Shown in pieces: positions 1-64,000 of a stretch of DNA of 64,000 nucleotides. The DNA comes from Pedobacter sp. AK013. Its GTDB lineage: Bacteria; Bacteroidota; Bacteroidia; Sphingobacteriales; Sphingobacteriaceae. The position numbers and the translations under genes are program-made. A model generated the notes under the pieces. The model saw only the letters and a list, made by a program, of their open reading frames with translations, searched no databases and was not told where the DNA came from. The stretch is from the NCBI RefSeq assembly GCF_014205835.1, contig NZ_JACHCQ010000013.1, positions 1-64,000 on the forward strand, in the 5' to 3' direction. Position 1 is the stretch's first letter, and the number at the start of each line of letters is the position of its first letter.

Positions 1-88
1 ACCTTAGAAATAGATTTTAAAACATAAACAACCTTAATTAGCCAATAAGCCTTATTTATCTTCAATAATCAATTTTAACCGGACAACA

Positions 89-142
89 GTGAATTTATTT
101 CAGCATCTGTTAATTAAGATCCTGAAACAAGTTCAGGATGAC
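89..142. repeat. Palindromic intergenic repeat, family A
   Basis: Two hairpins back to back. The right one is ATCCTGAA...TTCAGGAT followed by GAC. The left one (TGAATTTATTTCAGCATCT) has lost its outer end. Closely related copies lie at 17402-17463 and 42563-42631. It sits just past the proB stop codon and may act as a terminator. Confidence 0.75.
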
Positions 143-154
143 GAGTTTAATTTA

Positions 155-1234
155 TTAAATAGCCGAATAAAAATAATCGTAATGCACCAGGGCTTTTTGC
201 TTTTTTTGCCCAATGCGTTCCCGGGCCTTATCTGATCCATATTCCGCGATACCCAATCCGATCAGGCTATTTTTTTCGTCAATGATTTTAATAATATCGC
301 CTTTTAAAAAGTCGGTTTGTATTTCGATAATCCCTACCGGCAATAAGCTGGTTGCTTTGCCAGAGGTTAATACCGTTTTTGCGCCATCGTTTAACTTCAC
401 CACACCAGTTGCTGCAGTTTCAGAATGGGCAATCCATTTTTTCTTGCCCGATTTACTTTTTTCCGGCACAAAACGGGTGTGTACCAGATCATTATTCAAC
501 AAAGAAATCAGTACATTATCTTTCGTTCCATTGGCAATATGCACAGAAATGCCCAATTTAGCCACCTTTTGTGCCATGGTCGATTTGGTAATCATTCCGC
601 CACGGCCAAATTGCGATTTACCCGTTTGTATAAAAGAAGCCAGATTAGCAACCGAGCCATTAATTTCCTCAATAACGGCCGAACCTGCAACTTTCGGATC
701 TCCATTATAAATGCCATTTACATTCGATAAAATAATCAACGCATCAGCATTTAACATCGAGGCAATTAGCCCTGCAAGTTCATCATTATCCGTAAACATC
801 AGCTCAGTAACCGAAACTACATCATTTTCATTCACCACAGGAATTACCTCATTTTGAAGCAAAATCTGTAAGCAGTTTTTCATATTTAAATAATGCGCCC
901 GATCACGAAAATCTTCTTTTGTAACCAAAACCTGTGCGCACTGAATTTCATGGGTGGCAAAAAAATTAGCGTAGGTATTGATCAGTTTAACCTGACCAAT
1001 GGCCGCCAATAGTTGTCGGGTAGTTACGGCATCTTGTTTTTCCGATACTTTGATCAAACTTCTGCCTGATGCTACTGCACCTGAAGACACTAAAATAACT
1101 TCAACACCCTGCTTTTTAATGTCTGACAATTGATTTACAAGGTGTTTTATCCTTGTTTCATCAGGCAAACCATTCGCCTGCGTAATTACATTCGAACCAA
1201 CTTTAACAACTATTTTTTTGTACCCTAATTTCAT
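155..1234 (-). CDS. proB: Glutamate 5-kinase
   Basis: Catalyses ATP-dependent phosphorylation of glutamate to glutamyl 5-phosphate, the first step of proline synthesis in the cytoplasm. The N-terminus carries the amino-acid-kinase motif VVKVGSNV, followed by VSSGAVASG and the NENDVVSV substrate region. The C-terminal 80-90 residues look like a PUA domain. The length (359 aa) fits the two-domain form. The frame is open to a TTG at 1246, but the ATG at 1234 gives the usual start MKLGYKKIVVKVG. proA is not in the window; it would be expected downstream, off the left edge, but that is inference. Confidence 0.95.
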   Translation of the reverse strand: MKLGYKKIVVKVGSNVITQANGLPDETRIKHLVNQLSDIKKQGVEVILVSSGAVASGRSLIKVSEKQDAVTTRQLLAAIGQVKLINTYANFFATHEIQCAQVLVTKEDFRDRAHYLNMKNCLQILLQNEVIPVVNENDVVSVTELMFTDNDELAGLIASMLNADALIILSNVNGIYNGDPKVAGSAVIEEINGSVANLASFIQTGKSQFGRGGMITKSTMAQKVAKLGISVHIANGTKDNVLISLLNNDLVHTRFVPEKSKSGKKKWIAHSETAATGVVKLNDGAKTVLTSGKATSLLPVGIIEIQTDFLKGDIIKIIDEKNSLIGLGIAEYGSDKARERIGQKKQKALVHYDYFYSAI

Positions 1235-1407
1235 TATTATTTTCAAGCAATTTGATGTGGCAATTTACCATCAATTTTTCTAATTCAGATGATTATCTAT
1301 AGGCATAATGGATTTTTGCTAAAATGGCAATTGGTGTGGAGTTGGGGGTTTGGCGTTCAGAGCCGATTAACCGATTTAAACAGTTTATACCATTAACCAT
1401 CTCACCA

Positions 1408-1442
1408 CTAATGACTAATGACCACTGAACTATTGAACTAAA
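1408..1442. repeat. Weak 7-bp-period array
   Basis: Units CTAATGA, CTAATGA, CCACTGA, ACTATTG and AACTAAA run head to tail with a 7-bp period in the proB/peptidase intergenic region. Clearer arrays of the same kind lie at 7370-7404, 11723-11771 and 16032-16066. Confidence 0.45.
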
Positions 1443-1477
1443 TTATTTAAATTGCATTCAACCTAATTCAAACCACT

Positions 1478-3628
1478 ATGAAACGTATCTTAACTGGCTT
1501 AATTGTACTTAGTACAGTTATGGCTTGCAACAACCCTCAAAAAAAAGAAATGAAAGCAATAAAGTGGCCTGATGCCAAAGCACCAGTAGCAGAAATTATT
1601 CCGCACCAACGAGTTATACACGGCGATACCGTGGTAGATAACTACTATTGGATGATTGATTACTTTAAAAAAGGTCCTGACAGTACAAAAGTTGTCGATT
1701 ATTTAAAAGCCGAAAACAGCTACCTCAACACGATGATGAAAAGTACTGATCAATTTCAGGCTGATCTGTTTAAAGAAATGAAAGGTAGGATTAAAGAAAA
1801 AGATGAGTCTGTCCCTGTTTTCAAAAATGGCTATTTTTATTACACCAGAACCGAAGACGGGCAGCAATATTTTAAGTATTGCCGTAAAAAGGGGCGTTTA
1901 TCAGCTTCGGAAGAGATATTATTAGATGTAGATAAACTGGCAAAAGGCCATGCCTATTACAGCGCAACCGGATTTAGTGTTAGTCCCGACAATAAACTTT
2001 TAGCCTTTGGTGTAGATCAGGTTTCTCGCCGCCAATATACCATCAATGTTAAAAATTTAGAAACTGGCGAAATGCTGAAAGATGCCATTACCAACACCGA
2101 GGGCGGGGTAGCATGGGCGAATGATAATAAAACACTTTTTTATACCTCAAAAAACCCAGTTACACTATTAAGCGAAAAAATCAAAAAACACACGCTTGGT
2201 ACCGATGCTAAAACGGATATGGTTGTTTATGATGAAAAAGACAACAGTAATTATATCGGTGTAATGAAATCGAAAAATGGCCGTTTTATTTTCATTGCAT
2301 CACAAGGGACATTAACTACCGAATATAGGATGATTGATGCCGACCATCCAGAAGCTGCTTTTAAAGTATTTTCGCCCCGCTCAAAAGATGTACTATACGA
2401 TATTTTAACCGTAGATGATAAGTTTTACATCATAACCAACTGGAATGCCAAAAATTTCCGTTTGATGCAATGCCCGCTGGATAAAACAGAAAAAGAAAAC
2501 TGGAAAGAGGTTATTCCGAACCGAAAAGATGTATTATTGGAATACGGAGAAGAATTTAAAGATCATCTGGTATTATCTGAACGTAAAAATGGCTTAACCG
2601 AGCTGCGCGTACTGAAAAAAGATGGTAGCGATTATTATATCAAGTTTGATGAACCTGTTTATGCTGTCGGTGTTGGCGCAAACCCAGAGTATAACAGCAA
2701 AACACTGCGTTATTCGTACACCTCTTTAACCACACCAAACTCAGTTTACGATTACGACCTGGAGAAAAAGGATAAAAAACTAATGAAACAGCAGGAAGTT
2801 GTTGGCGGTTACGATCCTAAAGATTACGCAACAGAACGTGTTTTCGCTACGGCAAAAGACGGTACAAAAATACCGATTGCCCTAGTTTACAAAAAGGGCT
2901 TCAAAAAGAGCAGCAACGCTCCATTATTACTTTATGCGTATGGATCTTACGGATCGAGCACGGATGCAAATTTCTCTTCACCTAGGCTGAGTTTGTTAAA
3001 CCGCGGCTTTGTTTTCGCTATTGCCAACATCCGCGGTGGGCAGGAAATGGGGCGTCAGTGGTATGAAGATGGTAAACTGATGAAAAAGAAAAACACTTTC
3101 ACCGATTTTATTTCGGCAGGGGAATATCTCGTTGATCAGAAATACACGTCAAAAGGCCATTTATATGCACATGGAGGTAGCGCAGGTGGTTTATTGATGG
3201 GCGCGGTTGCTAATATGGCACCCGATTTATGGAATGGTATTATTGCTGATGTTCCTTTTGTAGATGTAATTAATACCATGCTGGATGAAAGCATTCCACT
3301 AACCACCAACGAGTTCGATGAGTGGGGCAACCCAAAACAAAAAGCGGCTTACGATTATATGAAAAGCTATTCCCCTTATGAAAATGTAGAGAAAAAAGCT
3401 TACCCAAATATGTTAGTTACTACAGGCTTACATGATAGCCAGGTACAGTATTTCGAACCTGCCAAATGGGTAGCTAAATTAAGGGCTACAAAAACCGACA
3501 AAAATGTTTTACTGCTTAAAACTAATATGGAATTTGGTCATGGCGGGGCATCTGGTCGTTTTGACTACTTAAAAGATGTTTCTTTAAGATGGGCATTTTT
3601 GTTTGCGCTCGAGGGGATAACTAAATAA
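1478..3628 (+). CDS. S9A prolyl oligopeptidase / oligopeptidase B-like lipoprotein
   Basis: Serine oligopeptidase that would cut short peptides. It has a lipoprotein signal (Cys17 after a hydrophobic stretch), so it is probably anchored in the envelope. A beta-propeller region covers roughly residues 70-430, followed by an alpha/beta-hydrolase domain. The likely triad is visible: Ser568 in HGGSAGG, Asp653 in GLHDSQV and His688 in EFGHGG. The 716-residue length fits the family. Local sequence resembles oligopeptidase B (PtrB) more than mammalian-type prolyl oligopeptidase, but the cleavage preference cannot be read from sequence. It is a single gene, followed 16 bp after its stop by a palindromic repeat. 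Confidence 0.92.
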   Translation: MKRILTGLIVLSTVMACNNPQKKEMKAIKWPDAKAPVAEIIPHQRVIHGDTVVDNYYWMIDYFKKGPDSTKVVDYLKAENSYLNTMMKSTDQFQADLFKEMKGRIKEKDESVPVFKNGYFYYTRTEDGQQYFKYCRKKGRLSASEEILLDVDKLAKGHAYYSATGFSVSPDNKLLAFGVDQVSRRQYTINVKNLETGEMLKDAITNTEGGVAWANDNKTLFYTSKNPVTLLSEKIKKHTLGTDAKTDMVVYDEKDNSNYIGVMKSKNGRFIFIASQGTLTTEYRMIDADHPEAAFKVFSPRSKDVLYDILTVDDKFYIITNWNAKNFRLMQCPLDKTEKENWKEVIPNRKDVLLEYGEEFKDHLVLSERKNGLTELRVLKKDGSDYYIKFDEPVYAVGVGANPEYNSKTLRYSYTSLTTPNSVYDYDLEKKDKKLMKQQEVVGGYDPKDYATERVFATAKDGTKIPIALVYKKGFKKSSNAPLLLYAYGSYGSSTDANFSSPRLSLLNRGFVFAIANIRGGQEMGRQWYEDGKLMKKKNTFTDFISAGEYLVDQKYTSKGHLYAHGGSAGGLLMGAVANMAPDLWNGIIADVPFVDVINTMLDESIPLTTNEFDEWGNPKQKAAYDYMKSYSPYENVEKKAYPNMLVTTGLHDSQVQYFEPAKWVAKLRATKTDKNVLLLKTNMEFGHGGASGRFDYLKDVSLRWAFLFALEGITK

Positions 3629-3643
3629 AATTTTAATCGGCTC

Positions 3644-3712
3644 GTCATTCCCAACCTGATTGGGAATCTTAATGCATAAACGCTTTAGGATTCCCACCTG
3701 CAGGGGAATGAC
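3644..3712 (+). repeat. Palindromic intergenic repeat, family D
   Basis: Begins GTCATTCCC and ends GGGAATGAC, with two internal hairpins (ATTCCC...GGGAAT). The copy at 18775-18841 is nearly identical but in the opposite orientation. It lies 15 bp after the S9 peptidase stop. Confidence 0.85.
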
Positions 3713-3756
3713 ACCCGTTTTTTTAAAACCATTAATCAATTATATATCACCCCATA

Positions 3757-4209
3757 ATGAACACCAAACTAAAAACACTTCAAATTATCCACCTTGCTTT
3801 ATGCTCTGGTGTTTTCCTCTTTGCATTAGTAACCATCTTTCTCAACCGTGAGATCATGTTTTTTGATGCGAACCCCAAAACCACTTCACCTTTTAATCCG
3901 ATATTTCCAATCATGGGATTGATTACCATTTCGGCAAGCATCTTTTTTCACAGAAATTTAATGGCTAAAATCGACAAAAGCGCAACAGCTGAGACCAAGA
4001 TCAATATGTATCAAAGTGCATTTATCATTAGCGCAGCTATGCTAGAAGGCGGAGCGCTCTTCAACATTGTTGGTTTCTTTATGACACATAATTCATTCTT
4101 TTTAATATTTGGTGCTGTTAATTTTATTTTTTTGATACTGAAGCGGCCAACTAAAGATAAATTGATTTCCGCTTTACAATTGCAATACCCGGATACAGAG
4201 TCATTGTAA
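3757..4209 (+). CDS. Small integral membrane protein of unknown function
   Basis: 150 residues with about four predicted membrane segments (roughly residues 8-30, 48-66, 88-112 and 114-130) and a short, lysine-containing C-terminal tail. I do not recognise the family. It lies 26 bp upstream of an M16 peptidase on the same strand, but that gene seems to have its own promoter box, so a shared operon is not certain. No signal peptide cleavage site or catalytic motif is visible. Confidence 0.75.
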   Translation: MNTKLKTLQIIHLALCSGVFLFALVTIFLNREIMFFDANPKTTSPFNPIFPIMGLITISASIFFHRNLMAKIDKSATAETKINMYQSAFIISAAMLEGGALFNIVGFFMTHNSFFLIFGAVNFIFLILKRPTKDKLISALQLQYPDTESL

Positions 4210-4220
4210 GCAATTAGCCT

Positions 4221-4228
4221 TATCTTTG
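4221..4228 (+). promoter_or_regulatory. Candidate -7 box for the M16 peptidase
   Basis: TATCTTTG matches the Bacteroidota -7 consensus TAnnTTTG and ends 7 bp before the ATG at 4236, implying a very short or absent 5' leader. No clear -33 TTTG at the usual spacing. Confidence 0.5.
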
Positions 4229-4235
4229 CCCCTCA

Positions 4236-5468
4236 ATGGAATACAATGTTCACACTTTGCCAAACGGCATACGCTTATTGCACGTACCTTCAGCATCCGC
4301 CATATCTCATGCATGCATCATCGTTAATACAGGATCGCGGGATGAGCCTGAAGGCAAAGCGGGTTTAGCACACTTTATTGAGCATTTGATTTTTAAGCGT
4401 ACCGAAAAACGGAGCACCAACCAGATTTTAAATCGTTTGGAAAGTGTTGGGGCAGATTTAAATGCCTATACCACGAAAGAATATACTTGTGTGCACGCTT
4501 CTTTCTTAAATCCATATTTAGATAGAACCTTAGATCTTTTCAATGATATACTCTTCCATTCTACTTTTCCTGAAGAGGAAATGGAAAAAGAGAAAAGTGT
4601 AATCCTGGATGAAATTTCTTCTTATCTCGATCAGCCCGAAGAAGCCATTAATGATGATTTTGAAGATATGCTTTTCGCTGGCCATGCTTTGGGCAACAAT
4701 ATTTTAGGCACAACAGCATCTGTTCAGCATTTTACCAGGGAGGATGTAATTAATTTTAGAAAAGCGAATTATCGTACCAACGAAATTGTGGTGGCCGTTT
4801 TAGGCAATTATACTTTAAATAGTGTTATAAATAAAGGAAGTAAACATTTTGCTGGCGTAGAAGAAAACAACCCAGATAAAGTAAGGGTAAAACCTAATAT
4901 ACTTCCGCAAAGCAATACGACTATTTATAAGCCGATTATGCAGGCACACTGCATTTTAGGTGCGCAGGCATATTCTACGCACCAATTGCAAAAGGTACCT
5001 TTAATGCTGTTAAATAATTACTTTGGCGGCAATGGTATGAGTTCGGTATTAAATCTGCAGATCAGAGAAAAATATGGCATTGCTTATACCATCGAATCTA
5101 ATTTTTCGCCCTTAAGTGATACTGGTATTTTTTCTATTTATTTCGGAACAGATAAAGAAAAACAGACCAAAGCACTCGCTTTAATTTTTAAGGAGATCAA
5201 AAAGCTCAGAGAACACCCTTTAAATGACATACAGCTTCAAAAAGCCAAAAACAAATTTATCGGACAGATTGCTTTGGGTGAAGAAAACAGGATCGGTTTA
5301 ATCATTTCAATGGCAAAAAGCCTGATCGATCACAACAAAATCGATTCTCTGGAAACTGTTTTTGAGAAAATAAATGCAGTTACAACCAAGCAAATGGCTG
5401 AAGTTACCGATGAGATTTTAAATATCGAGCAACTGAATATCTTTACTTTCTGCCCAATAGAGGAATAA
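4236..5468 (+). CDS. M16 family zinc peptidase
   Basis: Processing-protease-like metallopeptidase. The inverted zinc motif HxxEH is intact (His46, Glu49, His50), and the expected third ligand is Glu126, 76 residues after the second histidine. The 410-aa length and the C-terminal M16C-like half fit single-chain M16B enzymes. There is no signal peptide, so it is probably cytoplasmic. The substrate is unknown. It is followed by a repeat-containing 144-bp gap and def. Confidence 0.93.
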   Translation: MEYNVHTLPNGIRLLHVPSASAISHACIIVNTGSRDEPEGKAGLAHFIEHLIFKRTEKRSTNQILNRLESVGADLNAYTTKEYTCVHASFLNPYLDRTLDLFNDILFHSTFPEEEMEKEKSVILDEISSYLDQPEEAINDDFEDMLFAGHALGNNILGTTASVQHFTREDVINFRKANYRTNEIVVAVLGNYTLNSVINKGSKHFAGVEENNPDKVRVKPNILPQSNTTIYKPIMQAHCILGAQAYSTHQLQKVPLMLLNNYFGGNGMSSVLNLQIREKYGIAYTIESNFSPLSDTGIFSIYFGTDKEKQTKALALIFKEIKKLREHPLNDIQLQKAKNKFIGQIALGEENRIGLIISMAKSLIDHNKIDSLETVFEKINAVTTKQMAEVTDEILNIEQLNIFTFCPIEE

Positions 5469-5472
5469 TTCT

Positions 5473-5480
5473 TATTTTTG
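5473..5480 (+). promoter_or_regulatory. Candidate -7 box upstream of def
   Basis: TATTTTTG fits TAnnTTTG. If used, the def transcript would have a leader of about 130 nt containing the family B repeat at 5501-5557 and the 7-bp hairpin TTCAGGT/ACCTGAA at 5581-5598. Confidence 0.3.
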
Positions 5481-5500
5481 TAAGTCAAATCTTCTTATTT

Positions 5501-5557
5501 GTCTTCCTGAGCTTATCGAAGGACTTAATAATGGGTCTTCGACAAGCTCAGACTGAC
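5501..5557. repeat. Palindromic intergenic repeat, family B
   Basis: Contains CCTGAGCTTATCGAAGGAC and the mirrored CTTCGACAAGCTCAGACTGAC. Relatives lie at 13468-13542, 42525-42553, 43526-43592, 49711-49803 and 60986-61067. It lies between the M16 peptidase and def. Confidence 0.8.
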
Positions 5558-5612
5558 ACCATTTTACAATAATTAATGAGTTCAGGTTCGCACCTGAAAA
5601 AAATATAATACA

Positions 5613-6173
5613 ATGAAATTACCAATAGTAGCTTACGGTGATCCTGTTTTAAAAAAAGTAGGAACCGATATTGATAAAGATTATCCAGAATTAAAACAAT
5701 TAATCAGCGACATGTTCGACACCATGTATTATGCAAACGGTGTGGGCTTAGCTGCCCCTCAAATTGGTTTACCCATCCGTTTGTTTATTGTAGATACAGG
5801 TGATGACGAAGACGGTAAACCAGGCTATAAAAAAGTATTTATCAATGCCGAAATTCTGGAAGAAACCGGCGAAGCATGGAGCTTCAACGAAGGTTGTTTA
5901 AGTATTCCTGATATCCGCGAAAACATTATGCGCAAGCCGAACATCAAGATTACCTATTTCGACGAAAACTGGGTAGAACATACCGACGATGTTGACGGAA
6001 TGCCAGCACGCGTAATTCAGCACGAATACGACCACATCGAAGGCAAGTTATTTACCGATAAAGTAAGTGTATTACGTAAAACCATGCTTAAAAGTAAATT
6101 GGATGCGATTTCGAAAGGAAATATCAAAACAGATTACAAAATGAAGTTTCCGAACAAGAGCAAAAAAAGATAA
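5613..6173 (+). CDS. def: Peptide deformylase
   Basis: Removes the formyl group from the N-terminal methionine of new proteins. All three signature motifs are present: GVGLAAPQIG (43-52), EGCLSIP (93-99, metal ligand Cys95) and QHEYDH (136-141, ligands His137 and His141, catalytic Glu138). The length of 186 aa is typical. A small lipoprotein gene begins 4 bp after the stop and is probably co-transcribed. Upstream lie a palindromic repeat and a short hairpin. Confidence 0.97.
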   Translation: MKLPIVAYGDPVLKKVGTDIDKDYPELKQLISDMFDTMYYANGVGLAAPQIGLPIRLFIVDTGDDEDGKPGYKKVFINAEILEETGEAWSFNEGCLSIPDIRENIMRKPNIKITYFDENWVEHTDDVDGMPARVIQHEYDHIEGKLFTDKVSVLRKTMLKSKLDAISKGNIKTDYKMKFPNKSKKR

Positions 6174-6177
6174 TGTA

Positions 6178-6690
6178 ATGAACCATTGTTGGCGGTTATT
6201 AAGTAAAGGTTGCCTCGTTATTTTGATGGGCATTAGCCTGATTAGCTGCCAACAAATTACTCCCTCAAAAATCCATTACAGTTATGATAATGGACCTGAA
6301 ATCGATACCTCCTATATTGCTATATTTCCTTTCGAAAAAAAATCTGCTTTTCGAAAACCTGCGCAGTTGACCAGGACTGACCTAATAGAAATAGATAAAA
6401 TCTTATTAAAATTTGCCGAAGATTATAATAAGCATATGTTAAGTTTTATTTCGCCTAAAGACGATAAAAGTAACTACCTCATAGATCTTAAAGATTACAA
6501 ACGGCAATATACTCCAACAACTAATAGTAAGGGCGAAAAAGAGGTATTAATTTACTGCATTTGTAACAACTCTAACGCCAATTGGAAAAAGGAACGCATA
6601 GTTGTTCGTGATGGGGGCAAATGTTACTTCATGGTAAAAGTTAATCTCGTAACAAAGGGTTTCGAAAGCGCTGTTAACGGCAATGCATAG
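6178..6690 (+). CDS. Putative lipoprotein of unknown function
   Basis: 170 residues with a hydrophobic N-terminus and a lipobox (LISC, Cys24), so probably exported and lipidated. The remainder is hydrophilic and lysine-rich, with a Cys pair near ICICNN and another Cys near GGKCYF. I do not recognise the family. It starts 4 bp after def, suggesting co-transcription but not a shared function. Confidence 0.7.
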   Translation: MNHCWRLLSKGCLVILMGISLISCQQITPSKIHYSYDNGPEIDTSYIAIFPFEKKSAFRKPAQLTRTDLIEIDKILLKFAEDYNKHMLSFISPKDDKSNYLIDLKDYKRQYTPTTNSKGEKEVLIYCICNNSNANWKKERIVVRDGGKCYFMVKVNLVTKGFESAVNGNA

Positions 6691-6751
6691 TTTTGATTAA
6701 AAAAGCAGTGCCTTGGCCGTGTATCCAAGATCCACTATCATAATGACAAAA

Positions 6752-7293
6752 CTATTTATTCCGCCGCCAGTCTTTCCCCTTAAAGATCAGTTGCGGCTCA
6801 ACCTTAAAAACAACATTTAGCGCTTTTCTGCATTCCTCACAATCAGATTTGAAACCAACAGTTACAATTAAATAACAAAACCCAAGCATGCCCAATGCGA
6901 CTAATGAACCAAACGCCAGATTCGGCTCATGTTTCTTTATTGCCCCAAAAAGAAATATAATGCAAAAACTGTAGCAAGTGAACACCAAATCATTAAAAAA
7001 CCTTTCACAAGTGGCATTAAACTTAGTTGAACATCTACTTTACAACCATTACCCTCTGTAAATATTTCTCCTGAAATCTCTGCCTGAAAAGAGTTTCTGT
7101 ATGATAAATTTCTCTGAATGGTGAATGTAGACTGATAGATATAACCCTTAAACAGTTCAACCTCGGGATTTTTAGGAAAAAGAGTTGCAAAGATATTTTG
7201 ATCTTTTGATATCGCTTTTGATAAATTATTCCAGGCTTCGGCAACTGAAATATCCGAATGTAATATAAATGATTGAGAGGGAAAAAATTTCAT
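6752..7293 (-). pseudogene. Small membrane protein gene with a frameshift
   Basis: Two overlapping minus-strand frames read as one protein. The upstream frame (7293 to 6937, 118 aa) starts MKFFPSQSF and ends in a hydrophobic segment at LYFFLGQ. The downstream frame (6988 to 6752) continues from the same membrane segment through AIKKHEPN to a tail with CEEC. The frame changes at the run TTTTTGGGG (plus-strand 6943-6951). A one-base slip there would give a continuous protein of about 180 aa with two membrane segments. It could be a real mutation, a sequencing error in a homopolymer, or less likely programmed slippage. The family is not recognised. Confidence 0.7.
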
Positions 7294-7312
7294 GTTATGA
7301 TAGCACTATATT

Positions 7313-7352
7313 CTGAAATAATTTCGATAGCTATCGGATCAGGATGATGATT
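7313..7352. repeat. Degenerate palindromic repeat with CGATAGCTATCG core
   Basis: A perfect palindrome CGATAGCTATCG (7325-7336) sits inside remnants that resemble the family A/B arms (CTGAAATAATTT and ATCAGGATGATG). A related core, CCCGATAGCTATCGGG, occurs at 57161-57176. Confidence 0.5.
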
Positions 7353-7369
7353 GTAGGGCCGCGTTCACA

Positions 7370-7404
7370 AGACTAAGGACTCGGGACTTAAGACTCCAGA
7401 CTAA
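7370..7404. repeat. 7-bp-period array at a gene end
   Basis: Five units AGACTAA, GGACTCG, GGACTTA, AGACTCC and AGACTAA with strict 7-bp phase. The last unit overlaps the TAG stop codon of the minus-strand gene ending at 7401. Confidence 0.8.
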
Positions 7405-8036
7405 TTATTCCGGCTCTTATCGCCATCAAAAATCTGCTGCATCAGCTTGCCCCAGGCGAAAGGATTAAGTAGGGGATTGGTTTGCACCATATTCTTATTA
7501 ATCATCCTGTCAAAATTATACCGATAATTCTGACTTCCGATTTCCTGCCCATCACGCGGTAACGTTTGGATCAAGCCATCAATTGATGAACGCGAAAGGT
7601 TCTTTTTGGCAATAGCCATATCATCATCCGCCAGTTTCATGGATAAAAACTCGCGGGTAAACTCTTCTGTTGTCGCCCAAGGGAAAACACGCACCGATGG
7701 CAAATCGATTACATTGGCTTTCAACTTAACCATAATTGTGTACTTGCTGTCTGGCGTACTTTCTGGAATCACTGTAGAAAACTTCTTGTAACCAATGGCC
7801 GTGAACAAAATGGTATCGCCAGGATTAACAATAAATGTAAAATATCCTCTGTAATCCGCACCAACCCTTTTACTCTTGGCAGAAAGATTGGTGATAGTAA
7901 CGTAAGGTATGACGTTTGAGCTATCGATATCGGTAATAATCCCAGAAAATTGGATGAGTTTATCCTGTGCCGGCTTTTGTTGTGCAAAAGCGGTAACAGA
8001 AAAAATTAAGCAAATCAGGGCAATACAATATCTCAT
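7401..8036 (-). CDS. Secreted protein with carboxypeptidase-regulatory-like domain
   Basis: 211 residues with a clear signal peptide (cleavage near AFAQQ). Residues about 25-115 look like the beta-sandwich found as CarboxypepD_reg-like / CNA-B-type domains in Bacteroidota, including FSGIITDIDSS, a strand at YVTITNLSA and GYKKFSTVIP. The C-terminal half has no motif I recognise. The domain often precedes TonB-dependent receptors, but here it stands alone. Envelope location is inferred; the function is unknown. Its stop codon lies inside a 7-bp-period array. Confidence 0.8.
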   Translation of the reverse strand: MRYCIALICLIFSVTAFAQQKPAQDKLIQFSGIITDIDSSNVIPYVTITNLSAKSKRVGADYRGYFTFIVNPGDTILFTAIGYKKFSTVIPESTPDSKYTIMVKLKANVIDLPSVRVFPWATTEEFTREFLSMKLADDDMAIAKKNLSRSSIDGLIQTLPRDGQEIGSQNYRYNFDRMINKNMVQTNPLLNPFAWGKLMQQIFDGDKSRNN

Positions 8037-8089
8037 TAAGACAAAAGTAATTTTATTAATAAAACTTCCTTGTTAAATAGTGTTAAAGC

Positions 8090-8335
8090 TTAATCTTGCT
8101 CGGCCATGTTAACGGCAACTACAGAAGTGATCTGTGGAACAGCTTTCATAATGGCTTGTTCGATACCAGATTTCATAGTCATGAAACTCATCGGGCAAGA
8201 ACCGCAGTTGCCTAAAAGTTTAAGCTTTACTGTTCCTTCAGATGTAATTTCTTCAACAGAAACATCACCTCCATCAGCCTTTAAATACGGCCTGATAGTT
8301 TCCAATGCCTGTTCTACTTGTTCTGTTAAATTCAT
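8090..8335 (-). CDS. NifU C-terminal-like iron-sulfur scaffold
   Basis: 81-residue protein matching the NifU/Nfu C-terminal domain, with the cluster-binding motif CGSC (Cys44, Cys47) preceded by LKADGGDV. It would carry or transfer a 4Fe-4S cluster in the cytoplasm. It starts 34 bp after the Mrp gene on the same strand, a pairing that makes sense because both belong to iron-sulfur cluster delivery. Confidence 0.93.
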   Translation of the reverse strand: MNLTEQVEQALETIRPYLKADGGDVSVEEITSEGTVKLKLLGNCGSCPMSFMTMKSGIEQAIMKAVPQITSVVAVNMAEQD

Positions 8336-8369
8336 TATATATATTTTAATTTATAAAAATAGTAATTTT

Positions 8370-9446
8370 TTAGCAATTCACCATTTGCGCGTTATTGATG
8401 GATATCTGTTGTGCAATTTTACTTGCAATATCTCCAAATATAACATCCAGCAAAGGATTTTGATTCAGTGCCACCGGCTTCCCTTTATCTCCTGCCTCCG
8501 AAATACTTTGGATAATTGGAATTTCACCTAAAAATGGTACTTCAAAACGTGCCGCAAGTTCGGTGCCGCCACCTTTTCCGAAAATATAATATTTATTCTC
8601 CGGCAATTCTGCTGGCGTAAAATACGACATGTTTTCTATAACACCTAAAATCGGGATATTGATTCCTGGCATTCTGAACATTGCCAAACCCTTATGTGTA
8701 TCGGCCAGTGCAACCTGTTGCGGTGTAGTAACCACAACCGCCCCTGAAATTGGGAAACTCTGCGTAATAGTGATGTGTATATCGCCCGTTCCCGGTGGAA
8801 GATCGACGATCAGATAATCCAGTTCTCCCCAATTGGTATCATTAAACAACTGTTTTACTGCATTCGAAGCCATTGGGCCACGCCATGGCACTGGCTGACC
8901 AGGATCTGCAAAAAAACCTAATGACAATAGTTTTATTCCGTATTTTTCGATCGGTAAAATTTTCGTTTTACCATCAGCAGTTTCTTCTGCGCCTGGCTTG
9001 GCATCAACCAGATCGAACATGGTTGGTACAGATGGGCCATAAATATCCGCATCAATAAGGCCAACTTTGGCACCATCTTTAGCCAATACAACGGCCAGAT
9101 TACTCGCCACAGTAGATTTACCAACCCCTCCTTTTCCAGATGAAACCAAAATGATGTTTTTGATGTTATCTAATGATGATGAATTACTTGGTTGAGTAAC
9201 CCTCGAAGTTACATTGATCATTACTTCTGCCGTTGGCGATACAAAATGCTTAATGGCATTTGTACAGGCATTTTTTAGCATTTCCTTCATCGGACATGCC
9301 GGCGTAGTAAGCTCTAATGTAAAATTGACCTGGTTATCTGTTATCTGTAAATCTTTAATCATGTTTAAAGTAACCAGATCTTTTTTAAGATCGGGATCTT
9401 CAACATTTTTAAGCGCATCTAAAACTTGTTGCGGGCTAATCTGCAT
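8370..9446 (-). CDS. mrp: Mrp/NBP35-family iron-sulfur carrier ATPase
   Basis: P-loop ATPase (ApbC/Mrp type) that helps deliver iron-sulfur clusters. An N-terminal MIP18/DUF59-like domain (1-80) contains TPACPMKE. The ATPase domain has the deviant Walker A GKGGVGKS (104-111), DADIYGPS and VDLPPGTGD. The CPxC pair that many Mrp proteins have near the C-terminus is absent: after NMSYF the sequence reads TPAELPENKYYIFGKGGG. I recall the same replacement in other Bacteroidota Mrp proteins, so this is probably a lineage form, not damage. Upstream of the NifU-like gene in one operon, divergent from the transglycosylase. Confidence 0.95.
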   Translation of the reverse strand: MQISPQQVLDALKNVEDPDLKKDLVTLNMIKDLQITDNQVNFTLELTTPACPMKEMLKNACTNAIKHFVSPTAEVMINVTSRVTQPSNSSSLDNIKNIILVSSGKGGVGKSTVASNLAVVLAKDGAKVGLIDADIYGPSVPTMFDLVDAKPGAEETADGKTKILPIEKYGIKLLSLGFFADPGQPVPWRGPMASNAVKQLFNDTNWGELDYLIVDLPPGTGDIHITITQSFPISGAVVVTTPQQVALADTHKGLAMFRMPGINIPILGVIENMSYFTPAELPENKYYIFGKGGGTELAARFEVPFLGEIPIIQSISEAGDKGKPVALNQNPLLDVIFGDIASKIAQQISINNAQMVNC

Positions 9447-9577
9447 GGTATTAATTTAAATTCAAAATTAACAAAACATAGCCACAAATACTTTTATTTA
9501 GGCTTTTTAACTGTAATTTTAACACGAAATAAACATTTAATTGTTACGTTTAAGCAATTAACCATTTTAACGACTAT

Positions 9578-11737
9578 ATGCAAATACCAAAAATTAAGAT
9601 CCCCAAAAAATATTTAAAAATCGGAGCCTGGGTTTTAGGTGTTTTTTTAGTTGTTTGTATTGCTTTAGGTACGGTAGCCTATAGCAAAAGGGAAGCTCTT
9701 CTTAAAAAAATGGTGGCTAAAGCAATTGCCAAGGCCGATAAAGATTATGACTTGGAGGTTAAAATCGGATCGGTTGGTTTTACCGGGCTCAGCACCGTTA
9801 AAATGACCAACATTTCTGTTGTCCCGAAAGATCGGGACACACTTTCTAACATCGGTGAACTCAGCGTAGGCGTAAAACTTTTTCCGCTCATTTTTGGCAA
9901 AGTAAAACTCTCTGAAGTAAAACTGAACAATGGTTTTGTAGGCGTAGTGCTTAAAGATTCGACAACAAATATCGATTTCATCTTAAAACGTAAGAAAAAA
10001 GACAGCACTCAGACCAACCAAAAAGCCAACTTGCCAGAAATAGCGAGCAACATCTTAAATCAGGTTTTATATAAAATCCCTGACGATATGGATGTGAAAA
10101 ACATGGTTTTTAAACTAAACGATCACGATACGGCCAAATTGAGTTTTGCAACGACAGCCACAATAGATGGCGGCGATTTAAAATCGACCATTGATGTGAA
10201 CAATAACGAATCTACCTGGCATGTTAATGGTTATGTTAATCCAGGCAGTAAAGAGTTAAACTTTATGGCATATGCCGATGGAAAAAAGCTGGAATTACCC
10301 TACCTCAACAATAAACTGCATGCCAAGCTGAGCTTTGATACTTTGCAAACCGAATTAAAAAATGCCAAATACAGTGGCGATGATTATAAGATATCTGGCT
10401 CCTGGTCAGTTAAAAACATGCTGATTAATCAACCTCGCATTGCTTCAAACGATATTATTATCCAAAGCGCAAAACTGGACGCAGATATTTTAGTCGGACC
10501 TAATTACATTGCTTTAGACAGTACCTCAACCGCTTATCTAAAAAATGCACAGATCCACCCGTTTGTTAAATATACTTTAGGAAAAAATAAAATATACGAG
10601 TTAAAGCTAAGTGCCGAAGAGCAGGATGCTCAAGGGGTTTTAGATGCTTTTCCACAAGGCCTGTTTGAATCCCTGGAGGGCTTAAAAGTACAAGGCAAGG
10701 TTAAATACAACCTTAATTTTTACCTGGATACCAAAGTGCCAGATAGCGTGCGTTTCAACTCCACACTTACACCGGTTAACTTCAAAATTGTGCAGTGGGG
10801 CAAAACCAACCTGCAAAAAATCAATAATACTTTTGTATATACACCTTACGAGTACGGCAAACCGATGCGCGATATTACTATTGGCCCATCTAACCCGAAC
10901 TTTACACCATTATCGGCCATTTCAAAGAATTTTATCAATGCCGTTTTAACTGCAGAAGATCCTTCGTTTTTTACGCACAATGGTTTTGTTGAAGAATCGA
11001 TCCGCAAATCAATCGCCGTAAATTTTAAGGAAAAGAAATTTAAGCGTGGAGGCAGTACTATCAGCATGCAGTTGGTTAAAAATGTGTATTTGAGCCGTCA
11101 GAAAACGCTGGCCCGTAAAGCCGAAGAGATTTTGATTGTTTGGCTTATTGAACATAACCACCTGATTAGCAAACAGCGGATGCTGGAGGTATATTTCAAC
11201 ATTATGGAACTGGGACAGAATATTTATGGGATAGGGGAAGCATCAAGGTATTATTTTGGAAAACAACCTGCCGATTTAACCATTGGAGACGGATTGTTCC
11301 TGGCCAGTATTGTACCTAAACCAAAAGCATCGATGTATAAATTCATGGCTGATGGTAGCCTGAAGCCTTATATGTTCAACTACTTCAGGTTTATGGGTAA
11401 TATTATGGCCAGAAAAGGCTTAACACCTAGCGATACCGCTGGTTATGGCTTTTACAATGTTCGCCTGAGAGAAGGACTCCGCCGTTATTTGGCGCCTGAT
11501 ACTGCTGTGGTTGATACCTCTGCATTTGACGACGATGGAGATGGCCTGCCGGTAGTAATTGTACACGATAAAAATAAGAATTTCTTCGAACGCCTTTTTG
11601 GTGGCGGATCTAAAAAAGACACAACAACCAAACAGACCACCACGCCTGCCGATACCACTAAAACCAAAAAACAATTGAGGCAGGAGCGAAGAGAAGAACG
11701 AAGACGCCAAAAGGAATTGGAGAAAAGTCAACAGTAG
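9578..11737 (+). CDS. GT51 peptidoglycan transglycosylase with AsmA-like N-terminus
   Basis: Membrane-anchored enzyme with one N-terminal segment (about residues 13-35). Residues about 40-420 look like the elongated AsmA/DUF748-type fold. A glycosyltransferase-51 domain follows (about 440-600), with TAEDPSFF (likely catalytic Glu460), RGGSTISMQL, KAEEILI and EVYFNIMELG. There is no transpeptidase domain, so it would only polymerise glycan strands, like MtgA. The tail is Lys/Arg/Glu-rich, with a Thr/Asp stretch before it. The combination of AsmA-like and GT51 parts is longer than MtgA. Its stop codon lies in a 7-bp-period array. Confidence 0.88.
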   Translation: MQIPKIKIPKKYLKIGAWVLGVFLVVCIALGTVAYSKREALLKKMVAKAIAKADKDYDLEVKIGSVGFTGLSTVKMTNISVVPKDRDTLSNIGELSVGVKLFPLIFGKVKLSEVKLNNGFVGVVLKDSTTNIDFILKRKKKDSTQTNQKANLPEIASNILNQVLYKIPDDMDVKNMVFKLNDHDTAKLSFATTATIDGGDLKSTIDVNNNESTWHVNGYVNPGSKELNFMAYADGKKLELPYLNNKLHAKLSFDTLQTELKNAKYSGDDYKISGSWSVKNMLINQPRIASNDIIIQSAKLDADILVGPNYIALDSTSTAYLKNAQIHPFVKYTLGKNKIYELKLSAEEQDAQGVLDAFPQGLFESLEGLKVQGKVKYNLNFYLDTKVPDSVRFNSTLTPVNFKIVQWGKTNLQKINNTFVYTPYEYGKPMRDITIGPSNPNFTPLSAISKNFINAVLTAEDPSFFTHNGFVEESIRKSIAVNFKEKKFKRGGSTISMQLVKNVYLSRQKTLARKAEEILIVWLIEHNHLISKQRMLEVYFNIMELGQNIYGIGEASRYYFGKQPADLTIGDGLFLASIVPKPKASMYKFMADGSLKPYMFNYFRFMGNIMARKGLTPSDTAGYGFYNVRLREGLRRYLAPDTAVVDTSAFDDDGDGLPVVIVHDKNKNFFERLFGGGSKKDTTTKQTTTPADTTKTKKQLRQERREERRRQKELEKSQQ

Positions 11738-11771
11738 GCAGTTTTCAATTGACAGTTTACAGTTTTTAGTT
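11723..11771. repeat. 7-bp-period array overlapping a stop codon
   Basis: Units AAAAGTC, AACAGTA, GGCAGTT, TTCAATT, GACAGTT, TACAGTT and TTTAGTT run in strict 7-bp phase. The first two encode the last residues and stop of the transglycosylase gene, so the array extends into the coding sequence. Confidence 0.75.
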
Positions 11772-11879
11772 AACCCAACGATTAACCAGTTAAAAAATTT
11801 ATACAATTAACCGAAATCCGTTTTTAATTGGCGGTTAGCCGTTTACAACTTTCCAACATTTAAAATATTTAACATCAAA

Positions 11880-12422
11880 ATGCACAAAATAAAAGTAGAG
11901 GACAAAGAGTTCGAGATATTTTTAGAGAATGATACCCTAAACAAAAGGATCCGTTTGCTGGGCATTCAGATGAACGTGGACTATGAGGGTAAATGCCCGC
12001 TATTTATTGGTATATTAAATGGAAGTTTCCTATTTATGGCTGATTTGATTAAAGAGATTAATGTACCTTGTGAAGTTGCCTTTATGCGTGTGGCTTCTTA
12101 CCAGGGAACAGCAAGTTCTGGAAATATAAAAGAACTGATCGGATTACCAGATAACATCGAAGGCAGAGATATTATCATTGTGGAAGATATTGTTGATACA
12201 GGCTTAACCTTAACGCATATTTTAAAAACAATAACTGAAAAAAATCCGGCTTCAGTTAAAGTAGCGTCTCTTTTACTTAAGCCAAGTGCATTAAAACACG
12301 AAATTAAAGCGCTAGAGTACGTTGGTTTTGAAATACCTAACGAGTTTGTGGTGGGCTATGGCCTGGACTATAACGGCCTTGGCAGAAACCTGACAGATAT
12401 TTACAGGGCAACTGGCGCATAA
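11880..12422 (+). CDS. hpt: Hypoxanthine phosphoribosyltransferase
   Basis: Purine salvage enzyme that joins hypoxanthine or guanine to PRPP. The PRPP-binding loop VEDIVDTGLT lies at about residues 101-110, and LNGSFLFMADL occupies the first PRPP loop. The 180-aa length is normal. In some Bacteroidota this gene sits next to adk; here psd follows 55 bp later on the same strand. Confidence 0.95.
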   Translation: MHKIKVEDKEFEIFLENDTLNKRIRLLGIQMNVDYEGKCPLFIGILNGSFLFMADLIKEINVPCEVAFMRVASYQGTASSGNIKELIGLPDNIEGRDIIIVEDIVDTGLTLTHILKTITEKNPASVKVASLLLKPSALKHEIKALEYVGFEIPNEFVVGYGLDYNGLGRNLTDIYRATGA

Positions 12423-12477
12423 TTTTTAGATTGGATTAATTTATTTTTCGCACCTTTGCCCAATAATTTCTAAAACA

Positions 12478-13137
12478 ATGACCATACATAAAGAAGGCTA
12501 CACCACCATTGCCTTAAGCATCTTGTTTATTTTCGTAATCAACGCCGTAGTCGATTATAAATACCATGATATTACCTGGTTACGCTGGTTCATTTATCTC
12601 TTTTCAGCTGCATTATTTATCATTGTATTGCAGTTTTTCCGCAACCCGAGCCGTAGCTTTTCTTCAGGCGAAAACCTAGTTATTTGCCCTGCAGATGGTA
12701 AAGTAGTGGTAATTGAAGAAACAGAAGAAGGCGAATACTTTAAGGATAAACGTTTACAGGTTTCAATTTTTATGTCACCTATAAATGTTCACATTAACCG
12801 CAACCCGATTTCGGGAGTGGTAAAGTTCTTCAAATATCACCCAGGAAAATATCTTGCTGCGTGGAATCCAAAATCTTCAACAGAAAACGAACGTACTACA
12901 ACCGTTGTTGAACATAAAAATGGCACTCCTATATTGTTCCGTCAAATTGCGGGGGCCTTGGCGCGTAGAATTGTATGGTACGTAAAAGAAGGCGATCAAG
13001 TTGTACAAACAGAACAATTTGGTTTTATTAAATTCGGATCAAGGGTTGATGTATTTTTACCGGTAGGCACAAAAGTGAATGTAGAACTTAACCAGGTTGT
13101 AAAAGGTGGGATAACTACCCTGGCTACCTTGAGTTAA
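12478..13137 (+). CDS. psd: Phosphatidylserine decarboxylase (short, archaeal-type)
   Basis: Makes phosphatidylethanolamine from phosphatidylserine. The N-terminus has two membrane segments (about 12-27 and 35-51). CPADGKVV and the SPINVHINR motif are typical. The proenzyme self-cleavage site is probably Gly-Ser in FGSRVDVF (about residues 187-188), where the Ser becomes the pyruvoyl group. The 219-aa length fits the short bacterial form (Psd-A/ type II-like). A strong terminator follows 20 bp after the stop. Confidence 0.94.
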   Translation: MTIHKEGYTTIALSILFIFVINAVVDYKYHDITWLRWFIYLFSAALFIIVLQFFRNPSRSFSSGENLVICPADGKVVVIEETEEGEYFKDKRLQVSIFMSPINVHINRNPISGVVKFFKYHPGKYLAAWNPKSSTENERTTTVVEHKNGTPILFRQIAGALARRIVWYVKEGDQVVQTEQFGFIKFGSRVDVFLPVGTKVNVELNQVVKGGITTLATLS

Positions 13138-13157
13138 AAGAAAAATACAATTATAAT

Positions 13158-13192
13158 AAAAGCCGATTTAGTTTATACTAAGTCGGCTTTTT
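13158..13192 (+). terminator. Intrinsic terminator after psd
   Basis: AAAAGCCGA...TCGGCTTTT stem, extended by further A-T pairs and one G-T pair, with a T-run after it. Confidence 0.85.
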
Positions 13193-13287
13193 CATTATAG
13201 TATACTTCTTTTCGAGATATCTTAGTTGTCTGCGAGGGCACGTACTACGGAAGATGAAATATTTTGAAACACAAAAAGGCGCCATAT

Positions 13288-13360
13288 AAACCTCCTATGA
13301 TAGTAACGAAAAGTCCGCATCCCAATTTTTCACCGGGAGGACTTGAAGTGGATAGCAGGA
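13288..13360 (-). ncRNA. Structured intergenic element, copy 1
   Basis: On the minus strand it reads from TCCTGCTATCCACTTC to AGGAGGTTT, with an internal perfect 6-bp stem AAGTCC/GGACTT (plus-strand 13311-13316 and 13339-13344) and a CCT/AGG closing stem. It aligns by eye with 54716-54774 and 54873-54917. Whether it is transcribed is unknown. Confidence 0.5.
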
Positions 13361-13467
13361 ACAAACTTTAATCATTCCCACAGACTTTGATTTCCAAAAA
13401 AAGCAACCTTTTTACTTATCTAACGCACTTTCTTTATGGTACTTTCTTTAATTAACACTCACTCTTT

Positions 13468-13542
13468 GTCAGTCTGAGCTTGTCGAAGACCTTAAATGCG
13501 AAAAACCTAAAAAAGATTGTCCTTCAACAGGCTTAGGATGAC
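13468..13542. repeat. Palindromic intergenic repeat, family B
   Basis: Starts GTCAGTCTGAGCTTGTCGAA and ends with CCTTCAACAGGCTTAGGATGAC. The right half is flanked by an A-run and a T-run, giving a terminator-like hairpin. It resembles the copy at 49711-49803. Confidence 0.8.
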
Positions 13543-13613
13543 ATCCTTTTTGTTTTTCTACTAATAAAGTATTGAGCAACGTATAGACTGCATGACCACG
13601 GCACTTAACCGCT

Positions 13614-14789
13614 TTAATCCATACTGTCATTACCTACCTCTTCATGATTACCTGCCGAAGTAGGCTTATCGCTAATTAAACGTTGCGTTGGGTAAGCAAA
13701 ATCTGATTTATTGCGAATAACGATATCCATAATTTCGAGATTGATTTCCTGCCTGATTTTAAGGAATTCAGCATATTCAAGTACGGTTACAAAATAGTTA
13801 ACTTCTACATTTAGACCAGAATCTCCAAAGCTTTTAAAAGAGGCATTTCCATCGTTACTGGTACCCTGGTGTTGGTTAATATAATCCTGTATTTCGGAAA
13901 TAATTTTTCTTAATGAATCAGAATTGGTTTCGTAGGTAAGCCCAATCACAAACGACACCTTACGCGAATTTCGCAAGGAAAGGTTTTCTAAAACCCCATC
14001 TATCATACCCCTATTAGGTAGGGTAGCCATGGTTTTTTCGGAAGTTCTGATCCTTGTACTCCTAAAACCAACCTTTTCAACCGTACCTTCCACGCCATCA
14101 ACCTTTACCAGGTCGCCAACAGTAAAAGGTTTATCTAAAAAGATGGTGAATGATCCTATTAGGTTCTCTAAGCTCTCTTTAGCAGCCAAAGCAATGGCAA
14201 TACCACCAATACCCAATCCGGTAATCAGCGTTAATACATTAACTTCGAAAACAAAACCAAGCAGAGTGAAAAAACCGATAAAGATTACGATCGTTTTAAA
14301 CAGTTCTTTTAAAAAGGGTACCAATTGATCGTCGGCCTTATTATCCGTAAGCGAAGCTTTATACAGAAGCACATGGCTAATGAAGTCGATTATCCTTAAA
14401 ATAATCCAAAAAATAGATAAGATGATCCCAAATAAAAATATCCGGTCTATACAATCGCCGATGGTTACCGGTATCAGCTCTTTAACTTTGCCTATTAATT
14501 TGCTGTAATGAAATACAGCCACCTCTAACGGGTGTTTTAACTGATTAATGGAAAGGTAAAGCGTAGTTAATAGAATAAAAACCTCAATGGGTTTTAGCAA
14601 TAAGGCAACAAAAGCATCGTTATGCGATTGATTTGAAAAGTTTCTGAAAAGCTTAAACAGCAGCCTGCTTAGCAGCTTAGAAACGATATTCTTAAAAACT
14701 AAGCCTAAAAAAAGTATCCCTCCGAAAAGGAAATAGGCTTTTACGGTGTTGCCCCAAAAAACTTGGTCGAAAAAAGCAGAATTTAACAT
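13614..14789 (-). CDS. MscS-family mechanosensitive channel
   Basis: Inner-membrane channel that would open under osmotic downshock. Several N-terminal membrane segments precede the pore helix region (GLGIGGIAIALAAKESLENL, about residues 190-210). The MscS beta domain follows (KPFTVGDLVKVDGVEGTVEKVG), then a soluble C-terminal alpha/beta part. The frame opens at a TTG (14804); the ATG at 14789 gives 391 aa and is preferred. It lies upstream of rplS on the same strand, but a terminator belonging to rplS separates it from other genes. Confidence 0.93.
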   Translation of the reverse strand: MLNSAFFDQVFWGNTVKAYFLFGGILFLGLVFKNIVSKLLSRLLFKLFRNFSNQSHNDAFVALLLKPIEVFILLTTLYLSINQLKHPLEVAVFHYSKLIGKVKELIPVTIGDCIDRIFLFGIILSIFWIILRIIDFISHVLLYKASLTDNKADDQLVPFLKELFKTIVIFIGFFTLLGFVFEVNVLTLITGLGIGGIAIALAAKESLENLIGSFTIFLDKPFTVGDLVKVDGVEGTVEKVGFRSTRIRTSEKTMATLPNRGMIDGVLENLSLRNSRKVSFVIGLTYETNSDSLRKIISEIQDYINQHQGTSNDGNASFKSFGDSGLNVEVNYFVTVLEYAEFLKIRQEINLEIMDIVIRNKSDFAYPTQRLISDKPTSAGNHEEVGNDSMD

Positions 14790-14806
14790 TTGATAAAGGT
14801 ACAAAC

Positions 14807-14837
14807 AAAAAAACCTCCACGAAATTAATCGTGAAGG
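14807..14837 (-). terminator. Intrinsic terminator after rplS
   Basis: CCTTCACGA/TCGTGGAGG stem on the minus strand (plus 14814-14822 with 14829-14837, one G-T pair), followed by seven T residues. Confidence 0.85.
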
Positions 14838-14859
14838 CTATATCTTATAATAAAGAATA

Positions 14860-15207
14860 TTATTTTCTCAAAGATTTGATACGAGCAGCTTTACCAGTTA
14901 AAGCACGTAAATAGAACAATTTTGCTCTACGAACTTTACCATAGCTATTCACTTCTACTTTCTCAATGTTTGGAGAACTAAAAGGGAAAATACGCTCAAC
15001 ACCAACGCCGTTGCTCATTTTACGAACGGTGAAGGTTTCGTTAGCACCTGCACTGTTACGTTGTATTACAACACCTTGGTAAATTTGAACACGTTCTTTA
15101 TTACCTTCGCGAATTTTATAGTGTACGCTCACTGTATCGCCAGACTTGAACGCAGGAAAATCTTTTTTCGCGATGGCCTGCTCTTCAACAAATTTTACTA
15201 AATCCAT
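14860..15207 (-). CDS. rplS: 50S ribosomal protein L19
   Basis: Ribosomal protein at the 30S-50S interface. [23 protein letters not shown] and the basic C-terminus with AKLFYLR are typical; 115 aa is the standard length. It is the last gene of the rpsP-rimM-trmD-rplS cluster, 138 bp after trmD, and is followed by a strong terminator. Confidence 0.97.
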
Positions 15208-15345
15208 GATTTTAAGCTATTAAACCAACTTTCTTTACCTTGAAAATCGGATTGCAATATTAGGGATTTTTTTTCATATAAAAAAACCTATTTTAATTTT
15301 TTCCACAATCTTTATGAATTCCACATTCGATTGGGCTAAATGCTT

Positions 15346-16020
15346 CTATTCCAAAAGATCAGGGCGGCGTGTTTTAGTTCGTTCTAAGGCCTGTTCATGC
15401 CTCCATTCGTTCACTTTAGCCTCATGGCCGCTTAATAAAACATCGGGCACTTTATGTCCACGCCAGTCTGCCGGGCGGGTATAAACCGGTGCATCAAGCA
15501 GCTCTCCCTGAAAACTATCGGATAGGGCCGAAGTTTCATCATTTAAAACCCCCGGGATTAAACGCACAACAGCATCCACCACAATTGCAGCAGGCAGCTC
15601 GCCTCCACTCAAAACATAATCTCCAACCGATATTTCCCTCGTTACAAAGATATCCCGTATGCGCTGATCTATACCCTTGTAATGGCCGCATAAAATAATG
15701 ATATTCTTTTTAATAGAGAGTTCGTTAGCCGTGCTCTGGTTTAAAGTAACGCCATCGGGACTCATGAAAATAACTTCATCATATTCTCTCTCGGCTTGAA
15801 GTTTTTCGATACAGGTCGCAAAAGGCTCAATACTCATTACCATACCGCTACCACCACCATACTGGTAATCGTCTACACTTTTTTGTTTGTTGGTAGCATA
15901 ATCCCTCAGGTTATGCACAACAATTTCGGCAATGCCTTTTTTTTGCGCACGTTGCAAAATAGAATGGGCAAACGGACTTTCTAATAAGGCGGGCAAAACT
16001 GTTATAATATCGAAACGCAT
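15346..16020 (-). CDS. trmD: tRNA (guanine(37)-N1)-methyltransferase
   Basis: Methylates G37 next to the anticodon to prevent frameshifting. [25 protein letters not shown], the knot region [10 protein letters not shown] and [10 protein letters not shown] are all TrmD signatures. The 224-aa length fits. The start codon lies only 4 nt after a TACCTTTG promoter box, and a 7-bp-period array occupies the upstream region, so this gene probably has its own promoter inside the ribosomal cluster. Confidence 0.97.
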
Positions 16021-16024
16021 GGTG

Positions 16025-16032
16025 CAAAGGTA
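16025..16032 (-). promoter_or_regulatory. Candidate -7 box for trmD
   Basis: TACCTTTG on the minus strand fits TAnnTTTG. CACC separates it from the ATG at 16020, so the transcript would be leaderless or nearly so. Confidence 0.5.
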
Positions 16033-16066
16033 AGTCTTTAGTCTGAAGTCTTTAGCCTGAAGGCAA
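16032..16066. repeat. 7-bp-period array in the trmD promoter region
   Basis: Units AAGTCTT, TAGTCTG, AAGTCTT, TAGCCTG and AAGGCAA in strict phase, immediately upstream of the trmD -7 box. Confidence 0.75.
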
Positions 16067-16080
16067 ACTTTTGGGGGAGA

Positions 16081-16284
16081 TCACCAGTCTCCTTCTTCTA
16101 AATTGAATATTTCTTCTACCGGTTTATCAAAAACTTTGGCCATTTTTAACGCCAAAACCGTTGATGGAACATACTTGCCTGATTCGATGGTGTTAATGGT
16201 CTGCCGCGAAACCTGAATAAGATCTGCAAGTTCTGCCTGTGTAATGTTTTTTATGGCGCGTTGAACACGGATATTATTTTTCAT
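16081..16284 (-). CDS. XRE-family helix-turn-helix regulator
   Basis: 67-residue, single-domain DNA-binding protein of the Cro/CI type. The helix-turn-helix is QAELADLIQVSRQTINTIES (about residues 17-36). Its ATG overlaps the last 11 bp of the upstream membrane-protein gene, so the two are translationally linked. Small XRE regulators of this form commonly act on their own promoter. Three direct repeats in front of the pair (16724-16784) are the obvious candidate operator. It sits inside the rpsP-trmD cluster. Confidence 0.93.
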   Translation of the reverse strand: MKNNIRVQRAIKNITQAELADLIQVSRQTINTIESGKYVPSTVLALKMAKVFDKPVEEIFNLEEGDW

Positions 16285-16723
16285 CAGAAACCCCTTCTGT
16301 CCTTAAACGGTACAAACTAAAATTAAACTTTATAATGAAAACCAACAGCACAGTTAACATATTGTAAATCATAAAAGCCAAAAACATACCTCCGTAAATG
16401 GTCCACGTTGCAATAAATAAAACACCATAGGATATTAAAACCGACCATTGCCAGCTTTTTAACCGCAACAACGAAATATATTCGTCTTCGTTCTTTTCTT
16501 TCGAAAATGAAATTAATAAAAGTCCGATTATTACAAAACTCAAAATAATCTCATCCCACAAATTCCCATCCGACCAATTGAGTACCCTGGGTATTAACGT
16601 GAGCATAATTTTAGGAACTGGTAAATCGAAATAACTAATTACCCAGTAAGTACCTGAAGATAAAACAAAAACGATCCAACCAATTACTTTGAATTTGTTT
16701 GAGATCAAAAGCGAATTTTTCAT
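16274..16723 (-). CDS. Small membrane protein paired with an XRE regulator
   Basis: 149 residues with four likely membrane segments (about 12-30, 55-70, 91-108 and 112-132). I do not recognise a named family, but a small multi-pass protein followed by a compact XRE regulator is a recurrent gene pair in bacteria. It overlaps the regulator gene by 11 bp. A role as a partner or target of the regulator is inference from position. The pair separates rimM from trmD. Confidence 0.8.
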   Translation of the reverse strand: MKNSLLISNKFKVIGWIVFVLSSGTYWVISYFDLPVPKIMLTLIPRVLNWSDGNLWDEIILSFVIIGLLLISFSKEKNEDEYISLLRLKSWQWSVLISYGVLFIATWTIYGGMFLAFMIYNMLTVLLVFIIKFNFSLYRLRTEGVSDEK

Positions 16724-16784
16724 ATATCAAATATTTTTTACCAAATGTAAAGTATTTTTGATATTAATGTCAAGTATTTTTTAC
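16724..16784 (-). promoter_or_regulatory. Three direct repeats, candidate XRE operator
   Basis: Three near-identical units at 16724-16741, 16745-16761 and 16767-16784. On the plus strand they read ATATCAAATATTTTTTAC, ATGTAAAGTATTTTTGA and ATGTCAAGTATTTTTTAC. Start-to-start spacing is 21 and 22 bp, two helical turns, so all face the same side of the DNA. Confidence 0.65.
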
Positions 16785-16845
16785 TAAAAGATTGTTTTAT
16801 TTTACAAAAACAACCTGGATTAGACTAAAAATCAAGAAAATATTT

Positions 16846-17373
16846 TTAGCTTTCGAGATAAACATCCAGCAAACCTTCGGGTAAATCGAGGGTTAATGTT
16901 TTTTCATCCTCATCGTATTCTACAATAAAATCTTCGTTTAGCGGGAACAGGATTTCGGTTTCTTTATGCATCACGGTAGCCACAAATTGTTGCGGATATT
17001 CGTTTACTTCCAAAATTTCGCCTAATTCGCCCAAAGTTTCATCTATTGCTAAATAACCTTTAAAATCGGTATAGAAAAATTCTCCTTCTTCGCGTTCGGG
17101 CATTTGCGATAGGGGCAGGTATAATTTCTTTTTTAATAACGGTTGCACTTTATCGATGTGATCAGCATCATCAAAATTAAAGTAGCCCGTTTTATTGGCC
17201 TGTAGTTTTGCCGAGGCCACAAAATACGGAACAAGTTTACCATTCATATCGGCAAATACCACATCATATTCGAGTTGCTCGTATTCATCAAATTCGAAAA
17301 ATACCTGAACTTCTCCCTTTAAACCCCTCGTTTTGGTAACGTAACCTATATAAAATGCTTCTTCGTGTTTCAT
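16846..17373 (-). CDS. rimM: Ribosome maturation factor RimM
   Basis: Helps assemble the head of the 30S subunit, binding S19. The N-terminal RimM barrel (FYIGYVTKTRGLKGEVQV) and the C-terminal PRC-barrel-like half (ETLGELGEILEVNEYPQQFVA within it) are visible. The frame runs on to an ATG at 17406, but that codon lies in the GTCATCC end of a family A repeat, so the start is more likely 17373 (MKHEEAFYIGY) or 17379. That gives 175-177 aa, the usual size. A terminator and a repeat lie between it and rpsP. Confidence 0.95.
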   Translation of the reverse strand: MKHEEAFYIGYVTKTRGLKGEVQVFFEFDEYEQLEYDVVFADMNGKLVPYFVASAKLQANKTGYFNFDDADHIDKVQPLLKKKLYLPLSQMPEREEGEFFYTDFKGYLAIDETLGELGEILEVNEYPQQFVATVMHKETEILFPLNEDFIVEYDEDEKTLTLDLPEGLLDVYLES

Positions 17374-17401
17374 AATCATCCCTAAATGTGCCTTTAAAAG
17401 T

Positions 17402-17463
17402 GTCATCCTGAATTTATTTCAGGATCTATGATAAGAAAGATGCTGAAATAAATTCAGCATGAC
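17402..17463. repeat. Palindromic intergenic repeat, family A
   Basis: GTCATCCTGAATTTATTTCA at one end and AAATAAATTCAGCATGAC at the other; two hairpins of about 8-10 bp. It lies between rpsP and rimM. Confidence 0.85.
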
Positions 17464-17475
17464 GAACTGTAAATA

Positions 17476-17508
17476 AAAATAGCGTTCCGAAATTCGAAAC
17501 GCTATTTT
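17476..17508 (-). terminator. Intrinsic terminator between rpsP and rimM
   Basis: 16-bp stem with one mismatch (plus-strand arms AAAATAGCGTTCCGAA and TTCGAAACGCTATTTT), with T residues following on the minus strand. It lies 20 bp past the rpsP stop. Confidence 0.75.
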
Positions 17509-17528
17509 ATGAGACCAAATAATTAAAA

Positions 17529-18089
17529 TTATTCTGCTCCTTCTTCTTTAGTAGCTTCTGCTGCAGGAGCCTCTTCAGTTGCTTCAGCTTCAACAGCCGG
17601 TGCTTCTTCAGTAGCCTCTTCTTCAACAACTGGTGCATTTTTAGCTGCGATAGCTGCTGCTTTATCTTCTTTTTTCTTAGCTTCTGCTGCTAATGCTGCT
17701 TTACGCGCATCTGCTTTAGAAGTAGCTAAACTTTCTGATTTACCAGAAATTTTACCTGCTTTAGCATCTAACCAAGCTGCAAATTTTTCATCTGCTTGTT
17801 CTTGAGTTAAAGCTCCTTTTTTAACACCACCTTCTAAGTGTTTTTTGTATAAAACACCTTTGTAAGAAAGGATAGCGCGAGCAGTATCAGTTGGTTCTGC
17901 ACCACTGTTAACCCAAGCTAAAGTTTTTTCGAAGTTAATTTCGATGGTAGCAGGATTGGTGTTTGGGTTATAAGAACCTAAACGCTCAATAAATTTACCA
18001 TCACGTGGAGCGCGAGAATCTGCTACCACAACGTGGAAAAAAGGTTTTCCTTTTTTACCAAATCTTTGCAATCTGATTTTAGTTGCCAT
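17529..18089 (-). CDS. rpsP: 30S ribosomal protein S16
   Basis: Small-subunit protein; the N-terminal 80 residues ([28 protein letters not shown]) are standard. The C-terminal extension to 186 aa is rich in Ala, Glu and Lys, with repeats of the form EEATEEAPA. The standard protein is about 80-90 aa; such extensions are known in Bacteroidota. First gene of the rpsP-rimM-trmD-rplS cluster. A -7 box (18146-18153) and a leader hairpin lie upstream, and a terminator directly downstream. Confidence 0.97.
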
Positions 18090-18120
18090 TTCTTTTTGTA
18101 TTTATGTATTCAACATAGTT

Positions 18121-18142
18121 CCCGGAGCTTCATGCTGCGGGG
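18121..18142 (-). promoter_or_regulatory. Leader hairpin of rpsP
   Basis: CCCG-G-AGC...GCT-G-CGGG forms a hairpin in the short leader between the -7 box and the ATG. It may stabilise the mRNA or contribute to control; the sequence alone does not decide. Confidence 0.35.
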
Positions 18143-18145
18143 CTG

Positions 18146-18153
18146 CAAAGATA
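18146..18153 (-). promoter_or_regulatory. Candidate -7 box for rpsP
   Basis: TATCTTTG on the minus strand, about 57 nt before the rpsP ATG; matches TAnnTTTG. Confidence 0.5.
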
Positions 18154-18233
18154 ACTAAAATACTGTAAATTAAAAACATAGTTTAATTTCTTTGTTTTCA
18201 GGATATTTACGCCAAAATATTTGCGGATACAAA

Positions 18234-18755
18234 ATGGAGAGAATTGCGATTGATATGGACGAGGTGATTGCCGATGCCCTTGGAAAATTTATTAAACTAT
18301 ATAATCGAGACTTTAACATTCCTTTAGATTTAAAAATTGATGCCGGAAACGAAATCTACCACCATGTTCCACAAGCTGTTAACCAGAAGTGGTTCGAATA
18401 TATAAATGAACCCGGTTTTTTTCGAGATCTCGAAGTTATTGCAGATAGCCAACGGGTAATTAAAGCTTTACAGGAAAAATATGATGTTTACATTGTTTCG
18501 GCAGCGATGGAGTTCCGTAACTCATTGGTTGATAAGTACGATTGGATGGCCGAACATTTTCCTTTCATCGATTGGCAACATATCATGTTCTGCGGAAATA
18601 AAATTGTGAATGTTGATATTATAATAGACGACCGCATTAAAAACTTTGTGAATTTTGCTGGCAGGCCACTATTATTTACCTCTCCTCATAATTTACTGAT
18701 AACTGAATACGAGCGCGTTAATAACTGGGAGGAAGTAGCGGGATTATTGCTTTAA
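18234..18755 (+). CDS. 5'-nucleotidase, deoxy, cytosolic type C-like (HAD family)
   Basis: HAD-superfamily phosphatase that would dephosphorylate deoxyribonucleoside monophosphates. Motif I is DMDEVIADALG (Asp7 and Asp9 from the chosen start), SAAMEF is in the motif II region, and the later acidic motif is IIDDRI. The frame extends upstream to 18192, but MERIAIDMDE at 18234 is the standard beginning. The 173-aa length suits the NT5C group. Divergent from rpsP. Confidence 0.9.
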   Translation: MERIAIDMDEVIADALGKFIKLYNRDFNIPLDLKIDAGNEIYHHVPQAVNQKWFEYINEPGFFRDLEVIADSQRVIKALQEKYDVYIVSAAMEFRNSLVDKYDWMAEHFPFIDWQHIMFCGNKIVNVDIIIDDRIKNFVNFAGRPLLFTSPHNLLITEYERVNNWEEVAGLLL

Positions 18756-18774
18756 AGAACATAATAGAGATACC

Positions 18775-18841
18775 GTCATTCCCCTGCAGACGAGAATCTT
18801 AAAGCCATTGCATTAGGATTCCCAATCAAGTTGGGAATGAC
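18775..18841 (-). repeat. Palindromic intergenic repeat, family D
   Basis: Reverse-oriented near copy of 3644-3712: both share GTCATTCCCAAC, GATTGGGAATC, TAATGC and CTGCAGGGGAATGAC. It lies between convergent genes and 20 bp after the nucleotidase stop. Confidence 0.85.
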
Positions 18842-18862
18842 GATATTTCGCGCTATCACATC

Positions 18863-21800
18863 CTAAAAATTAAATTCTCCAACAAAATTTCCACCACCAC
18901 TTCCGGCAGCCAATGGCAGTACAATTACTTTTCTTTGTTGTTTATGTGTTGCATATCGGGTATATATCTCAGCGGTAACAGTTGTTGGTCCACTAATATT
19001 AATCTGCCTATCACCATAATAATTCACTTCGATTTTATATTTTCCTTTAATAGCTTTTTTGATCATAAACTGTTCGGGGCCATAACCTGAAGTAAAATCG
19101 TTGCTAATCCTCCCGCCTATTTTTGTCCGTGAGTTTCCATAAAATCCTTTTTCGCCTGTCGGATCGGTTAACCACAGGTCTATATCAGTATCATTTTTAT
19201 TCCAGTTTAGCACTACGCGCACGTCTACAGGCAATGGTTGAATTAGTCTTTTATCAATTCCCTTGGTACTTAAGTTATGGCCATGTTTTGCAATCAGGTT
19301 ATTGATTTCGGATATCACAATCTCCTCAATTCCCTCGTCACGATCGGCAATCTGCGCATTATAACTTTGGGTGAGCACCTTATATAGATTATCTAATGCA
19401 TTTTGATATTGCCCATTATCGGCCAAAGCTAAGGCATAATCGCGGTAACTTTGAGCATCCATTGGTCGCCATTGCAAAATCTTCTGAGTAATAAAAATTT
19501 CATCTTTATAATTACCGGTCTGTTTTAATTTATAAGCTAAAGTTTTATATAAATCGGCATTTTCGAGATCCAGATCGGCAATATTACTTAAAATAGTTAA
19601 TGCTCTAACGCTATCTTTCTGCTGATAAAACCAATTGGCTACATCAAAATAAAACATTGGCGTACTCATGTAGCCAGAACGCATTTTTAAATAAGCCTGA
19701 TAAGCACTATCTGTTTTTCCAACCAGATTTTTCATATAATCCTTATCACTTTTAAATTCAGGGATCACGATAGCTGGTTGTTGTGGTACTGCAGACGGCA
19801 TTTTCATGGCATCTACATTTGCTACCTGAACACCCGCAACCCTTCCTTCAAGAGCGCTTGAAGCATTACCCCTAATGGTCTCGACCGATCCCGTTACAGA
19901 AGCCTTCCGCTGTGAAGCATAACCTACAACCACCACTTCATTTAATTGATTCGTTTCTTTATCCCTGCTTGCAGCCCCAGTAGCTGGAGTCAGCGTTGCC
20001 GCTTGTGGCATAGGTGGAACGACCATTTCAGCCACTTTCTCAACTTCTCTTCTCCGGCTCTCCCTGGCTGATTCAGCCATTACAATATTAGCACCAGGGT
20101 CTCCATGTACATCCCTTTGTCCCGGATCAGGGTATCTCTCTTTCGTCTTTCCTTGTTCTTTATAGTAAAAATCTGTATTCCACCAGGTTTTTAAATCTTT
20201 GGTCATAACTACTGCCGCATTGATCAAATCTTGCTTACGTTCTAAAATAGCGGCTCTTCGTTGCTTTAAACCCGCATTATAGGCCTGTTGCAATTCAATA
20301 GGAGGTACAATATCATAACGCAAATAATCATCAAGGTTTTCTAATACAATGAGGCTGGTATTGCGGGTAACAATGCCAAACTGTTTGCTCAGAACGCTAA
20401 TATCATCTTTATTATCTTCATATTGAATATCCATTTCGGCAATTTTCTTCTGTGCCCAAACACGGCTAACATTAATACTGCTTAAAGTATGTTCAGTAGC
20501 ATTTAACCGTACAACTTGTTCTGAAATAACCGTATTTCCAAAACCAAACTGTAAGGTAAATTGGGTATTAAACTCATTCATAATACCGGCCAAAGAGAAG
20601 TGTCCGTTTACATTCACCCTCATTGAAGGATAAGTCTGCCTTACATCTGCTCCGTTTTTAATCCCTAAAAACTGAAGATTTTGCTGGTTCAATTGTTTAA
20701 ATGCTTCGGCAACTGAAGTGGAATTGAGGTTTACAAATTGCCCCCCAGTTTTCATACTGATAACTTTCAGCGTACTATAATCTGCCTTAAGGGCCGAATT
20801 GATACAATGAACTGGTTTATTTAAGCCTACCGTATTTTTCCCGAATGTAGATAACCCATCAGTAAACAAAATATATTCATCGGCCTGCAGGCTTTTAGTA
20901 TTTATGGCACTGAAGTTTGTCCCTCCATCATATACAAGATTCTTCAGTTTATCTTTTAATTGAGTCCAATTACCATTCGAGATGACAAAAGTTCCTGCGT
21001 TTTTAAACCCATTATTAACTAAACCCAACTGTACGGTTAAATTTTGTTTTTGTTTAATAATCAAATCTAGCAGCTCCATTTCTTTCTCAGTATTGCGCTG
21101 AAGACCACTTAAAGAAACATCCCATATTAAACCTATTTGATTACTCCACTGTTTTCTGCGGCTTTCTGTTTTAGGGAAAACATTCACCAGAAAATAATAC
21201 CCTGTTGATGCTTTTTGCATTTGCACCTCAGTCAGATCATTTCGTTTTGGCAGATTAATAGTCAGGCCGTTTTTAGGCAGGTAATTAGTTTTATTAATCT
21301 CTCCAACATAGGTATTCCCATTGGCCTTTAAATCAAAACTGCCATCGGGTTGTTCGCCAAGCTCTGGCTTGATAACGCTCTCGAAAACAGTAGTTTTTAG
21401 CGTAAAGTTTTCAATTGCCTGGTTGTAATCGAGTGGTAAATGGTATTTTAAAGCATGGTTATTATTAAATCCCAGTTCTTCTTCATAACCAACAATTATG
21501 GTTCTGCTACCATTGGCCGGCAACGGATAAATTCTGGTGCGGAAATTATTTCCTTCTACTTTCTCCAGCAAACCTGGATCAATTCTTCTCCGCTCTATAC
21601 TTTCGAAAACCTCGATTGCTTTGGTTTTTTCTACCGGAACGGCTTCGCGCATTTTCCCATTAATATCTAAAGCATAACGGCTTATGCTAACGCCTTCTGG
21701 CATTGGAAATGTGAGTTCACCTTCTAAAATACGATTACTGCTATTGTGAAAAGTCATCGTCATCACTGTTGTGGCCACATTTCCTGTAATCTGCACATCA

Positions 21801-21940
21801 ATATTTAACTTTTTAAGTTTAACAACATCTTTTTGATCAGTGCTTACCGCCTGTTGTACTTTTAGCACGGGCATTTGCGCATGAACAAAAAATACAATCA
21901 GTAATAAGGAGAAAAGGAGTAAGGTTTTAGATGGTTTCAT
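18863..21940 (-). CDS. VIT/vWA-domain envelope protein with SusC-plug-like insert
   Basis: 1025 residues with a signal peptide (cleavage near VHAQ). Order of parts: a VIT domain (about 25-155); a vWA-like domain (about 265-430) with a DxSxS MIDAS (DVSLS); a low-complexity linker (about 590-660); a segment at about 664-705 starting NEVVVVGYASQRKASVTGSV and containing ALEGRVAGVQV, which reads like the start of a SusC/RagA plug domain; TPR-like helices (about 745-865); and a C-terminal DUF2135-like domain (about 900-1020, with DTDIDLWLTDPTGE). The role is unknown; extracytoplasmic protein-protein or metal-dependent binding is inferred. No operon partner is visible. Confidence 0.85.
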   Translation of the reverse strand: MKPSKTLLLFSLLLIVFFVHAQMPVLKVQQAVSTDQKDVVKLKKLNIDVQITGNVATTVMTMTFHNSSNRILEGELTFPMPEGVSISRYALDINGKMREAVPVEKTKAIEVFESIERRRIDPGLLEKVEGNNFRTRIYPLPANGSRTIIVGYEEELGFNNNHALKYHLPLDYNQAIENFTLKTTVFESVIKPELGEQPDGSFDLKANGNTYVGEINKTNYLPKNGLTINLPKRNDLTEVQMQKASTGYYFLVNVFPKTESRRKQWSNQIGLIWDVSLSGLQRNTEKEMELLDLIIKQKQNLTVQLGLVNNGFKNAGTFVISNGNWTQLKDKLKNLVYDGGTNFSAINTKSLQADEYILFTDGLSTFGKNTVGLNKPVHCINSALKADYSTLKVISMKTGGQFVNLNSTSVAEAFKQLNQQNLQFLGIKNGADVRQTYPSMRVNVNGHFSLAGIMNEFNTQFTLQFGFGNTVISEQVVRLNATEHTLSSINVSRVWAQKKIAEMDIQYEDNKDDISVLSKQFGIVTRNTSLIVLENLDDYLRYDIVPPIELQQAYNAGLKQRRAAILERKQDLINAAVVMTKDLKTWWNTDFYYKEQGKTKERYPDPGQRDVHGDPGANIVMAESARESRRREVEKVAEMVVPPMPQAATLTPATGAASRDKETNQLNEVVVVGYASQRKASVTGSVETIRGNASSALEGRVAGVQVANVDAMKMPSAVPQQPAIVIPEFKSDKDYMKNLVGKTDSAYQAYLKMRSGYMSTPMFYFDVANWFYQQKDSVRALTILSNIADLDLENADLYKTLAYKLKQTGNYKDEIFITQKILQWRPMDAQSYRDYALALADNGQYQNALDNLYKVLTQSYNAQIADRDEGIEEIVISEINNLIAKHGHNLSTKGIDKRLIQPLPVDVRVVLNWNKNDTDIDLWLTDPTGEKGFYGNSRTKIGGRISNDFTSGYGPEQFMIKKAIKGKYKIEVNYYGDRQINISGPTTVTAEIYTRYATHKQQRKVIVLPLAAGSGGGNFVGEFNF

Positions 21941-22113
21941 AATCGTAATTTTAAATATTGATGCAAAAGCATAACCGATTACATAAATTTATTCGGGCAA
22001 AATGTATTTTACTTGATTTAACATGGGCCATTGGTTAGCATAAAAGCGAACTGGCTTTGGTAAAAAATGTAACATTTCGAAAAAAATTTGTTCTAATTAT
22101 TAAAACTGAAGCT

Positions 22114-22437
22114 ATGTTAGTAACCACAACGCCCACGGTTGAGGGCAGAAAAATTGTAAAATATATTGGTCTTGTTACCGGAGAAACGATTATTGGAGCA
22201 AATATTTTTAAAGATTTATTTGCCGGAATAACAGATATAGTAGGGGGTAGATCCAGTTCTTACGAACGCGTTTTAAGAGAGGGAAAAGATACTGCGGTTA
22301 ATGAAATGCAGCAATATGCGGCCGCGCTTGGCGCAAATGCTATTGTTGGTGTTGATTTAGATTACGAAACCGTAGGCAGCGGAGGAAGCATGCTTATGGT
22401 AAGTGCAAATGGCACAGCTGTTATTTTAGAAGATTAA
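22114..22437 (+). CDS. YbjQ/heavy-metal-binding-domain (DUF74) protein
   Basis: Small protein of the YbjQ family, which forms pentamers in known structures; the function is not established. Typical features are [27 protein letters not shown] and [15 protein letters not shown]. The frame opens at 22057, but the ATG at 22114 ([12 protein letters not shown]) gives the usual 107-aa form. Single gene, ending at a bidirectional terminator shared with pfkA. Confidence 0.9.
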
Positions 22438-22472
22438 GAAATTTGCTTATAGCGAAACTAAGCAAAAACAAG

Positions 22473-22500
22473 AAAGTCTTTCCGGTGCGGGAAAGACTTT
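22473..22500. terminator. Bidirectional terminator between YbjQ-like gene and pfkA
   Basis: Perfect 11-bp stem AAAGTCTTTCC/GGAAAGACTTT with a 6-nt loop and A/T-rich flanks, between convergent genes. Confidence 0.85.
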
Positions 22501-22521
22501 TCTTTTATATGCTATATTCGT

Positions 22522-23505
22522 TTAAAACGAAAGAATGTCGATTAGCTTTAACCATTTAGAGCTTACCTTCTCGGCATTGATGTGCTTTATCGCATGATCA
22601 AAAGGGGTAAAAATGATTTCCCGGTTAATCTGCCCAACCATTACGCCGCTTTCGCCATTAATTAATCCCTCTACCGCAGCTACACCTAAGCGGCTGGCCA
22701 GTACACGGTCCATACAGGTGGGTTTTCCCCCGCGTTGAATATGGCCCAAAACCGAAACCTTAGTGTCGTAATGCGGATATTTTTCCTGCAAAATTTCGCC
22801 AACCTTAAATGCGCCCCCTGTATCATCGCCTTCAGCAACAATAATAATTTTCGATGCTTTATCTTTACGGCTATGCTCTAACTTATGCAAGATATCGTCT
22901 GCATTCATATTTGCTTCGGGGATCATGATGGCTTCGGCGCCAACGCCAATTCCACTTCTTAAAGCAATTAACCCAGAGTCGCGGCCCATTACCTCTACAA
23001 TAAAAAGCCTGTCGTGTGATTCAGCCGTATCTCTGATTTTATCTACGGCATCGATAACCGTATTAATGGCAGAGTCATACCCAATAGTAAAATCAGTACC
23101 CGCTAAATCGTTATCAATGGTACCTGGTAAGCCCACAATCGGAAAATCGAACTCTTTAGAAAAAATATTGGCACCGGTAAATGTGCCATCACCACCAATT
23201 ACAACCAGGGCATCAATTCCATTGGCTTTTAGGTTTTCGTAAGCTGTTTTTCTACCCGCTACGGTTTTGAATGCTTCGCTGCGGGCCGTTTTTAAGATAG
23301 TACCTCCACGCTGGATGATATTCGCTACAGATTTGCGGTCCATAGGGATAAAATCATTGTGGATTAAGCCTTCATACCCACGGAGAAATCCGGTTACTTC
23401 AATGTCATAATAAATAGAGCCCCTAACTACAGCTCTGATTGCAGCGTTCATGCCTGGCGAATCGCCGCCAGAGGTTAAAACACCAATGTTCTTAATCTTA
23501 TTCAT
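22522..23505 (-). CDS. pfkA: 6-phosphofructokinase
   Basis: Commits fructose 6-phosphate to glycolysis using ATP. Signatures: GVLTSGGDSPGMNAAIRA, the GGDGTFTGA nucleotide region, PGTIDND with catalytic Asp, and EVMGRDSG. The Gly-Gly-Asp-Gly pattern is that of ATP-dependent rather than pyrophosphate-dependent enzymes. The start at 23505 (MNKIKNIGVLTSGG) is preferred over 23538 and overlaps the end of the DsbD gene by 8 bp, so translation is probably coupled. 327 aa. Confidence 0.95.
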   Translation of the reverse strand: MNKIKNIGVLTSGGDSPGMNAAIRAVVRGSIYYDIEVTGFLRGYEGLIHNDFIPMDRKSVANIIQRGGTILKTARSEAFKTVAGRKTAYENLKANGIDALVVIGGDGTFTGANIFSKEFDFPIVGLPGTIDNDLAGTDFTIGYDSAINTVIDAVDKIRDTAESHDRLFIVEVMGRDSGLIALRSGIGVGAEAIMIPEANMNADDILHKLEHSRKDKASKIIIVAEGDDTGGAFKVGEILQEKYPHYDTKVSVLGHIQRGGKPTCMDRVLASRLGVAAVEGLINGESGVMVGQINREIIFTPFDHAIKHINAEKVSSKWLKLIDILSF

Positions 23506-25192
23506 TTGTTTGTTTCTTAGCAAATTCTGATAATCCATTATCCAGATATTGCAAATATTTATCTATATCAAATTCTACTCCAATAGGAGGCGAAACTAAT
23601 TCTTTTTCATCAGTACCCAAAAGTACATAATATGGTTGCGAAATGGTATTAAATCTTTCGGCCTGCAAATGTTTGAACTTTTTACCAACAGTGTTCACTT
23701 TTGTGCCTAAAATTTTAGAGTCAAATTGTTCTGCGGCAGGTAAACTTGTTTTATCGTCTGTATAAAGCGATACCACAATATAATCTTCTTTCAATTTTTT
23801 AAGTACTCTTGGGTCAGACCAAACCCTGGCTTCCATTTCTCTGCAATTTACACATCCATGCCCAGTGAAATCTAAAAACAATGGTTTTTTTACCTCTTTA
23901 GCATAAGCGAGTGCTTCCTGATAATCGAAAAACCCATCAATATTATGGGGAATATGCAAGAAATCAGCATATTTACGTTTAGCGTGACTAGTTGTCGCAG
24001 TTTGGTTTGATCCACCACCACTATCCTGTCCGATTATAAAATCCTGGGTAGAAAGCGGAGGTACCAGTGCACTTACTGCTTTTAAAGGGGCTCCCCATAA
24101 GCCCGGGATGAGATAAATGGCAAATACAAAAGTAGCTGTTGCAATAAATAACCTAGGTACCGATACATAAGGAAGGTCGCTATCATGAGAGAACTTAATT
24201 TTTCCCAATAAATAAACGCCCAAAATTAAGGCAAGTACAATCCATATAGCTAAGAATATCTCACGGTCCAGTATTCCCCAGTGATAAGCAAGATCAGCTG
24301 TTGAAAGGAACTTTAATGATAACCCTAATTCTAGGAAACCAAGGAAAACCTTAATGGAGTTTAACCATCCGCCAGATTTTGGCAAACCTGTCATTAAACT
24401 AGGGAAAATAGCAAACATCGTGAAAATTACGGCTAACGATAAGGAGAAGCCGAACATTACCACCACTGGTGTTAGCAAATCGGTATTAATAGCAACCAAT
24501 GAGGTTCCAATCAACGGTCCGGTACATGAGAAGGAAACAACAGCTAAAGTTGCAGCCATAAAAAATATTCCGCTTAAGCCTTTAGCATCTGATTTAGCAT
24601 CAAGTTTATTTACAAATGAACTCGGCAACGTAATTTCGAAAGCACCCAAAAAAGATACGCCGAAAACAATTAATATAAGGAAGATGAAAATATTAAAAAA
24701 TCCATCGGTCGATATTTCATTTAATGCACTAGCACCCCAAATTAAGGTAATAATTACACCTAGGCCCACGTAAATAACAATGATCGATAAACCATAAATA
24801 ACCGCACTCCTGATTCCTTTAGCCCTGCTTTCTGCTCTTTTAGTAAAAAAGCCAACGGTAAGCGGAACCATTGGGAAAATACAGGGAAGGAAAAAAGCGG
24901 CAATACCTGCCAGAAGGCCTAAACCAAAGGTTACCCAAAGCGATTGCTTTGGAGCATCTTTGCCAGCTACCTTAGCTTTTTCTGCTTTAACTGTATCCTT
25001 TTTAAGGGTATCTTTTTCCGTTTTTACCTGCTTATTCGCAGCACTATCCTGTGCCGAACCTACTTCGGTAAAGACAATATCATCGGGAGGAGCGGTTGCC
25101 GTGGTATCTTGTGTTACAATGGCGTAACTTTTAACGGCCGGCAATGCAATAAACATTGTAGCCATTAACAACAATAATAAAACCTTTTTCAT
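23498..25192 (-). CDS. DsbD-like thiol:disulfide transporter with thioredoxin domain
   Basis: Moves electrons from the cytoplasm to extracytoplasmic thiol proteins. Signal-like N-terminus, an eight-helix CcdA/DsbD membrane core (about residues 85-380, with the conserved LPCIFPMVPL) and a C-terminal thioredoxin-like domain with Cys447-V-N-Cys450. The N-terminal DsbD alpha domain is not in this chain; it is encoded separately just upstream at 25341-25790. A split system like this is plausible for Bacteroidota. A terminator lies between the two genes. 564 aa. Confidence 0.92.
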   Translation of the reverse strand: MKKVLLLLLMATMFIALPAVKSYAIVTQDTTATAPPDDIVFTEVGSAQDSAANKQVKTEKDTLKKDTVKAEKAKVAGKDAPKQSLWVTFGLGLLAGIAAFFLPCIFPMVPLTVGFFTKRAESRAKGIRSAVIYGLSIIVIYVGLGVIITLIWGASALNEISTDGFFNIFIFLILIVFGVSFLGAFEITLPSSFVNKLDAKSDAKGLSGIFFMAATLAVVSFSCTGPLIGTSLVAINTDLLTPVVVMFGFSLSLAVIFTMFAIFPSLMTGLPKSGGWLNSIKVFLGFLELGLSLKFLSTADLAYHWGILDREIFLAIWIVLALILGVYLLGKIKFSHDSDLPYVSVPRLFIATATFVFAIYLIPGLWGAPLKAVSALVPPLSTQDFIIGQDSGGGSNQTATTSHAKRKYADFLHIPHNIDGFFDYQEALAYAKEVKKPLFLDFTGHGCVNCREMEARVWSDPRVLKKLKEDYIVVSLYTDDKTSLPAAEQFDSKILGTKVNTVGKKFKHLQAERFNTISQPYYVLLGTDEKELVSPPIGVEFDIDKYLQYLDNGLSEFAKKQTNE

Positions 25193-25293
25193 TTGTGCGT
25201 TTTGTGTGTGTATTTTGAAACCGTGAAATTAAGAATAATTTTAGAAACGATTTTTTTTTAACCACTACACCACGTAGATTTTACTTTAAAAAG

Positions 25294-25321
25294 AAACAGT
25301 CCCGAAAATTCGGGACTGTTT
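25294..25321 (-). terminator. Intrinsic terminator after the DsbD-alpha-like gene
   Basis: Perfect 13-bp stem AAACAGTCCCGAA/TTCGGGACTGTTT on a 2-nt loop. The T residues after it on the minus strand are few, so strength is uncertain. Confidence 0.7.
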
Positions 25322-25340
25322 GTAAATATTTTGCTGTCAA

Positions 25341-25790
25341 CTATTTAACCGGAATGCTAAACTCAACTTCTTCTGGTGGAAGACACTGTTTATCATTACA
25401 AACCATAAACTCTACTACACCTTTAACTGCCGTAGTTGCTTTGTTTAGTTTAATTTTTTGCTGAAAAATGACCACTTTTTCGAAATAACTTACATTCATT
25501 TTAAAAGTGCTTTCATATTTAACAATTGCTTTTGGCTCAATTGTTTTGCCTACCATGCTGAAATCTTTAGAAGGCGCGAAAGTAAAAGTAGTTTTTACCG
25601 GTCCTCCGTCTTTTACATTCTGAGAATAAATATGCCATCTGTCATCAATTGTAGCTTTTAAATAGACAATAGCTTCCGTTTTACTTACTTTCTTTGCAGA
25701 GTAGGCCCAAGTAACAGGCTTTTCAATTTGAGCAAATGCACCAGCGATGGTAAAAAGTACCATCGAAAGCACCAGGGTGATTTTTTTCAT
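25341..25790 (-). CDS. DsbD N-terminal (alpha) domain-like secreted protein
   Basis: 149 residues with a signal peptide (cleavage near AFAQ). Matches the immunoglobulin-like N-terminal domain of DsbD, including the redox pair in VCNDKQCLPP near the C-terminus. It would receive electrons from the membrane DsbD encoded just downstream and pass them to periplasmic substrates. It starts 7 bp after the birA stop on the same strand. Confidence 0.88.
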   Translation of the reverse strand: MKKITLVLSMVLFTIAGAFAQIEKPVTWAYSAKKVSKTEAIVYLKATIDDRWHIYSQNVKDGGPVKTTFTFAPSKDFSMVGKTIEPKAIVKYESTFKMNVSYFEKVVIFQQKIKLNKATTAVKGVVEFMVCNDKQCLPPEEVEFSIPVK

Positions 25791-25797
25791 TATGTGT

Positions 25798-26574
25798 TTA
25801 TTTTGTGTGTGTAAATTCTATTTCTTTAAAGTTAAAGACTTTTAAACCGTTTTTTGTATCAACGCTTAGTCTACCGTTATCTTCAACTCCTTTAATGATT
25901 CCTTCAAAAAACGCTCCATTTTGTACATATAACGCTGGAATGTTAAAGTTGTAAAGCCTTGAAAGGTAATCATTTTGTAAAATGCTATATTTTCCGGCCC
26001 TCAAAATTAAGTAGTATTTTTCCATAAATATGAACAATTTCTCCATAATATCCATTAAAGGCACATCTCTTTGTAAAATTTGAATGACGGAAGTAGCACG
26101 TTGGCTAATGTTATCTGAAAATTCTGATTGATTTATATTTAAACCAATGCCAATTACTGATGATTTAATAAAACTGCCTGTCAGTGTATTTTCGATTAAT
26201 ACCCCCCCTAATTTCTTATGATGGTAATACATATCATTAGGCCATTTTACTTTTATCCCCTCTGGTACAAAACAGGATAAAGCATCACTAACAGCCAAAC
26301 TAACGGCAATATTTAAATAAAACTGTTTATCTAGCGGCAAAAAAGACGGCTTTAAATAAATACTTGTACTAATGTTTTTCCCTGCCTCGGTTTGCCAAAC
26401 GCTTTCTTGCTGTCCTCTTCCGGCAAACTGATTATCTGCCATAATTACAGTCCCTTCGGCTAATGGCTCGGATTTTGACACCAAATTTTTTAAAAAGTTA
26501 TTAGTAGAATCAACTTCTTTTAATTTGATTAAATTTTGACCAACAAATAATGTCGAAAAAGTGTTATTTTGCAA
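25798..26574 (-). CDS. birA: Biotin-[acetyl-CoA-carboxylase] ligase
   Basis: Attaches biotin to the carboxyl-carrier protein. The BPL motif GRGQQESVWQTEAGKNISTS and KWPNDMYYHHKKLGGVLIE are present. There is no N-terminal DNA-binding domain, so this is the enzyme-only form. The start codon appears to be TTG (MQNNTFSTLFVGQ); no ATG lies nearby and this beginning looks like homologs I recall. Divergent from rsfS across 44 bp. 258 aa. Confidence 0.92.
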   Translation of the reverse strand: MQNNTFSTLFVGQNLIKLKEVDSTNNFLKNLVSKSEPLAEGTVIMADNQFAGRGQQESVWQTEAGKNISTSIYLKPSFLPLDKQFYLNIAVSLAVSDALSCFVPEGIKVKWPNDMYYHHKKLGGVLIENTLTGSFIKSSVIGIGLNINQSEFSDNISQRATSVIQILQRDVPLMDIMEKLFIFMEKYYLILRAGKYSILQNDYLSRLYNFNIPALYVQNGAFFEGIIKGVEDNGRLSVDTKNGLKVFNFKEIEFTHTK

Positions 26575-26618
26575 GTGTTGAATTTATAATATTGTAATTC
26601 CAAAATTAAAGCATTTTA

Positions 26619-26993
26619 ATGGTAAAAAAGAAAATAGTAGCCCTTTCTACATACCTTTCGGAGTTAGCCGTTCACGGCATACAGGAGAAAAAAGGAGAAG
26701 ATATAGTGCGGTTAGATCTCAGGAATATTCATACTTCAGTGGCTGATTACTTTATTATTGCGAGCGCCAACTCTGGTACTCAGGTAAAAGCTATTGCCGA
26801 TAGTGTAGAAAAAGAAATATATAAAGCTACTCAGGCCGATCCAAGACATAAGGAAGGTTACGAATCAGCGGATTGGATCATTCTTGATTATTTCGATGTG
26901 GTTGTGCACATTTTTAAAACCGAAAAGCGCCACTTTTATGGCATAGAAGAACTTTGGGGGGATGCAGAAAGCACAAATTATCAAAGCGCATAA
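26619..26993 (+). CDS. rsfS: Ribosomal silencing factor RsfS
   Basis: Binds L14 on the large subunit and blocks subunit joining when nutrients are scarce. IQEKKGEDIVRLDLRNIHTS, DYFIIASANS and DWIILDYFDVVVHIF are family signatures; 124 aa is normal. It begins an operon-like run with ftsH (28 bp gap), an order common in Bacteroidota. Confidence 0.95.
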   Translation: MVKKKIVALSTYLSELAVHGIQEKKGEDIVRLDLRNIHTSVADYFIIASANSGTQVKAIADSVEKEIYKATQADPRHKEGYESADWIILDYFDVVVHIFKTEKRHFYGIEELWGDAESTNYQSA

Positions 26994-27021
26994 CCTAATA
27001 GAACCATTTTGACAAAGACAA

Positions 27022-29040
27022 ATGAACGACAATCAAAATACCAACGAAAAACAGGGTAAAAGAATTCCAAACATCCCTAAAAAACCACAAAAAGGATCAA
27101 AATTTAATATTTTCTGGGTGTATGCGGCCATTATTATAGCCATTATTGCTGCACAGTTTTTATTTACTACTGATGGCGGTAAAGAAGTAACCTACCAAAC
27201 ATTTGAACAACAGATGTTGCTGAAAGGTGACGTACAGAAGGTGGTTGCCTATAAATCAGACGATTTAGTTCGTGTAGAGGTTTATATTAAAAAAGATAGT
27301 TTAGATAAAAAGAAATTGTATGATGCATACAAGAGCAAAAGTACTTTTAATGTAAACAACGCAGGAAGCCCTGTTGTATATTTCAACGCTGGAACGATGG
27401 ATGGGCTTGATAAACAACTTGCCGATTCGCAAAAGGATCTTCCTACTAACCAACCAAGGGTACTGGCAGAGAAAACCAGTCGCAGCAACCCGTTGGCTAG
27501 CTGGTTCTTAAGCATTATTTTACCTGTATTGCTCTTAATCGGTTTCTGGATTTTTATGATGCGCAGAATGGGCGGAGGTGCTGGCGGCGGCGGTCAGATC
27601 TTCAGTATCGGAAAATCAAAAGCAACTTTGTTTGATAAAGAAAGCCAGGTAAACATTACTTTCAACGATGTTGCCGGTTTAGAAGAAGCAAAAACAGAGG
27701 TAATGGAAATTGTAGATTTCCTTAAAAACCCTAAAAAATATACCGATCTGGGTGGAAAAATCCCTAAAGGCGCTTTACTTGTAGGTTCGCCTGGTACCGG
27801 TAAAACCTTATTGGCTAAAGCTGTTGCAGGCGAGGCCCAGGTTCCTTTCTTCTCTCTGTCAGGATCTGATTTTGTAGAGATGTTTGTTGGGGTGGGTGCA
27901 TCTCGTGTACGCGACTTATTTAAACAAGCAAAAGATAAATCGCCTTGTATTATCTTTATTGATGAAATCGATGCTATTGGCCGTGCCCGTGGTAAAAACG
28001 GTGTAATGGGTGGAAATGATGAACGCGAAAACACCTTAAACCAGCTTTTGGTTGAAATGGATGGTTTTGGCACCAATACTCATGTTATTATCTTAGCCGC
28101 TACGAACCGTGCCGATGTTTTAGATAAGGCATTATTAAGAGCAGGTAGATTCGACAGACAGATTTATGTTGATTTACCAGATGTTATAGAGCGTAAACAA
28201 ATTTTCGAAGTCCATATCACGCCGCTTAAAAAATCAGAAGAGCTTGATACCGAATTTTTAGCAAAACAAACCCCAGGATTCTCTGGAGCGGATATTGCAA
28301 ATGTTTGTAACGAAGCGGCATTAATTGCAGCCCGTAAAAATAAATCGGCAGTTGATAAGCAAGATTTCTTAGACGCTGTAGATAGAATCGTAGGTGGATT
28401 GGAAAAGAAAAACAAAATCATTACACCAAGCGAAAAACGTGCTATTGCGATTCACGAGGCTGGTCACGCCACGGTAAGCTGGTTATTAGAACATGCGGCG
28501 CCTTTAGTTAAGGTTACTATTGTTCCGCGCGGCCAGAGTTTAGGTGCCGCCTGGTATCTGCCAGAAGAACGCTTAATTGTTCGTCCTCATCAAATGCTCG
28601 ATGAAATGTGTGCAACTATGGGTGGTAGGGCAGCTGAAAAAGTGATGTTCGATACCATTTCTACCGGTGCACTTAGCGATTTAGAAAAGGTGAATAAACA
28701 AGCTAGAGCAATGGTTACTATTTATGGCTTGAACGATAAATTAGGAAACATTACTTATTACGACTCATCTGGTCAGAACGAGTATAATTTCTCTAAACCA
28801 TATTCAGAAGATACTGCTTTAACGATTGATAAAGAAATTTCGGCTTTAATTGAAGGCCAATACCAAAGGGCAATTACTTTATTAGAAGAAAATAAAGATA
28901 AATTGATCCAATTGGCAGATATCTTGATTGAAAAAGAAGTTTTATTTAAAGACGATTTAGAAGTAATTTTTGGTAAACGATTATTCGAAAACCAAGGAGA
29001 AAGCGGCACTCCCGGACATATTACTCCGGTAGAAGCATAA
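27022..29040 (+). CDS. ftsH: ATP-dependent membrane zinc metalloprotease FtsH
   Basis: Membrane-bound AAA+ protease that degrades misfolded and regulatory proteins. Two N-terminal membrane segments (about 27-47 and 158-179) frame an extracytoplasmic domain. A glycine-rich linker precedes the AAA module, with Walker A GSPGTGKT (255-262) and the SRH near [19 protein letters not shown]. The zinc site HEAGH is His478-His482. The 672-aa length fits. A terminator follows the stop at once. Confidence 0.97.
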
Positions 29041-29058
29041 ATAAATAATTTCTATTAT

Positions 29059-29066
29059 TACATTTG
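29059..29066 (+). promoter_or_regulatory. Candidate -7 box for the LUD gene
   Basis: TACATTTG matches TAnnTTTG. It overlaps the first base of the ftsH terminator stem, so a transcript from it would begin inside the stem. No clear -33 element. Confidence 0.3.
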
Positions 29067-29101
29067 CTACCCTAGTTTAATTATTAGGGTAGCTTTTTTT
29101 T
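29066..29101 (+). terminator. Intrinsic terminator after ftsH
   Basis: Perfect 9-bp stem GCTACCCTA/TAGGGTAGC followed by eight T residues. The next gene starts 3 bp later. Confidence 0.9.
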
Positions 29102-29104
29102 ATA

Positions 29105-29749
29105 ATGAAGGATAATACGACAGCGAAAGAACAAATACTAAAAAAGATAAGGAAAGCACTATTAGAGAAGCGCGAAAACCCTTATCCTAATTTAGAAGAG
29201 GGTCAACTGTATAAAAAAAATACAGATGAGCTAGAGGTATTATTTGCCGAACAGCTTACGGCTATATCCGGGAACTTTATCTTCTGCGAAGACGGGATCG
29301 ATTTTTTTGAAAATATGCTGCAGCTGGCCGACAAATTTAAATGGCGGAAAATATATTGCTGGGAACCAGAACTTCAGCAGTTTTTAAGCAAATACGAATT
29401 TCCTTTTTACCAAACCGATAAAGATTTTGAACAGGCAGAAGTAGGTATTACGCTTTGCGAAGCCCTAATTGCCCGTAATGGAAGCGTAATGGTAACTAAT
29501 CAAGGTGCTGCAGGAAGAAGGCTCAGCATCTTCCCACATCATCACATTGTAATTGCAAAAACAAGCCAACTGGTTCTGGATCTTAAAGATGCCTTTCATT
29601 TGTTGAAAAACAAGTATGGCAACCAGATCCCATCCATGATCAGCAATATTACCGGACCGAGCAGAACCGCCGATATTGAAAAAACATTAGTTTTAGGTGC
29701 ACATGGGCCAAAAGAACTTTTTGTGTTTTTGATTGATGATTTTAGTTAA
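29105..29749 (+). CDS. LUD-domain protein (LutC/YkgG-like)
   Basis: Cytoplasmic protein of the LUD family, which includes LutC of lactate utilisation. NGSVMVTNQGAAGRRLSIFPHHHIVIA and GPSRTADIEKTLVLGAHGPKEL are the conserved C-terminal motifs. No lutA or lutB is present here, so a lactate role is not supported; Bacteroidota often carry a lone copy next to ftsH. The ATG lies 3 bp after the T-run of the ftsH terminator. 214 aa. Confidence 0.9.
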   Translation: MKDNTTAKEQILKKIRKALLEKRENPYPNLEEGQLYKKNTDELEVLFAEQLTAISGNFIFCEDGIDFFENMLQLADKFKWRKIYCWEPELQQFLSKYEFPFYQTDKDFEQAEVGITLCEALIARNGSVMVTNQGAAGRRLSIFPHHHIVIAKTSQLVLDLKDAFHLLKNKYGNQIPSMISNITGPSRTADIEKTLVLGAHGPKELFVFLIDDFS

Positions 29750-29763
29750 TTGTAACGTGTCAA

Positions 29764-30489
29764 TCATTTAAGTGCGTATGCACCTAAAATTGGACAACCA
29801 TTTGCCGTTTTACAATGAAATTGACTTAATCTCTCCAAAGGTTCAATGCCTGTTTGGGTCCCATTAAAAAATTCATCATAATAACCATTACTGCTATATA
29901 CAGCATGCGGGGCATTGTATAAAACAAGATTTGAATATTTTTTAATATTGCTAATGCTCAGATCATTAACAATAACCTTTTGCAAACCCAATATTTTATG
30001 TATTTCAGAGGCATTTTGTCCCTTGTTAAGTTTATCCACTCCTCGGTAAAAATAATTTGCATCATATCCCATTTCCAATTGTTTGGCCCTGCACATTACA
30101 GCAAAACAAAATGCAGCATAATCACTAATTTTTTTTGAAATAGCATCAGTTTGCGTTTTAATAAAAAAATGTTTTTTTGCGAAATTCAACCTATCAAAAG
30201 AAAGCACAATAATTTTATCATCTCTTCTTTTAATGTAAACCATTTTTGCTGTCGAGTCGGTTTTTACTTCTTTAAAAACACCATTAATTCCAAAAGTTCC
30301 AATTGATGCCTTTATGAGCGCCACCGAGGCGCAGTTACCTCCACCACCAAACCTGCTCAATATACCGGCAAAATGAACACGGTCTTGTTTAAATGCTTTA
30401 TAAAGTTCTTGTGTGGTTACTTTTGTTATCTGGGCATTTGCCATCTGTATTATAAACAGGAGCAAAAAAGTAGTGAAGAAATTTTTCAT
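29764..30489 (-). CDS. Secreted protein, putative papain/calpain-like cysteine peptidase
   Basis: 241 residues with a signal peptide (cleavage near ANAQ). The sequence GGGGNCASVALIKAS (Cys53) looks like the nucleophile helix of papain-fold peptidases, and NAPHAVYSSNGYYDEFFNG (His195, Asp205) like the downstream His/Asp-Asn region. The spacing of about 140 residues is plausible for the fold. Two further Cys pairs (128/133 and near the C-terminus) could form disulfides. The peptidase reading is inference; no family was confirmed. Convergent with the LUD gene, divergent from the sensor kinase. Confidence 0.6.
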   Translation of the reverse strand: MKNFFTTFLLLFIIQMANAQITKVTTQELYKAFKQDRVHFAGILSRFGGGGNCASVALIKASIGTFGINGVFKEVKTDSTAKMVYIKRRDDKIIVLSFDRLNFAKKHFFIKTQTDAISKKISDYAAFCFAVMCRAKQLEMGYDANYFYRGVDKLNKGQNASEIHKILGLQKVIVNDLSISNIKKYSNLVLYNAPHAVYSSNGYYDEFFNGTQTGIEPLERLSQFHCKTANGCPILGAYALK

Positions 30490-30538
30490 TTTAAGTCGTT
30501 TAGTTTGATATAAAAGTAATTGATAGCAAAAGAGGTTT

Positions 30539-30560
30539 ATATACCCTATACTCGGTATAT
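30539..30560. promoter_or_regulatory. Inverted repeat between divergent genes
   Basis: ATATACC-N8-GGTATAT, a perfect 7-bp inverted repeat upstream of the sensor kinase. A related one (ATACCG-N10-CGGTAT) lies at 33214-33235, after the response regulator. Confidence 0.4.
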
Positions 30561-30633
30561 TTAGTGTTTATTTTATATCTTATATTTATGAAATATTGAT
30601 TGGTAGTTAAAGCAGCCACTAATTCTCTCATCA

Positions 30634-32511
30634 ATGAATAAAGTTTTCTTGCTATTCTTATTTTTTATAAATCCACTGCGGGTGTGCTTTGCTCAACAGG
30701 GTAATCCAATTTTGATCGATACCGCCAAAAAATTTAACATCAGCAAGCATGGATATTTCTATGAAGACAAAAATTTAAACCTGAATATCGATTCCATCAT
30801 AAAATATAAGCAGGCTCGTAAACTTACCCCACTAATACCAGGAAAAGTTTTTAGTAAAGGTTACACCCAATCTTATTACTGGGTTGCTTTTGATATCGAA
30901 AATACCCTAAATCAATCTGTGCACCTCATGTTTAAGGAGCAGAGCTCAAGCATTAACCAGCTCCAGCTGTTTAAAGTAGATCAGCAAGGAAAGATTTACC
31001 CCTTAGGCTTAACAGGCGATCATTTCCCTTTTAAACAACGCCCTTATCGCAATAGAAGCTTTATCTACCCAATGGTTCTTTTGCCTCATGAAAAGGCCAC
31101 TTTTTATTTGTGGGCAGACAAACGCGGACAGAACATGTACATGCCAATATCTATCGGACGGGATGTTGATATTATTCAGGCGGAGATTCCGCAGCATACC
31201 CTATTTGGATTTTACACAGGCATTTTTGTTTTCGCAGTGATTTTTAACCTATTACTATTTGCCTCGGTTAGGGATAACATCCACCTATATTACGCGATTT
31301 ACATTTTTTGCACCCTAATTTTTATCCTGGAAGAAGAGGGGTTGGCCTTTCAATGGTTCTACCCAAATTTACCTGGTCTTCAGGATTACATGCGGTTGAT
31401 TATGGCATCACTGAGCTGTGGGCTGCTAATTCAGGTAATGCAGCTATTTGTTAACCAAAACAGCACCAACAGTCGATTATATCGTTTTACCAACTATTAT
31501 AAAAGATTCTGCTGGGCCATGTCCATCATTCCGGTATTTATGCTTTTCAAATCGTTTATCCTCTTAGAAAAAACGGTTTTTTACATCAACAATTTTCTTG
31601 CACTCCTTACGGTAATCATTATAATTATCTGTGTAGTGGAAAGAATCAGAGCAGGCTACAAGTTGGGGTGGTATTATTTTATTGCGACCGTCATGTTGTT
31701 ATTTGGGGTTTTTAACTATGTTTTTAACACATTAGGGCTTACCAATTTTAATTTATTAAAGCCAAATGGTTTAGTGGTAGGTTTAACAGCCGAAATCATT
31801 TTTCTTTCATTTGCATTAACACAGCGTTATAATTTTCTAAAAAAAGAAAAAGAAATCCTGTTGGAAGAAAAAAGTAAACACCAGGTAGACCTCGCCGATG
31901 GCATTTTTAATGCACAGGAAGATGAACGGACACGTTTGGCCCGCGATCTTCATGATGACCTCGGCGGCACACTTTCGATTATAAAACTAAACATCACCGC
32001 TTTTCAGCACAAAGTTTTAAAGCTTACTGAAAACGACCGTATATTTTACGACCAAACCATCAGTATGATCGAAAAGGCATGCGCCGATTTAAGGGAAATA
32101 TCACACAATTTAATGCCAAAAAACTTTGAGCAACTGGGTTTAATTGAAACATTAAATGAGCATTTTAAAACCCTGAACCATTCAGGTAAAATCGCATTCG
32201 AATTTGTTTTTCAGGTAGAACACCCCATTGAAAGCGGAATGGAGATTACCATATACCGGATTGTTAACGAACTGGTAAATAACATCATCAGGCATTCTTT
32301 TGCATCGAAGGCAACCATACAGATTTTATCTTTCGATGAAAGAATTAGCATTATGGCCGAAGATAACGGCATAGGTTTTAATCCCGATATAGATAAAAAG
32401 GGTTTAGGTACACAAAATATTCTATCAAGGGTAAATTATCTTAACGGTAAAATCCAGGTAGACAGTAATCAAAACGGTACAACAACAGTAATTGATATCC
32501 CCTTAAAATAA
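30634..32511 (+). CDS. 7TMR-DISM sensor histidine kinase
   Basis: Membrane sensor of a two-component system. After a signal peptide, an extracytoplasmic 7TMR-DISMED2-type domain (about 30-170) precedes seven membrane segments (about 185-395), a short coiled coil, and a HisKA_3-type kinase. The phospho-acceptor is His440 in RLARDLHDDLGG, and the ATPase has NELVNNIIRH and GIGFNP. The ligand is unknown; DISMED2 folds often bind carbohydrate-like molecules. The stop overlaps the start of the response regulator gene (TAATG). 625 aa. Confidence 0.93.
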   Translation: MNKVFLLFLFFINPLRVCFAQQGNPILIDTAKKFNISKHGYFYEDKNLNLNIDSIIKYKQARKLTPLIPGKVFSKGYTQSYYWVAFDIENTLNQSVHLMFKEQSSSINQLQLFKVDQQGKIYPLGLTGDHFPFKQRPYRNRSFIYPMVLLPHEKATFYLWADKRGQNMYMPISIGRDVDIIQAEIPQHTLFGFYTGIFVFAVIFNLLLFASVRDNIHLYYAIYIFCTLIFILEEEGLAFQWFYPNLPGLQDYMRLIMASLSCGLLIQVMQLFVNQNSTNSRLYRFTNYYKRFCWAMSIIPVFMLFKSFILLEKTVFYINNFLALLTVIIIIICVVERIRAGYKLGWYYFIATVMLLFGVFNYVFNTLGLTNFNLLKPNGLVVGLTAEIIFLSFALTQRYNFLKKEKEILLEEKSKHQVDLADGIFNAQEDERTRLARDLHDDLGGTLSIIKLNITAFQHKVLKLTENDRIFYDQTISMIEKACADLREISHNLMPKNFEQLGLIETLNEHFKTLNHSGKIAFEFVFQVEHPIESGMEITIYRIVNELVNNIIRHSFASKATIQILSFDERISIMAEDNGIGFNPDIDKKGLGTQNILSRVNYLNGKIQVDSNQNGTTTVIDIPLK

Positions 32512-33164
32512 TGGACACGATTCAACAGAAACCCACCACGCTGATGATCGCTGATGATCATAAACTTTTTGCCGAAGGATTATCGGCCATTCTCTCTGAA
32601 CAGCCCAATTTTAAAATAATCGGTATGGCATCGAATGGGAAGGAAATTTTGCACCTCTTGAACACCCAGACACCTGATATTTTAATTCTTGATCTGAACA
32701 TGCCGGTTTTAGACGGTGAAATTGCCGCCGAAAAAATCAGGCAATTATTTCCCGCGGTTAAAATAATGGTCTTATCGATGTACTATACTGCTACCCTAGC
32801 CGCAAAACTCGAGGGCATAGGGGTAATGGCTTTTATTCAAAAGGATACCGATGCTGAAACACTATTCAAAATTATCTCCGGCCTACAGAACGGAGAAAAA
32901 TATTTCCAAAAAATAAAATCCGATGTTCAACCGTCCTCTGTTTTTAATGACAGTGATCATTTCCAAAAAAGCCATAACTTAACAGCCCGGGAAATGGAAA
33001 TATTGAAATTGATCAGTGACGACTATACTTCCCAGCAAATTGCTCAAAAATTATTTATAGCTTTAAACACTGTTGATACGCACCGTAAAAATATGGCGCA
33101 GAAGCTCAACGTAACAGGAAAAGCAGGATTATTAAAATTCGCACTTGAAAATAAGCTCCGCTAA
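32511..33164 (+). CDS. NarL/LuxR-type response regulator
   Basis: Partner of the kinase just upstream, with which it shares one base. The receiver domain (about 8-125) has the acidic pair at DD near residue 15, phospho-acceptor Asp61 in LILDLNMP and Lys in IQKD. The C-terminal LuxR helix-turn-helix (about 153-210) includes LTAREMEILKLISDDYTSQQ. Targets are unknown; inverted repeats on both sides of the pair are candidates. 217 aa. Confidence 0.95.
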   Translation: MDTIQQKPTTLMIADDHKLFAEGLSAILSEQPNFKIIGMASNGKEILHLLNTQTPDILILDLNMPVLDGEIAAEKIRQLFPAVKIMVLSMYYTATLAAKLEGIGVMAFIQKDTDAETLFKIISGLQNGEKYFQKIKSDVQPSSVFNDSDHFQKSHNLTAREMEILKLISDDYTSQQIAQKLFIALNTVDTHRKNMAQKLNVTGKAGLLKFALENKLR

Positions 33165-33213
33165 TATTTAATTTATTTTCGTTTATCGAATATAATTGAT
33201 ATTTTTATACTAC

Positions 33214-33235
33214 ATACCGTTTTAGTATGCGGTAT
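33214..33235. promoter_or_regulatory. Inverted repeat before the FabH-like gene
   Basis: ATACCG-N10-CGGTAT, just upstream of the ATG at 33243. An alternative CATAC/GTATG hairpin overlaps it. It is similar to the repeat at 30539-30560. Confidence 0.4.
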
Positions 33236-33242
33236 TATAATT

Positions 33243-34319
33243 ATGAGCAGAGCAATAAATACGGTAATAACCGGTACTGGAAGTTATATTCCACAGAATA
33301 TCATTTCTGGTAATGAATTCTTAAATTCTACGTTTTTTGAGAATGGGAATCTATTGGAGAAAGAGAATTCAGAGATCATTGATAAATTCTCTGAGATTAC
33401 GGAGATCGTAGAAAGACGTTACGCATGTCCCGATCAACTAAGCAATCATATTGGCGCAAAGGCGGCAGAAAAAGCCATTGAAAATGCTGGCATTGATAAA
33501 GAAACCCTAGACTATATTATATTCTGTCATAATTTTGGTGACATCCCTTCGGGTAGCAACCGCATTGACATTTTGCCATCTTTAGCCTCAAAGGTAAAAC
33601 AACAATTGGGCATTGAAAATCCAGACTGCGTTGCCTATGATATCATTTTTGGTTGCCCAGGATGGGTTCAAGGTGCAATACAGGCAGACTACTATATTAA
33701 AAGCGGTGATGCGAAACGTGTTATGGTTATTGGTGCAGAAACCTTAAGCCGCATTATCGATCCACATGACCGTGATAGCATGATCTTTTCGGATGGTGCA
33801 GGTGCCGTAATTTTCGAGGCAGAAGAATCAGAAGAAAAAAGAGGAATACTAGCACATAAAACAGAAACGCATGCTGTAAACCATGGCAGTTTATTAACCA
33901 TGGGCAAGAGCTCCCATCCTGATGAAACCAATGGAAACCTTTATTTAAAAATGAATGGTCGTAAGCTGTACGAGTTTGCGGTAGTTCAGGTGCCTCAGGT
34001 GATTAAAAAGGCCATTGATAAAGCAGGCTTAAGCGTTGAAGATGTAAATATTGTATTCGTCCACCAGGCCAACGGGAAAATGGATACGGCTATCATGAAA
34101 CGTTTGTTTAAACTTTATGGTAAAGATACAGTCCCGGAAAACTTAGTCCCAATGACGATTTCATGGTTAGGGAACAGTTCGGTAGCCACTGTGCCAACCT
34201 TATTGGATCTGGTATTAAAAGGCGAAGTTAAAGACTATAAGGTTAAACCTGGTGATGTCGCTGTTTTTGCTTCAGTAGGAGCAGGGATGCATATTAATGC
34301 TTTTATACACCGTTTCTAA
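33243..34319 (+). CDS. 3-oxoacyl-ACP synthase III family protein (FabH-like)
   Basis: Thiolase-fold condensing enzyme. The catalytic triad is visible: Cys138 in FGCPGW, His274 in VHQANG and Asn311 in GNSSVATVP. At 358 aa it is somewhat longer than housekeeping FabH (about 320-335), with a longer N-terminal part. It is not near other fatty-acid genes, so it may be a second, specialised copy; its substrate cannot be read from sequence. Convergent with the TPR gene, overlapping it by 4 bp. Confidence 0.9.
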   Translation: MSRAINTVITGTGSYIPQNIISGNEFLNSTFFENGNLLEKENSEIIDKFSEITEIVERRYACPDQLSNHIGAKAAEKAIENAGIDKETLDYIIFCHNFGDIPSGSNRIDILPSLASKVKQQLGIENPDCVAYDIIFGCPGWVQGAIQADYYIKSGDAKRVMVIGAETLSRIIDPHDRDSMIFSDGAGAVIFEAEESEEKRGILAHKTETHAVNHGSLLTMGKSSHPDETNGNLYLKMNGRKLYEFAVVQVPQVIKKAIDKAGLSVEDVNIVFVHQANGKMDTAIMKRLFKLYGKDTVPENLVPMTISWLGNSSVATVPTLLDLVLKGEVKDYKVKPGDVAVFASVGAGMHINAFIHRF

Positions 34320-35803
34320 TTTGCTAACCGCTTTAATCCGGCCTTAGCCTGGCTTTCAATACTGCTTTCAAATTCATGATTTTTCATGGCAATCGCCGTA
34401 TTGAAAGCCTCTTTCGCTTTCGCGTTATTTTTCCTTCTTTCGTAAACCTTACCCATCTGCACCGCTGCATTGGCAGCAAAATAATATTTTAGATTTTTGC
34501 CTTCATTAATTGTCTCCTGATAAGCTGTTAATGCTTGATCGTCTTTCCCTAAATCATCATAAATCCTACCTAACCGGTAGTTCAGTTCTGTTTTGTCTTT
34601 ATCGTTAGTGTAATCCGTTACTTTCTTGTCATCAAGTAGCTGTAAGGCCCTGCTTAAATAACCACCATCAAACAGTAACCGGGCTTTTAACAGGTCAATT
34701 GTTGGCGTTCCTGAGGCAGCTTCGGCTTTCGCCTGTTTATCTTTTTCCATGTAAGTGTATCCGTTTTTAACAGCCTTGGCTGCAAATGCCGTGTAAGCCG
34801 CTTTATCTCCCTTCAGAAGAGAGATCCAGCCCAAATGAAGGTAAGCGTCCTTCACAAAGTTTACGCCCTTGGTTGCCTGCAAAAAGCGGTTAAAATAGAT
34901 TCCTGAATTAAGGTCCAATTTATTCAGGTGCGCAATACCTTCCAGATAATCTAAATAAGGGAAAGGCTGGTAAACCCCTCCTTCAGGCCGCTTGGCCAAA
35001 ATAGCGATGGCTTCTTCGCTATGCCCGTTTTTAATGCATACATAACTCTGCAAATAACTTTTTAACAAACTGGTATCGGCAATCCGCTCGGTATATTTTA
35101 TGGTTTTTGCATAGGCCTGCGGGCTATGCGCCACATCGGTTAATACATAGGCATAATAAAACACCACTTCTTCGTAAAAAGGCTCGTAGGACGATTTTGG
35201 CAGATTATCGGCCAGTTTTTCGAACATATTTAATCCGTTCTGAAGGTTGCCTTTTATTCCAAAAGTAGATAATGCCGTTTTTAATGCCCCATCCGGAAGA
35301 TTGCCCAAAACCGCATTAATCAACCCTAAGCCTTTTAAGTTAAGATGAAAATTAGGAAACTTCTTATTGTTCTCCTGCAAAAGGCTATTGGCCTTTTTAA
35401 CCTCCATTGCAGCATTAAAATATTCACCAAACCGCCCACGGATGAGTGCCCATTGCAAATTTATTTCGGCCTGTGCGTATAGATAATAGGGGGAATTTTT
35501 ATCATCGTCACTTATTTGATCTAACCGTGTAGATTTATTTTCCTTCAGGCGGTCAAAATCAGCTTTGCTCTCAGATGTTAGGACTGTAAAATAATCTACA
35601 TAGTTTTCTAAAAGTGGAATAATGGAATTATTGGGGTGCTGTTTTTTTTCGGTAGAGATATAAGCTCTTGCATTGCCTAATTTAAGTTCGAATATACTTT
35701 TATAGGCATTTAAGCAATTGTTGTTAAAATCGAAATTTGCAAATAAAGATGCCGGAAGCAGGAGAAGAGCAGAAAACGCAAAAACAGGGAATATTTTAGT
35801 CAT
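34316..35803 (-). CDS. Secreted tetratricopeptide-repeat protein
   Basis: 495 residues with a signal peptide (cleavage near LFAN). Most of the chain is helical repeats, with clear TPR-like units near the C-terminus (ELNYRLGRIYDDLGKDDQALTAYQ within 400-430, and AAVQMGKVYERRKNNAKAKEAF about 445-470). Probably a periplasmic scaffold; the specific role is unknown. Its last 4 bp overlap the convergent FabH-like gene. Confidence 0.88.
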   Translation of the reverse strand: MTKIFPVFAFSALLLLPASLFANFDFNNNCLNAYKSIFELKLGNARAYISTEKKQHPNNSIIPLLENYVDYFTVLTSESKADFDRLKENKSTRLDQISDDDKNSPYYLYAQAEINLQWALIRGRFGEYFNAAMEVKKANSLLQENNKKFPNFHLNLKGLGLINAVLGNLPDGALKTALSTFGIKGNLQNGLNMFEKLADNLPKSSYEPFYEEVVFYYAYVLTDVAHSPQAYAKTIKYTERIADTSLLKSYLQSYVCIKNGHSEEAIAILAKRPEGGVYQPFPYLDYLEGIAHLNKLDLNSGIYFNRFLQATKGVNFVKDAYLHLGWISLLKGDKAAYTAFAAKAVKNGYTYMEKDKQAKAEAASGTPTIDLLKARLLFDGGYLSRALQLLDDKKVTDYTNDKDKTELNYRLGRIYDDLGKDDQALTAYQETINEGKNLKYYFAANAAVQMGKVYERRKNNAKAKEAFNTAIAMKNHEFESSIESQAKAGLKRLAN

Positions 35804-35930
35804 TCGGGAATATATTTCAGTTTGATTCTGCGCTATAGCAACAGTAGTTCACATTAAACAAATATCTACAATAAACGCTAAAATCATATTCTTGTTTTGT
35901 GTAAACACCAGAAAATAGGTCTAAACAAAA

Positions 35931-35955
35931 AACGTCCCGATTAAATCGGGACGTT
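35931..35955 (-). terminator. Intrinsic terminator after the zinc-ribbon gene
   Basis: Perfect 12-bp stem AACGTCCCGATT/AATCGGGACGTT with a T-run following on the minus strand. Confidence 0.9.
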
Positions 35956-35976
35956 CTAATAATTTTATGATGCGGA

Positions 35977-36720
35977 TTAAGCTTCTGCTACTTCGTGAGT
36001 TAAAGCTTCATCAACCAAAATACGACCGCAGTGCTCGCAAACGATAATTTTTTTACGTTGGCGGATATCTAACTGACGTTGAGGTGGAATCTGGTTAAAG
36101 CAACCCGAGCAAGAATCGCGGTCGATTGTTACTACAGCTAAACCATTTACAGCATTTTTGCGTAAACGTTTGTAGGCAACCAATAAACGCTCTTCGATTT
36201 GAGGCTCAGCTTTATCAGCTTTCTTTTGTAAATCCTGCTCTTCTTTTTCAGTTTCAGCAGTAATTACATCAAGCTCGCCTTTTTTAACTTCTAAATCTTT
36301 CTTTCTGCCATCTAACTCCGCTTTAGCAGCTTCGTAGATTTCAGTTTTAGAAGTGATTTCGAAACCGTGTTCTTTAATTTTCTTTTCAGAAACCTGAATA
36401 TCTAAACCTTGAATCTCAATTTCTTTCGTTAAAGCATCGTATTCACGGTTGTTTTTAACTTCTTTTAATTGAGTATCGTATCTTTTGATGGCTGCTTGCG
36501 CATCTTTAATTGTATTTTTACGGGTTACGATTGCATCCTCAAGATCATCAAGTTCGCCTTTGATCTTTGCAATTCTAGTTTCTAATCCTAAAACGTCATC
36601 CTCAAGATCGGCAACTTCCATTGGTAATTCACCACGTACCTGGCGGATCTTATCAATTTTTGTGTGGATATTTTGTAATTCGTATAAAGCCTTTAGCTTT
36701 TGTTCTACGGTTTGTTCCAT
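35977..36720 (-). CDS. Coiled-coil protein with C4 zinc ribbon (DUF164 type)
   Basis: 247 residues: a long coiled coil (about 10-175) followed by a zinc ribbon with CSGC and CEHC (about 203-235). Members of this group are thought to bind nucleic acid or act as scaffolds, but the function is not settled. The start overlaps the stop of the Nif3-like gene by one base (TAATG), so the two are co-translated, a pairing often seen in bacteria. A terminator follows. Confidence 0.9.
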   Translation of the reverse strand: MEQTVEQKLKALYELQNIHTKIDKIRQVRGELPMEVADLEDDVLGLETRIAKIKGELDDLEDAIVTRKNTIKDAQAAIKRYDTQLKEVKNNREYDALTKEIEIQGLDIQVSEKKIKEHGFEITSKTEIYEAAKAELDGRKKDLEVKKGELDVITAETEKEEQDLQKKADKAEPQIEERLLVAYKRLRKNAVNGLAVVTIDRDSCSGCFNQIPPQRQLDIRQRKKIIVCEHCGRILVDEALTHEVAEA

Positions 36721-37817
36721 TAAAACAAGTAATTTATGGGGTTTGTATTTTGCTCCGTTAAACGGATTGCAAAGTTAGTAAATTTTTTCTGAATAATTTC
36801 AAGCAATAAATTTGAGGTAAATTGTTCAGTTTCAAAGTGTCCGATGTCGGCAATGATCAATTTTTCCTCTGCATCAAAAAACTCGTGATATTTAAAATCT
36901 GCGGTAATAAAAGCATCTGCTCCAGCCGCAATGGCCTCTTTCAACAGGAAGCTTCCTGAACCGCCACAAACCGCTACTTTTTTGATCCTTTTGCCAATTA
37001 CCTCGGTGTGCCTAACCACTTTGGCCTGCATCCTATCTTTTACTAAATGTAAAAAATCATAGGCATCCATATCGTATTCCAGCCAACCTACCATACCCGA
37101 ACCCACCAATTGATGTTTGTTTTCGAGTTTGTAAATATCGTAGGCCACTTCTTCGTAAGGATGGTTCTCGAACAAAGCAACCAGAATTTTGCGTTCGGCT
37201 TGTGTTGGGTACACCATTTCAATCCGCACCTCGGCCTCACGGTGGCGAACACCTCTTTCACCTACAAAAGGATCAGCATCTTCATTGCCTTTAAAGGTGC
37301 CGAACCCATCGGCATTAAAACTGCACTCGCTGTAATTGCCAATGTTTCCTGCTCCGGCATAAAACAATGCCGACCGCAATTGCTCAGCTTGTGCCTGCGG
37401 GCAATAGGTAACCAGTTTTTTTAGCAAACCCGTTTTTGGCGAAAGTACTTTGGTTCCTGTTAAACCCAAGCGCTCGCAAATCCTTGCATTTACACCAGTA
37501 TGAATGCTATCAAGATTCGTATGAATGGCATAAAGTGCAATATTATTCTTAATTGCCTTAAGCACTACCCGCTCTACATAATTTTTACCGTTTAGCTTTT
37601 TTAAGCCTTTAAAAACAATGGGGTGGTGGGTAATAATCAGGTTGCAACCCGTTGAAATTGCTTCATCTACAATCTTTTCTACACAATCTAAAGCCACCAA
37701 AGCACCGTGGATTTCCATATTCGGATTACCTACAATTAAACCAGAATTATCATAATCTTCCTGATAATTAAGTGGCGCTATGCTTTCTAAATAGTTCGTT
37801 ATTTCGGCTAATTTCAT
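36720..37817 (-). CDS. Nif3-like dinuclear metal centre protein
   Basis: Widely conserved metal-binding protein of the GTP cyclohydrolase I type 2/NIF3 family, hexameric in known structures; biological role uncertain. LIITHHPIVFKGLK supplies metal-binding histidines, with HTNLD and later DIGHFETEQ. A central insert (about 140-235) resembles the CutA/PII-like domain of long family members. The start at 37817 (MKLAEITNYLES) is preferred: the upstream extension to 37874 runs through a 31-bp palindrome. 365 aa. Confidence 0.92.
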   Translation of the reverse strand: MKLAEITNYLESIAPLNYQEDYDNSGLIVGNPNMEIHGALVALDCVEKIVDEAISTGCNLIITHHPIVFKGLKKLNGKNYVERVVLKAIKNNIALYAIHTNLDSIHTGVNARICERLGLTGTKVLSPKTGLLKKLVTYCPQAQAEQLRSALFYAGAGNIGNYSECSFNADGFGTFKGNEDADPFVGERGVRHREAEVRIEMVYPTQAERKILVALFENHPYEEVAYDIYKLENKHQLVGSGMVGWLEYDMDAYDFLHLVKDRMQAKVVRHTEVIGKRIKKVAVCGGSGSFLLKEAIAAGADAFITADFKYHEFFDAEEKLIIADIGHFETEQFTSNLLLEIIQKKFTNFAIRLTEQNTNPINYLF

Positions 37818-37833
37818 TTGATAAATATAGTTA

Positions 37834-37864
37834 AACCTCGCAGGTTTTAAAAACCTGCGAGGTT
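37834..37864. repeat. 15-bp palindrome, family E
   Basis: AACCTCGCAGGTTTT, one A, then its exact reverse complement. The copy at 62310-62340 differs only by a compensating CG to TA change in both arms. Lies just before the Nif3-like start. Confidence 0.85.
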
Positions 37865-37876
37865 GGAATGTCAAAC

Positions 37877-37912
37877 AAAAAGCCCGTCTCGATATAAAAT
37901 CGGGACGGACTT
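37877..37912 (-). terminator. Intrinsic terminator after the TM2 gene
   Basis: On the minus strand GTCCGTCCCGAT pairs with ATCGAGACGGGC (one mismatch, one G-T), followed by five T residues. Confidence 0.75.
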
Positions 37913-37995
37913 GTCGTGTATGGCGGGACGAAGATTAATAATTGCGCTGTCTTTGCTTTCCAAAAAAATTATTAAGGATTCTAAAAATGAAAGGT

Positions 37996-38364
37996 TTACT
38001 GAAAACCGCCCATTCTTACCATCTGTAAGCTTTCGAAAACCATTTTCTGGTTATGTTCAAAGGCAAGAGTCTTGTGGTTTACCACATCAATGATCGATCC
38101 GATAAAACATAAACCTGCGGTTAAGAGGTATAAAATACCCATCCCGATCTGCCCGATGATAAACCTTTGCAATCCTGGTACAGCAAATAAACCGATTAAA
38201 CAGAAAATGAGCATGTCTGATGGATTTTTCCTTTTGCTGCTGTAAACCATTAAGAAGTTACGCAACTGTTGCTCGGTTAATCCGGTGGTAGCCTGTTGTA
38301 AGTATGAAAATTCTTCTGGCGTTATGCCTGGTAACGACATTAGAGGTGATTGATATATATCCAT
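37996..38364 (-). CDS. TM2-domain membrane protein
   Basis: 122 residues. A short N-terminal region ends in a basic stretch (KRKNPSD), followed by two membrane helices separated by a tight turn (about 50-95), the TM2 arrangement with GQIGMGILYLLTAGLC. The function is unknown. It follows the DUF2752 gene by 5 bp in what looks like a two-gene operon with a terminator at 37877-37912. Confidence 0.88.
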   Translation of the reverse strand: MDIYQSPLMSLPGITPEEFSYLQQATTGLTEQQLRNFLMVYSSKRKNPSDMLIFCLIGLFAVPGLQRFIIGQIGMGILYLLTAGLCFIGSIIDVVNHKTLAFEHNQKMVFESLQMVRMGGFQ

Positions 38365-38369
38365 GGTTT

Positions 38370-38672
38370 CTATGTATTTGTTGTTGAAATTTTAAACTTA
38401 TTTTTATTTTTTATCAATGTGTAAATTCTATAAACTATAATCAAAAGTGCCGGAAACCCAAACCAATGTTCGGAAAAGCTTTCGGTAAACTCGCCATGTA
38501 AAATATGACTGATTGACCTGCCTATACCGCATCCCGGACACCAGTCTTTAAAGCCCAAATTAGCCAGCGGACAAAGTGTGAAGTGATGCTCGTGGCTATT
38601 CGCTGTTGCCAGTAATACTAAAGCTGCTACCCAGAAAAAAAGTTCTAGTGGAAAGCTTTTAATGTATTTCAT
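38370..38672 (-). CDS. DUF2752 membrane protein
   Basis: 100 residues with about two membrane helices and the family's cysteine motif (CPLANLGFKDWCPGCGIGRS). The family commonly neighbours TM2 genes, as here; the role is unknown. First gene of the pair. Confidence 0.88.
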   Translation of the reverse strand: MKYIKSFPLELFFWVAALVLLATANSHEHHFTLCPLANLGFKDWCPGCGIGRSISHILHGEFTESFSEHWFGFPALLIIVYRIYTLIKNKNKFKISTTNT

Positions 38673-38819
38673 TGTTTCACTTTTTATATGGTTTAGAGGT
38701 TATAGCGTACCCTTTGTTACATCAATTTGCCCCCTAATCGACGAATGGGGGATATATTTCGACAAAACGAGTAATGGAATCTAAGAATAAGATCTTATTT
38801 TTTTCCTTTTTTGATTTTT

Positions 38820-38871
38820 ACCTGCAACCCAGCCAAAAATAGTTAAAAAAACCTTTACACAAATTGCAGGT
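38820..38871. promoter_or_regulatory. Inverted repeat upstream of mfd
   Basis: ACCTGCAA-N36-TTGCAGGT, ending 19 bp before the mfd -7 box. A second palindrome, AATAAGATCTTATT (38786-38799), lies further upstream. Confidence 0.35.
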
Positions 38872-38890
38872 TAATATTAAAAGATAAGCT

Positions 38891-38898
38891 TATTTTTG
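38891..38898 (+). promoter_or_regulatory. Candidate -7 box for mfd
   Basis: TATTTTTG, 4 nt before the TTG start codon; implies a leaderless or nearly leaderless transcript. Confidence 0.4.
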
Positions 38899-38902
38899 TG
38901 CC

Positions 38903-41900
38903 TTGAACATTCGCGATTTAATAAACAGATACAGAACCGACGATAGGGTAACCCAATTTACCAAAGCGTTGAACAGCAGCAAAAACCCAAAGATACAATT
39001 AAAGGGATTGGTGGGCTCGGCCGATGCTATTGTTGCCCTGTCTTCTTATTTTATATTACATAAACCCATAATGTTCGTTCTACCGGATAGGGAGGAAGCT
39101 GCTTATTTTCAGTCTGACCTGGAGAGCGTTTTGGATAAACAGGTTTTATTGTTTCCTTCCTCTTACCGTAAATCATTTGATTTTACGCAGGTAGATACCG
39201 CAAACGTTTTGGCCCGTGCAGAGGTTTTGAACGAACTGAACCACGATTCGGAATACGGAAAGATTGTGGTTTCTTATCCCGAAGCCATCGCCGAAAAGGT
39301 GATTGACCGATCTGCCTTAGAAAAAAACACATTAGAAATTAGTTTAGGCGCCAAGTTGGGTATCGATTTTATCAACGAATTTTTAATTGATTACGATTTC
39401 GACAGAAGAGATTTTGTTTACGAACCCGGCCAATTTTCTATCCGTGGCGGTATTGTAGATATATTTTCTTTCTCGTCCGATCTTCCTTACCGTATCGAGT
39501 TTTTTGGTGATGAAGTAGAAAGTATCAGGAGTTTTGAAATTGAAAGTCAGCTTTCCGTTGCCGATGTTAAGTCGCTTACCATTGTCCCAAATGTTCAGGC
39601 GAAATTTTTAACGGAAAGCAATATCAGTATCCTTGATTATATCGATCAGGATACACAGCTCTGGTTTAAGGATGTAGAGTTTACCCTCGATATTATCAAA
39701 GCGGGCTTTAAAAAAGCCGTTGAACTTTGGAAAGCTTTATCCATAACAGATAAAACTCAAAACCCCGAATGGATTGATCCGAAATTTGCCTTTACTGACG
39801 AAAAGTTACTGGGCGATCATCTTCAGGATTTTCCTTTGATAGAATTCGGAAAGCAGTTTTTTTATAAAACGGATAACCGTTTTGAGTTTGAAACCAAACC
39901 ACAGCCATCGTTCAATAAAGATTTCAACCTACTCATTCACAACCTTAAGGAAAATGAAAAAGGAGGCATTGTTAATTTTATTTTTACCGATTCGCCAAAA
40001 CAGATCGAGCGTTTATATGCCATTTTAGAGGATATTGATAAAACGGCCAAGTTTACGCCAATTAATAGCATGCTGCGCGAGGGTTTTATAGATCCGCAGA
40101 TCCAGACGGCATTTTATACCGATCATCAGATTTTCGATCGATATTATAAATACAAGCTTAAAAAAGGTTATCAGAAAAGCCAGGCCATTACCCTGAAAGA
40201 TCTTCGGGAACTAAAATCCGGCGATTACGTTACCCACATTGATCATGGCATCGGCAAATATGCCGGGCTTGAAAAGGTTGAGGTAAATGGCAAAACACAG
40301 GAAATGATCCGTTTAATCTATGCAGATAACGACCTGCTTTATGTAAACATCAACTCCTTAAACCGCATTGCGAAATACAGTGGCAAAGAAAGCGGAGTAC
40401 CCAAGATGAATAAGCTGGGCACCGATGCCTGGGATAAGCTAAAAAAAACTACTAAAAAAAAAGTTAAAGATATCGCCCGGGACCTGATCAAGCTTTATGC
40501 TCTGCGCAAAACCCAGGCTGGAACGGCATTTTCACCAGACAGCTATTTACAAACTGAACTGGAGGCTTCTTTTATTTACGAAGATACCCCCGATCAGTTA
40601 AAGGCTACCCAGGATGTGAAAAAGGATATGGAATCACCGCATCCAATGGACCGTTTAGTCTGTGGTGATGTTGGCTTCGGAAAAACAGAGATCGCCGTGC
40701 GTGCTGCATTTAAAGCGGTAGCAGAAGGCAAACAGGCGGCGATCCTGGTGCCTACAACCATTTTGGCTTTACAGCATTTCAAAACTTTTTCGTCTCGTTT
40801 AAAAGATTTCCCGGTTACGGTTGATTATATTAACCGTTTTAAAACCAGTAAACAGATTAAAGATACCCTTGCCGAGGCCGCTGCCGGTAAGGTTGATATA
40901 TTAATCGGCACACACCGTTTGCTGAGCAAGGATGTAAAGTTTAAGGATCTCGGCATCATGATTATTGATGAAGAGCAGAAATTTGGCGTTACCGCAAAAG
41001 AACGGTTAAAAGCCGTTAGGGTAAATGTTGATACTTTAACGCTTACGGCAACTCCTATTCCGAGGACGCTGCATTTTTCTTTAATGGGCGCAAGAGATTT
41101 ATCCATCATCAGTACCCCTCCGCCAAACCGGCAACCGGTTAGCACCGAATTACATGTTTTTAATGATAAACTGATTCAGGAGGCCGTTCAGTTCGAATTA
41201 GACCGTGGCGGACAGGTTTTCTTTATCCATAACCGGGTAAACGACCTGATGCAATTGGGTGGACTGATCCAGAAACTGGTTCCAAAAGCCAGGATTGGGA
41301 TTGCCCATGGGCAGTTAGATGGCGATCAACTGGAAGATGTAATGCTCGATTTTATTAATGGAGAAAAAGATGTTCTGGTTGCCACAACTATTATAGAAGC
41401 GGGTTTAGATATCCCCAATGCCAATACCATCATTATTAACCATGCACACATGTTTGGTTTAAGCGATCTGCACCAGATGCGTGGCCGGGTAGGCAGGAGC
41501 AACAAAAAAGCTTTCTGTTATTTACTTTCACCCCCATTATCTACTTTAACTTCTGAAGCCCGGAAGCGTTTAAGCGCCATTGAAGAATTTTCTGACCTGG
41601 GAAGCGGATTTAATGTGGCCATGCGGGATTTAGATATCCGTGGAAGTGGAAATTTACTCGGTGCCGAACAGAGTGGTTTTATTGCGGAGATCGGGTTTGA
41701 GATGTATCACAAGATATTGGATGAAGCTATTCAGGAATTAAAAGAAGCAGAATTTAAAGGCTTGTTCGAAAATGAACCTGCCCGTCCGTTTGTGGGCTTT
41801 ACACAAGTAGATACCGATCTGGAATTGTACATTCCGGATGCTTACATCACCAACATTACCGAGCGTTATAACTTATACACAGAGCTTTCCAAACTTAATA

Positions 41901-42241
41901 ACGAGGCTGAACTTGCCGTTTTTGAAAAACATTTGGCCGACCGTTTCGGCCCGGTTCCGCCGCAAGTAAAAACGATGTTAAGTGTGGTACGCTTGCAGTG
42001 GCTGGGCAAAAAATTGGGCTTTGAGAAAATTAGCTTCAAGAAAAACAGCTTAAGAGGATATTTCTTAAGTGATAAACAATCTGCTTATTTCGATTCGAAT
42101 ACCTTTACCAAGATTTTAACTTTTGCACAGAACCATCCACGTATGTGTAATTTAAAAGAGGTAAAAAACACCTTAAGGATTGCTTTCGATAACATAAGTA
42201 CTGTTGAAGAAGCAATCGAAACTTTAGAGCTCATCGACTAA
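38903..42241 (+). CDS. mfd: Transcription-repair coupling factor
   Basis: Removes RNA polymerase stalled at DNA damage and recruits UvrA. Domain order: UvrB-like N-terminal modules (about 1-400), the CarD-like RNA-polymerase-binding domain (LKSGDYVTHIDHGIGKYAGL, about 435-500), RecG-like helicase with Walker A GDVGFGKT (588-595) and DEEQ (689-692), and the C-terminal TRCF domain. 1112 aa is normal for Bacteroidota. The start is probably the TTG at 38903 (MNIRDLINRY). Confidence 0.95.
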   Translation: MNIRDLINRYRTDDRVTQFTKALNSSKNPKIQLKGLVGSADAIVALSSYFILHKPIMFVLPDREEAAYFQSDLESVLDKQVLLFPSSYRKSFDFTQVDTANVLARAEVLNELNHDSEYGKIVVSYPEAIAEKVIDRSALEKNTLEISLGAKLGIDFINEFLIDYDFDRRDFVYEPGQFSIRGGIVDIFSFSSDLPYRIEFFGDEVESIRSFEIESQLSVADVKSLTIVPNVQAKFLTESNISILDYIDQDTQLWFKDVEFTLDIIKAGFKKAVELWKALSITDKTQNPEWIDPKFAFTDEKLLGDHLQDFPLIEFGKQFFYKTDNRFEFETKPQPSFNKDFNLLIHNLKENEKGGIVNFIFTDSPKQIERLYAILEDIDKTAKFTPINSMLREGFIDPQIQTAFYTDHQIFDRYYKYKLKKGYQKSQAITLKDLRELKSGDYVTHIDHGIGKYAGLEKVEVNGKTQEMIRLIYADNDLLYVNINSLNRIAKYSGKESGVPKMNKLGTDAWDKLKKTTKKKVKDIARDLIKLYALRKTQAGTAFSPDSYLQTELEASFIYEDTPDQLKATQDVKKDMESPHPMDRLVCGDVGFGKTEIAVRAAFKAVAEGKQAAILVPTTILALQHFKTFSSRLKDFPVTVDYINRFKTSKQIKDTLAEAAAGKVDILIGTHRLLSKDVKFKDLGIMIIDEEQKFGVTAKERLKAVRVNVDTLTLTATPIPRTLHFSLMGARDLSIISTPPPNRQPVSTELHVFNDKLIQEAVQFELDRGGQVFFIHNRVNDLMQLGGLIQKLVPKARIGIAHGQLDGDQLEDVMLDFINGEKDVLVATTIIEAGLDIPNANTIIINHAHMFGLSDLHQMRGRVGRSNKKAFCYLLSPPLSTLTSEARKRLSAIEEFSDLGSGFNVAMRDLDIRGSGNLLGAEQSGFIAEIGFEMYHKILDEAIQELKEAEFKGLFENEPARPFVGFTQVDTDLELYIPDAYITNITERYNLYTELSKLNNEAELAVFEKHLADRFGPVPPQVKTMLSVVRLQWLGKKLGFEKISFKKNSLRGYFLSDKQSAYFDSNTFTKILTFAQNHPRMCNLKEVKNTLRIAFDNISTVEEAIETLELID

Positions 42242-42261
42242 AAACCCAACCCTAAAACTAA

Positions 42262-42483
42262 ATGTTAGATCCAACCTTATTGCTCGATTTAGTGAAAATG
42301 CAAATGCCTTACGGAAAATATAAAGGTTATCTGATCTGCAATATCCCTGAAAGTTATTTGCTTTGGTATAAGGATAAAGGCTTCCCCAAGGGTAAATTAG
42401 GCGATTTAATGGCTACGATGTTTGAAATACGGGTAAATGGATTAGAATATCTGTTAACGCCATTGAAGAATCAAAATCGGTAA
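42262..42483 (+). CDS. DUF3820 family protein
   Basis: 73-residue protein with the family's MPYGKYKGYLICNIPESYLL region and KGFPKGKLG. The domain is often linked to nucleic-acid enzymes, but no activity is known for the stand-alone form. It starts 20 bp after mfd and is probably co-transcribed. Confidence 0.88.
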   Translation: MLDPTLLLDLVKMQMPYGKYKGYLICNIPESYLLWYKDKGFPKGKLGDLMATMFEIRVNGLEYLLTPLKNQNR

Positions 42484-42524
42484 TTAAGTTCGGGGGTAAA
42501 TCTGGTCATCTAATCCCTGCGATT

Positions 42525-42631
42525 GTCATCCTGAGCGGAGTCGAAGGACCTAAAACGATCGTATTCCTGAACTTGTTTCAGGATCTAATTCATCATTAAC
42601 GTAATCGATGCTGAAATAAATTCAGCATGAC
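42525..42631. repeat. Composite of palindromic repeats B and A
   Basis: A half family B element (GTCATCCTGAGCGGAGTCGA) runs straight into a family A element (ATTCCTGAACTTGTTTCAGGA, then GCTGAAATAAATTCAGCATGAC). Confidence 0.8.
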
Positions 42632-42713
42632 GAATCGGATAAAAATCCCCGCAGATCAAATGATTTTCGCAGAAAAAATCTGCGTTGATCACCGTAATCT
42701 GCGGAAAATAAAT

Positions 42714-43430
42714 CTATATCTCACAACCATTCTCATCACAAACTGCATCATCATTTTTATTTAATGAAGTCAGCGTAGTTTTTGGCTGAGTCTCTTTCCA
42801 TTCCGTAAAACTTTGGGTAAGCGCATCGGTAAATGCCTGAACAGGCTGAGCGCCAGAAACACCGTACTTGCGGTCCATTACAAAATAAGGTACACCCCGG
42901 ATTCCTAAATTCTGGCTTTCATAAATATCATAACGAACAGCTTCAGCAAACTCATTTCCATTCAAAACCGATTCAGCCTCGTCCTTATCTAAACCAATTT
43001 CTACGGCAAGATCTATCAAAACGCTTGTTTCACCGATATTTTTACTGTTTACGAAATGCGCTTCAAACAGTTTTTCTTCGGCTAAATCCTGAAGATTATG
43101 TTTTGCCGCCAAATGGATCAAACGGTGTGCATTAAAGGTATTGGCAGGGATATTCGTGTCAAAATCGATACTTAAACCTGCATTCGCAGCCATATCAACC
43201 ACCTGTTTTGTCATTTGTTTAGCTTGCTCAATGGGCATTCCCTTGCTTCGCGAAAGGTAATCGTAAACGCTTTCGTTATTGGTATTGTGATATTCAGGAT
43301 TGAGCTGATAGCTCTTCCAATCCACTTCAATTTCGTTTTTGAACGGCAATTTCTCTATCGCCTGCTCAAAATGTCTTTTCCCGATATAGCAAAACGGACA
43401 CATTACGTCCGACCAGATTTCTACTTTCAT
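42714..43430 (-). CDS. DsbA-family (FrnE-like) oxidoreductase
   Basis: Thioredoxin-fold protein with Cys11-P-F-Cys14 and a helical insert, matching the FrnE/2-hydroxychromene isomerase-like subfamily. There is no signal peptide, so it is probably cytoplasmic, unlike DsbA itself. It has a C-terminal tail with CDENGCEI, a possible second redox pair. Its partner is unknown. 238 aa. Confidence 0.92.
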   Translation of the reverse strand: MKVEIWSDVMCPFCYIGKRHFEQAIEKLPFKNEIEVDWKSYQLNPEYHNTNNESVYDYLSRSKGMPIEQAKQMTKQVVDMAANAGLSIDFDTNIPANTFNAHRLIHLAAKHNLQDLAEEKLFEAHFVNSKNIGETSVLIDLAVEIGLDKDEAESVLNGNEFAEAVRYDIYESQNLGIRGVPYFVMDRKYGVSGAQPVQAFTDALTQSFTEWKETQPKTTLTSLNKNDDAVCDENGCEI

Positions 43431-43476
43431 AATACAAAATTAAGGTGATTACAGTTGGCTAAAGTAAGGCCAAAGT

Positions 43477-43508
43477 AAAAAGCCGCTATCGTTAAGGATA
43501 GTGGCTTT
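43477..43508 (-). terminator. Intrinsic terminator after the M14 peptidase
   Basis: AAAGCCGCTATC/GATAGTGGCTTT (one G-T pair) with T residues following on the minus strand; a family B repeat lies between it and the stop codon. Confidence 0.8.
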
Positions 43509-43525
43509 GATATTATTATAAAATT

Positions 43526-43592
43526 GTCATCCTGAGCCTGTCGAAGGATAAAACTAGTGCGCTTTTGAGCGTTTCGACAAGCTCAACGTGAC
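43526..43592. repeat. Palindromic intergenic repeat, family B
   Basis: GTCATCCTGAGCCTGTCGAA at one end and TTTCGACAAGCTCAACGTGAC at the other. Confidence 0.8.
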
Positions 43593-43604
43593 AAATTCGA
43601 GTAA

Positions 43605-46313
43605 TTATAGATCGGATGATTTGTACAACTGATTAAATATCAGCTTAAAAGTGCCATGCGTTTGTGCCCTGAAAGCAATTTCTGGTCCGAAAGCAAGCAG
43701 TTTTCCTTTACCAACCTTCGCTTCGAAGGCCGTTATACCATCTTGCAGGTAAGCCTGCCCCCAGGCCCAGCCGCTGCGCAGCGGTGTGGCATTTTCGAAC
43801 CACATTAAGAGTTTAATCTTTCCTGCTGCAATAGCGTCGCCTGTGAGCTTAAAAACAGGGCTGTTATCAAAGTATACATCAGCCTCCTTTTCCATGCCCC
43901 AATTACTTGGCAAAGTTGTATCTACGCCAACATTTAAAACACTTCCCGGGACATAATATTTTTCAGCTGGCAATCTCTTTTCCTCTCCATTTACGATTTC
44001 AACCATTGCATTGCGAACAGGGAGATTTAAATGATAGGCTAAATTGGTACTGCTGCCAATAGTTACAATATTACCTCCAGCTTCTAAGAATTTCTTTAAC
44101 TCAGGGATCGATTTATCAGCGGTAATCCTGCCCAAACGATTTCTAAATTCTTGAGGGATTTCTTCTGCTTTTGGTCCGAAAGATCTGTTTCCAAATCCTC
44201 CGCCCTGTACCGATGGTATGGCACCACCCACAAAAACAATTACATCGTATTTAGATTTTAAGTTCCCGGCATCGATATCCTGCGGATAAATTACTGTTGC
44301 ATTATAGTGGTATTGCTCCATTAAAAAGCGCACCCACCCTGACGCCATAGAGCCTCCATAGGTATCCCAAAGCGCAATTCTGCCAGCGGAGACTTTAATT
44401 TTATTCTTTGGAGCGGATGCACTTTTGAGTTTGATGTTCGCTTTTTCCAGTATCGCTTTCCCCGCTGACGAAACATAAAAATCACCATTTTCAGTCGACC
44501 GGTAAACCTCAACCTTGTTTTTCAATAAGTCATTTACTGCGGTATAGGAATCATTTTGTGCCGCACTTAGCACATAAGCCGATCCTGAAGGCAATTTATG
44601 CTCAAACTTCAATAAAGCACCGTACGGATTTTTCTCAAACGGACCAGAAAAATCATCTAGAATCCGATCGAATTTCACATCCATTAAATAGGCTAACGTC
44701 CATCCGGCAGCGTCGTAGGGCGGAATTGGCGCACCTCCTTCATATTTAAAATCATTTGGGTGATCCTGAGGCTCGAACATATCCAAAACATGCGGACGGA
44801 AAGCCTGATCGGTTTTTACGACATAACTTCCGGCAGGATAATTTTTCCCTGCAACGGCAAATGAAGCTGTTGCTTTTTGAACCACAATACCCGTTCTGAT
44901 CAAAGCGTTTAAAAATTTAACAGCAGAGTTAAAATCCGGCTGATCGGCACTTAAAATGTATCCGCGGGGATCTCTGTTCGCCGGAGCCTTCATCACCGTA
45001 TCAAAAGCTTTCATACTGATCTGCCTCCTTGGCCCAAAATCTGCATCTCCTCCGGCAATTGGTGCACCTTTTTCACCTTTAGCAGCGTTATTAATGGCTT
45101 CTATTTTTTTAGGAGAAAAAGACCAGGTATCTTTTTTACCACGTTCTATCGAATTTCTGCCCATCTGGTAAATGTTGTACAACAATTCGTCGCGATAACG
45201 TTGTGCATAGTTTAAAACGGCATAGTTTAACGATACCGAATAGTCGATCGAGTTTTTAAAATACCACTTCCTCGGGGTAATCGGGTTTGGTGAATCGCCG
45301 TTAGGCAATAATCTCGAAGGAACTAACGGAATTTCGGAAGGTGTAGGGTTCCCGATAATTTCGGTCAGGAGCCCAATCATATTATGAAAATAAGTAGTGG
45401 TTCTTAAACCGCCATTGTACCAGGTAGAGTAAACCGATCCTCCACGTTGAGTATAACCAGGTTTGTTTTCTACATTCATGCGGTTGTGCATGGCCGCACC
45501 AACGGCATCTAAACTGGTTAATAATGTTGGGTCAAAAACATAATTGAAAGGATCGCGGTAGGGAGGCCCGGCAACAACGGTTCCTGCCGGGCCAGCCTGA
45601 TGATGGTTATACATAATCTGCGGAATCCATTCTACAAAAAGCTGACGGCCGATATTCTGCGTTTCTTTAAGGTTTAACATAAAGAAATCGCGATTGTTAT
45701 CATGACCTGCATATTTTTCATACAAAACAGGCAAACCTGAGGTTGTTCTTTTCTTTGGGTCTTTCTCCCTCATGTACCAATTGCCCACCAGTTCTTGCCC
45801 ATCAGGGTTGGCATGGGTAAACAAAATGATTACGTTATCCAAAATGCGCAGGGTTTCAGGGTCTTTTCTGGAGGCAAACTCATAAGCGGTTTCGATCAGC
45901 TGATGTGCACCCACCACCTCGTTGGCATGCAGGCCACCATCAATCCAAACTACTGCTTTACCTTCCTGGGCCAATGCTTTTGCCTGCTCCGCTGTAATTT
46001 CTGCGTGTGCCAGCTGTTGCGAAATTTCCTTGTAACGATCTAATTTCTTGAGGTTTTCTGGCGAAGAAACGATTAACATGTATTGACTTCTGCCTTCTTC
46101 GGTTTTGCCAATATCAACCAGTTTAATGCGGTCAGAACTTGCCGCGAGTTTCTTAAAATAAGCTTCTGTCTGGGTATAATTGGCCAATTGGTAATCGTCG
46201 CCAATGTCGAAACCAAAATGCGATTTTGGCGTTGGTACATCCTGCGCCAGCACTGCACAGCTATTTACCATTAAAAAAGCAACACAAAGCCTTTTAAAGT
46301 AGATTTTTATCAT
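43605..46313 (-). CDS. M14 family zinc carboxypeptidase-like protein
   Basis: 902 residues with a signal peptide (cleavage near VLAQ). The M14 catalytic part is N-terminal (about 45-400): GGLHANEVVGA gives the His and Glu zinc ligands, IMYNHHQAG the later His, and ETQNIG is nearby. The C-terminal half (about 500-900) has a glutamine-amidotransferase/beta-galactosidase-like feel with VIFVGGAIPS and GGNIVTIGSS, as in other large Bacteroidota M14 proteins. Probably a secreted or periplasmic peptidase; substrate unknown. Divergent from metE over about 1 kb. Confidence 0.9.
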   Translation of the reverse strand: MIKIYFKRLCVAFLMVNSCAVLAQDVPTPKSHFGFDIGDDYQLANYTQTEAYFKKLAASSDRIKLVDIGKTEEGRSQYMLIVSSPENLKKLDRYKEISQQLAHAEITAEQAKALAQEGKAVVWIDGGLHANEVVGAHQLIETAYEFASRKDPETLRILDNVIILFTHANPDGQELVGNWYMREKDPKKRTTSGLPVLYEKYAGHDNNRDFFMLNLKETQNIGRQLFVEWIPQIMYNHHQAGPAGTVVAGPPYRDPFNYVFDPTLLTSLDAVGAAMHNRMNVENKPGYTQRGGSVYSTWYNGGLRTTTYFHNMIGLLTEIIGNPTPSEIPLVPSRLLPNGDSPNPITPRKWYFKNSIDYSVSLNYAVLNYAQRYRDELLYNIYQMGRNSIERGKKDTWSFSPKKIEAINNAAKGEKGAPIAGGDADFGPRRQISMKAFDTVMKAPANRDPRGYILSADQPDFNSAVKFLNALIRTGIVVQKATASFAVAGKNYPAGSYVVKTDQAFRPHVLDMFEPQDHPNDFKYEGGAPIPPYDAAGWTLAYLMDVKFDRILDDFSGPFEKNPYGALLKFEHKLPSGSAYVLSAAQNDSYTAVNDLLKNKVEVYRSTENGDFYVSSAGKAILEKANIKLKSASAPKNKIKVSAGRIALWDTYGGSMASGWVRFLMEQYHYNATVIYPQDIDAGNLKSKYDVIVFVGGAIPSVQGGGFGNRSFGPKAEEIPQEFRNRLGRITADKSIPELKKFLEAGGNIVTIGSSTNLAYHLNLPVRNAMVEIVNGEEKRLPAEKYYVPGSVLNVGVDTTLPSNWGMEKEADVYFDNSPVFKLTGDAIAAGKIKLLMWFENATPLRSGWAWGQAYLQDGITAFEAKVGKGKLLAFGPEIAFRAQTHGTFKLIFNQLYKSSDL

Positions 46314-46558
46314 AATAGTTTAGTTAGGTAATCAAATATAATAGAGAATAAGCGCCAAAAACAGCTTGCTGTAAATTTGTTACAAGTAATTCTATGAGCA
46401 TAATGTTAACCACAGATAAAAAGGATACACACAGATATAGGTATTTGTATATGCTCAACCTAATTTATTAAAATGTTCTGAGGCACCATGCTGGCTTGCT
46501 TTGAAAAAATGAACAGGTTATACCGAAGAACGTGGTCAATCCCAAGTGGCGGAAGAAT

Positions 46559-46685
46559 CAAAAAAACAGCTGCAGAACAGCAAAAACAGCACGACCTAAC
46601 CTGAAGCGAAGTGGTTTTGTGTTCAAAAACGATAGTTCAAAAGCTATAAAGGAATTGAACACAAAACAAAGTGCCGCTGTTTTTT
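46559..46685. repeat. Nested inverted-repeat element
   Basis: Outer arms AAAAAACAGC (46560-46569) and GCTGTTTTTT (46675-46684). Inside is a perfect 13-bp pair GTTTTGTGTTCAA (46613-46625)/TTGAACACAAAAC (46654-46666), and within that ATAG/CTAT. It may be a small non-autonomous element or a structured RNA. Confidence 0.6.
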
Positions 46686-46737
46686 GATGAGCGTGAGACA
46701 GTGAGAAGCCACATTGCTGGATTGACAAAGCGCTTTG

Positions 46738-46776
46738 GGTACTTTGGCGCGTCAAAGTACCATGCCTCCGTGGCAT
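46738..46776. repeat. Tandem hairpins
   Basis: GTACTTTG-N6-CAAAGTAC (46738-46759), followed directly by ATGCC-N5-GGCAT. Confidence 0.6.
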
Positions 46777-46890
46777 AGAGCGGAAAAATAATTTATCATA
46801 TATAACATAGTCATCTAACTAATGGGCGCTTGTATGGGAGTGATAAAATCAATGCTTACAAAAATACCTTAATCTTTAAATCCTAATCCA

Positions 46891-46898
46891 TACATTTG
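46891..46898 (+). promoter_or_regulatory. Candidate -7 box for metE
   Basis: TACATTTG, about 40 nt before the riboswitch. Confidence 0.4.
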
Positions 46899-46937
46899 TC
46901 CTGATGTAAGTTCTTAACTTTATTTTTCATCAACCGA

Positions 46938-47112
46938 TACAGGTTCCCGGAATTACAACCGGGATTAATAGGGAATCGTGTGCAAATCACGAGCTGTCGC
47001 GCAACTGTAAATTCTGTCTTTAAAAAGACAACGGTCTTATCATTCATGCCACTGTGCCGTTTACCAGTATGGGAAGGCGATAAGATCGGGAATAAGTCAG
47101 GAGACCTGCCTA
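46938..47112 (+). promoter_or_regulatory. Cobalamin riboswitch upstream of metE
   Basis: Shows the class hallmarks in order: AGGTTCCCGG, GGGAATCGTGTGCAAATCAC, the conserved core GCGCAACTGTA (46999-47009), and the B12 box AAGTCAGGAGACCTGCC (about 47094-47110). P1 is CAGGT (46940-46944) with ACCTG (47104-47108). With cobalamin bound it should reduce metE expression, because a B12-dependent enzyme can then take over. About 210 nt separate it from the metE ATG. Confidence 0.95.
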
Positions 47113-47322
47113 TATTGAATTGACGGTGCTTTCGCGTTATAAAGTAATTGGTCAGGTCTGATTGTACACGGTAAAATTAATCATTTTATATGCTTGCTTT
47201 AAGCTTTTTGCTGATGAGTAGGCTGCTTGTGCGCGAACCTTTCCTTTTTATTTTTAACAGAAAACATTATAAAATATTGCTATGAGCTTTTAAACGATTT
47301 ATTTACTTAATCTTTAAAAGAG

Positions 47323-49656
47323 ATGCTAACGCAAAATCTGGGCTATCCGCGAATAGGTAGCCAAAGGGAATTAAAGAAAATCTGCGAAAATTACTGGGCA
47401 GATAAAACTGGGTACAAAAATGTGCTTCAGGTGGGAAAAAACATTCGCCACGAAAACTGGAACCTTCAAAAAGAAGCTGGAATTGATGTCATTCCTTCGA
47501 ACGACTTTTCTTTTTATGATCATGTGCTTGATCATTCTTTAACTTTTGGGGCCATCCCGAAAAGGTACAACGAGGTGATCCTGAAAAAAGGAAATTCAGA
47601 GCTTGATCTCTATTTTGCTATGGCAAGAGGTTATCAAAAAGAGGGATTAGATGTAGTAGCGATGGAAATGACCAAATGGTTTGATACCAATTACCATTAC
47701 ATCGTTCCTGAATTTTACAAAGACCAGCCTTTTAAACTTTTCTCTACCAAAATTATCGATGAGTTTTACGAGGCAAAACAATTGGGCATTACTACAAAAC
47801 CTGTTTTAATCGGCCCGGTTTCTTACCTTTTATTGGGAAAAGAAAAAGAAGCCGGCTTTGAAAAGATCGACCTGATCAAAAATCTCCTTCCGGTTTATAT
47901 CGAGATTTTATCGCGCTTAGATGCTTTGGATGTAGAATATATCCAGTTTGATGAACCTTTTTTGACTTTAGACCTTACCGAAAAAGACAAGAAAGCTTAC
48001 GAATATGCCTATAAAGAGATCAGAAAAGCTTTTCCTGGGTTAAAAATTGTTTTGGCTACCTATTTTGAAGGCTTGGGTAATAATTTAGCACTAACTACCT
48101 CATTACCGGTCAATGTTTTACATATCGACCTGGTACGTGCTGAGGGTCAATTGACGGATATTTTAGCTTCGTTAAAGGAAGATACCACTCTTTCGTTAGG
48201 TTTGGTAGACGGAAGAAACATCTGGAAAAATGATTTCGAAAAATCCGTTTCAATCATTAATCAAGTTGTAGAAAAAAGAGGCCCGGATAAAGTATGGATC
48301 GCCCCATCCTGTTCCTTAATCCACTCACCAGTTGATTTAGACAATGAAACCAATGAGCAAAATCTTTCGGCTGAAATTAAACAGTGGCTGGCTTATGCGA
48401 AACAAAAAATTGCGGAGGTAGCTACCTTAAAAAAGCTGATCACCAACGAAAGCCCTGCATCTACCCTGCAAAAACTTGAGGAAAATAAGATCGCGATTGC
48501 TAACCGTAAAGTTTCTAAAATCATCCATAATCCTGAAGTTAAACAACGTGTTTTAGGATTAAAAGAGCAGGATGCAGAACGGTTAAGTCCATTTCCGAGC
48601 AGAAAAATTAAACAACAGGAACTCAATCTGCCAAATTACGCCACTACTACCATCGGATCGTTTCCGCAAACTGCAGAAGTAAGAAGTTGGAGAGCAAAGC
48701 TTAAAAACGGAACTTTTACCATTGAAGAATATAATGACCTCATTGCAAAAGAAACCGCAAAAGCCGTAAACTGGCAGGAAGAAATCGATCTGGATGTTTT
48801 GGTTCATGGCGAATTTGAGCGTAACGATATGGTTGAATACTTCGGTGAGCAGCTAGATGGTTTTGCTTTCTCCAAAAATGGCTGGGTACAGAGTTATGGC
48901 TCACGCTGTGTAAAACCACCGATCATTTTTGGTGATGTTTCGCGTCCGAAACCCATGACTGTAAAGTGGACCGCCTATGCACAATCGCTTACCTCAAAAT
49001 ACATGAAGGGCATGTTAACAGGACCGGTAACGATTTTACAATGGTCGTTCGTACGCAATGATCAACCACGATCAGAAACCTGTACTCAAATTGCCCTGGC
49101 TATCCGCGATGAGGTTTGTGATCTGGAAAATGCAGGTATAAAAATCATTCAGATTGATGAACCAGCCATTAGAGAAGGTTTACCCTTGCGCAAAGCTGAT
49201 TGGCAAAACTATTTGAACTGGGCGGTTAAAGCCTTTAAAATTTCGGCAAGTGGTGTGAAAGACGACACGCAGATCCACACGCACATGTGCTACTCGGAGT
49301 TTAACGATATCATCCAAAACATTGCCGATATGGATGCAGATGTAATCACCATCGAAACTTCACGTTCGCAGATGGAATTATTAGACGCATTTGCCGATTT
49401 TAAATATCCAAACGAAATTGGCCCGGGTGTATACGATATTCACTCTCCAAGGGTGCCTAAGCGGGAGGAAATGGTTCAGCTACTCAAAAAAGCAAAAGCT
49501 GTTATTCCCTCCGGGCAACTCTGGGTAAACCCTGATTGTGGTTTAAAAACCCGCGGATGGGATGAAACCAAAAAGGCACTAATAGAAATGGTCGAAGCCG
49601 CAAAAGAAATGCGTAAAGCCGAAGAGGTACTTGCTGCAGATCTTCAGGTGAATTAA
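47323..49656 (+). CDS. metE: Cobalamin-independent methionine synthase
   Basis: Transfers the methyl group of 5-methyltetrahydrofolate to homocysteine. Two homologous barrels, 777 aa. The zinc ligands are visible at His654 and Cys656 (HTHMCYSEF) and Cys739 (NPDCGLKTRGW), with the same spacing as in E. coli MetE. The long leader carries a cobalamin riboswitch, which implies that the genome also encodes a B12-dependent MetH elsewhere. A long hairpin element 55 bp downstream probably ends the transcript. Confidence 0.97.
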   Translation: MLTQNLGYPRIGSQRELKKICENYWADKTGYKNVLQVGKNIRHENWNLQKEAGIDVIPSNDFSFYDHVLDHSLTFGAIPKRYNEVILKKGNSELDLYFAMARGYQKEGLDVVAMEMTKWFDTNYHYIVPEFYKDQPFKLFSTKIIDEFYEAKQLGITTKPVLIGPVSYLLLGKEKEAGFEKIDLIKNLLPVYIEILSRLDALDVEYIQFDEPFLTLDLTEKDKKAYEYAYKEIRKAFPGLKIVLATYFEGLGNNLALTTSLPVNVLHIDLVRAEGQLTDILASLKEDTTLSLGLVDGRNIWKNDFEKSVSIINQVVEKRGPDKVWIAPSCSLIHSPVDLDNETNEQNLSAEIKQWLAYAKQKIAEVATLKKLITNESPASTLQKLEENKIAIANRKVSKIIHNPEVKQRVLGLKEQDAERLSPFPSRKIKQQELNLPNYATTTIGSFPQTAEVRSWRAKLKNGTFTIEEYNDLIAKETAKAVNWQEEIDLDVLVHGEFERNDMVEYFGEQLDGFAFSKNGWVQSYGSRCVKPPIIFGDVSRPKPMTVKWTAYAQSLTSKYMKGMLTGPVTILQWSFVRNDQPRSETCTQIALAIRDEVCDLENAGIKIIQIDEPAIREGLPLRKADWQNYLNWAVKAFKISASGVKDDTQIHTHMCYSEFNDIIQNIADMDADVITIETSRSQMELLDAFADFKYPNEIGPGVYDIHSPRVPKREEMVQLLKKAKAVIPSGQLWVNPDCGLKTRGWDETKKALIEMVEAAKEMRKAEEVLAADLQVN

Positions 49657-49710
49657 TTTTAATTTTGTCATAGAGAAAACCAATACTATTAAATTAAGAA
49701 TTCGATTGTT

Positions 49711-49803
49711 GTCAGTCTGAGCTTGTCGAAGACCCTTATCGTGAAATAACTAAAAAGATTGTCCTTCGACAAGCTCAGGATGACATCTTTTTAGTTATTT
49801 CAC
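49711..49803 (+). repeat. Family B repeat with 19-bp outer arms; probable metE terminator
   Basis: A left half-element (GTCAGTCTGAGCTTGTCGAA) is followed by a perfect 19-bp inverted repeat GTGAAATAACTAAAAAGAT (49741-49759)/ATCTTTTTAGTTATTTCAC (49785-49803) enclosing TGTCCTTCGACAAGCTCAGG and ATGAC. Confidence 0.8.
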
Positions 49804-49883
49804 TACTTAATAGCATTACCAAAATTACTGAGAGCACATTTTTTTACATTTTCAGTATCCATTTCTCAAGGGCAAATCTTTTA

Positions 49884-49926
49884 CTTTGGCAATTTTCTAC
49901 TAAAAATAACCAGAAAGCTGCCAAAG
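49884..49926. promoter_or_regulatory. Inverted repeat before the thioesterase gene
   Basis: CTTTGGCA-N27-TGCCAAAG, followed by CTTTTT. Could be a weak terminator or a leader hairpin. Confidence 0.3.
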
Positions 49927-49952
49927 CTTTTTACAGCACCTATATTTAACCC

Positions 49953-50339
49953 ATGACCCTAGAAGAAAGAATAGAAAATTCTAAAACCAGCATTTTTAAA
50001 GCCGTTTTCCCCAATACAACCAATCATTATGATACCCTTTTCGGCGGAACAGCCATGCATTTAATGGATGAGGTTGCTTTTATTACTGCAACGCGCTTTA
50101 GCCGCCAGATTATGGTTACTGTAAGCAGCGACAGGATAGATTTTAAAAAACCAATCCCCGCAGGTACAATTGTAGAGCTTATCGGCAAGGTTAACCATGT
50201 AGGGAATACCAGTTTAAAGGTTAATGTAGAAATTTATATCGAGCAGATGTATGCCGAAGGAAGAGAATTGGCCGTACATGGCGATTTTACCTTTGTGGCC
50301 ATTGATGAAAATAAAAAACCTGTTCAGGTGATTAAATAA
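49953..50339 (+). CDS. Acyl-CoA thioesterase (hotdog fold, YciA-like)
   Basis: Would hydrolyse acyl-CoA thioesters. The motif YDTLFGGTAMHLMDEVAFITATR carries the helix and catalytic Asp/Glu region, followed by SSDRIDFKKPIPAGTIVELIG. 128 aa, single hotdog domain. Chain-length preference unknown. Followed by a methyltransferase on the same strand. Confidence 0.92.
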   Translation: MTLEERIENSKTSIFKAVFPNTTNHYDTLFGGTAMHLMDEVAFITATRFSRQIMVTVSSDRIDFKKPIPAGTIVELIGKVNHVGNTSLKVNVEIYIEQMYAEGRELAVHGDFTFVAIDENKKPVQVIK

Positions 50340-50400
50340 TCATATAAGCTTTGGCCAAAAAGATGTAAAAATCATAACGCCTAAATCTTTAAATTTGATT

Positions 50401-51066
50401 ATGGAACAGCAACTTTCCGAAGAAGACTTAAAAAATATTGCCAAACAATTGGCTTGTCCTGAAGGCGAACACGGCATTAAAACAGGTGAAATGATGCATG
50501 CCAATAATATCGGCATGACTACTTCTGCAATTGCAGCATTAGACCTTAAAAATAATGAAACTGTTTTAGAAATCGGCCATGGTAACGGCGGGCATATTGC
50601 CCAACTCTTATCAAAAGCCGAAAACCTCCATTATTTCGGTGCTGATATTTCTGCAACCATTATTGCCGAGGCCGAAAAGATCAATCAGGATTTCATAACA
50701 AAAGGAAAGGTTCACCTTCAGCTAACAGATGGCATTACATTGCCATTTGAGGATGGTCTATTTGATAAAATTTTTACAGTTAATACGATATACTTTTGGA
50801 CAAATCCAAGCGAATACCTCAACGAAATTAAGCGGATATTAAAACCTAAGGGAACTTTGGCTATATGTTTTGCCGATAAAACTTTCATGCAAAACCTGCC
50901 TTTTACGCCTTATGGTTTTACACTTTACAATATAGAAACCGTAACAGAACGATTAGAAAAAGCGGGGTTTGCCATTAAAAATACGCTTAAAAAAATAGAG
51001 CAGATACAAAGTAAAACCGGCGAACAGATAGAACGAGAATATTACGTTGTAACGGCTACTGCTTAA
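50401..51066 (+). CDS. Class I SAM-dependent methyltransferase
   Basis: Rossmann-fold methyltransferase with motif I VLEIGHGNGGH (about 55-65), an acidic end of strand 2 at YFGADIS, and the post-I loop FDKIFTVNTIYFW. It resembles UbiE/Methyltransf_11 proteins; the substrate is unknown. The frame opens at a TTG (50395); the ATG at 50401 (MEQQLSEEDL) is used. 221 aa. Confidence 0.88.
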   Translation: MEQQLSEEDLKNIAKQLACPEGEHGIKTGEMMHANNIGMTTSAIAALDLKNNETVLEIGHGNGGHIAQLLSKAENLHYFGADISATIIAEAEKINQDFITKGKVHLQLTDGITLPFEDGLFDKIFTVNTIYFWTNPSEYLNEIKRILKPKGTLAICFADKTFMQNLPFTPYGFTLYNIETVTERLEKAGFAIKNTLKKIEQIQSKTGEQIEREYYVVTATA

Positions 51067-51116
51067 GAAACAACATCATAATCCTCTTGTGCGTTCGTGT
51101 CTTTGTGGCTAAACGA

Positions 51117-51926
51117 TTAATATAAAATCAAATACAGATAAGCATAAACTACTGGAGCAGACAATAACAATCCATCAAAACGATCTAACAAACCACCATG
51201 TCCCGGTAATAAACCACCACTATCTTTCGTATCCAAACTGCGTTTAAGCATCGATTCTACTAAATCGCCCAGTGTACCAAAACTAGCAATCAATACAGCC
51301 ATACCGATCCAAACCCAGGCTGGACTTTCGGTAAACAGAAATGATAAACCAAAAGCGACCAAAACACTGGTGAACATGCCTCCGAAAAATCCTTCCCAGC
51401 TTTTCTTTGGCGAGTGGCGTTCGAACAACTTACGTTTACCGTATTTTACACCAAAAAGGTAAGCGCCTGTATCGTTTGCCCAAAGCATCAGTAAAAATGC
51501 CAGGGGAAGATGAAAGTTATATTCGTTCCAGTTTTTCAAAAAACCCAGGGCATGAAAAAAACAGAAAGGAATAGTTACATACACGAAACCAACAAAGGTG
51601 TACGAGATGTTGGCGAATGGAATTTTGTTCTTTTTATATAGCTCAGTAATAAAAACCGAGAAAATTAGCGGAATACAAAGCAGCAAATACTTCACATCAT
51701 ATTTGAGGTAGTGTAAGCCAGCCGCCATCAAAAATATTAATGAACCGGCTACCAAACCGATATTACGGTGTGGTCTTATTCCGGAGTTTTTAATCAGCTT
51801 GTAAAATTCAAACAATGCCAAAACACTTAAAACAAGATAAAAGATGGTAAAAGTGTAGCTCCCCAGAAGGATAGAGCCAAGCATTACAATGGTAAAAAAG
51901 AAAGCGGTTATTGCCCTGGTTTTCAT
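51117..51926 (-). CDS. cdsA: Phosphatidate cytidylyltransferase
   Basis: Makes CDP-diacylglycerol, the phospholipid precursor, in the inner membrane. Multiple membrane helices and the CdsA signature near the C-terminus (SFGTLGDLVESMLKRSLDTKDSG...LPGHGGLLDRFD). 269 aa. Last of three minus-strand genes with the DUF2007 and CPBP genes. Confidence 0.95.
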   Translation of the reverse strand: MKTRAITAFFFTIVMLGSILLGSYTFTIFYLVLSVLALFEFYKLIKNSGIRPHRNIGLVAGSLIFLMAAGLHYLKYDVKYLLLCIPLIFSVFITELYKKNKIPFANISYTFVGFVYVTIPFCFFHALGFLKNWNEYNFHLPLAFLLMLWANDTGAYLFGVKYGKRKLFERHSPKKSWEGFFGGMFTSVLVAFGLSFLFTESPAWVWIGMAVLIASFGTLGDLVESMLKRSLDTKDSGGLLPGHGGLLDRFDGLLLSAPVVYAYLYLILY

Positions 51927-51969
51927 TTAAGGTAAGCGATAAAGGGTGTAAGGTTTAAGATCATTTCTA

Positions 51970-52176
51970 CTATTCAATTTCGTTTTCTACAATGTATTCT
52001 ATGGCTTTATCGAAATCTACCTTATTCACCAAAACATTTATTTCGCCAATATTATATGCCGAGAGCTGTTTATTTATCGTTACTGCCAGAATTCCGGCTT
52101 CTGTTAATCCCTGTTTTAATACCTCGGCCGCAAAGGCATCGCTGGTGGTATATACTTTAACCCAATTTTCGCTCAC
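51970..52176 (-). CDS. DUF2007 small protein
   Basis: 68 residues with the family's EVLKQGLTEAGILAVTINKQ pattern; proposed in databases as a signal-transducing domain, but the function is not shown. It starts at GTG (52176), overlapping the end of the CPBP gene by 20 bp, so translation is probably coupled. Confidence 0.88.
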   Translation of the reverse strand: MSENWVKVYTTSDAFAAEVLKQGLTEAGILAVTINKQLSAYNIGEINVLVNKVDFDKAIEYIVENEIE

Positions 52177-53083
52177 GTGCTGCGTTATCTTTAAAAATTT
52201 TAAACAAAGCTATGGTAATTATTGCACTAATTAAATAGCCATACCATGGAAAACCGATCGGTTCATCCGCTTTATCAAGTGGCATATGGTGTTTTTGCAT
52301 ATAAAAAGCGGCACAAACTGCATAGGCATTGTTTATAAAGTGCGCGAGCATGGCATACCAGATGCTTCCGCTATAATAGTATAAATAGCCAAAACCCGCA
52401 CCCAATAACATACGTGGCACAAAACCATAAAACTGAACATGGATAGCACTGAAAATAATCGCAGATAGCCAAATCGCAACATGGGGATTTTCAAAAGCCC
52501 TGTTTAACGATCGCTGTACCCCTCCACGGAACATCAACTCTTCGCCAATTGCAGGTATAACAGCAATCATGAGGAGGTTTACAATAAAATCGAAATTACT
52601 GCGTACGGTGATCAATTGAATTGTTATTTTCATTGCAATAGCCTCCTTTTCCTTCATCCACTGTTCTATCTTATGCAAAAAATCAGGCAAAACCATTTTT
52701 TGGTTCCATATCACGGTCCATTCCATAAATGGCATACTCAATATCATAATAGCGAGAACGAGCACAACCAATAAGAATTTTGGCTGTCTGAAAAGATAAA
52801 ATTCTGTTACTTTCTTTCTTTCTGTTAAGGCCAGGGCAATTGGTGGTAAAATAAATGTTCCGATCGAACTTAGTATTTGTATCACTTTAAAACCTCCAAT
52901 ATACTTAGGGTCGCCTGCCAAGAGTAGATCTAAATTACTTACTATCCCCAAGCCATATATCATTAAAACGATAGCAACAGCCAGAAGTCCAAACACAAGT
53001 CCGCCTGCAACTGCGTAAAATAAAAGTAAAAGTAATTGTAAGAAAGGATTGATTTCCTCCTTGTTAGGTGTTACAAAATTCAT
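52157..53083 (-). CDS. CPBP-family intramembrane metalloprotease
   Basis: Multi-pass membrane protein of the CAAX-protease/bacteriocin-processing group. Motifs: EELMFRGGV (Glu181, Glu182, Arg186) and SAIHVQFYGF (His215), which form the membrane active site in this family. Substrate unknown. 308 aa. Divergent from dusB over 44 bp. Confidence 0.92.
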   Translation of the reverse strand: MNFVTPNKEEINPFLQLLLLLFYAVAGGLVFGLLAVAIVLMIYGLGIVSNLDLLLAGDPKYIGGFKVIQILSSIGTFILPPIALALTERKKVTEFYLFRQPKFLLVVLVLAIMILSMPFMEWTVIWNQKMVLPDFLHKIEQWMKEKEAIAMKITIQLITVRSNFDFIVNLLMIAVIPAIGEELMFRGGVQRSLNRAFENPHVAIWLSAIIFSAIHVQFYGFVPRMLLGAGFGYLYYYSGSIWYAMLAHFINNAYAVCAAFYMQKHHMPLDKADEPIGFPWYGYLISAIITIALFKIFKDNAARERKLG

Positions 53084-53089
53084 TATTTG

Positions 53090-53097
53090 TACCTTTG
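53090..53097 (+). promoter_or_regulatory. Candidate -7 box for dusB
   Basis: TACCTTTG, 30 bp before the ATG. Confidence 0.5.
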
Positions 53098-53127
53098 TAT
53101 GTTTTTATTAATCGTTGAAGATAGAAA

Positions 53128-54135
53128 ATGTCTGTTAAGATAGGAAATATAGATTTAGGTGAGTTCCCGTTATTACTGGCTCCAATGGAAGATGTAAGCG
53201 ATCCGCCGTTCCGTTATGTGTGCAAAAAAAACGGGGCCGATATGATGTACACTGAATTTATTTCTTCGGAGGGTTTGATCCGCGATGCTGCAAAAAGCAT
53301 ACAAAAGCTTGATATTTTCGAATACGAAAGGCCAATTGGCATCCAGATTTTTGGTGGCGATATCGATCACATGCGCGAAGCCTCAGAAATTGCTTCTGCA
53401 GCAGGGCCCGACCTGGTTGACATTAATTATGGCTGTCCGGTTAAAAACGTAGTGTGTAAAGGTGCAGGCTCCAGCCTGTTACAGGATATCGATAAAATGG
53501 TAAAAATGACAGAAGCCGTAGTTAAAGCTTCACATTTGCCTGTTACCGTTAAAACCCGCCTTGGTTGGGATGATAATACCAAAAATGTTTACGAAGTGGC
53601 CGAGCGGCTTCAGGACGTAGGCATTCAGGCACTTACCATTCATGGCAGAACAAGAGCACAGTTATATAAAGGCGAGGCCGACTGGTCACTTATCCGGGAG
53701 ATTAAACGCAATCCACGCATTAAAATACCGATTTTTGGAAACGGTGATGTAGATAGCCCCGAAAAAGCAGCCAACTGGCGCATGGAATACGAGGTAGATG
53801 GCATTATGATCGGTCGTGCTGCCATTGGTTATCCCTGGATTTTCCGCGAAGTAAAACACTTTTTTAAAACGGGTGAACACCTTGCCGGACCAACTATTGA
53901 AGAACGTATTGAAGTTTGCCGTACACATTTAGATAAATCGCTTGAATGGAAAGGCCCTAAAACCGGAATTTTCGAAATGCGCCGCCATTATGCAAACTAT
54001 TTTAAAGGCCTGCCAGATTTTAAACCTTACCGTATGCGGTTGGTGGCCGAGCCAGATATTAACAACATTTACAGCATTTTAGAAGAAGTGGCAGAGAAAT
54101 TTGCCGACTATGATGCCACTAAAGTACTGGCTTGA
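53128..54135 (+). CDS. dusB: tRNA-dihydrouridine synthase
   Basis: FMN-dependent reduction of uridines in tRNA. LAPMEDVSDPPFR, the catalytic Cys in NYGCPVKNVVCKGAGSSLL, KTRLGWDD, HGRTRAQLYKG and NGDVDSPEKA are family motifs. The DusB subgroup is assigned by overall similarity. 335 aa. apaG follows 35 bp later. Confidence 0.95.
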   Translation: MSVKIGNIDLGEFPLLLAPMEDVSDPPFRYVCKKNGADMMYTEFISSEGLIRDAAKSIQKLDIFEYERPIGIQIFGGDIDHMREASEIASAAGPDLVDINYGCPVKNVVCKGAGSSLLQDIDKMVKMTEAVVKASHLPVTVKTRLGWDDNTKNVYEVAERLQDVGIQALTIHGRTRAQLYKGEADWSLIREIKRNPRIKIPIFGNGDVDSPEKAANWRMEYEVDGIMIGRAAIGYPWIFREVKHFFKTGEHLAGPTIEERIEVCRTHLDKSLEWKGPKTGIFEMRRHYANYFKGLPDFKPYRMRLVAEPDINNIYSILEEVAEKFADYDATKVLA

Positions 54136-54170
54136 TTTTTGAAAGCTTTTTTATACATTAGTAAATCATC

Positions 54171-54557
54171 ATGGTTACAGCTATTACAGACGGAGTTAAA
54201 GTTTCAGTAGAAACAGTATACCAGCCAGAATATTCAAATCCGGCCAACGAACATTATATGTTCGCTTATCGCGTAGAAATTTCTAATCTTTCTGATTATG
54301 CTGTGCAATTGATGCGCCGCCAATGGTTTATTTTCGATTCGAACAGTAGCAAAAGAGAGGTAGAAGGCGAGGGTGTGGTTGGTTTACAACCCATTATCCA
54401 GCCTGGCGAAACACATGTATATGTTTCTGGCTGTAATCTGAAAACCGATATGGGCAGCATGAAAGGTGCGTATTTAATGAAACGCGACATTGATGGATCT
54501 GAGTTCGAGGTTGATATTCCAGAGTTTCAGTTAATCGCGCCTTACAAACTGAATTAA
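54171..54557 (+). CDS. apaG: ApaG family protein
   Basis: 128-residue fibronectin-III-like fold; the older name links it to Co2+/Mg2+ efflux, but the molecular role is uncertain. FAYRVEISNLSDYAVQLMRRQWFIFDS, VEGEGVVGLQPIIQPGE and GSMKGAYLM are the conserved stretches. Follows dusB, probably in one transcript. Confidence 0.95.
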   Translation: MVTAITDGVKVSVETVYQPEYSNPANEHYMFAYRVEISNLSDYAVQLMRRQWFIFDSNSSKREVEGEGVVGLQPIIQPGETHVYVSGCNLKTDMGSMKGAYLMKRDIDGSEFEVDIPEFQLIAPYKLN

Positions 54558-54571
54558 TTCTTTGAAAAATC

Positions 54572-54608
54572 GTCATTTCGACTGAAGTGAAACGAAATGG
54601 AGAAATCT
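54572..54608. repeat. Palindromic intergenic repeat, family C (half)
   Basis: GTCATTTCGACTGAAGTGAA and GGAGAAATCT, the left half of elements seen at 57060-57191 and 59804-59885. Confidence 0.7.
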
Positions 54609-54686
54609 CTGAAGCAAATTAAGTCTATATGTGCCTCAACAATGCTGTAAACAGCAACCAATCTCTTTTATCTATTCTTTAGAAAA

Positions 54687-54797
54687 GCAATTGCAGCATT
54701 CCATTTTAGTGTTAGTCCTGCTTTTTGTTTCAAGTCCTCGCTGCGCTGTGGGCTTTTCACGTCAATCAGGTTTAAAAAGCAGTGACATTGCAATTAA
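54687..54797 (+). ncRNA. Structured intergenic element, copy 2
   Basis: Nested stems: AATTGCA (54689-54695)/TGCAATT (54789-54795), CTGCTTTTT (54718-54726)/AAAAAGCAG (54774-54782), and AAGTCC (54732-54737)/GGGCTT (54750-54755). The core 54716-54774 aligns with the elements at 13288-13360 and 54873-54917. Transcription is not shown. Confidence 0.5.
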
Positions 54798-54872
54798 AGG
54801 TTAACTCATCATATAGGTAAAATCCTTTTTCTGCACCCGGCAACCTCAAATAGTACAACTAACCTACCTATC

Positions 54873-54917
54873 TAAACCCGATAGGAGCGAACACGAAGTA
54901 AAGCGGATAGCGGGACT
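54873..54917 (-). ncRNA. Structured intergenic element, copy 3
   Basis: On the minus strand AGTCCCGCTATCCGCTT...CCTATCGGGTTTA. Closing stem CCCG/CGGG matches CCTG/CAGG of copy 2 by a compensating change. It lacks the inner AAGTCC stem. Confidence 0.45.
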
Positions 54918-54999
54918 GCATCAAACCGAAAAGCTTCCAAACCTGCTTTCCAAAAAAGAGAAAATAATTATTCTATTTTCCAAACCGATACAAACCAAA

Positions 55000-55022
55000 A
55001 ACGGCCAGGATTAACCCGGCCG
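55000..55022 (-). terminator. Intrinsic terminator after the zinc metallopeptidase gene
   Basis: CGGCC/GGCCG stem on the minus strand extended by inner GG/CC pairs, followed by five T residues. Other bases of the 54558-55051 gap hold no gene that I can support. Confidence 0.8.
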
Positions 55023-55051
55023 CTCTGTGTTTTTCATATTTAGATATCTCT

Positions 55052-55747
55052 TTAATCTCTGCTTCTTCCAAAAAGCATTGATGCATAATACAATAAGTTG
55101 GCTAATGCACCAACAGCTGCTACCACATAAGTCATGGCTGCCCACCAAAGTGCATCTTTAGCCTGTGCATTTTCTTCTTGCGTTTGCATTACACCATTAT
55201 TGTTTTTTAGCCAGGCCAATGCGCGGTTACTGGCATCAAATTCGACTGGTAGGGTAATGATACTAAATATGGTTACCAGTGCTAAACCTACCACACCAAT
55301 TGCCAAAACAATTGGATTTCCGGTAAAGCCTATTAACAATACACCAATTAATAATACCCATTGTAAAAGATTAGATGATATACTTACCACCGGAACCATG
55401 CTGCTTCTTAACTGTAACCAGTTATACGATTTCGCCTGTTGCACGGCATGGCCACATTCGTGTGCCGCTACGGCTGCTGCTGCTACGCTTCGGCTATAAT
55501 ATACATCTGTACTTAAATTAACGGTTTTATCTGATGGATTGTAATGATCTGTTAGTTGTCCTTCGGTACTCATCACCTTCACGTCGTATATCCCATTATC
55601 ATGTAGCATTCTTTCTGCCACCTCTTTGCCCGATAAACCTGAGCTAAGTTGCATTTCGGCATACTTAGAAAATTTATTTCTAAACCGCCATTGTACAAAC
55701 ATGCTCAGCAGTAATACCGGGATGATTAATATTAAATAAACTCCCAT
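55052..55747 (-). CDS. Membrane zinc metallopeptidase (YugP-like)
   Basis: 231 residues with an N-terminal membrane helix, the zinc motif HECGH (His96, Glu97, His100) and two or three C-terminal helices. Matches the neutral zinc metallopeptidase / YugP family; the role is unknown, perhaps membrane protein quality control. The start at 55747 (MGVYLILIIP) is preferred to the upstream extension to 55795. Divergent from the FAD oxidoreductase. Confidence 0.9.
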   Translation of the reverse strand: MGVYLILIIPVLLLSMFVQWRFRNKFSKYAEMQLSSGLSGKEVAERMLHDNGIYDVKVMSTEGQLTDHYNPSDKTVNLSTDVYYSRSVAAAAVAAHECGHAVQQAKSYNWLQLRSSMVPVVSISSNLLQWVLLIGVLLIGFTGNPIVLAIGVVGLALVTIFSIITLPVEFDASNRALAWLKNNNGVMQTQEENAQAKDALWWAAMTYVVAAVGALANLLYYASMLFGRSRD

Positions 55748-55830
55748 TTTCTTCTGTATGTTTTTCGTGTAACACATATCAAAAAGCGTTCCCATATTAT
55801 TTGACTGTTAAAAAATGCTACATTTATACT

Positions 55831-56967
55831 ATGCCAACAGCGTTTTCATATTGGGAGAAGGAGTCGTTTTTTACTTACGATATCATTATTATCGGCAGTG
55901 GAATTGTGGGTTTAAATGCTGCCATCCGGCTTATAAAAACTGCTCCGGCTTTAAAAATTGCCATACTCGAAAGGGGCTTTTTACCAACAGGTGCCAGCAC
56001 CAAAAATGCGGGTTTTGCATGCTTCGGAAGCATTTCTGAACTCATTGAGCAAGAAGAATGTGCCGGCTTGGATGGTCTGGCACTAATTATAGAAAAGCGC
56101 TGGAAGGGCCTACTTAAACTACGCAATTTATTAAGCGATAAAACCATTGATTACCAATGTTTAGGCGGGTACGAATTATTTAAAAATGATGAGGTTTTTC
56201 TGGCCGACACATGTGTATCCAAAATTGAACATTATAACCGTCTCATTAACGATATTGTTGGTGCCAATGCTTTTGCCCTTGCCAATAATAAAATTAGTTT
56301 ATTTGGCTTTGAAGGTATCGGCACATTAATCGAAAACCGCTACGAAGCACAGATTGACAGTGGTAAAATGATGTTTGCTTTAATTCAATATGCGCAAAAA
56401 CTCGGCATTAGTATATTTAATAATTGTGCGGTAGATCAGATCCGGGAAGAAAACAGGGGTACACAACTGGTAACCAAAAACGGACACTTTTTTTGTAAAC
56501 AGTTAATTGTAACCACCAATGCTTTTGTAAAAGATTTATTCCCAGCTATTGACGTTAGTCCCGGCCGTGGTCAGGTTTTAATCACCAAACCCATTAAAGA
56601 ACTAAAAATAGCAGGTACTTTCCATTACAATAAAGGTTATTATTACTTTAGAAATATAAATAACAGAGTTTTATTAGGTGGTGGCAGAAATATCGATTTT
56701 AAAGCCGAAGAAACCACCAAATTTGGCCAAACAGAGGCCGTTCAGCTAGCGTTAGAAGATTTATTAAAAAACGTAATCCTCCCTAAAGTAAATTATGAAA
56801 TCGATTACCGCTGGAGCGGCATTATGGCTTTTGGAAAAAATCTGGAACCACTTATAGAAGAGATTAAGCCAAATATTTTTTGCGCCACCAGGTGTAACGG
56901 CATGGGTATAGCAATTGGTGCACAAACAGGAGAAGATGTGGCGAATCTGCTGCTGAAAAGCTTATAG
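55831..56967 (+). CDS. FAD-dependent oxidoreductase (DAO family)
   Basis: Flavoprotein of the D-amino-acid-oxidase/glycine-oxidase superfamily. N-terminal dinucleotide site IIIIGSGIVGLNAAIRL, then STKNAGFACFGS, and a C-terminal GMGIAIGAQTGEDVA that closes the FAD site. No signal peptide. The substrate is unknown. The frame opens at a TTG (55801); the ATG at 55831 gives 378 aa and is preferred. Confidence 0.88.
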   Translation: MPTAFSYWEKESFFTYDIIIIGSGIVGLNAAIRLIKTAPALKIAILERGFLPTGASTKNAGFACFGSISELIEQEECAGLDGLALIIEKRWKGLLKLRNLLSDKTIDYQCLGGYELFKNDEVFLADTCVSKIEHYNRLINDIVGANAFALANNKISLFGFEGIGTLIENRYEAQIDSGKMMFALIQYAQKLGISIFNNCAVDQIREENRGTQLVTKNGHFFCKQLIVTTNAFVKDLFPAIDVSPGRGQVLITKPIKELKIAGTFHYNKGYYYFRNINNRVLLGGGRNIDFKAEETTKFGQTEAVQLALEDLLKNVILPKVNYEIDYRWSGIMAFGKNLEPLIEEIKPNIFCATRCNGMGIAIGAQTGEDVANLLLKSL

Positions 56968-57059
56968 TTTTTTTACCACAAAGAACACAGAGAAAAAACA
57001 ACCACGCACGTTGAGTTCACTGAGTTGGTTTTAATTTAAAAGATCCTTCTAACGGTTAC

Positions 57060-57191
57060 GTCATCTCGACTGAAGCACAGTCCCGACGTTAAGTCGGGAG
57101 AGAGATCTGTAAAATAGATTTAGCTTCGCTGAGCACTTCGTGGTTCTCGACTTCGTTGCACCCGATAGCTATCGGGTTCGCTCGAAATGAC
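57060..57191. repeat. Palindromic intergenic repeat, family C, with nested palindromes
   Basis: Begins GTCATCTCGACTGAAG and ends CTCGAAATGAC. It contains CCCGACGTTAAGTCGGG (57082-57098) and the perfect palindrome CCCGATAGCTATCGGG (57161-57176), as if small palindromes were inserted in the arms. Confidence 0.8.
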
Positions 57192-57215
57192 GATTTGTGG
57201 AATAACTCCTATCAG

Positions 57216-58055
57216 TTATTTAAACACAATCGTCTTATTCCCACTCACAAAAACGCGGTCTTCGAAAATAAGCTCCAGGGCTTCTAACAATACTTTTTTC
57301 TCTATTTCTTTGCCTGCCCGAACCATTTCCTTCACGCCAAAATTATGATCAATATGATTAGTATGCTGCGTAATAATCGGGCCTTCATCCAGGTTATCAG
57401 TAACAAAATGGGCAGTAGCACCAATAATTTTCACCCCACGTTCAAAAGCCTGGCGATAGGGGTTGGCACCTATAAAGGCCGGTAAAAAGGAATGATGGAT
57501 ATTAATAATTTTTCCTGCATAATCTTTTACAAAATCAGCAGAGAGGATTCGCATAAATTTAGCCAAAACTAAATAATCTACCTCAAACCGGTTTATAATC
57601 GCTTTAACTTCAGCCTCAAATTCACTTTTATCCTTATTGGTATGATCAACGTAAAAATAAGGAATACCCAATTTTTCGGTAAAATCTCTCAGGCTTTCAT
57701 AGTTGCCTATTACACATTGTACATTGGCCCCTAAGGTTTTAAATTGGTTTTTGATCAGTATTTCTGCCAGGCAATGGTACTCCTTGGTCACCAAAACAGC
57801 AATCTGTTTTTCCTGTTGGGTAATTAAATTTACCGCTGCTGCATTTGGCAGGTTTTCTAAAAGTTTTTCCTTTAATTTTTCAGCATCCCCCAGATTTCCG
57901 GTACAGGCAATACGGGTAAAAAACGATTTATTCGCTTCGTCTACAAACTCGCGCATGGCAACAATATTCAATTGATGTGCAGCCAGTACACGGGTAATAT
58001 TTGTAACTAAACCAACTTGATCGGGACAGGATATGAGGACTGTTAATGCGTTCAT
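57216..58055 (-). CDS. purU: Formyltetrahydrofolate deformylase
   Basis: Hydrolyses 10-formyltetrahydrofolate, supplying formate and free tetrahydrofolate. An N-terminal ACT domain (1-80) starts LISCPDQVGLVTNIT, and the C-terminal formyltransferase-type domain has INIHHSFLPAFIGANPYRQA and DNLDEGPII, which hold the catalytic Asn/His/Asp. 279 aa is normal. Confidence 0.95.
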   Translation of the reverse strand: MNALTVLISCPDQVGLVTNITRVLAAHQLNIVAMREFVDEANKSFFTRIACTGNLGDAEKLKEKLLENLPNAAAVNLITQQEKQIAVLVTKEYHCLAEILIKNQFKTLGANVQCVIGNYESLRDFTEKLGIPYFYVDHTNKDKSEFEAEVKAIINRFEVDYLVLAKFMRILSADFVKDYAGKIINIHHSFLPAFIGANPYRQAFERGVKIIGATAHFVTDNLDEGPIITQHTNHIDHNFGVKEMVRAGKEIEKKVLLEALELIFEDRVFVSGNKTIVFK

Positions 58056-58173
58056 TTATAAAATACTAATGCCCAATTATAAAAATTTTTTTCCGTTATT
58101 TTCTGTTCATAATAACTAAAATTTTTTGGTATATCTATTTTAAATCTTCATTTTTGCTAAAATTTTTATCATT

Positions 58174-59550
58174 ATGGAGATTGTGGGTATTGCTTTACTA
58201 ATCGTTATTTTAATAGTCCTGGTTATTTTATTATTGAAGAAACCGCAGGCTGCTCTTTCTATTATCTCGGTAGAAGACTTCGAAAGAGCAAAAAGTGAAA
58301 ATGAATCATTAAAAATCAGCCTGGCCAAAGCTGATGAACGTGTTTCTAATTTATCTGCCGAAAAAGAGCACATTACCACCTTACTTAAACAAGAGCAGCA
58401 ACGCCTAATTGATGAATTACAGACGGAGCGCGACCAGCTTGCTGATGCCAACAGAGCGTTGGAAAGTACCAGGTCTTTTTACCTGGCCGAAAAAGAAAAA
58501 CTTGCTGAACAAAAGCTAAGTTTTGAGCAGTCGCAAGAAAAATTAAACAAAGACTTTGAGTTAATTGCCAATAAAATACTGGAAGAAAAATCGAGCAGAT
58601 TTATTGAACAGAACCGGACTAATCTGGATATCATCTTAAATCCTTTGAAAGAAAATATTAAAGCTTTTGAAGATAAAGTAGAAAAGGTTTACAAAGCCGA
58701 ATCAGATGAAAGAAATACATTGAAAGGTGTAATTTCGCTATTAATGGATCAAAGTAAACAGATTCAGGAAGATGCCAACAATTTAACCAAAGCTTTAAAA
58801 GGCGATAGCAAAAAGCAGGGAAATTGGGGGGAAGTGATTTTGGAAAAGGTTTTGGAACGCTCGGGTTTAGTGCGCGATCAGGAATACCGCATTCAAGCCT
58901 CGCATATATCCGCCGAAGGCGGTCGGTACCAGCCCGATGTGGTAATTGACCTACCAGATAATAAACATCTTGTGGTCGACGCTAAAGTATCGTTGGTTGC
59001 TTATGAGCGTTCGGTATCTGCAGAAACGGATGAAGAGCGTGAAGGCTACGTAAAACAGCATCTCGCCTCAATCAAGAATCACATATTAGAGCTCTCTTCT
59101 AAAAACTACCAGGATTTATATAAAATAAATTCTCCTGACTTTGTTTTATTGTTTGTTCCGATCGAATCTTCTTTCAGTATTGCCGTACAAAAAGATGCCG
59201 AACTTTTCAATTTTGCATGGGATAGAAGAGTAGTAATTGTGAGTCCTTCAACCTTACTAGCTACCTTGCGTACCATTGCCAGCATGTGGAAACAGGAACG
59301 CCAAAACCGGAATGTAATGGAAATTGCCCGTTTAAGTGGAAGCATGTACGATAAGTTTGTAGGTTTTGTTGCTGACATGGAAAACATTGGTAAACACATC
59401 AAAAACGGACAGGATGCTTACGATAAAGCCATAAATAAACTATCAGTCGGCACGGGAAATTTAACCAACACTTCAGAAAAGATTAAAAAACTGGGTGCAA
59501 AAACCACCAAACAGATTGATATAAAATATTTGGATGCCAATGAGGATTAG
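58174..59550 (+). CDS. rmuC: DNA recombination protein RmuC
   Basis: One N-terminal membrane helix (about 3-22), a coiled coil (about 30-130) and the RmuC nuclease-like domain (about 150-430) with GNWGEVILEKVLERSGL, PDVVIDLPDNKHLVVDAKVSL and FVPIESSFSIAV. The E. coli protein limits inversions at short inverted repeats, which is worth noting in a genome with many palindromes. 458 aa. Confidence 0.95.
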   Translation: MEIVGIALLIVILIVLVILLLKKPQAALSIISVEDFERAKSENESLKISLAKADERVSNLSAEKEHITTLLKQEQQRLIDELQTERDQLADANRALESTRSFYLAEKEKLAEQKLSFEQSQEKLNKDFELIANKILEEKSSRFIEQNRTNLDIILNPLKENIKAFEDKVEKVYKAESDERNTLKGVISLLMDQSKQIQEDANNLTKALKGDSKKQGNWGEVILEKVLERSGLVRDQEYRIQASHISAEGGRYQPDVVIDLPDNKHLVVDAKVSLVAYERSVSAETDEEREGYVKQHLASIKNHILELSSKNYQDLYKINSPDFVLLFVPIESSFSIAVQKDAELFNFAWDRRVVIVSPSTLLATLRTIASMWKQERQNRNVMEIARLSGSMYDKFVGFVADMENIGKHIKNGQDAYDKAINKLSVGTGNLTNTSEKIKKLGAKTTKQIDIKYLDANED

Positions 59551-59746
59551 TGTTTAAAGAGGTTTTTAAAATTTTGAAGTGAAGCCCCCGATTTTTAGAA
59601 AAGGTATTACTTAAAAAGTGATTGCAAAAACTTGTAAAGTTAGTGATTTTTTGTGAGACCCTTTGAACGATTTTTTATTTCTCAGTGAATACAGTAGTTG
59701 TTTTGATTGTTGGTAGCTACTAATATAGCCGACTAAAAATAAAAAA

Positions 59747-59789
59747 GTCGATCTTGCTAGAATACTTCATTTTTCTTAGCAAGGTCGAC
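59747..59789 (+). terminator. Possible terminator downstream of rmuC
   Basis: GTCGATCTTGCT/AGCAAGGTCGAC, 12-bp stem with one G-T pair and a 19-nt loop. No strong T-run, so termination is uncertain. The rest of 59551-59894 holds only the family C repeat. Confidence 0.4.
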
Positions 59790-59803
59790 TGCAAAGTAAA
59801 ATC

Positions 59804-59885
59804 GTCATCTCGACTGAAACGCAGTGGAATGGAGAGATCTGCCTACAAAGATTTCTCGACTACGTTGCACTTCGCTCGAAATGAC
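59804..59885. repeat. Palindromic intergenic repeat, family C
   Basis: GTCATCTCGACTGAAACGCA at the left end and ACTTCGCTCGAAATGAC at the right, with GGAGAGATCT and AGATTTCTCGACTACGTTGC between. Lies just beyond the thiL stop. Confidence 0.85.
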
Positions 59886-59894
59886 GACCTATTT

Positions 59895-60935
59895 TTATTT
59901 CTTAAAAGCATTCCAGCCCTGGGCTTTCAGCTCGTGTACTTTTTCTGATTTTGAAACCATTTTACAGCCCGAGTTTTTATCAGTAACATGGCCGATCACT
60001 GTGATATCTACATCATGTTTCAGTTTTTTATAATCTTCCTGGCTAATGGTAAACAATAACTCATAATCTTCTCCACCACTCAAAGCACAAACCGTTGGAT
60101 CTAAACCTAATTCACGGGCGGTTTCATAAGTCATTGGATCTAAAGGTATTTTCTCTTCATAAATGGTTATTCCTTTATCAGATTGTTCTGCCAAATGCAA
60201 AATTTCGGAAGCTAAACCATCCGAAACATCAATCATAGAAGTTGGTTTAATATTCATTTCATCTAAAAGCGCAACAATATCCATCCTTGCTTCTGGTTTC
60301 AATTGCCTTTCAATGATATAATCCTTACCTTCTAAATCTGGTTGGATCTGTGGGTTTTCCAGATAAATTAATTTCTCTCTTTCCAAAATCTGCAGGCCTA
60401 AATAAGCACCACCCAAATCGCCCGAAACACATAATAAATCATGTTCTTGAGCACCATTTCTGTACACTACTTTATCGGCATCGGCATAACCAATACTGGT
60501 AATACTAATCACCAAACCCTGCTTGCTTGATGAAGTATCTCCACCAATTAAATCGATGTTGTATTTGTTGCAGGCCAGTTCAATTCCTTTATAAATTTCT
60601 TCAACAGCTTCTAAAGGGAATTTGCTCGACAAACCCAGCGAAACTGTAATCTGACTTGCTTTCCCGTTCATGGCATAAATGTCACTCAAATTTACCTGAA
60701 CAGCTTTGTAACCTAGGTGCATTAAAGGCACATAAGCCAAATCAAAGTGAATCCCTTCCAACAATAAATCGGTCGAAATTAAGATCTGCTTTCCTTTAGC
60801 ATCTAAAACAGCAGCATCATCGCCAACACCTTTTACCGAATAATCGTTTTTAATTTTAAAATTAGTAGTGAGGTGTTTAATCAACCCAAATTCACCTAAT
60901 TCATTAATATCTGTACGCTCTTTATTTTCAAACAT
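59895..60935 (-). CDS. thiL: Thiamine-monophosphate kinase
   Basis: Makes thiamine diphosphate by the last phosphorylation. Features: ELGEFGLI, GVGDDAAVLD (metal/ATP), LINLSD-type VQVNLSDIYAMNG, GGDTSSSKQGLVISIT and CALSGGEDYELLFTI. The ATG at 60935 (MFENKERTD) is used; the frame opens 6 bp earlier at TTG. 346 aa. Confidence 0.95.
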   Translation of the reverse strand: MFENKERTDINELGEFGLIKHLTTNFKIKNDYSVKGVGDDAAVLDAKGKQILISTDLLLEGIHFDLAYVPLMHLGYKAVQVNLSDIYAMNGKASQITVSLGLSSKFPLEAVEEIYKGIELACNKYNIDLIGGDTSSSKQGLVISITSIGYADADKVVYRNGAQEHDLLCVSGDLGGAYLGLQILEREKLIYLENPQIQPDLEGKDYIIERQLKPEARMDIVALLDEMNIKPTSMIDVSDGLASEILHLAEQSDKGITIYEEKIPLDPMTYETARELGLDPTVCALSGGEDYELLFTISQEDYKKLKHDVDITVIGHVTDKNSGCKMVSKSEKVHELKAQGWNAFKK

Positions 60936-60985
60936 ATGCAATAGTTAGGGGCGAAGCCCCAGATTTTTATTTTTTAAAATCAACT

Positions 60986-61067
60986 GTCATTCTGAGCATA
61001 GCGAAGAATCTTTAACTACACCAGCTGGTATTTCATAGCTAACAGATCCTTCCTGCGTCAGGATGAC
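60986..61067. repeat. Palindromic intergenic repeat, family B, overlapping a gene end
   Basis: GTCATTCTGAGCATAGCGAA on the left, CCTTCCTGCGTCAGGATGAC on the right. The right end supplies the last codons and TGA stop of the symporter gene. Confidence 0.8.
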
Positions 61068-62296
61068 AAATTATTATTCTCCATCCAATTTTTACCTTCC
61101 GTAAACCTGGCAATTAACATGGCCGCTACATTATCGCCAGTTGCATTTAACAAAGTAGCCATCGGATCAACCAAAGTTCCTATAATCATAGCTGGCGGTA
61201 GCGCTTCAGGTGGCAATTGGTAAGCCGAAATCATTAATAACTCGCCAATATAACCTCCATTTGGTATTCCTCCCTCCACTATACTCACTAAAATAGTAAT
61301 GCCTAAGGCCAAAATAATGGTATCAACATGTACTAAATCCTTTCCAAAAATGGCAAAAACAACCGCAATTTTAACAATAGAACTGATACTCGAACCATCC
61401 TTATGCAAGGTTGAACCTAATGGAATGGTCACGTTGGTAATGTAATCGGGTACGCCCATTTTTCGCGCGCCATCTAAATTTGCAGGAATGGTGGCAATAC
61501 TGCTACAGGTTCCGATTGAAGTTAAAGACGGCACAATGTTATTTTTCCAAAATACTTTTATTGCTTTAAACCCACCTGCAACAAAAGCATATAAGGTAAA
61601 AAAAACGATAAAATAAAATGCGCCTACACCGTAGTACAAACCTAAAGCTTTTGCATAGGTTCCGAAAAGCTGTGGACCGAAAACCCCAACCTGATAGGCA
61701 AAATATGCACCTAAACCAATCGGTCCTAGTTTCATAATCAAAATGATGAGTTTTTTCATCACTTCATTACCCGAAACCAAGAAGTTCTTGAATCCATCGC
61801 CTTCTTTACCAGCATATAGCGTAGAAAAACCAACCAGTACCGAAAAAATAATTAGTGCAAGCATGTTTTTTCTGCTCCCGATCTCGAAAAATTCTCCAAC
61901 GGTTAAAAGTTGGGTCATTTGTTCGCCAAACGACTGTATTTTTTCAGGTTCAGTTGGTAAAGGCGCATTTCCTAATTGCTGATGAATCGGAAAAACCCAT
62001 GTAGCTACCAAGGTTAAAACCGCAGAAATGAGTATGGTAGAAAGAAAAACCAAAACCATAATGGTTAATAATCTTCCTAACTTTTTGGTTCTGTCTATAT
62101 TCGCAATTGCTGATGAAACCGCAAAAAATACCAATGGAATAACTGCAGTAAACAACAGGTTTAAAAATATATCTCCTAACGGCTTTATACTTTCAACGTT
62201 TTTCCCAAAAATTAAGCCTACAATACTTCCAACAGTTATTCCTGCCAAAAGCCATAATAAGCCCGAGTAATTTTTAAGAATGTTGTTTTTTTTCAT
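61058..62296 (-). CDS. Dicarboxylate/amino acid:cation symporter (DAACS family)
   Basis: Secondary transporter with about eight membrane helices and two re-entrant loops. TSIGTCSSIATIPANLDGA is the serine-rich loop, and TLVDPMATLLNATGDNVAAMLIAR holds the NATGD substrate/cation site. It would import glutamate, aspartate or C4-dicarboxylates with Na+ or H+; the exact substrate is not clear. 412 aa. The final residues (LSS) and stop are encoded by a repeat. nadA lies upstream on the same strand. Confidence 0.93.
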   Translation of the reverse strand: MKKNNILKNYSGLLWLLAGITVGSIVGLIFGKNVESIKPLGDIFLNLLFTAVIPLVFFAVSSAIANIDRTKKLGRLLTIMVLVFLSTILISAVLTLVATWVFPIHQQLGNAPLPTEPEKIQSFGEQMTQLLTVGEFFEIGSRKNMLALIIFSVLVGFSTLYAGKEGDGFKNFLVSGNEVMKKLIILIMKLGPIGLGAYFAYQVGVFGPQLFGTYAKALGLYYGVGAFYFIVFFTLYAFVAGGFKAIKVFWKNNIVPSLTSIGTCSSIATIPANLDGARKMGVPDYITNVTIPLGSTLHKDGSSISSIVKIAVVFAIFGKDLVHVDTIILALGITILVSIVEGGIPNGGYIGELLMISAYQLPPEALPPAMIIGTLVDPMATLLNATGDNVAAMLIARFTEGKNWMENNNLSS

Positions 62297-62309
62297 AAAT
62301 ATTTAAATA

Positions 62310-62340
62310 AACCTTACAGGTTTTAAAAACCTGTAAGGTT
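62310..62340. repeat. 15-bp palindrome, family E
   Basis: AACCTTACAGGTTTT, one A, then its exact reverse complement. Partner of 37834-37864 with a compensating TA/CG change. Between nadA and the symporter. Confidence 0.85.
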
Positions 62341-62349
62341 TGATCTATT

Positions 62350-63348
62350 TTATAACCCCAGCTCCGCTGAAATATCCAGCATTCTTTGAATCGGTTTACG
62401 GGCAAGCTCAATAATATGCTCAGGTACAGTTACTTCTGGCAAACCATTTTTAATACATAAATATAGTTTTTCTAAAGTATTTCTTTTCATGTATGGGCAA
62501 TCGTTACAAGCACAGCTGTTATTCGGCGGTGCCGGAATAAATGTTTTTGTTGGATTTGCCTTCTCCATCTGGTGGATAATGCCACTTTCGGTTGCTACAA
62601 TAAATTCCGTTGCCGGGTTGGTAATGGTATATTTTAAAAGTCCGGTTGTTGAACCGATATAATCGGCCATTTTCAAAACCACTTCTTCACATTCCGGGTG
62701 TGCAATAAACTTAGCATTCGGATGGCGTTCTTTTAGCTTTGTAATTTTCTCCTGCGAAAAAATTTCATGTACCATACAGGCACCATTCCACAATACCAAA
62801 TCGCGTCCGGTTTTCTTTGCTACATAAGCACCTAGATTTCGATCGGGACCGAATATTATTTTTTGGTCTTTAGGTAAACTCTCTACAATTTGAACCGCAT
62901 TCGTACTTGTACAAACAATATCACTTAAAGCTTTTAATTCGGCCGTACAGTTTACATAAGTGATAACCAGGTGATCTGGATATTTTTCTTTAAACTTTCT
63001 AAACAGATGGGGCGGACAACTATCTGCTAATGAGCATCCTGCTTTTACATCCGGTAATAAAACAGTTTTATCAGGCGATAAAATCTTTGCTGTTTCGGCC
63101 ATAAAATGCACGCCGGCAAACACAATTACATCAGCATCTGTTTTTGCCGCTTCTTGCGATAATCCTAAACTATCGCCAATATAATCTGCAATATCTTGAA
63201 TGTCAGGCTCTTGGTAGTAATGTGCAAGAATAATGGCATTCTTTTCCTTTTTTAATTTCTCAATCTCGGCAAAAAGATCAAGCGTAGGATCAATTTCTTC
63301 TTCTGCGAAACCTTTTTTATTGATTTCTTCTAAGACATCTATGTTCAT
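62350..63348 (-). CDS. nadA: Quinolinate synthase
   Basis: Condenses iminoaspartate with dihydroxyacetone phosphate to quinolinate in NAD synthesis, using a 4Fe-4S cluster. Likely ligands: Cys105 in [10 protein letters not shown], Cys191 in NGACMVHE and Cys284 in CNDCPYM. 332 aa. nadB, which makes its substrate, starts divergently about 450 bp away. Confidence 0.96.
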
Positions 63349-63374
63349 TTTAAAATTTTCCTTTTTTGAATTTT

Positions 63375-63405
63375 GACGTTGGTCAAAGATAAAGCTTTCA
63401 ACGTC
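63375..63405 (-). promoter_or_regulatory. nadA promoter box inside an inverted repeat
   Basis: GACGTTG-N17-CAACGTC surrounds a minus-strand TATCTTTG (63384-63391), a match to TAnnTTTG, about 36 bp before the nadA ATG. A candidate operator for NAD-dependent control. Confidence 0.45.
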
Positions 63406-63786
63406 TCAATAATTAATAAGTATTTTTAAATAAATAAATCTTGTTTGTTTATTAGTGTGTTAGTATTGTTGGCAAGTTTCGAAAAAAAGTTCTTTTATAT
63501 AAGTTGTTAATCGTTTACTAACATTTAGATTACATTTCTCTAATATCATGAGTTTGATTTTCAGCACTATCGAAAAGTCGCTCAATTTTTATCAATACTC
63601 GAATGTTAATTGTTTATAAGTGGGTAAAAAGTTAATTACTTGTACAAAGGTGCTCAAAAATTACTTAAAAGATTGTGGCAAATTGTCTTTTTAGAGTAGC
63701 TTTAAACATTCAAATTTATTTGTTAGGATAATTTAGACACAGAGTTAACATTTATCAACTAGTTGTTAACATCGTGGATAAAGTAA
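63406..63786. other. AT-rich region between nadA and nadB
   Basis: No gene seen. It contains repeated GTTAAC/GTTAAT words, a GTTAAC...GTTAAC pair near 63746-63770 and CGTGGATAA (one mismatch from a DnaA box). Divergent promoters must lie here. Confidence 0.5.
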
Positions 63787-63798
63787 ATGTTTTTATTA

Positions 63799-64000
63799 AT
63801 GAGGAAAGTAGATTTTCTGGTAATTGGTTCAGGTATAGCGGGTTTGAGTTTTGCGCTTAAAGCAGCAAAGTTTGGTAAGGTTTTAATTGTTACCAAGTCG
63901 AACGAAGACGAATCGAATACAAAATACGCTCAGGGCGGTGTTGCAGTCGTGGTAGATAAAGGTGATTCTTTTGAGAAACATATTGAAGATACTTTGATTG
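63799..64000 (+). CDS. nadB: L-aspartate oxidase, N-terminal part (cut by window edge)
   Basis: Oxidises aspartate to iminoaspartate, the substrate of NadA. The visible 67 residues include the FAD site [19 protein letters not shown] and YAQGGVAVV, as in NadB. The frame is open from an ATG at 63787 (adding MFLL), but 63799 is the usual start. The reading frame is intact to the window end. Divergent pairing with nadA supports the assignment. Confidence 0.93.

Follow-up and report, generated by a model that had tools for sequence, protein, structure and literature searches.

Small regulators of the XRE family are often encoded beside membrane proteins of the DUF2178, DUF3796 or DUF6442 families. 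The closest described system is CylR1/CylR2 of Enterococcus faecalis. CylR2 is a repressor which binds a promoter, and induction depends on CylR1 in a way that is not understood (PMC3709268). Operators with several repeats have been described as well. For NanR of Escherichia coli, three dimers occupy a three-fold repeat operator (PMC8012715). In the literature searched, no paper on the operator presented here was found.

The locus considered here lies in Pedobacter sp. AK013. In the window, i.e., the whole stretch of 64,000 nucleotides that was analysed, a gene for a small membrane protein is followed by a gene for a small XRE protein, and an array of phased repeats lies in front of both (Table 1). 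The array is very probably a three-site operator, with one additional weak site, of the co-encoded CylR2-like XRE protein. Judging from the sequence, this protein would act as a cooperative autorepressor, and its membrane partner would relieve or tune the repression.

Table 1 Features of the membrane-protein/XRE locus, in the order of transcription with the promoter motif among the repeat units
Feature	Position	Strand	Remarks
rimM, upstream neighbour	16846..17406	-	named from sequence and gene order
Unit O0 (fourth, half-degenerate)	16790..16805	-	GTAAAATAAAACAATC; 21 bp upstream of O1, in the same phase
Putative operator unit O1 (distal)	16769..16784	-	GTAAAAAATACTTGAC; holds the -33 TTG (16771-16773); conserved in relatives
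Putative operator unit O2 (middle)	16747..16762	-	ATCAAAAATACTTTAC; 3' end enters the -7 box
Predicted Bacteroidota -7 box	16742..16749	-	TACATTTG (TAnnTTTG); 21 nt downstream of the O1 TTG (16771-16773)
Putative operator unit O3 (proximal)	16726..16741	-	GTAAAAAATATTTGAT; over the predicted transcription start
Membrane protein, 149 aa	16274..16723	-	four predicted helices; conserved short loop KEK-EDE
XRE protein, 67 aa, presumed repressor	16081..16284	-	CylR2 relative; gene overlaps the membrane-protein gene by 11 bp
trmD, downstream neighbour	15346..16020	-	TACCTTTG four nt upstream of the ATG; name assigned from sequence and gene order

Repeat array and embedded promoter

The original prediction described three direct repeats with a phasing of 21-22 bp, and this description holds. 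The 18-mers occupy 16724-16741, 16745-16762 and 16767-16784, their starts lying 21 and 22 bp apart. In the reading direction of the genes (minus strand), they are, in order, GTAAAAAATACTTGACAT, ATCAAAAATACTTTACAT and GTAAAAAATATTTGATAT, spaced by 22 and then 21 bp. Pairwise comparison of the three gives 44 matches out of 54, whereas dinucleotide shuffles of the 122-bp intergenic region (n = 1000) reached a mean of 28.5 and a maximum of 37, and none of them attained the observed value. The placement given for the repeats stood only in part. With the genes on the minus strand, a unit about 40-60 bp before the start codon does exist, but it is the distal one (16767-16784), located 44-61 bp before the ATG at 16723, while the one at 16724 lies immediately next to the start codon of the membrane-protein gene.

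All units are contained in the 122-bp gap between the membrane-protein gene and the end of rimM (16846). Each of them is an imperfect dyad of the form GTMAA-N6-TTKAC as well as a direct repeat; the units of the window deviate from this form, O2 starting with ATCAA and O3 ending with TTGAT. In many loci, the array model matches the same places on both strands, as expected of dyads. A comparison with Rfam returned no match to an RNA element. O0 retains only the left half of the dyad, and this half is kept in other loci of the Pedobacter group (most of L001-L012, L018). Neither O0 nor the embedded promoter nor the location within rpsP-rimM-trmD-rplS had been part of the original prediction.

The promoter pattern of the Bacteroidota primary sigma factor is found as TTG-N21-TACATTTG at 16773-16742 on the minus strand, in which we take the -33 TTG to be the upstream promoter element of Bacteroidota. 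The last bases of O2 and the letters that follow form the second motif, TACATTTG. In Bacteroidota, the -7 box TAnnTTTG of the primary sigma factor sits at -12 to -5 (PMC9723704). Transcription is predicted to start near 16737, inside O3, which would leave a leader of about 14 nt. O1, O2 and O3 cover the -33 box, the -7 box and the predicted start, respectively. This arrangement bears on the possibility that the XRE protein is mainly an activator or a two-way switch, with O0 and O1 aiding RNA polymerase and repression confined to the proximal units. Such a role is suggested by the reach of the units to about -69 and by the one conserved half-site that O0 keeps in Pedobacter, but it is very unlikely given the overlap of O1-O3 with the promoter motifs and the start, which is the usual location of a repressor.

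Conservation and co-inheritance with the XRE gene

By its own account, the original prediction was open to refutation by a lack of the repeats upstream of orthologous pairs. Such pairs do have the array upstream of them across the Bacteroidota, and a weak one is present in one Neomarinimicrobiota contig. For this comparison, 80 loci with XRE relatives were fetched, and the region upstream of the membrane-protein gene was readable in 79 sequences, the window included. Upstream regions from 68 of the 79 were anchored on TTTACATTTG with up to two mismatches, which biases the anchor columns and leaves the flanking columns unbiased. Their consensus is GTAAAATATACTTGACATTATGTAAAATATACTTTACATTTGGTAAAAnAAAnTTGACA. 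The most conserved stretch of the footprint is TTTACATTTG, and TAnnTTTG is strongly conserved over the 68 loci, though these were anchored on that stretch.

An anchor-free search of the 79 loci identified 201 units (39 in shuffles) and 107 unit-to-unit gaps of 20-23 bp, for which shuffles gave 0.38 (maximum of 2 in 50 rounds); because the loci are related, these counts are not independent trials. Among the related loci, a gap of 21 bp was the most frequent (n = 82), followed by 22 bp (n = 19) and 20 bp (n = 6). The held-out loci L022, L026, L032, L039 and L058, which were outside the model, scored 45-59 bits. Moreover, the array stays with the pair where rimM/trmD are absent from the fetched surrounding DNA (L013, L020, L021, L040, L043). 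It is also kept, more weakly, in L144, where the membrane protein is a different one, and in L015, where it is decayed. In the latter locus, the translation indicates that the membrane-protein gene has apparently decayed, and the array and the XRE gene remain.

The further genomic sites and the regulon envisaged in the original prediction are not supported. When the genome of the strain (6.07 Mb) was scanned with R1, the sequence-only array model, the window array was the single site (55.6 bits, E 2.5e-14), and the next matches were its opposite strand (15.2 bits), then places at chance level. Single dyads, with 38 occurrences, are rarer in this genome than a control pattern with 77. The XRE gene has no close second copy, the only other match having 31% identity, and the membrane protein is encoded once. 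Together, the one array site, the lack of a close second XRE copy and the single-copy membrane protein point to a dedicated operator rather than a regulon.

Array and XRE gene are inherited together. In the family survey (61 genomes; thresholds of E <=1e-4 for arrays and E <=1e-15 for XRE), arrays were found in 11 genomes and the XRE gene in 14; all 11 were among the 14, with the two within about 1.6 kb. Expressed as a Fisher test, 11/14 XRE-bearing genomes had the array versus 0/47 XRE-less ones (p 9e-10). Of the 149 genomes of the class, 14 had arrays, 21 had the XRE gene and 14 had both, which corresponds to 14/21 versus 0/128 (p 7e-15); both p-values are optimistic because the genomes are related. 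Thus, in the sampled genomes, the array is present only with the XRE gene and adjoins it. No array above the threshold was detected in 7 of the 21 XRE-bearing genomes of the class. The three XRE-bearing genomes of the family below the threshold carry weaker arrays at the expected place, for instance G020 and G007. In G007, the weak array is still present with a different membrane protein as the partner.

Two genomes differ in layout. G184 has two XREs and two arrays. In G176, the sole array follows the XRE gene and precedes a third gene, which encodes a small exported-looking protein (L155:1620-1700). This layout implies that the target of the array is not always the pair itself, and the XRE protein may control the third gene in G176.

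The array could also be the site of another regulator, for instance one of rpsP-rimM-trmD-rplS, its proximity to the XRE gene being incidental. In many Sphingobacteriaceae, it does lie between rimM and trmD, and the interval from the XRE gene to trmD contains no terminator-like site, so read-through is possible. However, the array accompanies the XRE gene at other locations as well, and XRE-less genomes with rimM-trmD yielded no array, which makes this explanation highly improbable. The probability that the repeats reflect chance or the low-complexity surroundings of an A+T-rich promoter is practically negligible: A+T makes up about 84% of the region and the genome holds single dyads no more often than the control pattern, but the shuffles fall short of the similarity, and the phylum-wide conservation and phasing refute this explanation. 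The autoregulatory operator originally proposed is supported in its core by conservation, co-inheritance with the XRE gene and adjacency to it.

Position in the ribosomal-protein operon

The gene order is rpsP-rimM-membrane protein-XRE-trmD-rplS on one strand, and this operon-internal position is the unusual part of the system. Among Sphingobacteriaceae loci whose fetched DNA includes both neighbours, most have the pair between rimM and trmD. In other genomes of the family, rimM and trmD are directly adjacent and the pair is missing, including the same-genus loci L124 and L125 (TrmD 96-97% identical). G021 (L127:1236-1506) has a decayed XRE remnant between the two genes, and of the operator units only a fragment of one is left.

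In 28 of the 34 loci inspected, trmD is immediately preceded by a conserved TAnnTTTG of its own, usually about four nt from the ATG, which weakens the case for its dependence on the promoter of the pair. In the window, TACCTTTG suggests a near-leaderless trmD promoter. It is unlikely that the pair links membrane state to the ribosome and tRNA-modification genes, with the repressor-covered promoter serving both as an adjustable road-block and as an internal promoter that sets the level of trmD-rplS relative to rpsP-rimM.

Other repeats occur in this operon. A degenerate 7-bp tandem repeat (ACTTCAG/ACTAAAG) at 16021-16063 on the minus strand stands directly before trmD and is followed by TACCTTTG. 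The genome contains 16 occurrences of the pattern GACTNMAGACTNMAGACT, compared with 0 for a control, and a longer tandem run is located at G000:C16:128631-128690. In other Sphingobacteriaceae (L026, L034, L035, L053, L058, L059), the stretch before trmD consists of pyrimidine-rich, species-specific near-repeats of 7-8 bp. Between rpsP and rimM (17406-17465), a palindrome pair, GTCATCCTGAATTTATTTCAGGATCT / AGATGCTGAAATAAATTCAGCATGAC, resembles a small repetitive element.

The two proteins and the proposed mechanism

The closest relatives of the XRE protein are from Pedobacter, with 95% identity. A phmmer search against PDB chains matched residues 3-62 to 1utx, the CylR2 of Enterococcus faecalis (E 6e-14), and the protein also matched 9k3w, a PbsX-family regulator (E 1e-16). 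In 81 XREs, the segment VSRQTIN is invariant save for T/S at a single position, and many positions elsewhere in the protein vary. Such invariance amid variable positions fits a conserved half-site.

For the membrane protein, structure prediction gave four helices with a mean pLDDT of 86.9, and D80, E81, R87 and F133 are invariant. The protein of the window had no Pfam or NCBIfam match, and a PDB fold search gave no match with E <3. Weak Pfam matches to DUF2178, DUF3796 and DUF6442 were obtained within the family (best E 0.001-0.012, 1-7 of 52 members), none of them for the window protein. Because positive charges are located at the N-terminus and near the C-terminus, we infer that both termini and the EDE loop are cytoplasmic and could reach the XRE protein. 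Variants of the partner exist. In several genomes, it is about 295 aa long and combines two family domains in a single chain, and Mucilaginibacter and G036 have two membrane-protein genes in front of the XRE gene (loci behind these variants: L004, L006-L009, L011, L047, L058, L142, L145). A type II toxin-antitoxin module was also considered for the pair and rejected, as the XRE protein scored under the curated cut-offs of all antitoxin models and the partner lacks the matches mentioned above.

From the computed features, namely the array, its phasing and conservation, the overlap with promoter motifs, the co-inheritance with the XRE gene and the uniqueness in the genome, we infer binding, cooperativity and repression by the XRE protein, as well as a role and a signal for the membrane protein. 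As an autorepressor, the XRE protein would bind the GTMAA-N6-TTKAC dyads O1-O3 as neighbouring dimers, aligned on one face of the DNA and about two helical turns apart. The sequence evidence strongly supports this first step. In view of the phasing, adjoining dimers would probably cooperate. The bound protein would cover the -33 box, the -7 box and the start, exclude RNA polymerase and repress its own operon, and this feedback would hold both proteins at low levels. By analogy with CylR1, the membrane protein would most likely sense a condition of the membrane or envelope and then release or sequester the XRE protein.

Comparison with known systems

A multi-site operator of an XRE autorepressor is of a well-known kind, but the literature searched seems to contain no description of this family or of its operator code. 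The present analysis offers a concrete predicted code, GTMAA-N6-TTKAC with a 21-bp phase, fused to TAnnTTTG, for widespread membrane-protein/XRE pairs of Bacteroidota, a family apparently uncharacterised so far. The locus is also a system for asking to which signal a CylR1-like partner responds and why a switch of this type is retained in a core ribosomal operon by one lineage.

NanR is a member of the GntR family and functions in sugar metabolism. The protein family, the repeat and the spacing differ from those of the present array, and only the logic is alike.

The likeness to CylR1/CylR2 is closer. Both XRE proteins are small (66-67 aa), 60 of 67 residues can be aligned, and the recognition-helix segment VSRQTIN is near-identical. 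In both systems, the XRE gene adjoins a gene for a small multi-helix membrane protein, here with the overlap given in Table 1. The partners differ in the number of helices, CylR1 having three and the present protein four predicted ones. In contrast to the enterococcal system, no toxin operon is linked to the Pedobacter pair, whose neighbours on the same strand are rimM and trmD, and the putative operator consists of three to four phased dyads within the pair's own promoter. Since there is no divergent toxin operon of the kind that a CylR1/CylR2 pair controls in response to a peptide, the locus is not classed as a CylR1/CylR2 system; its XRE protein is regarded as a CylR2 relative that may work alike.
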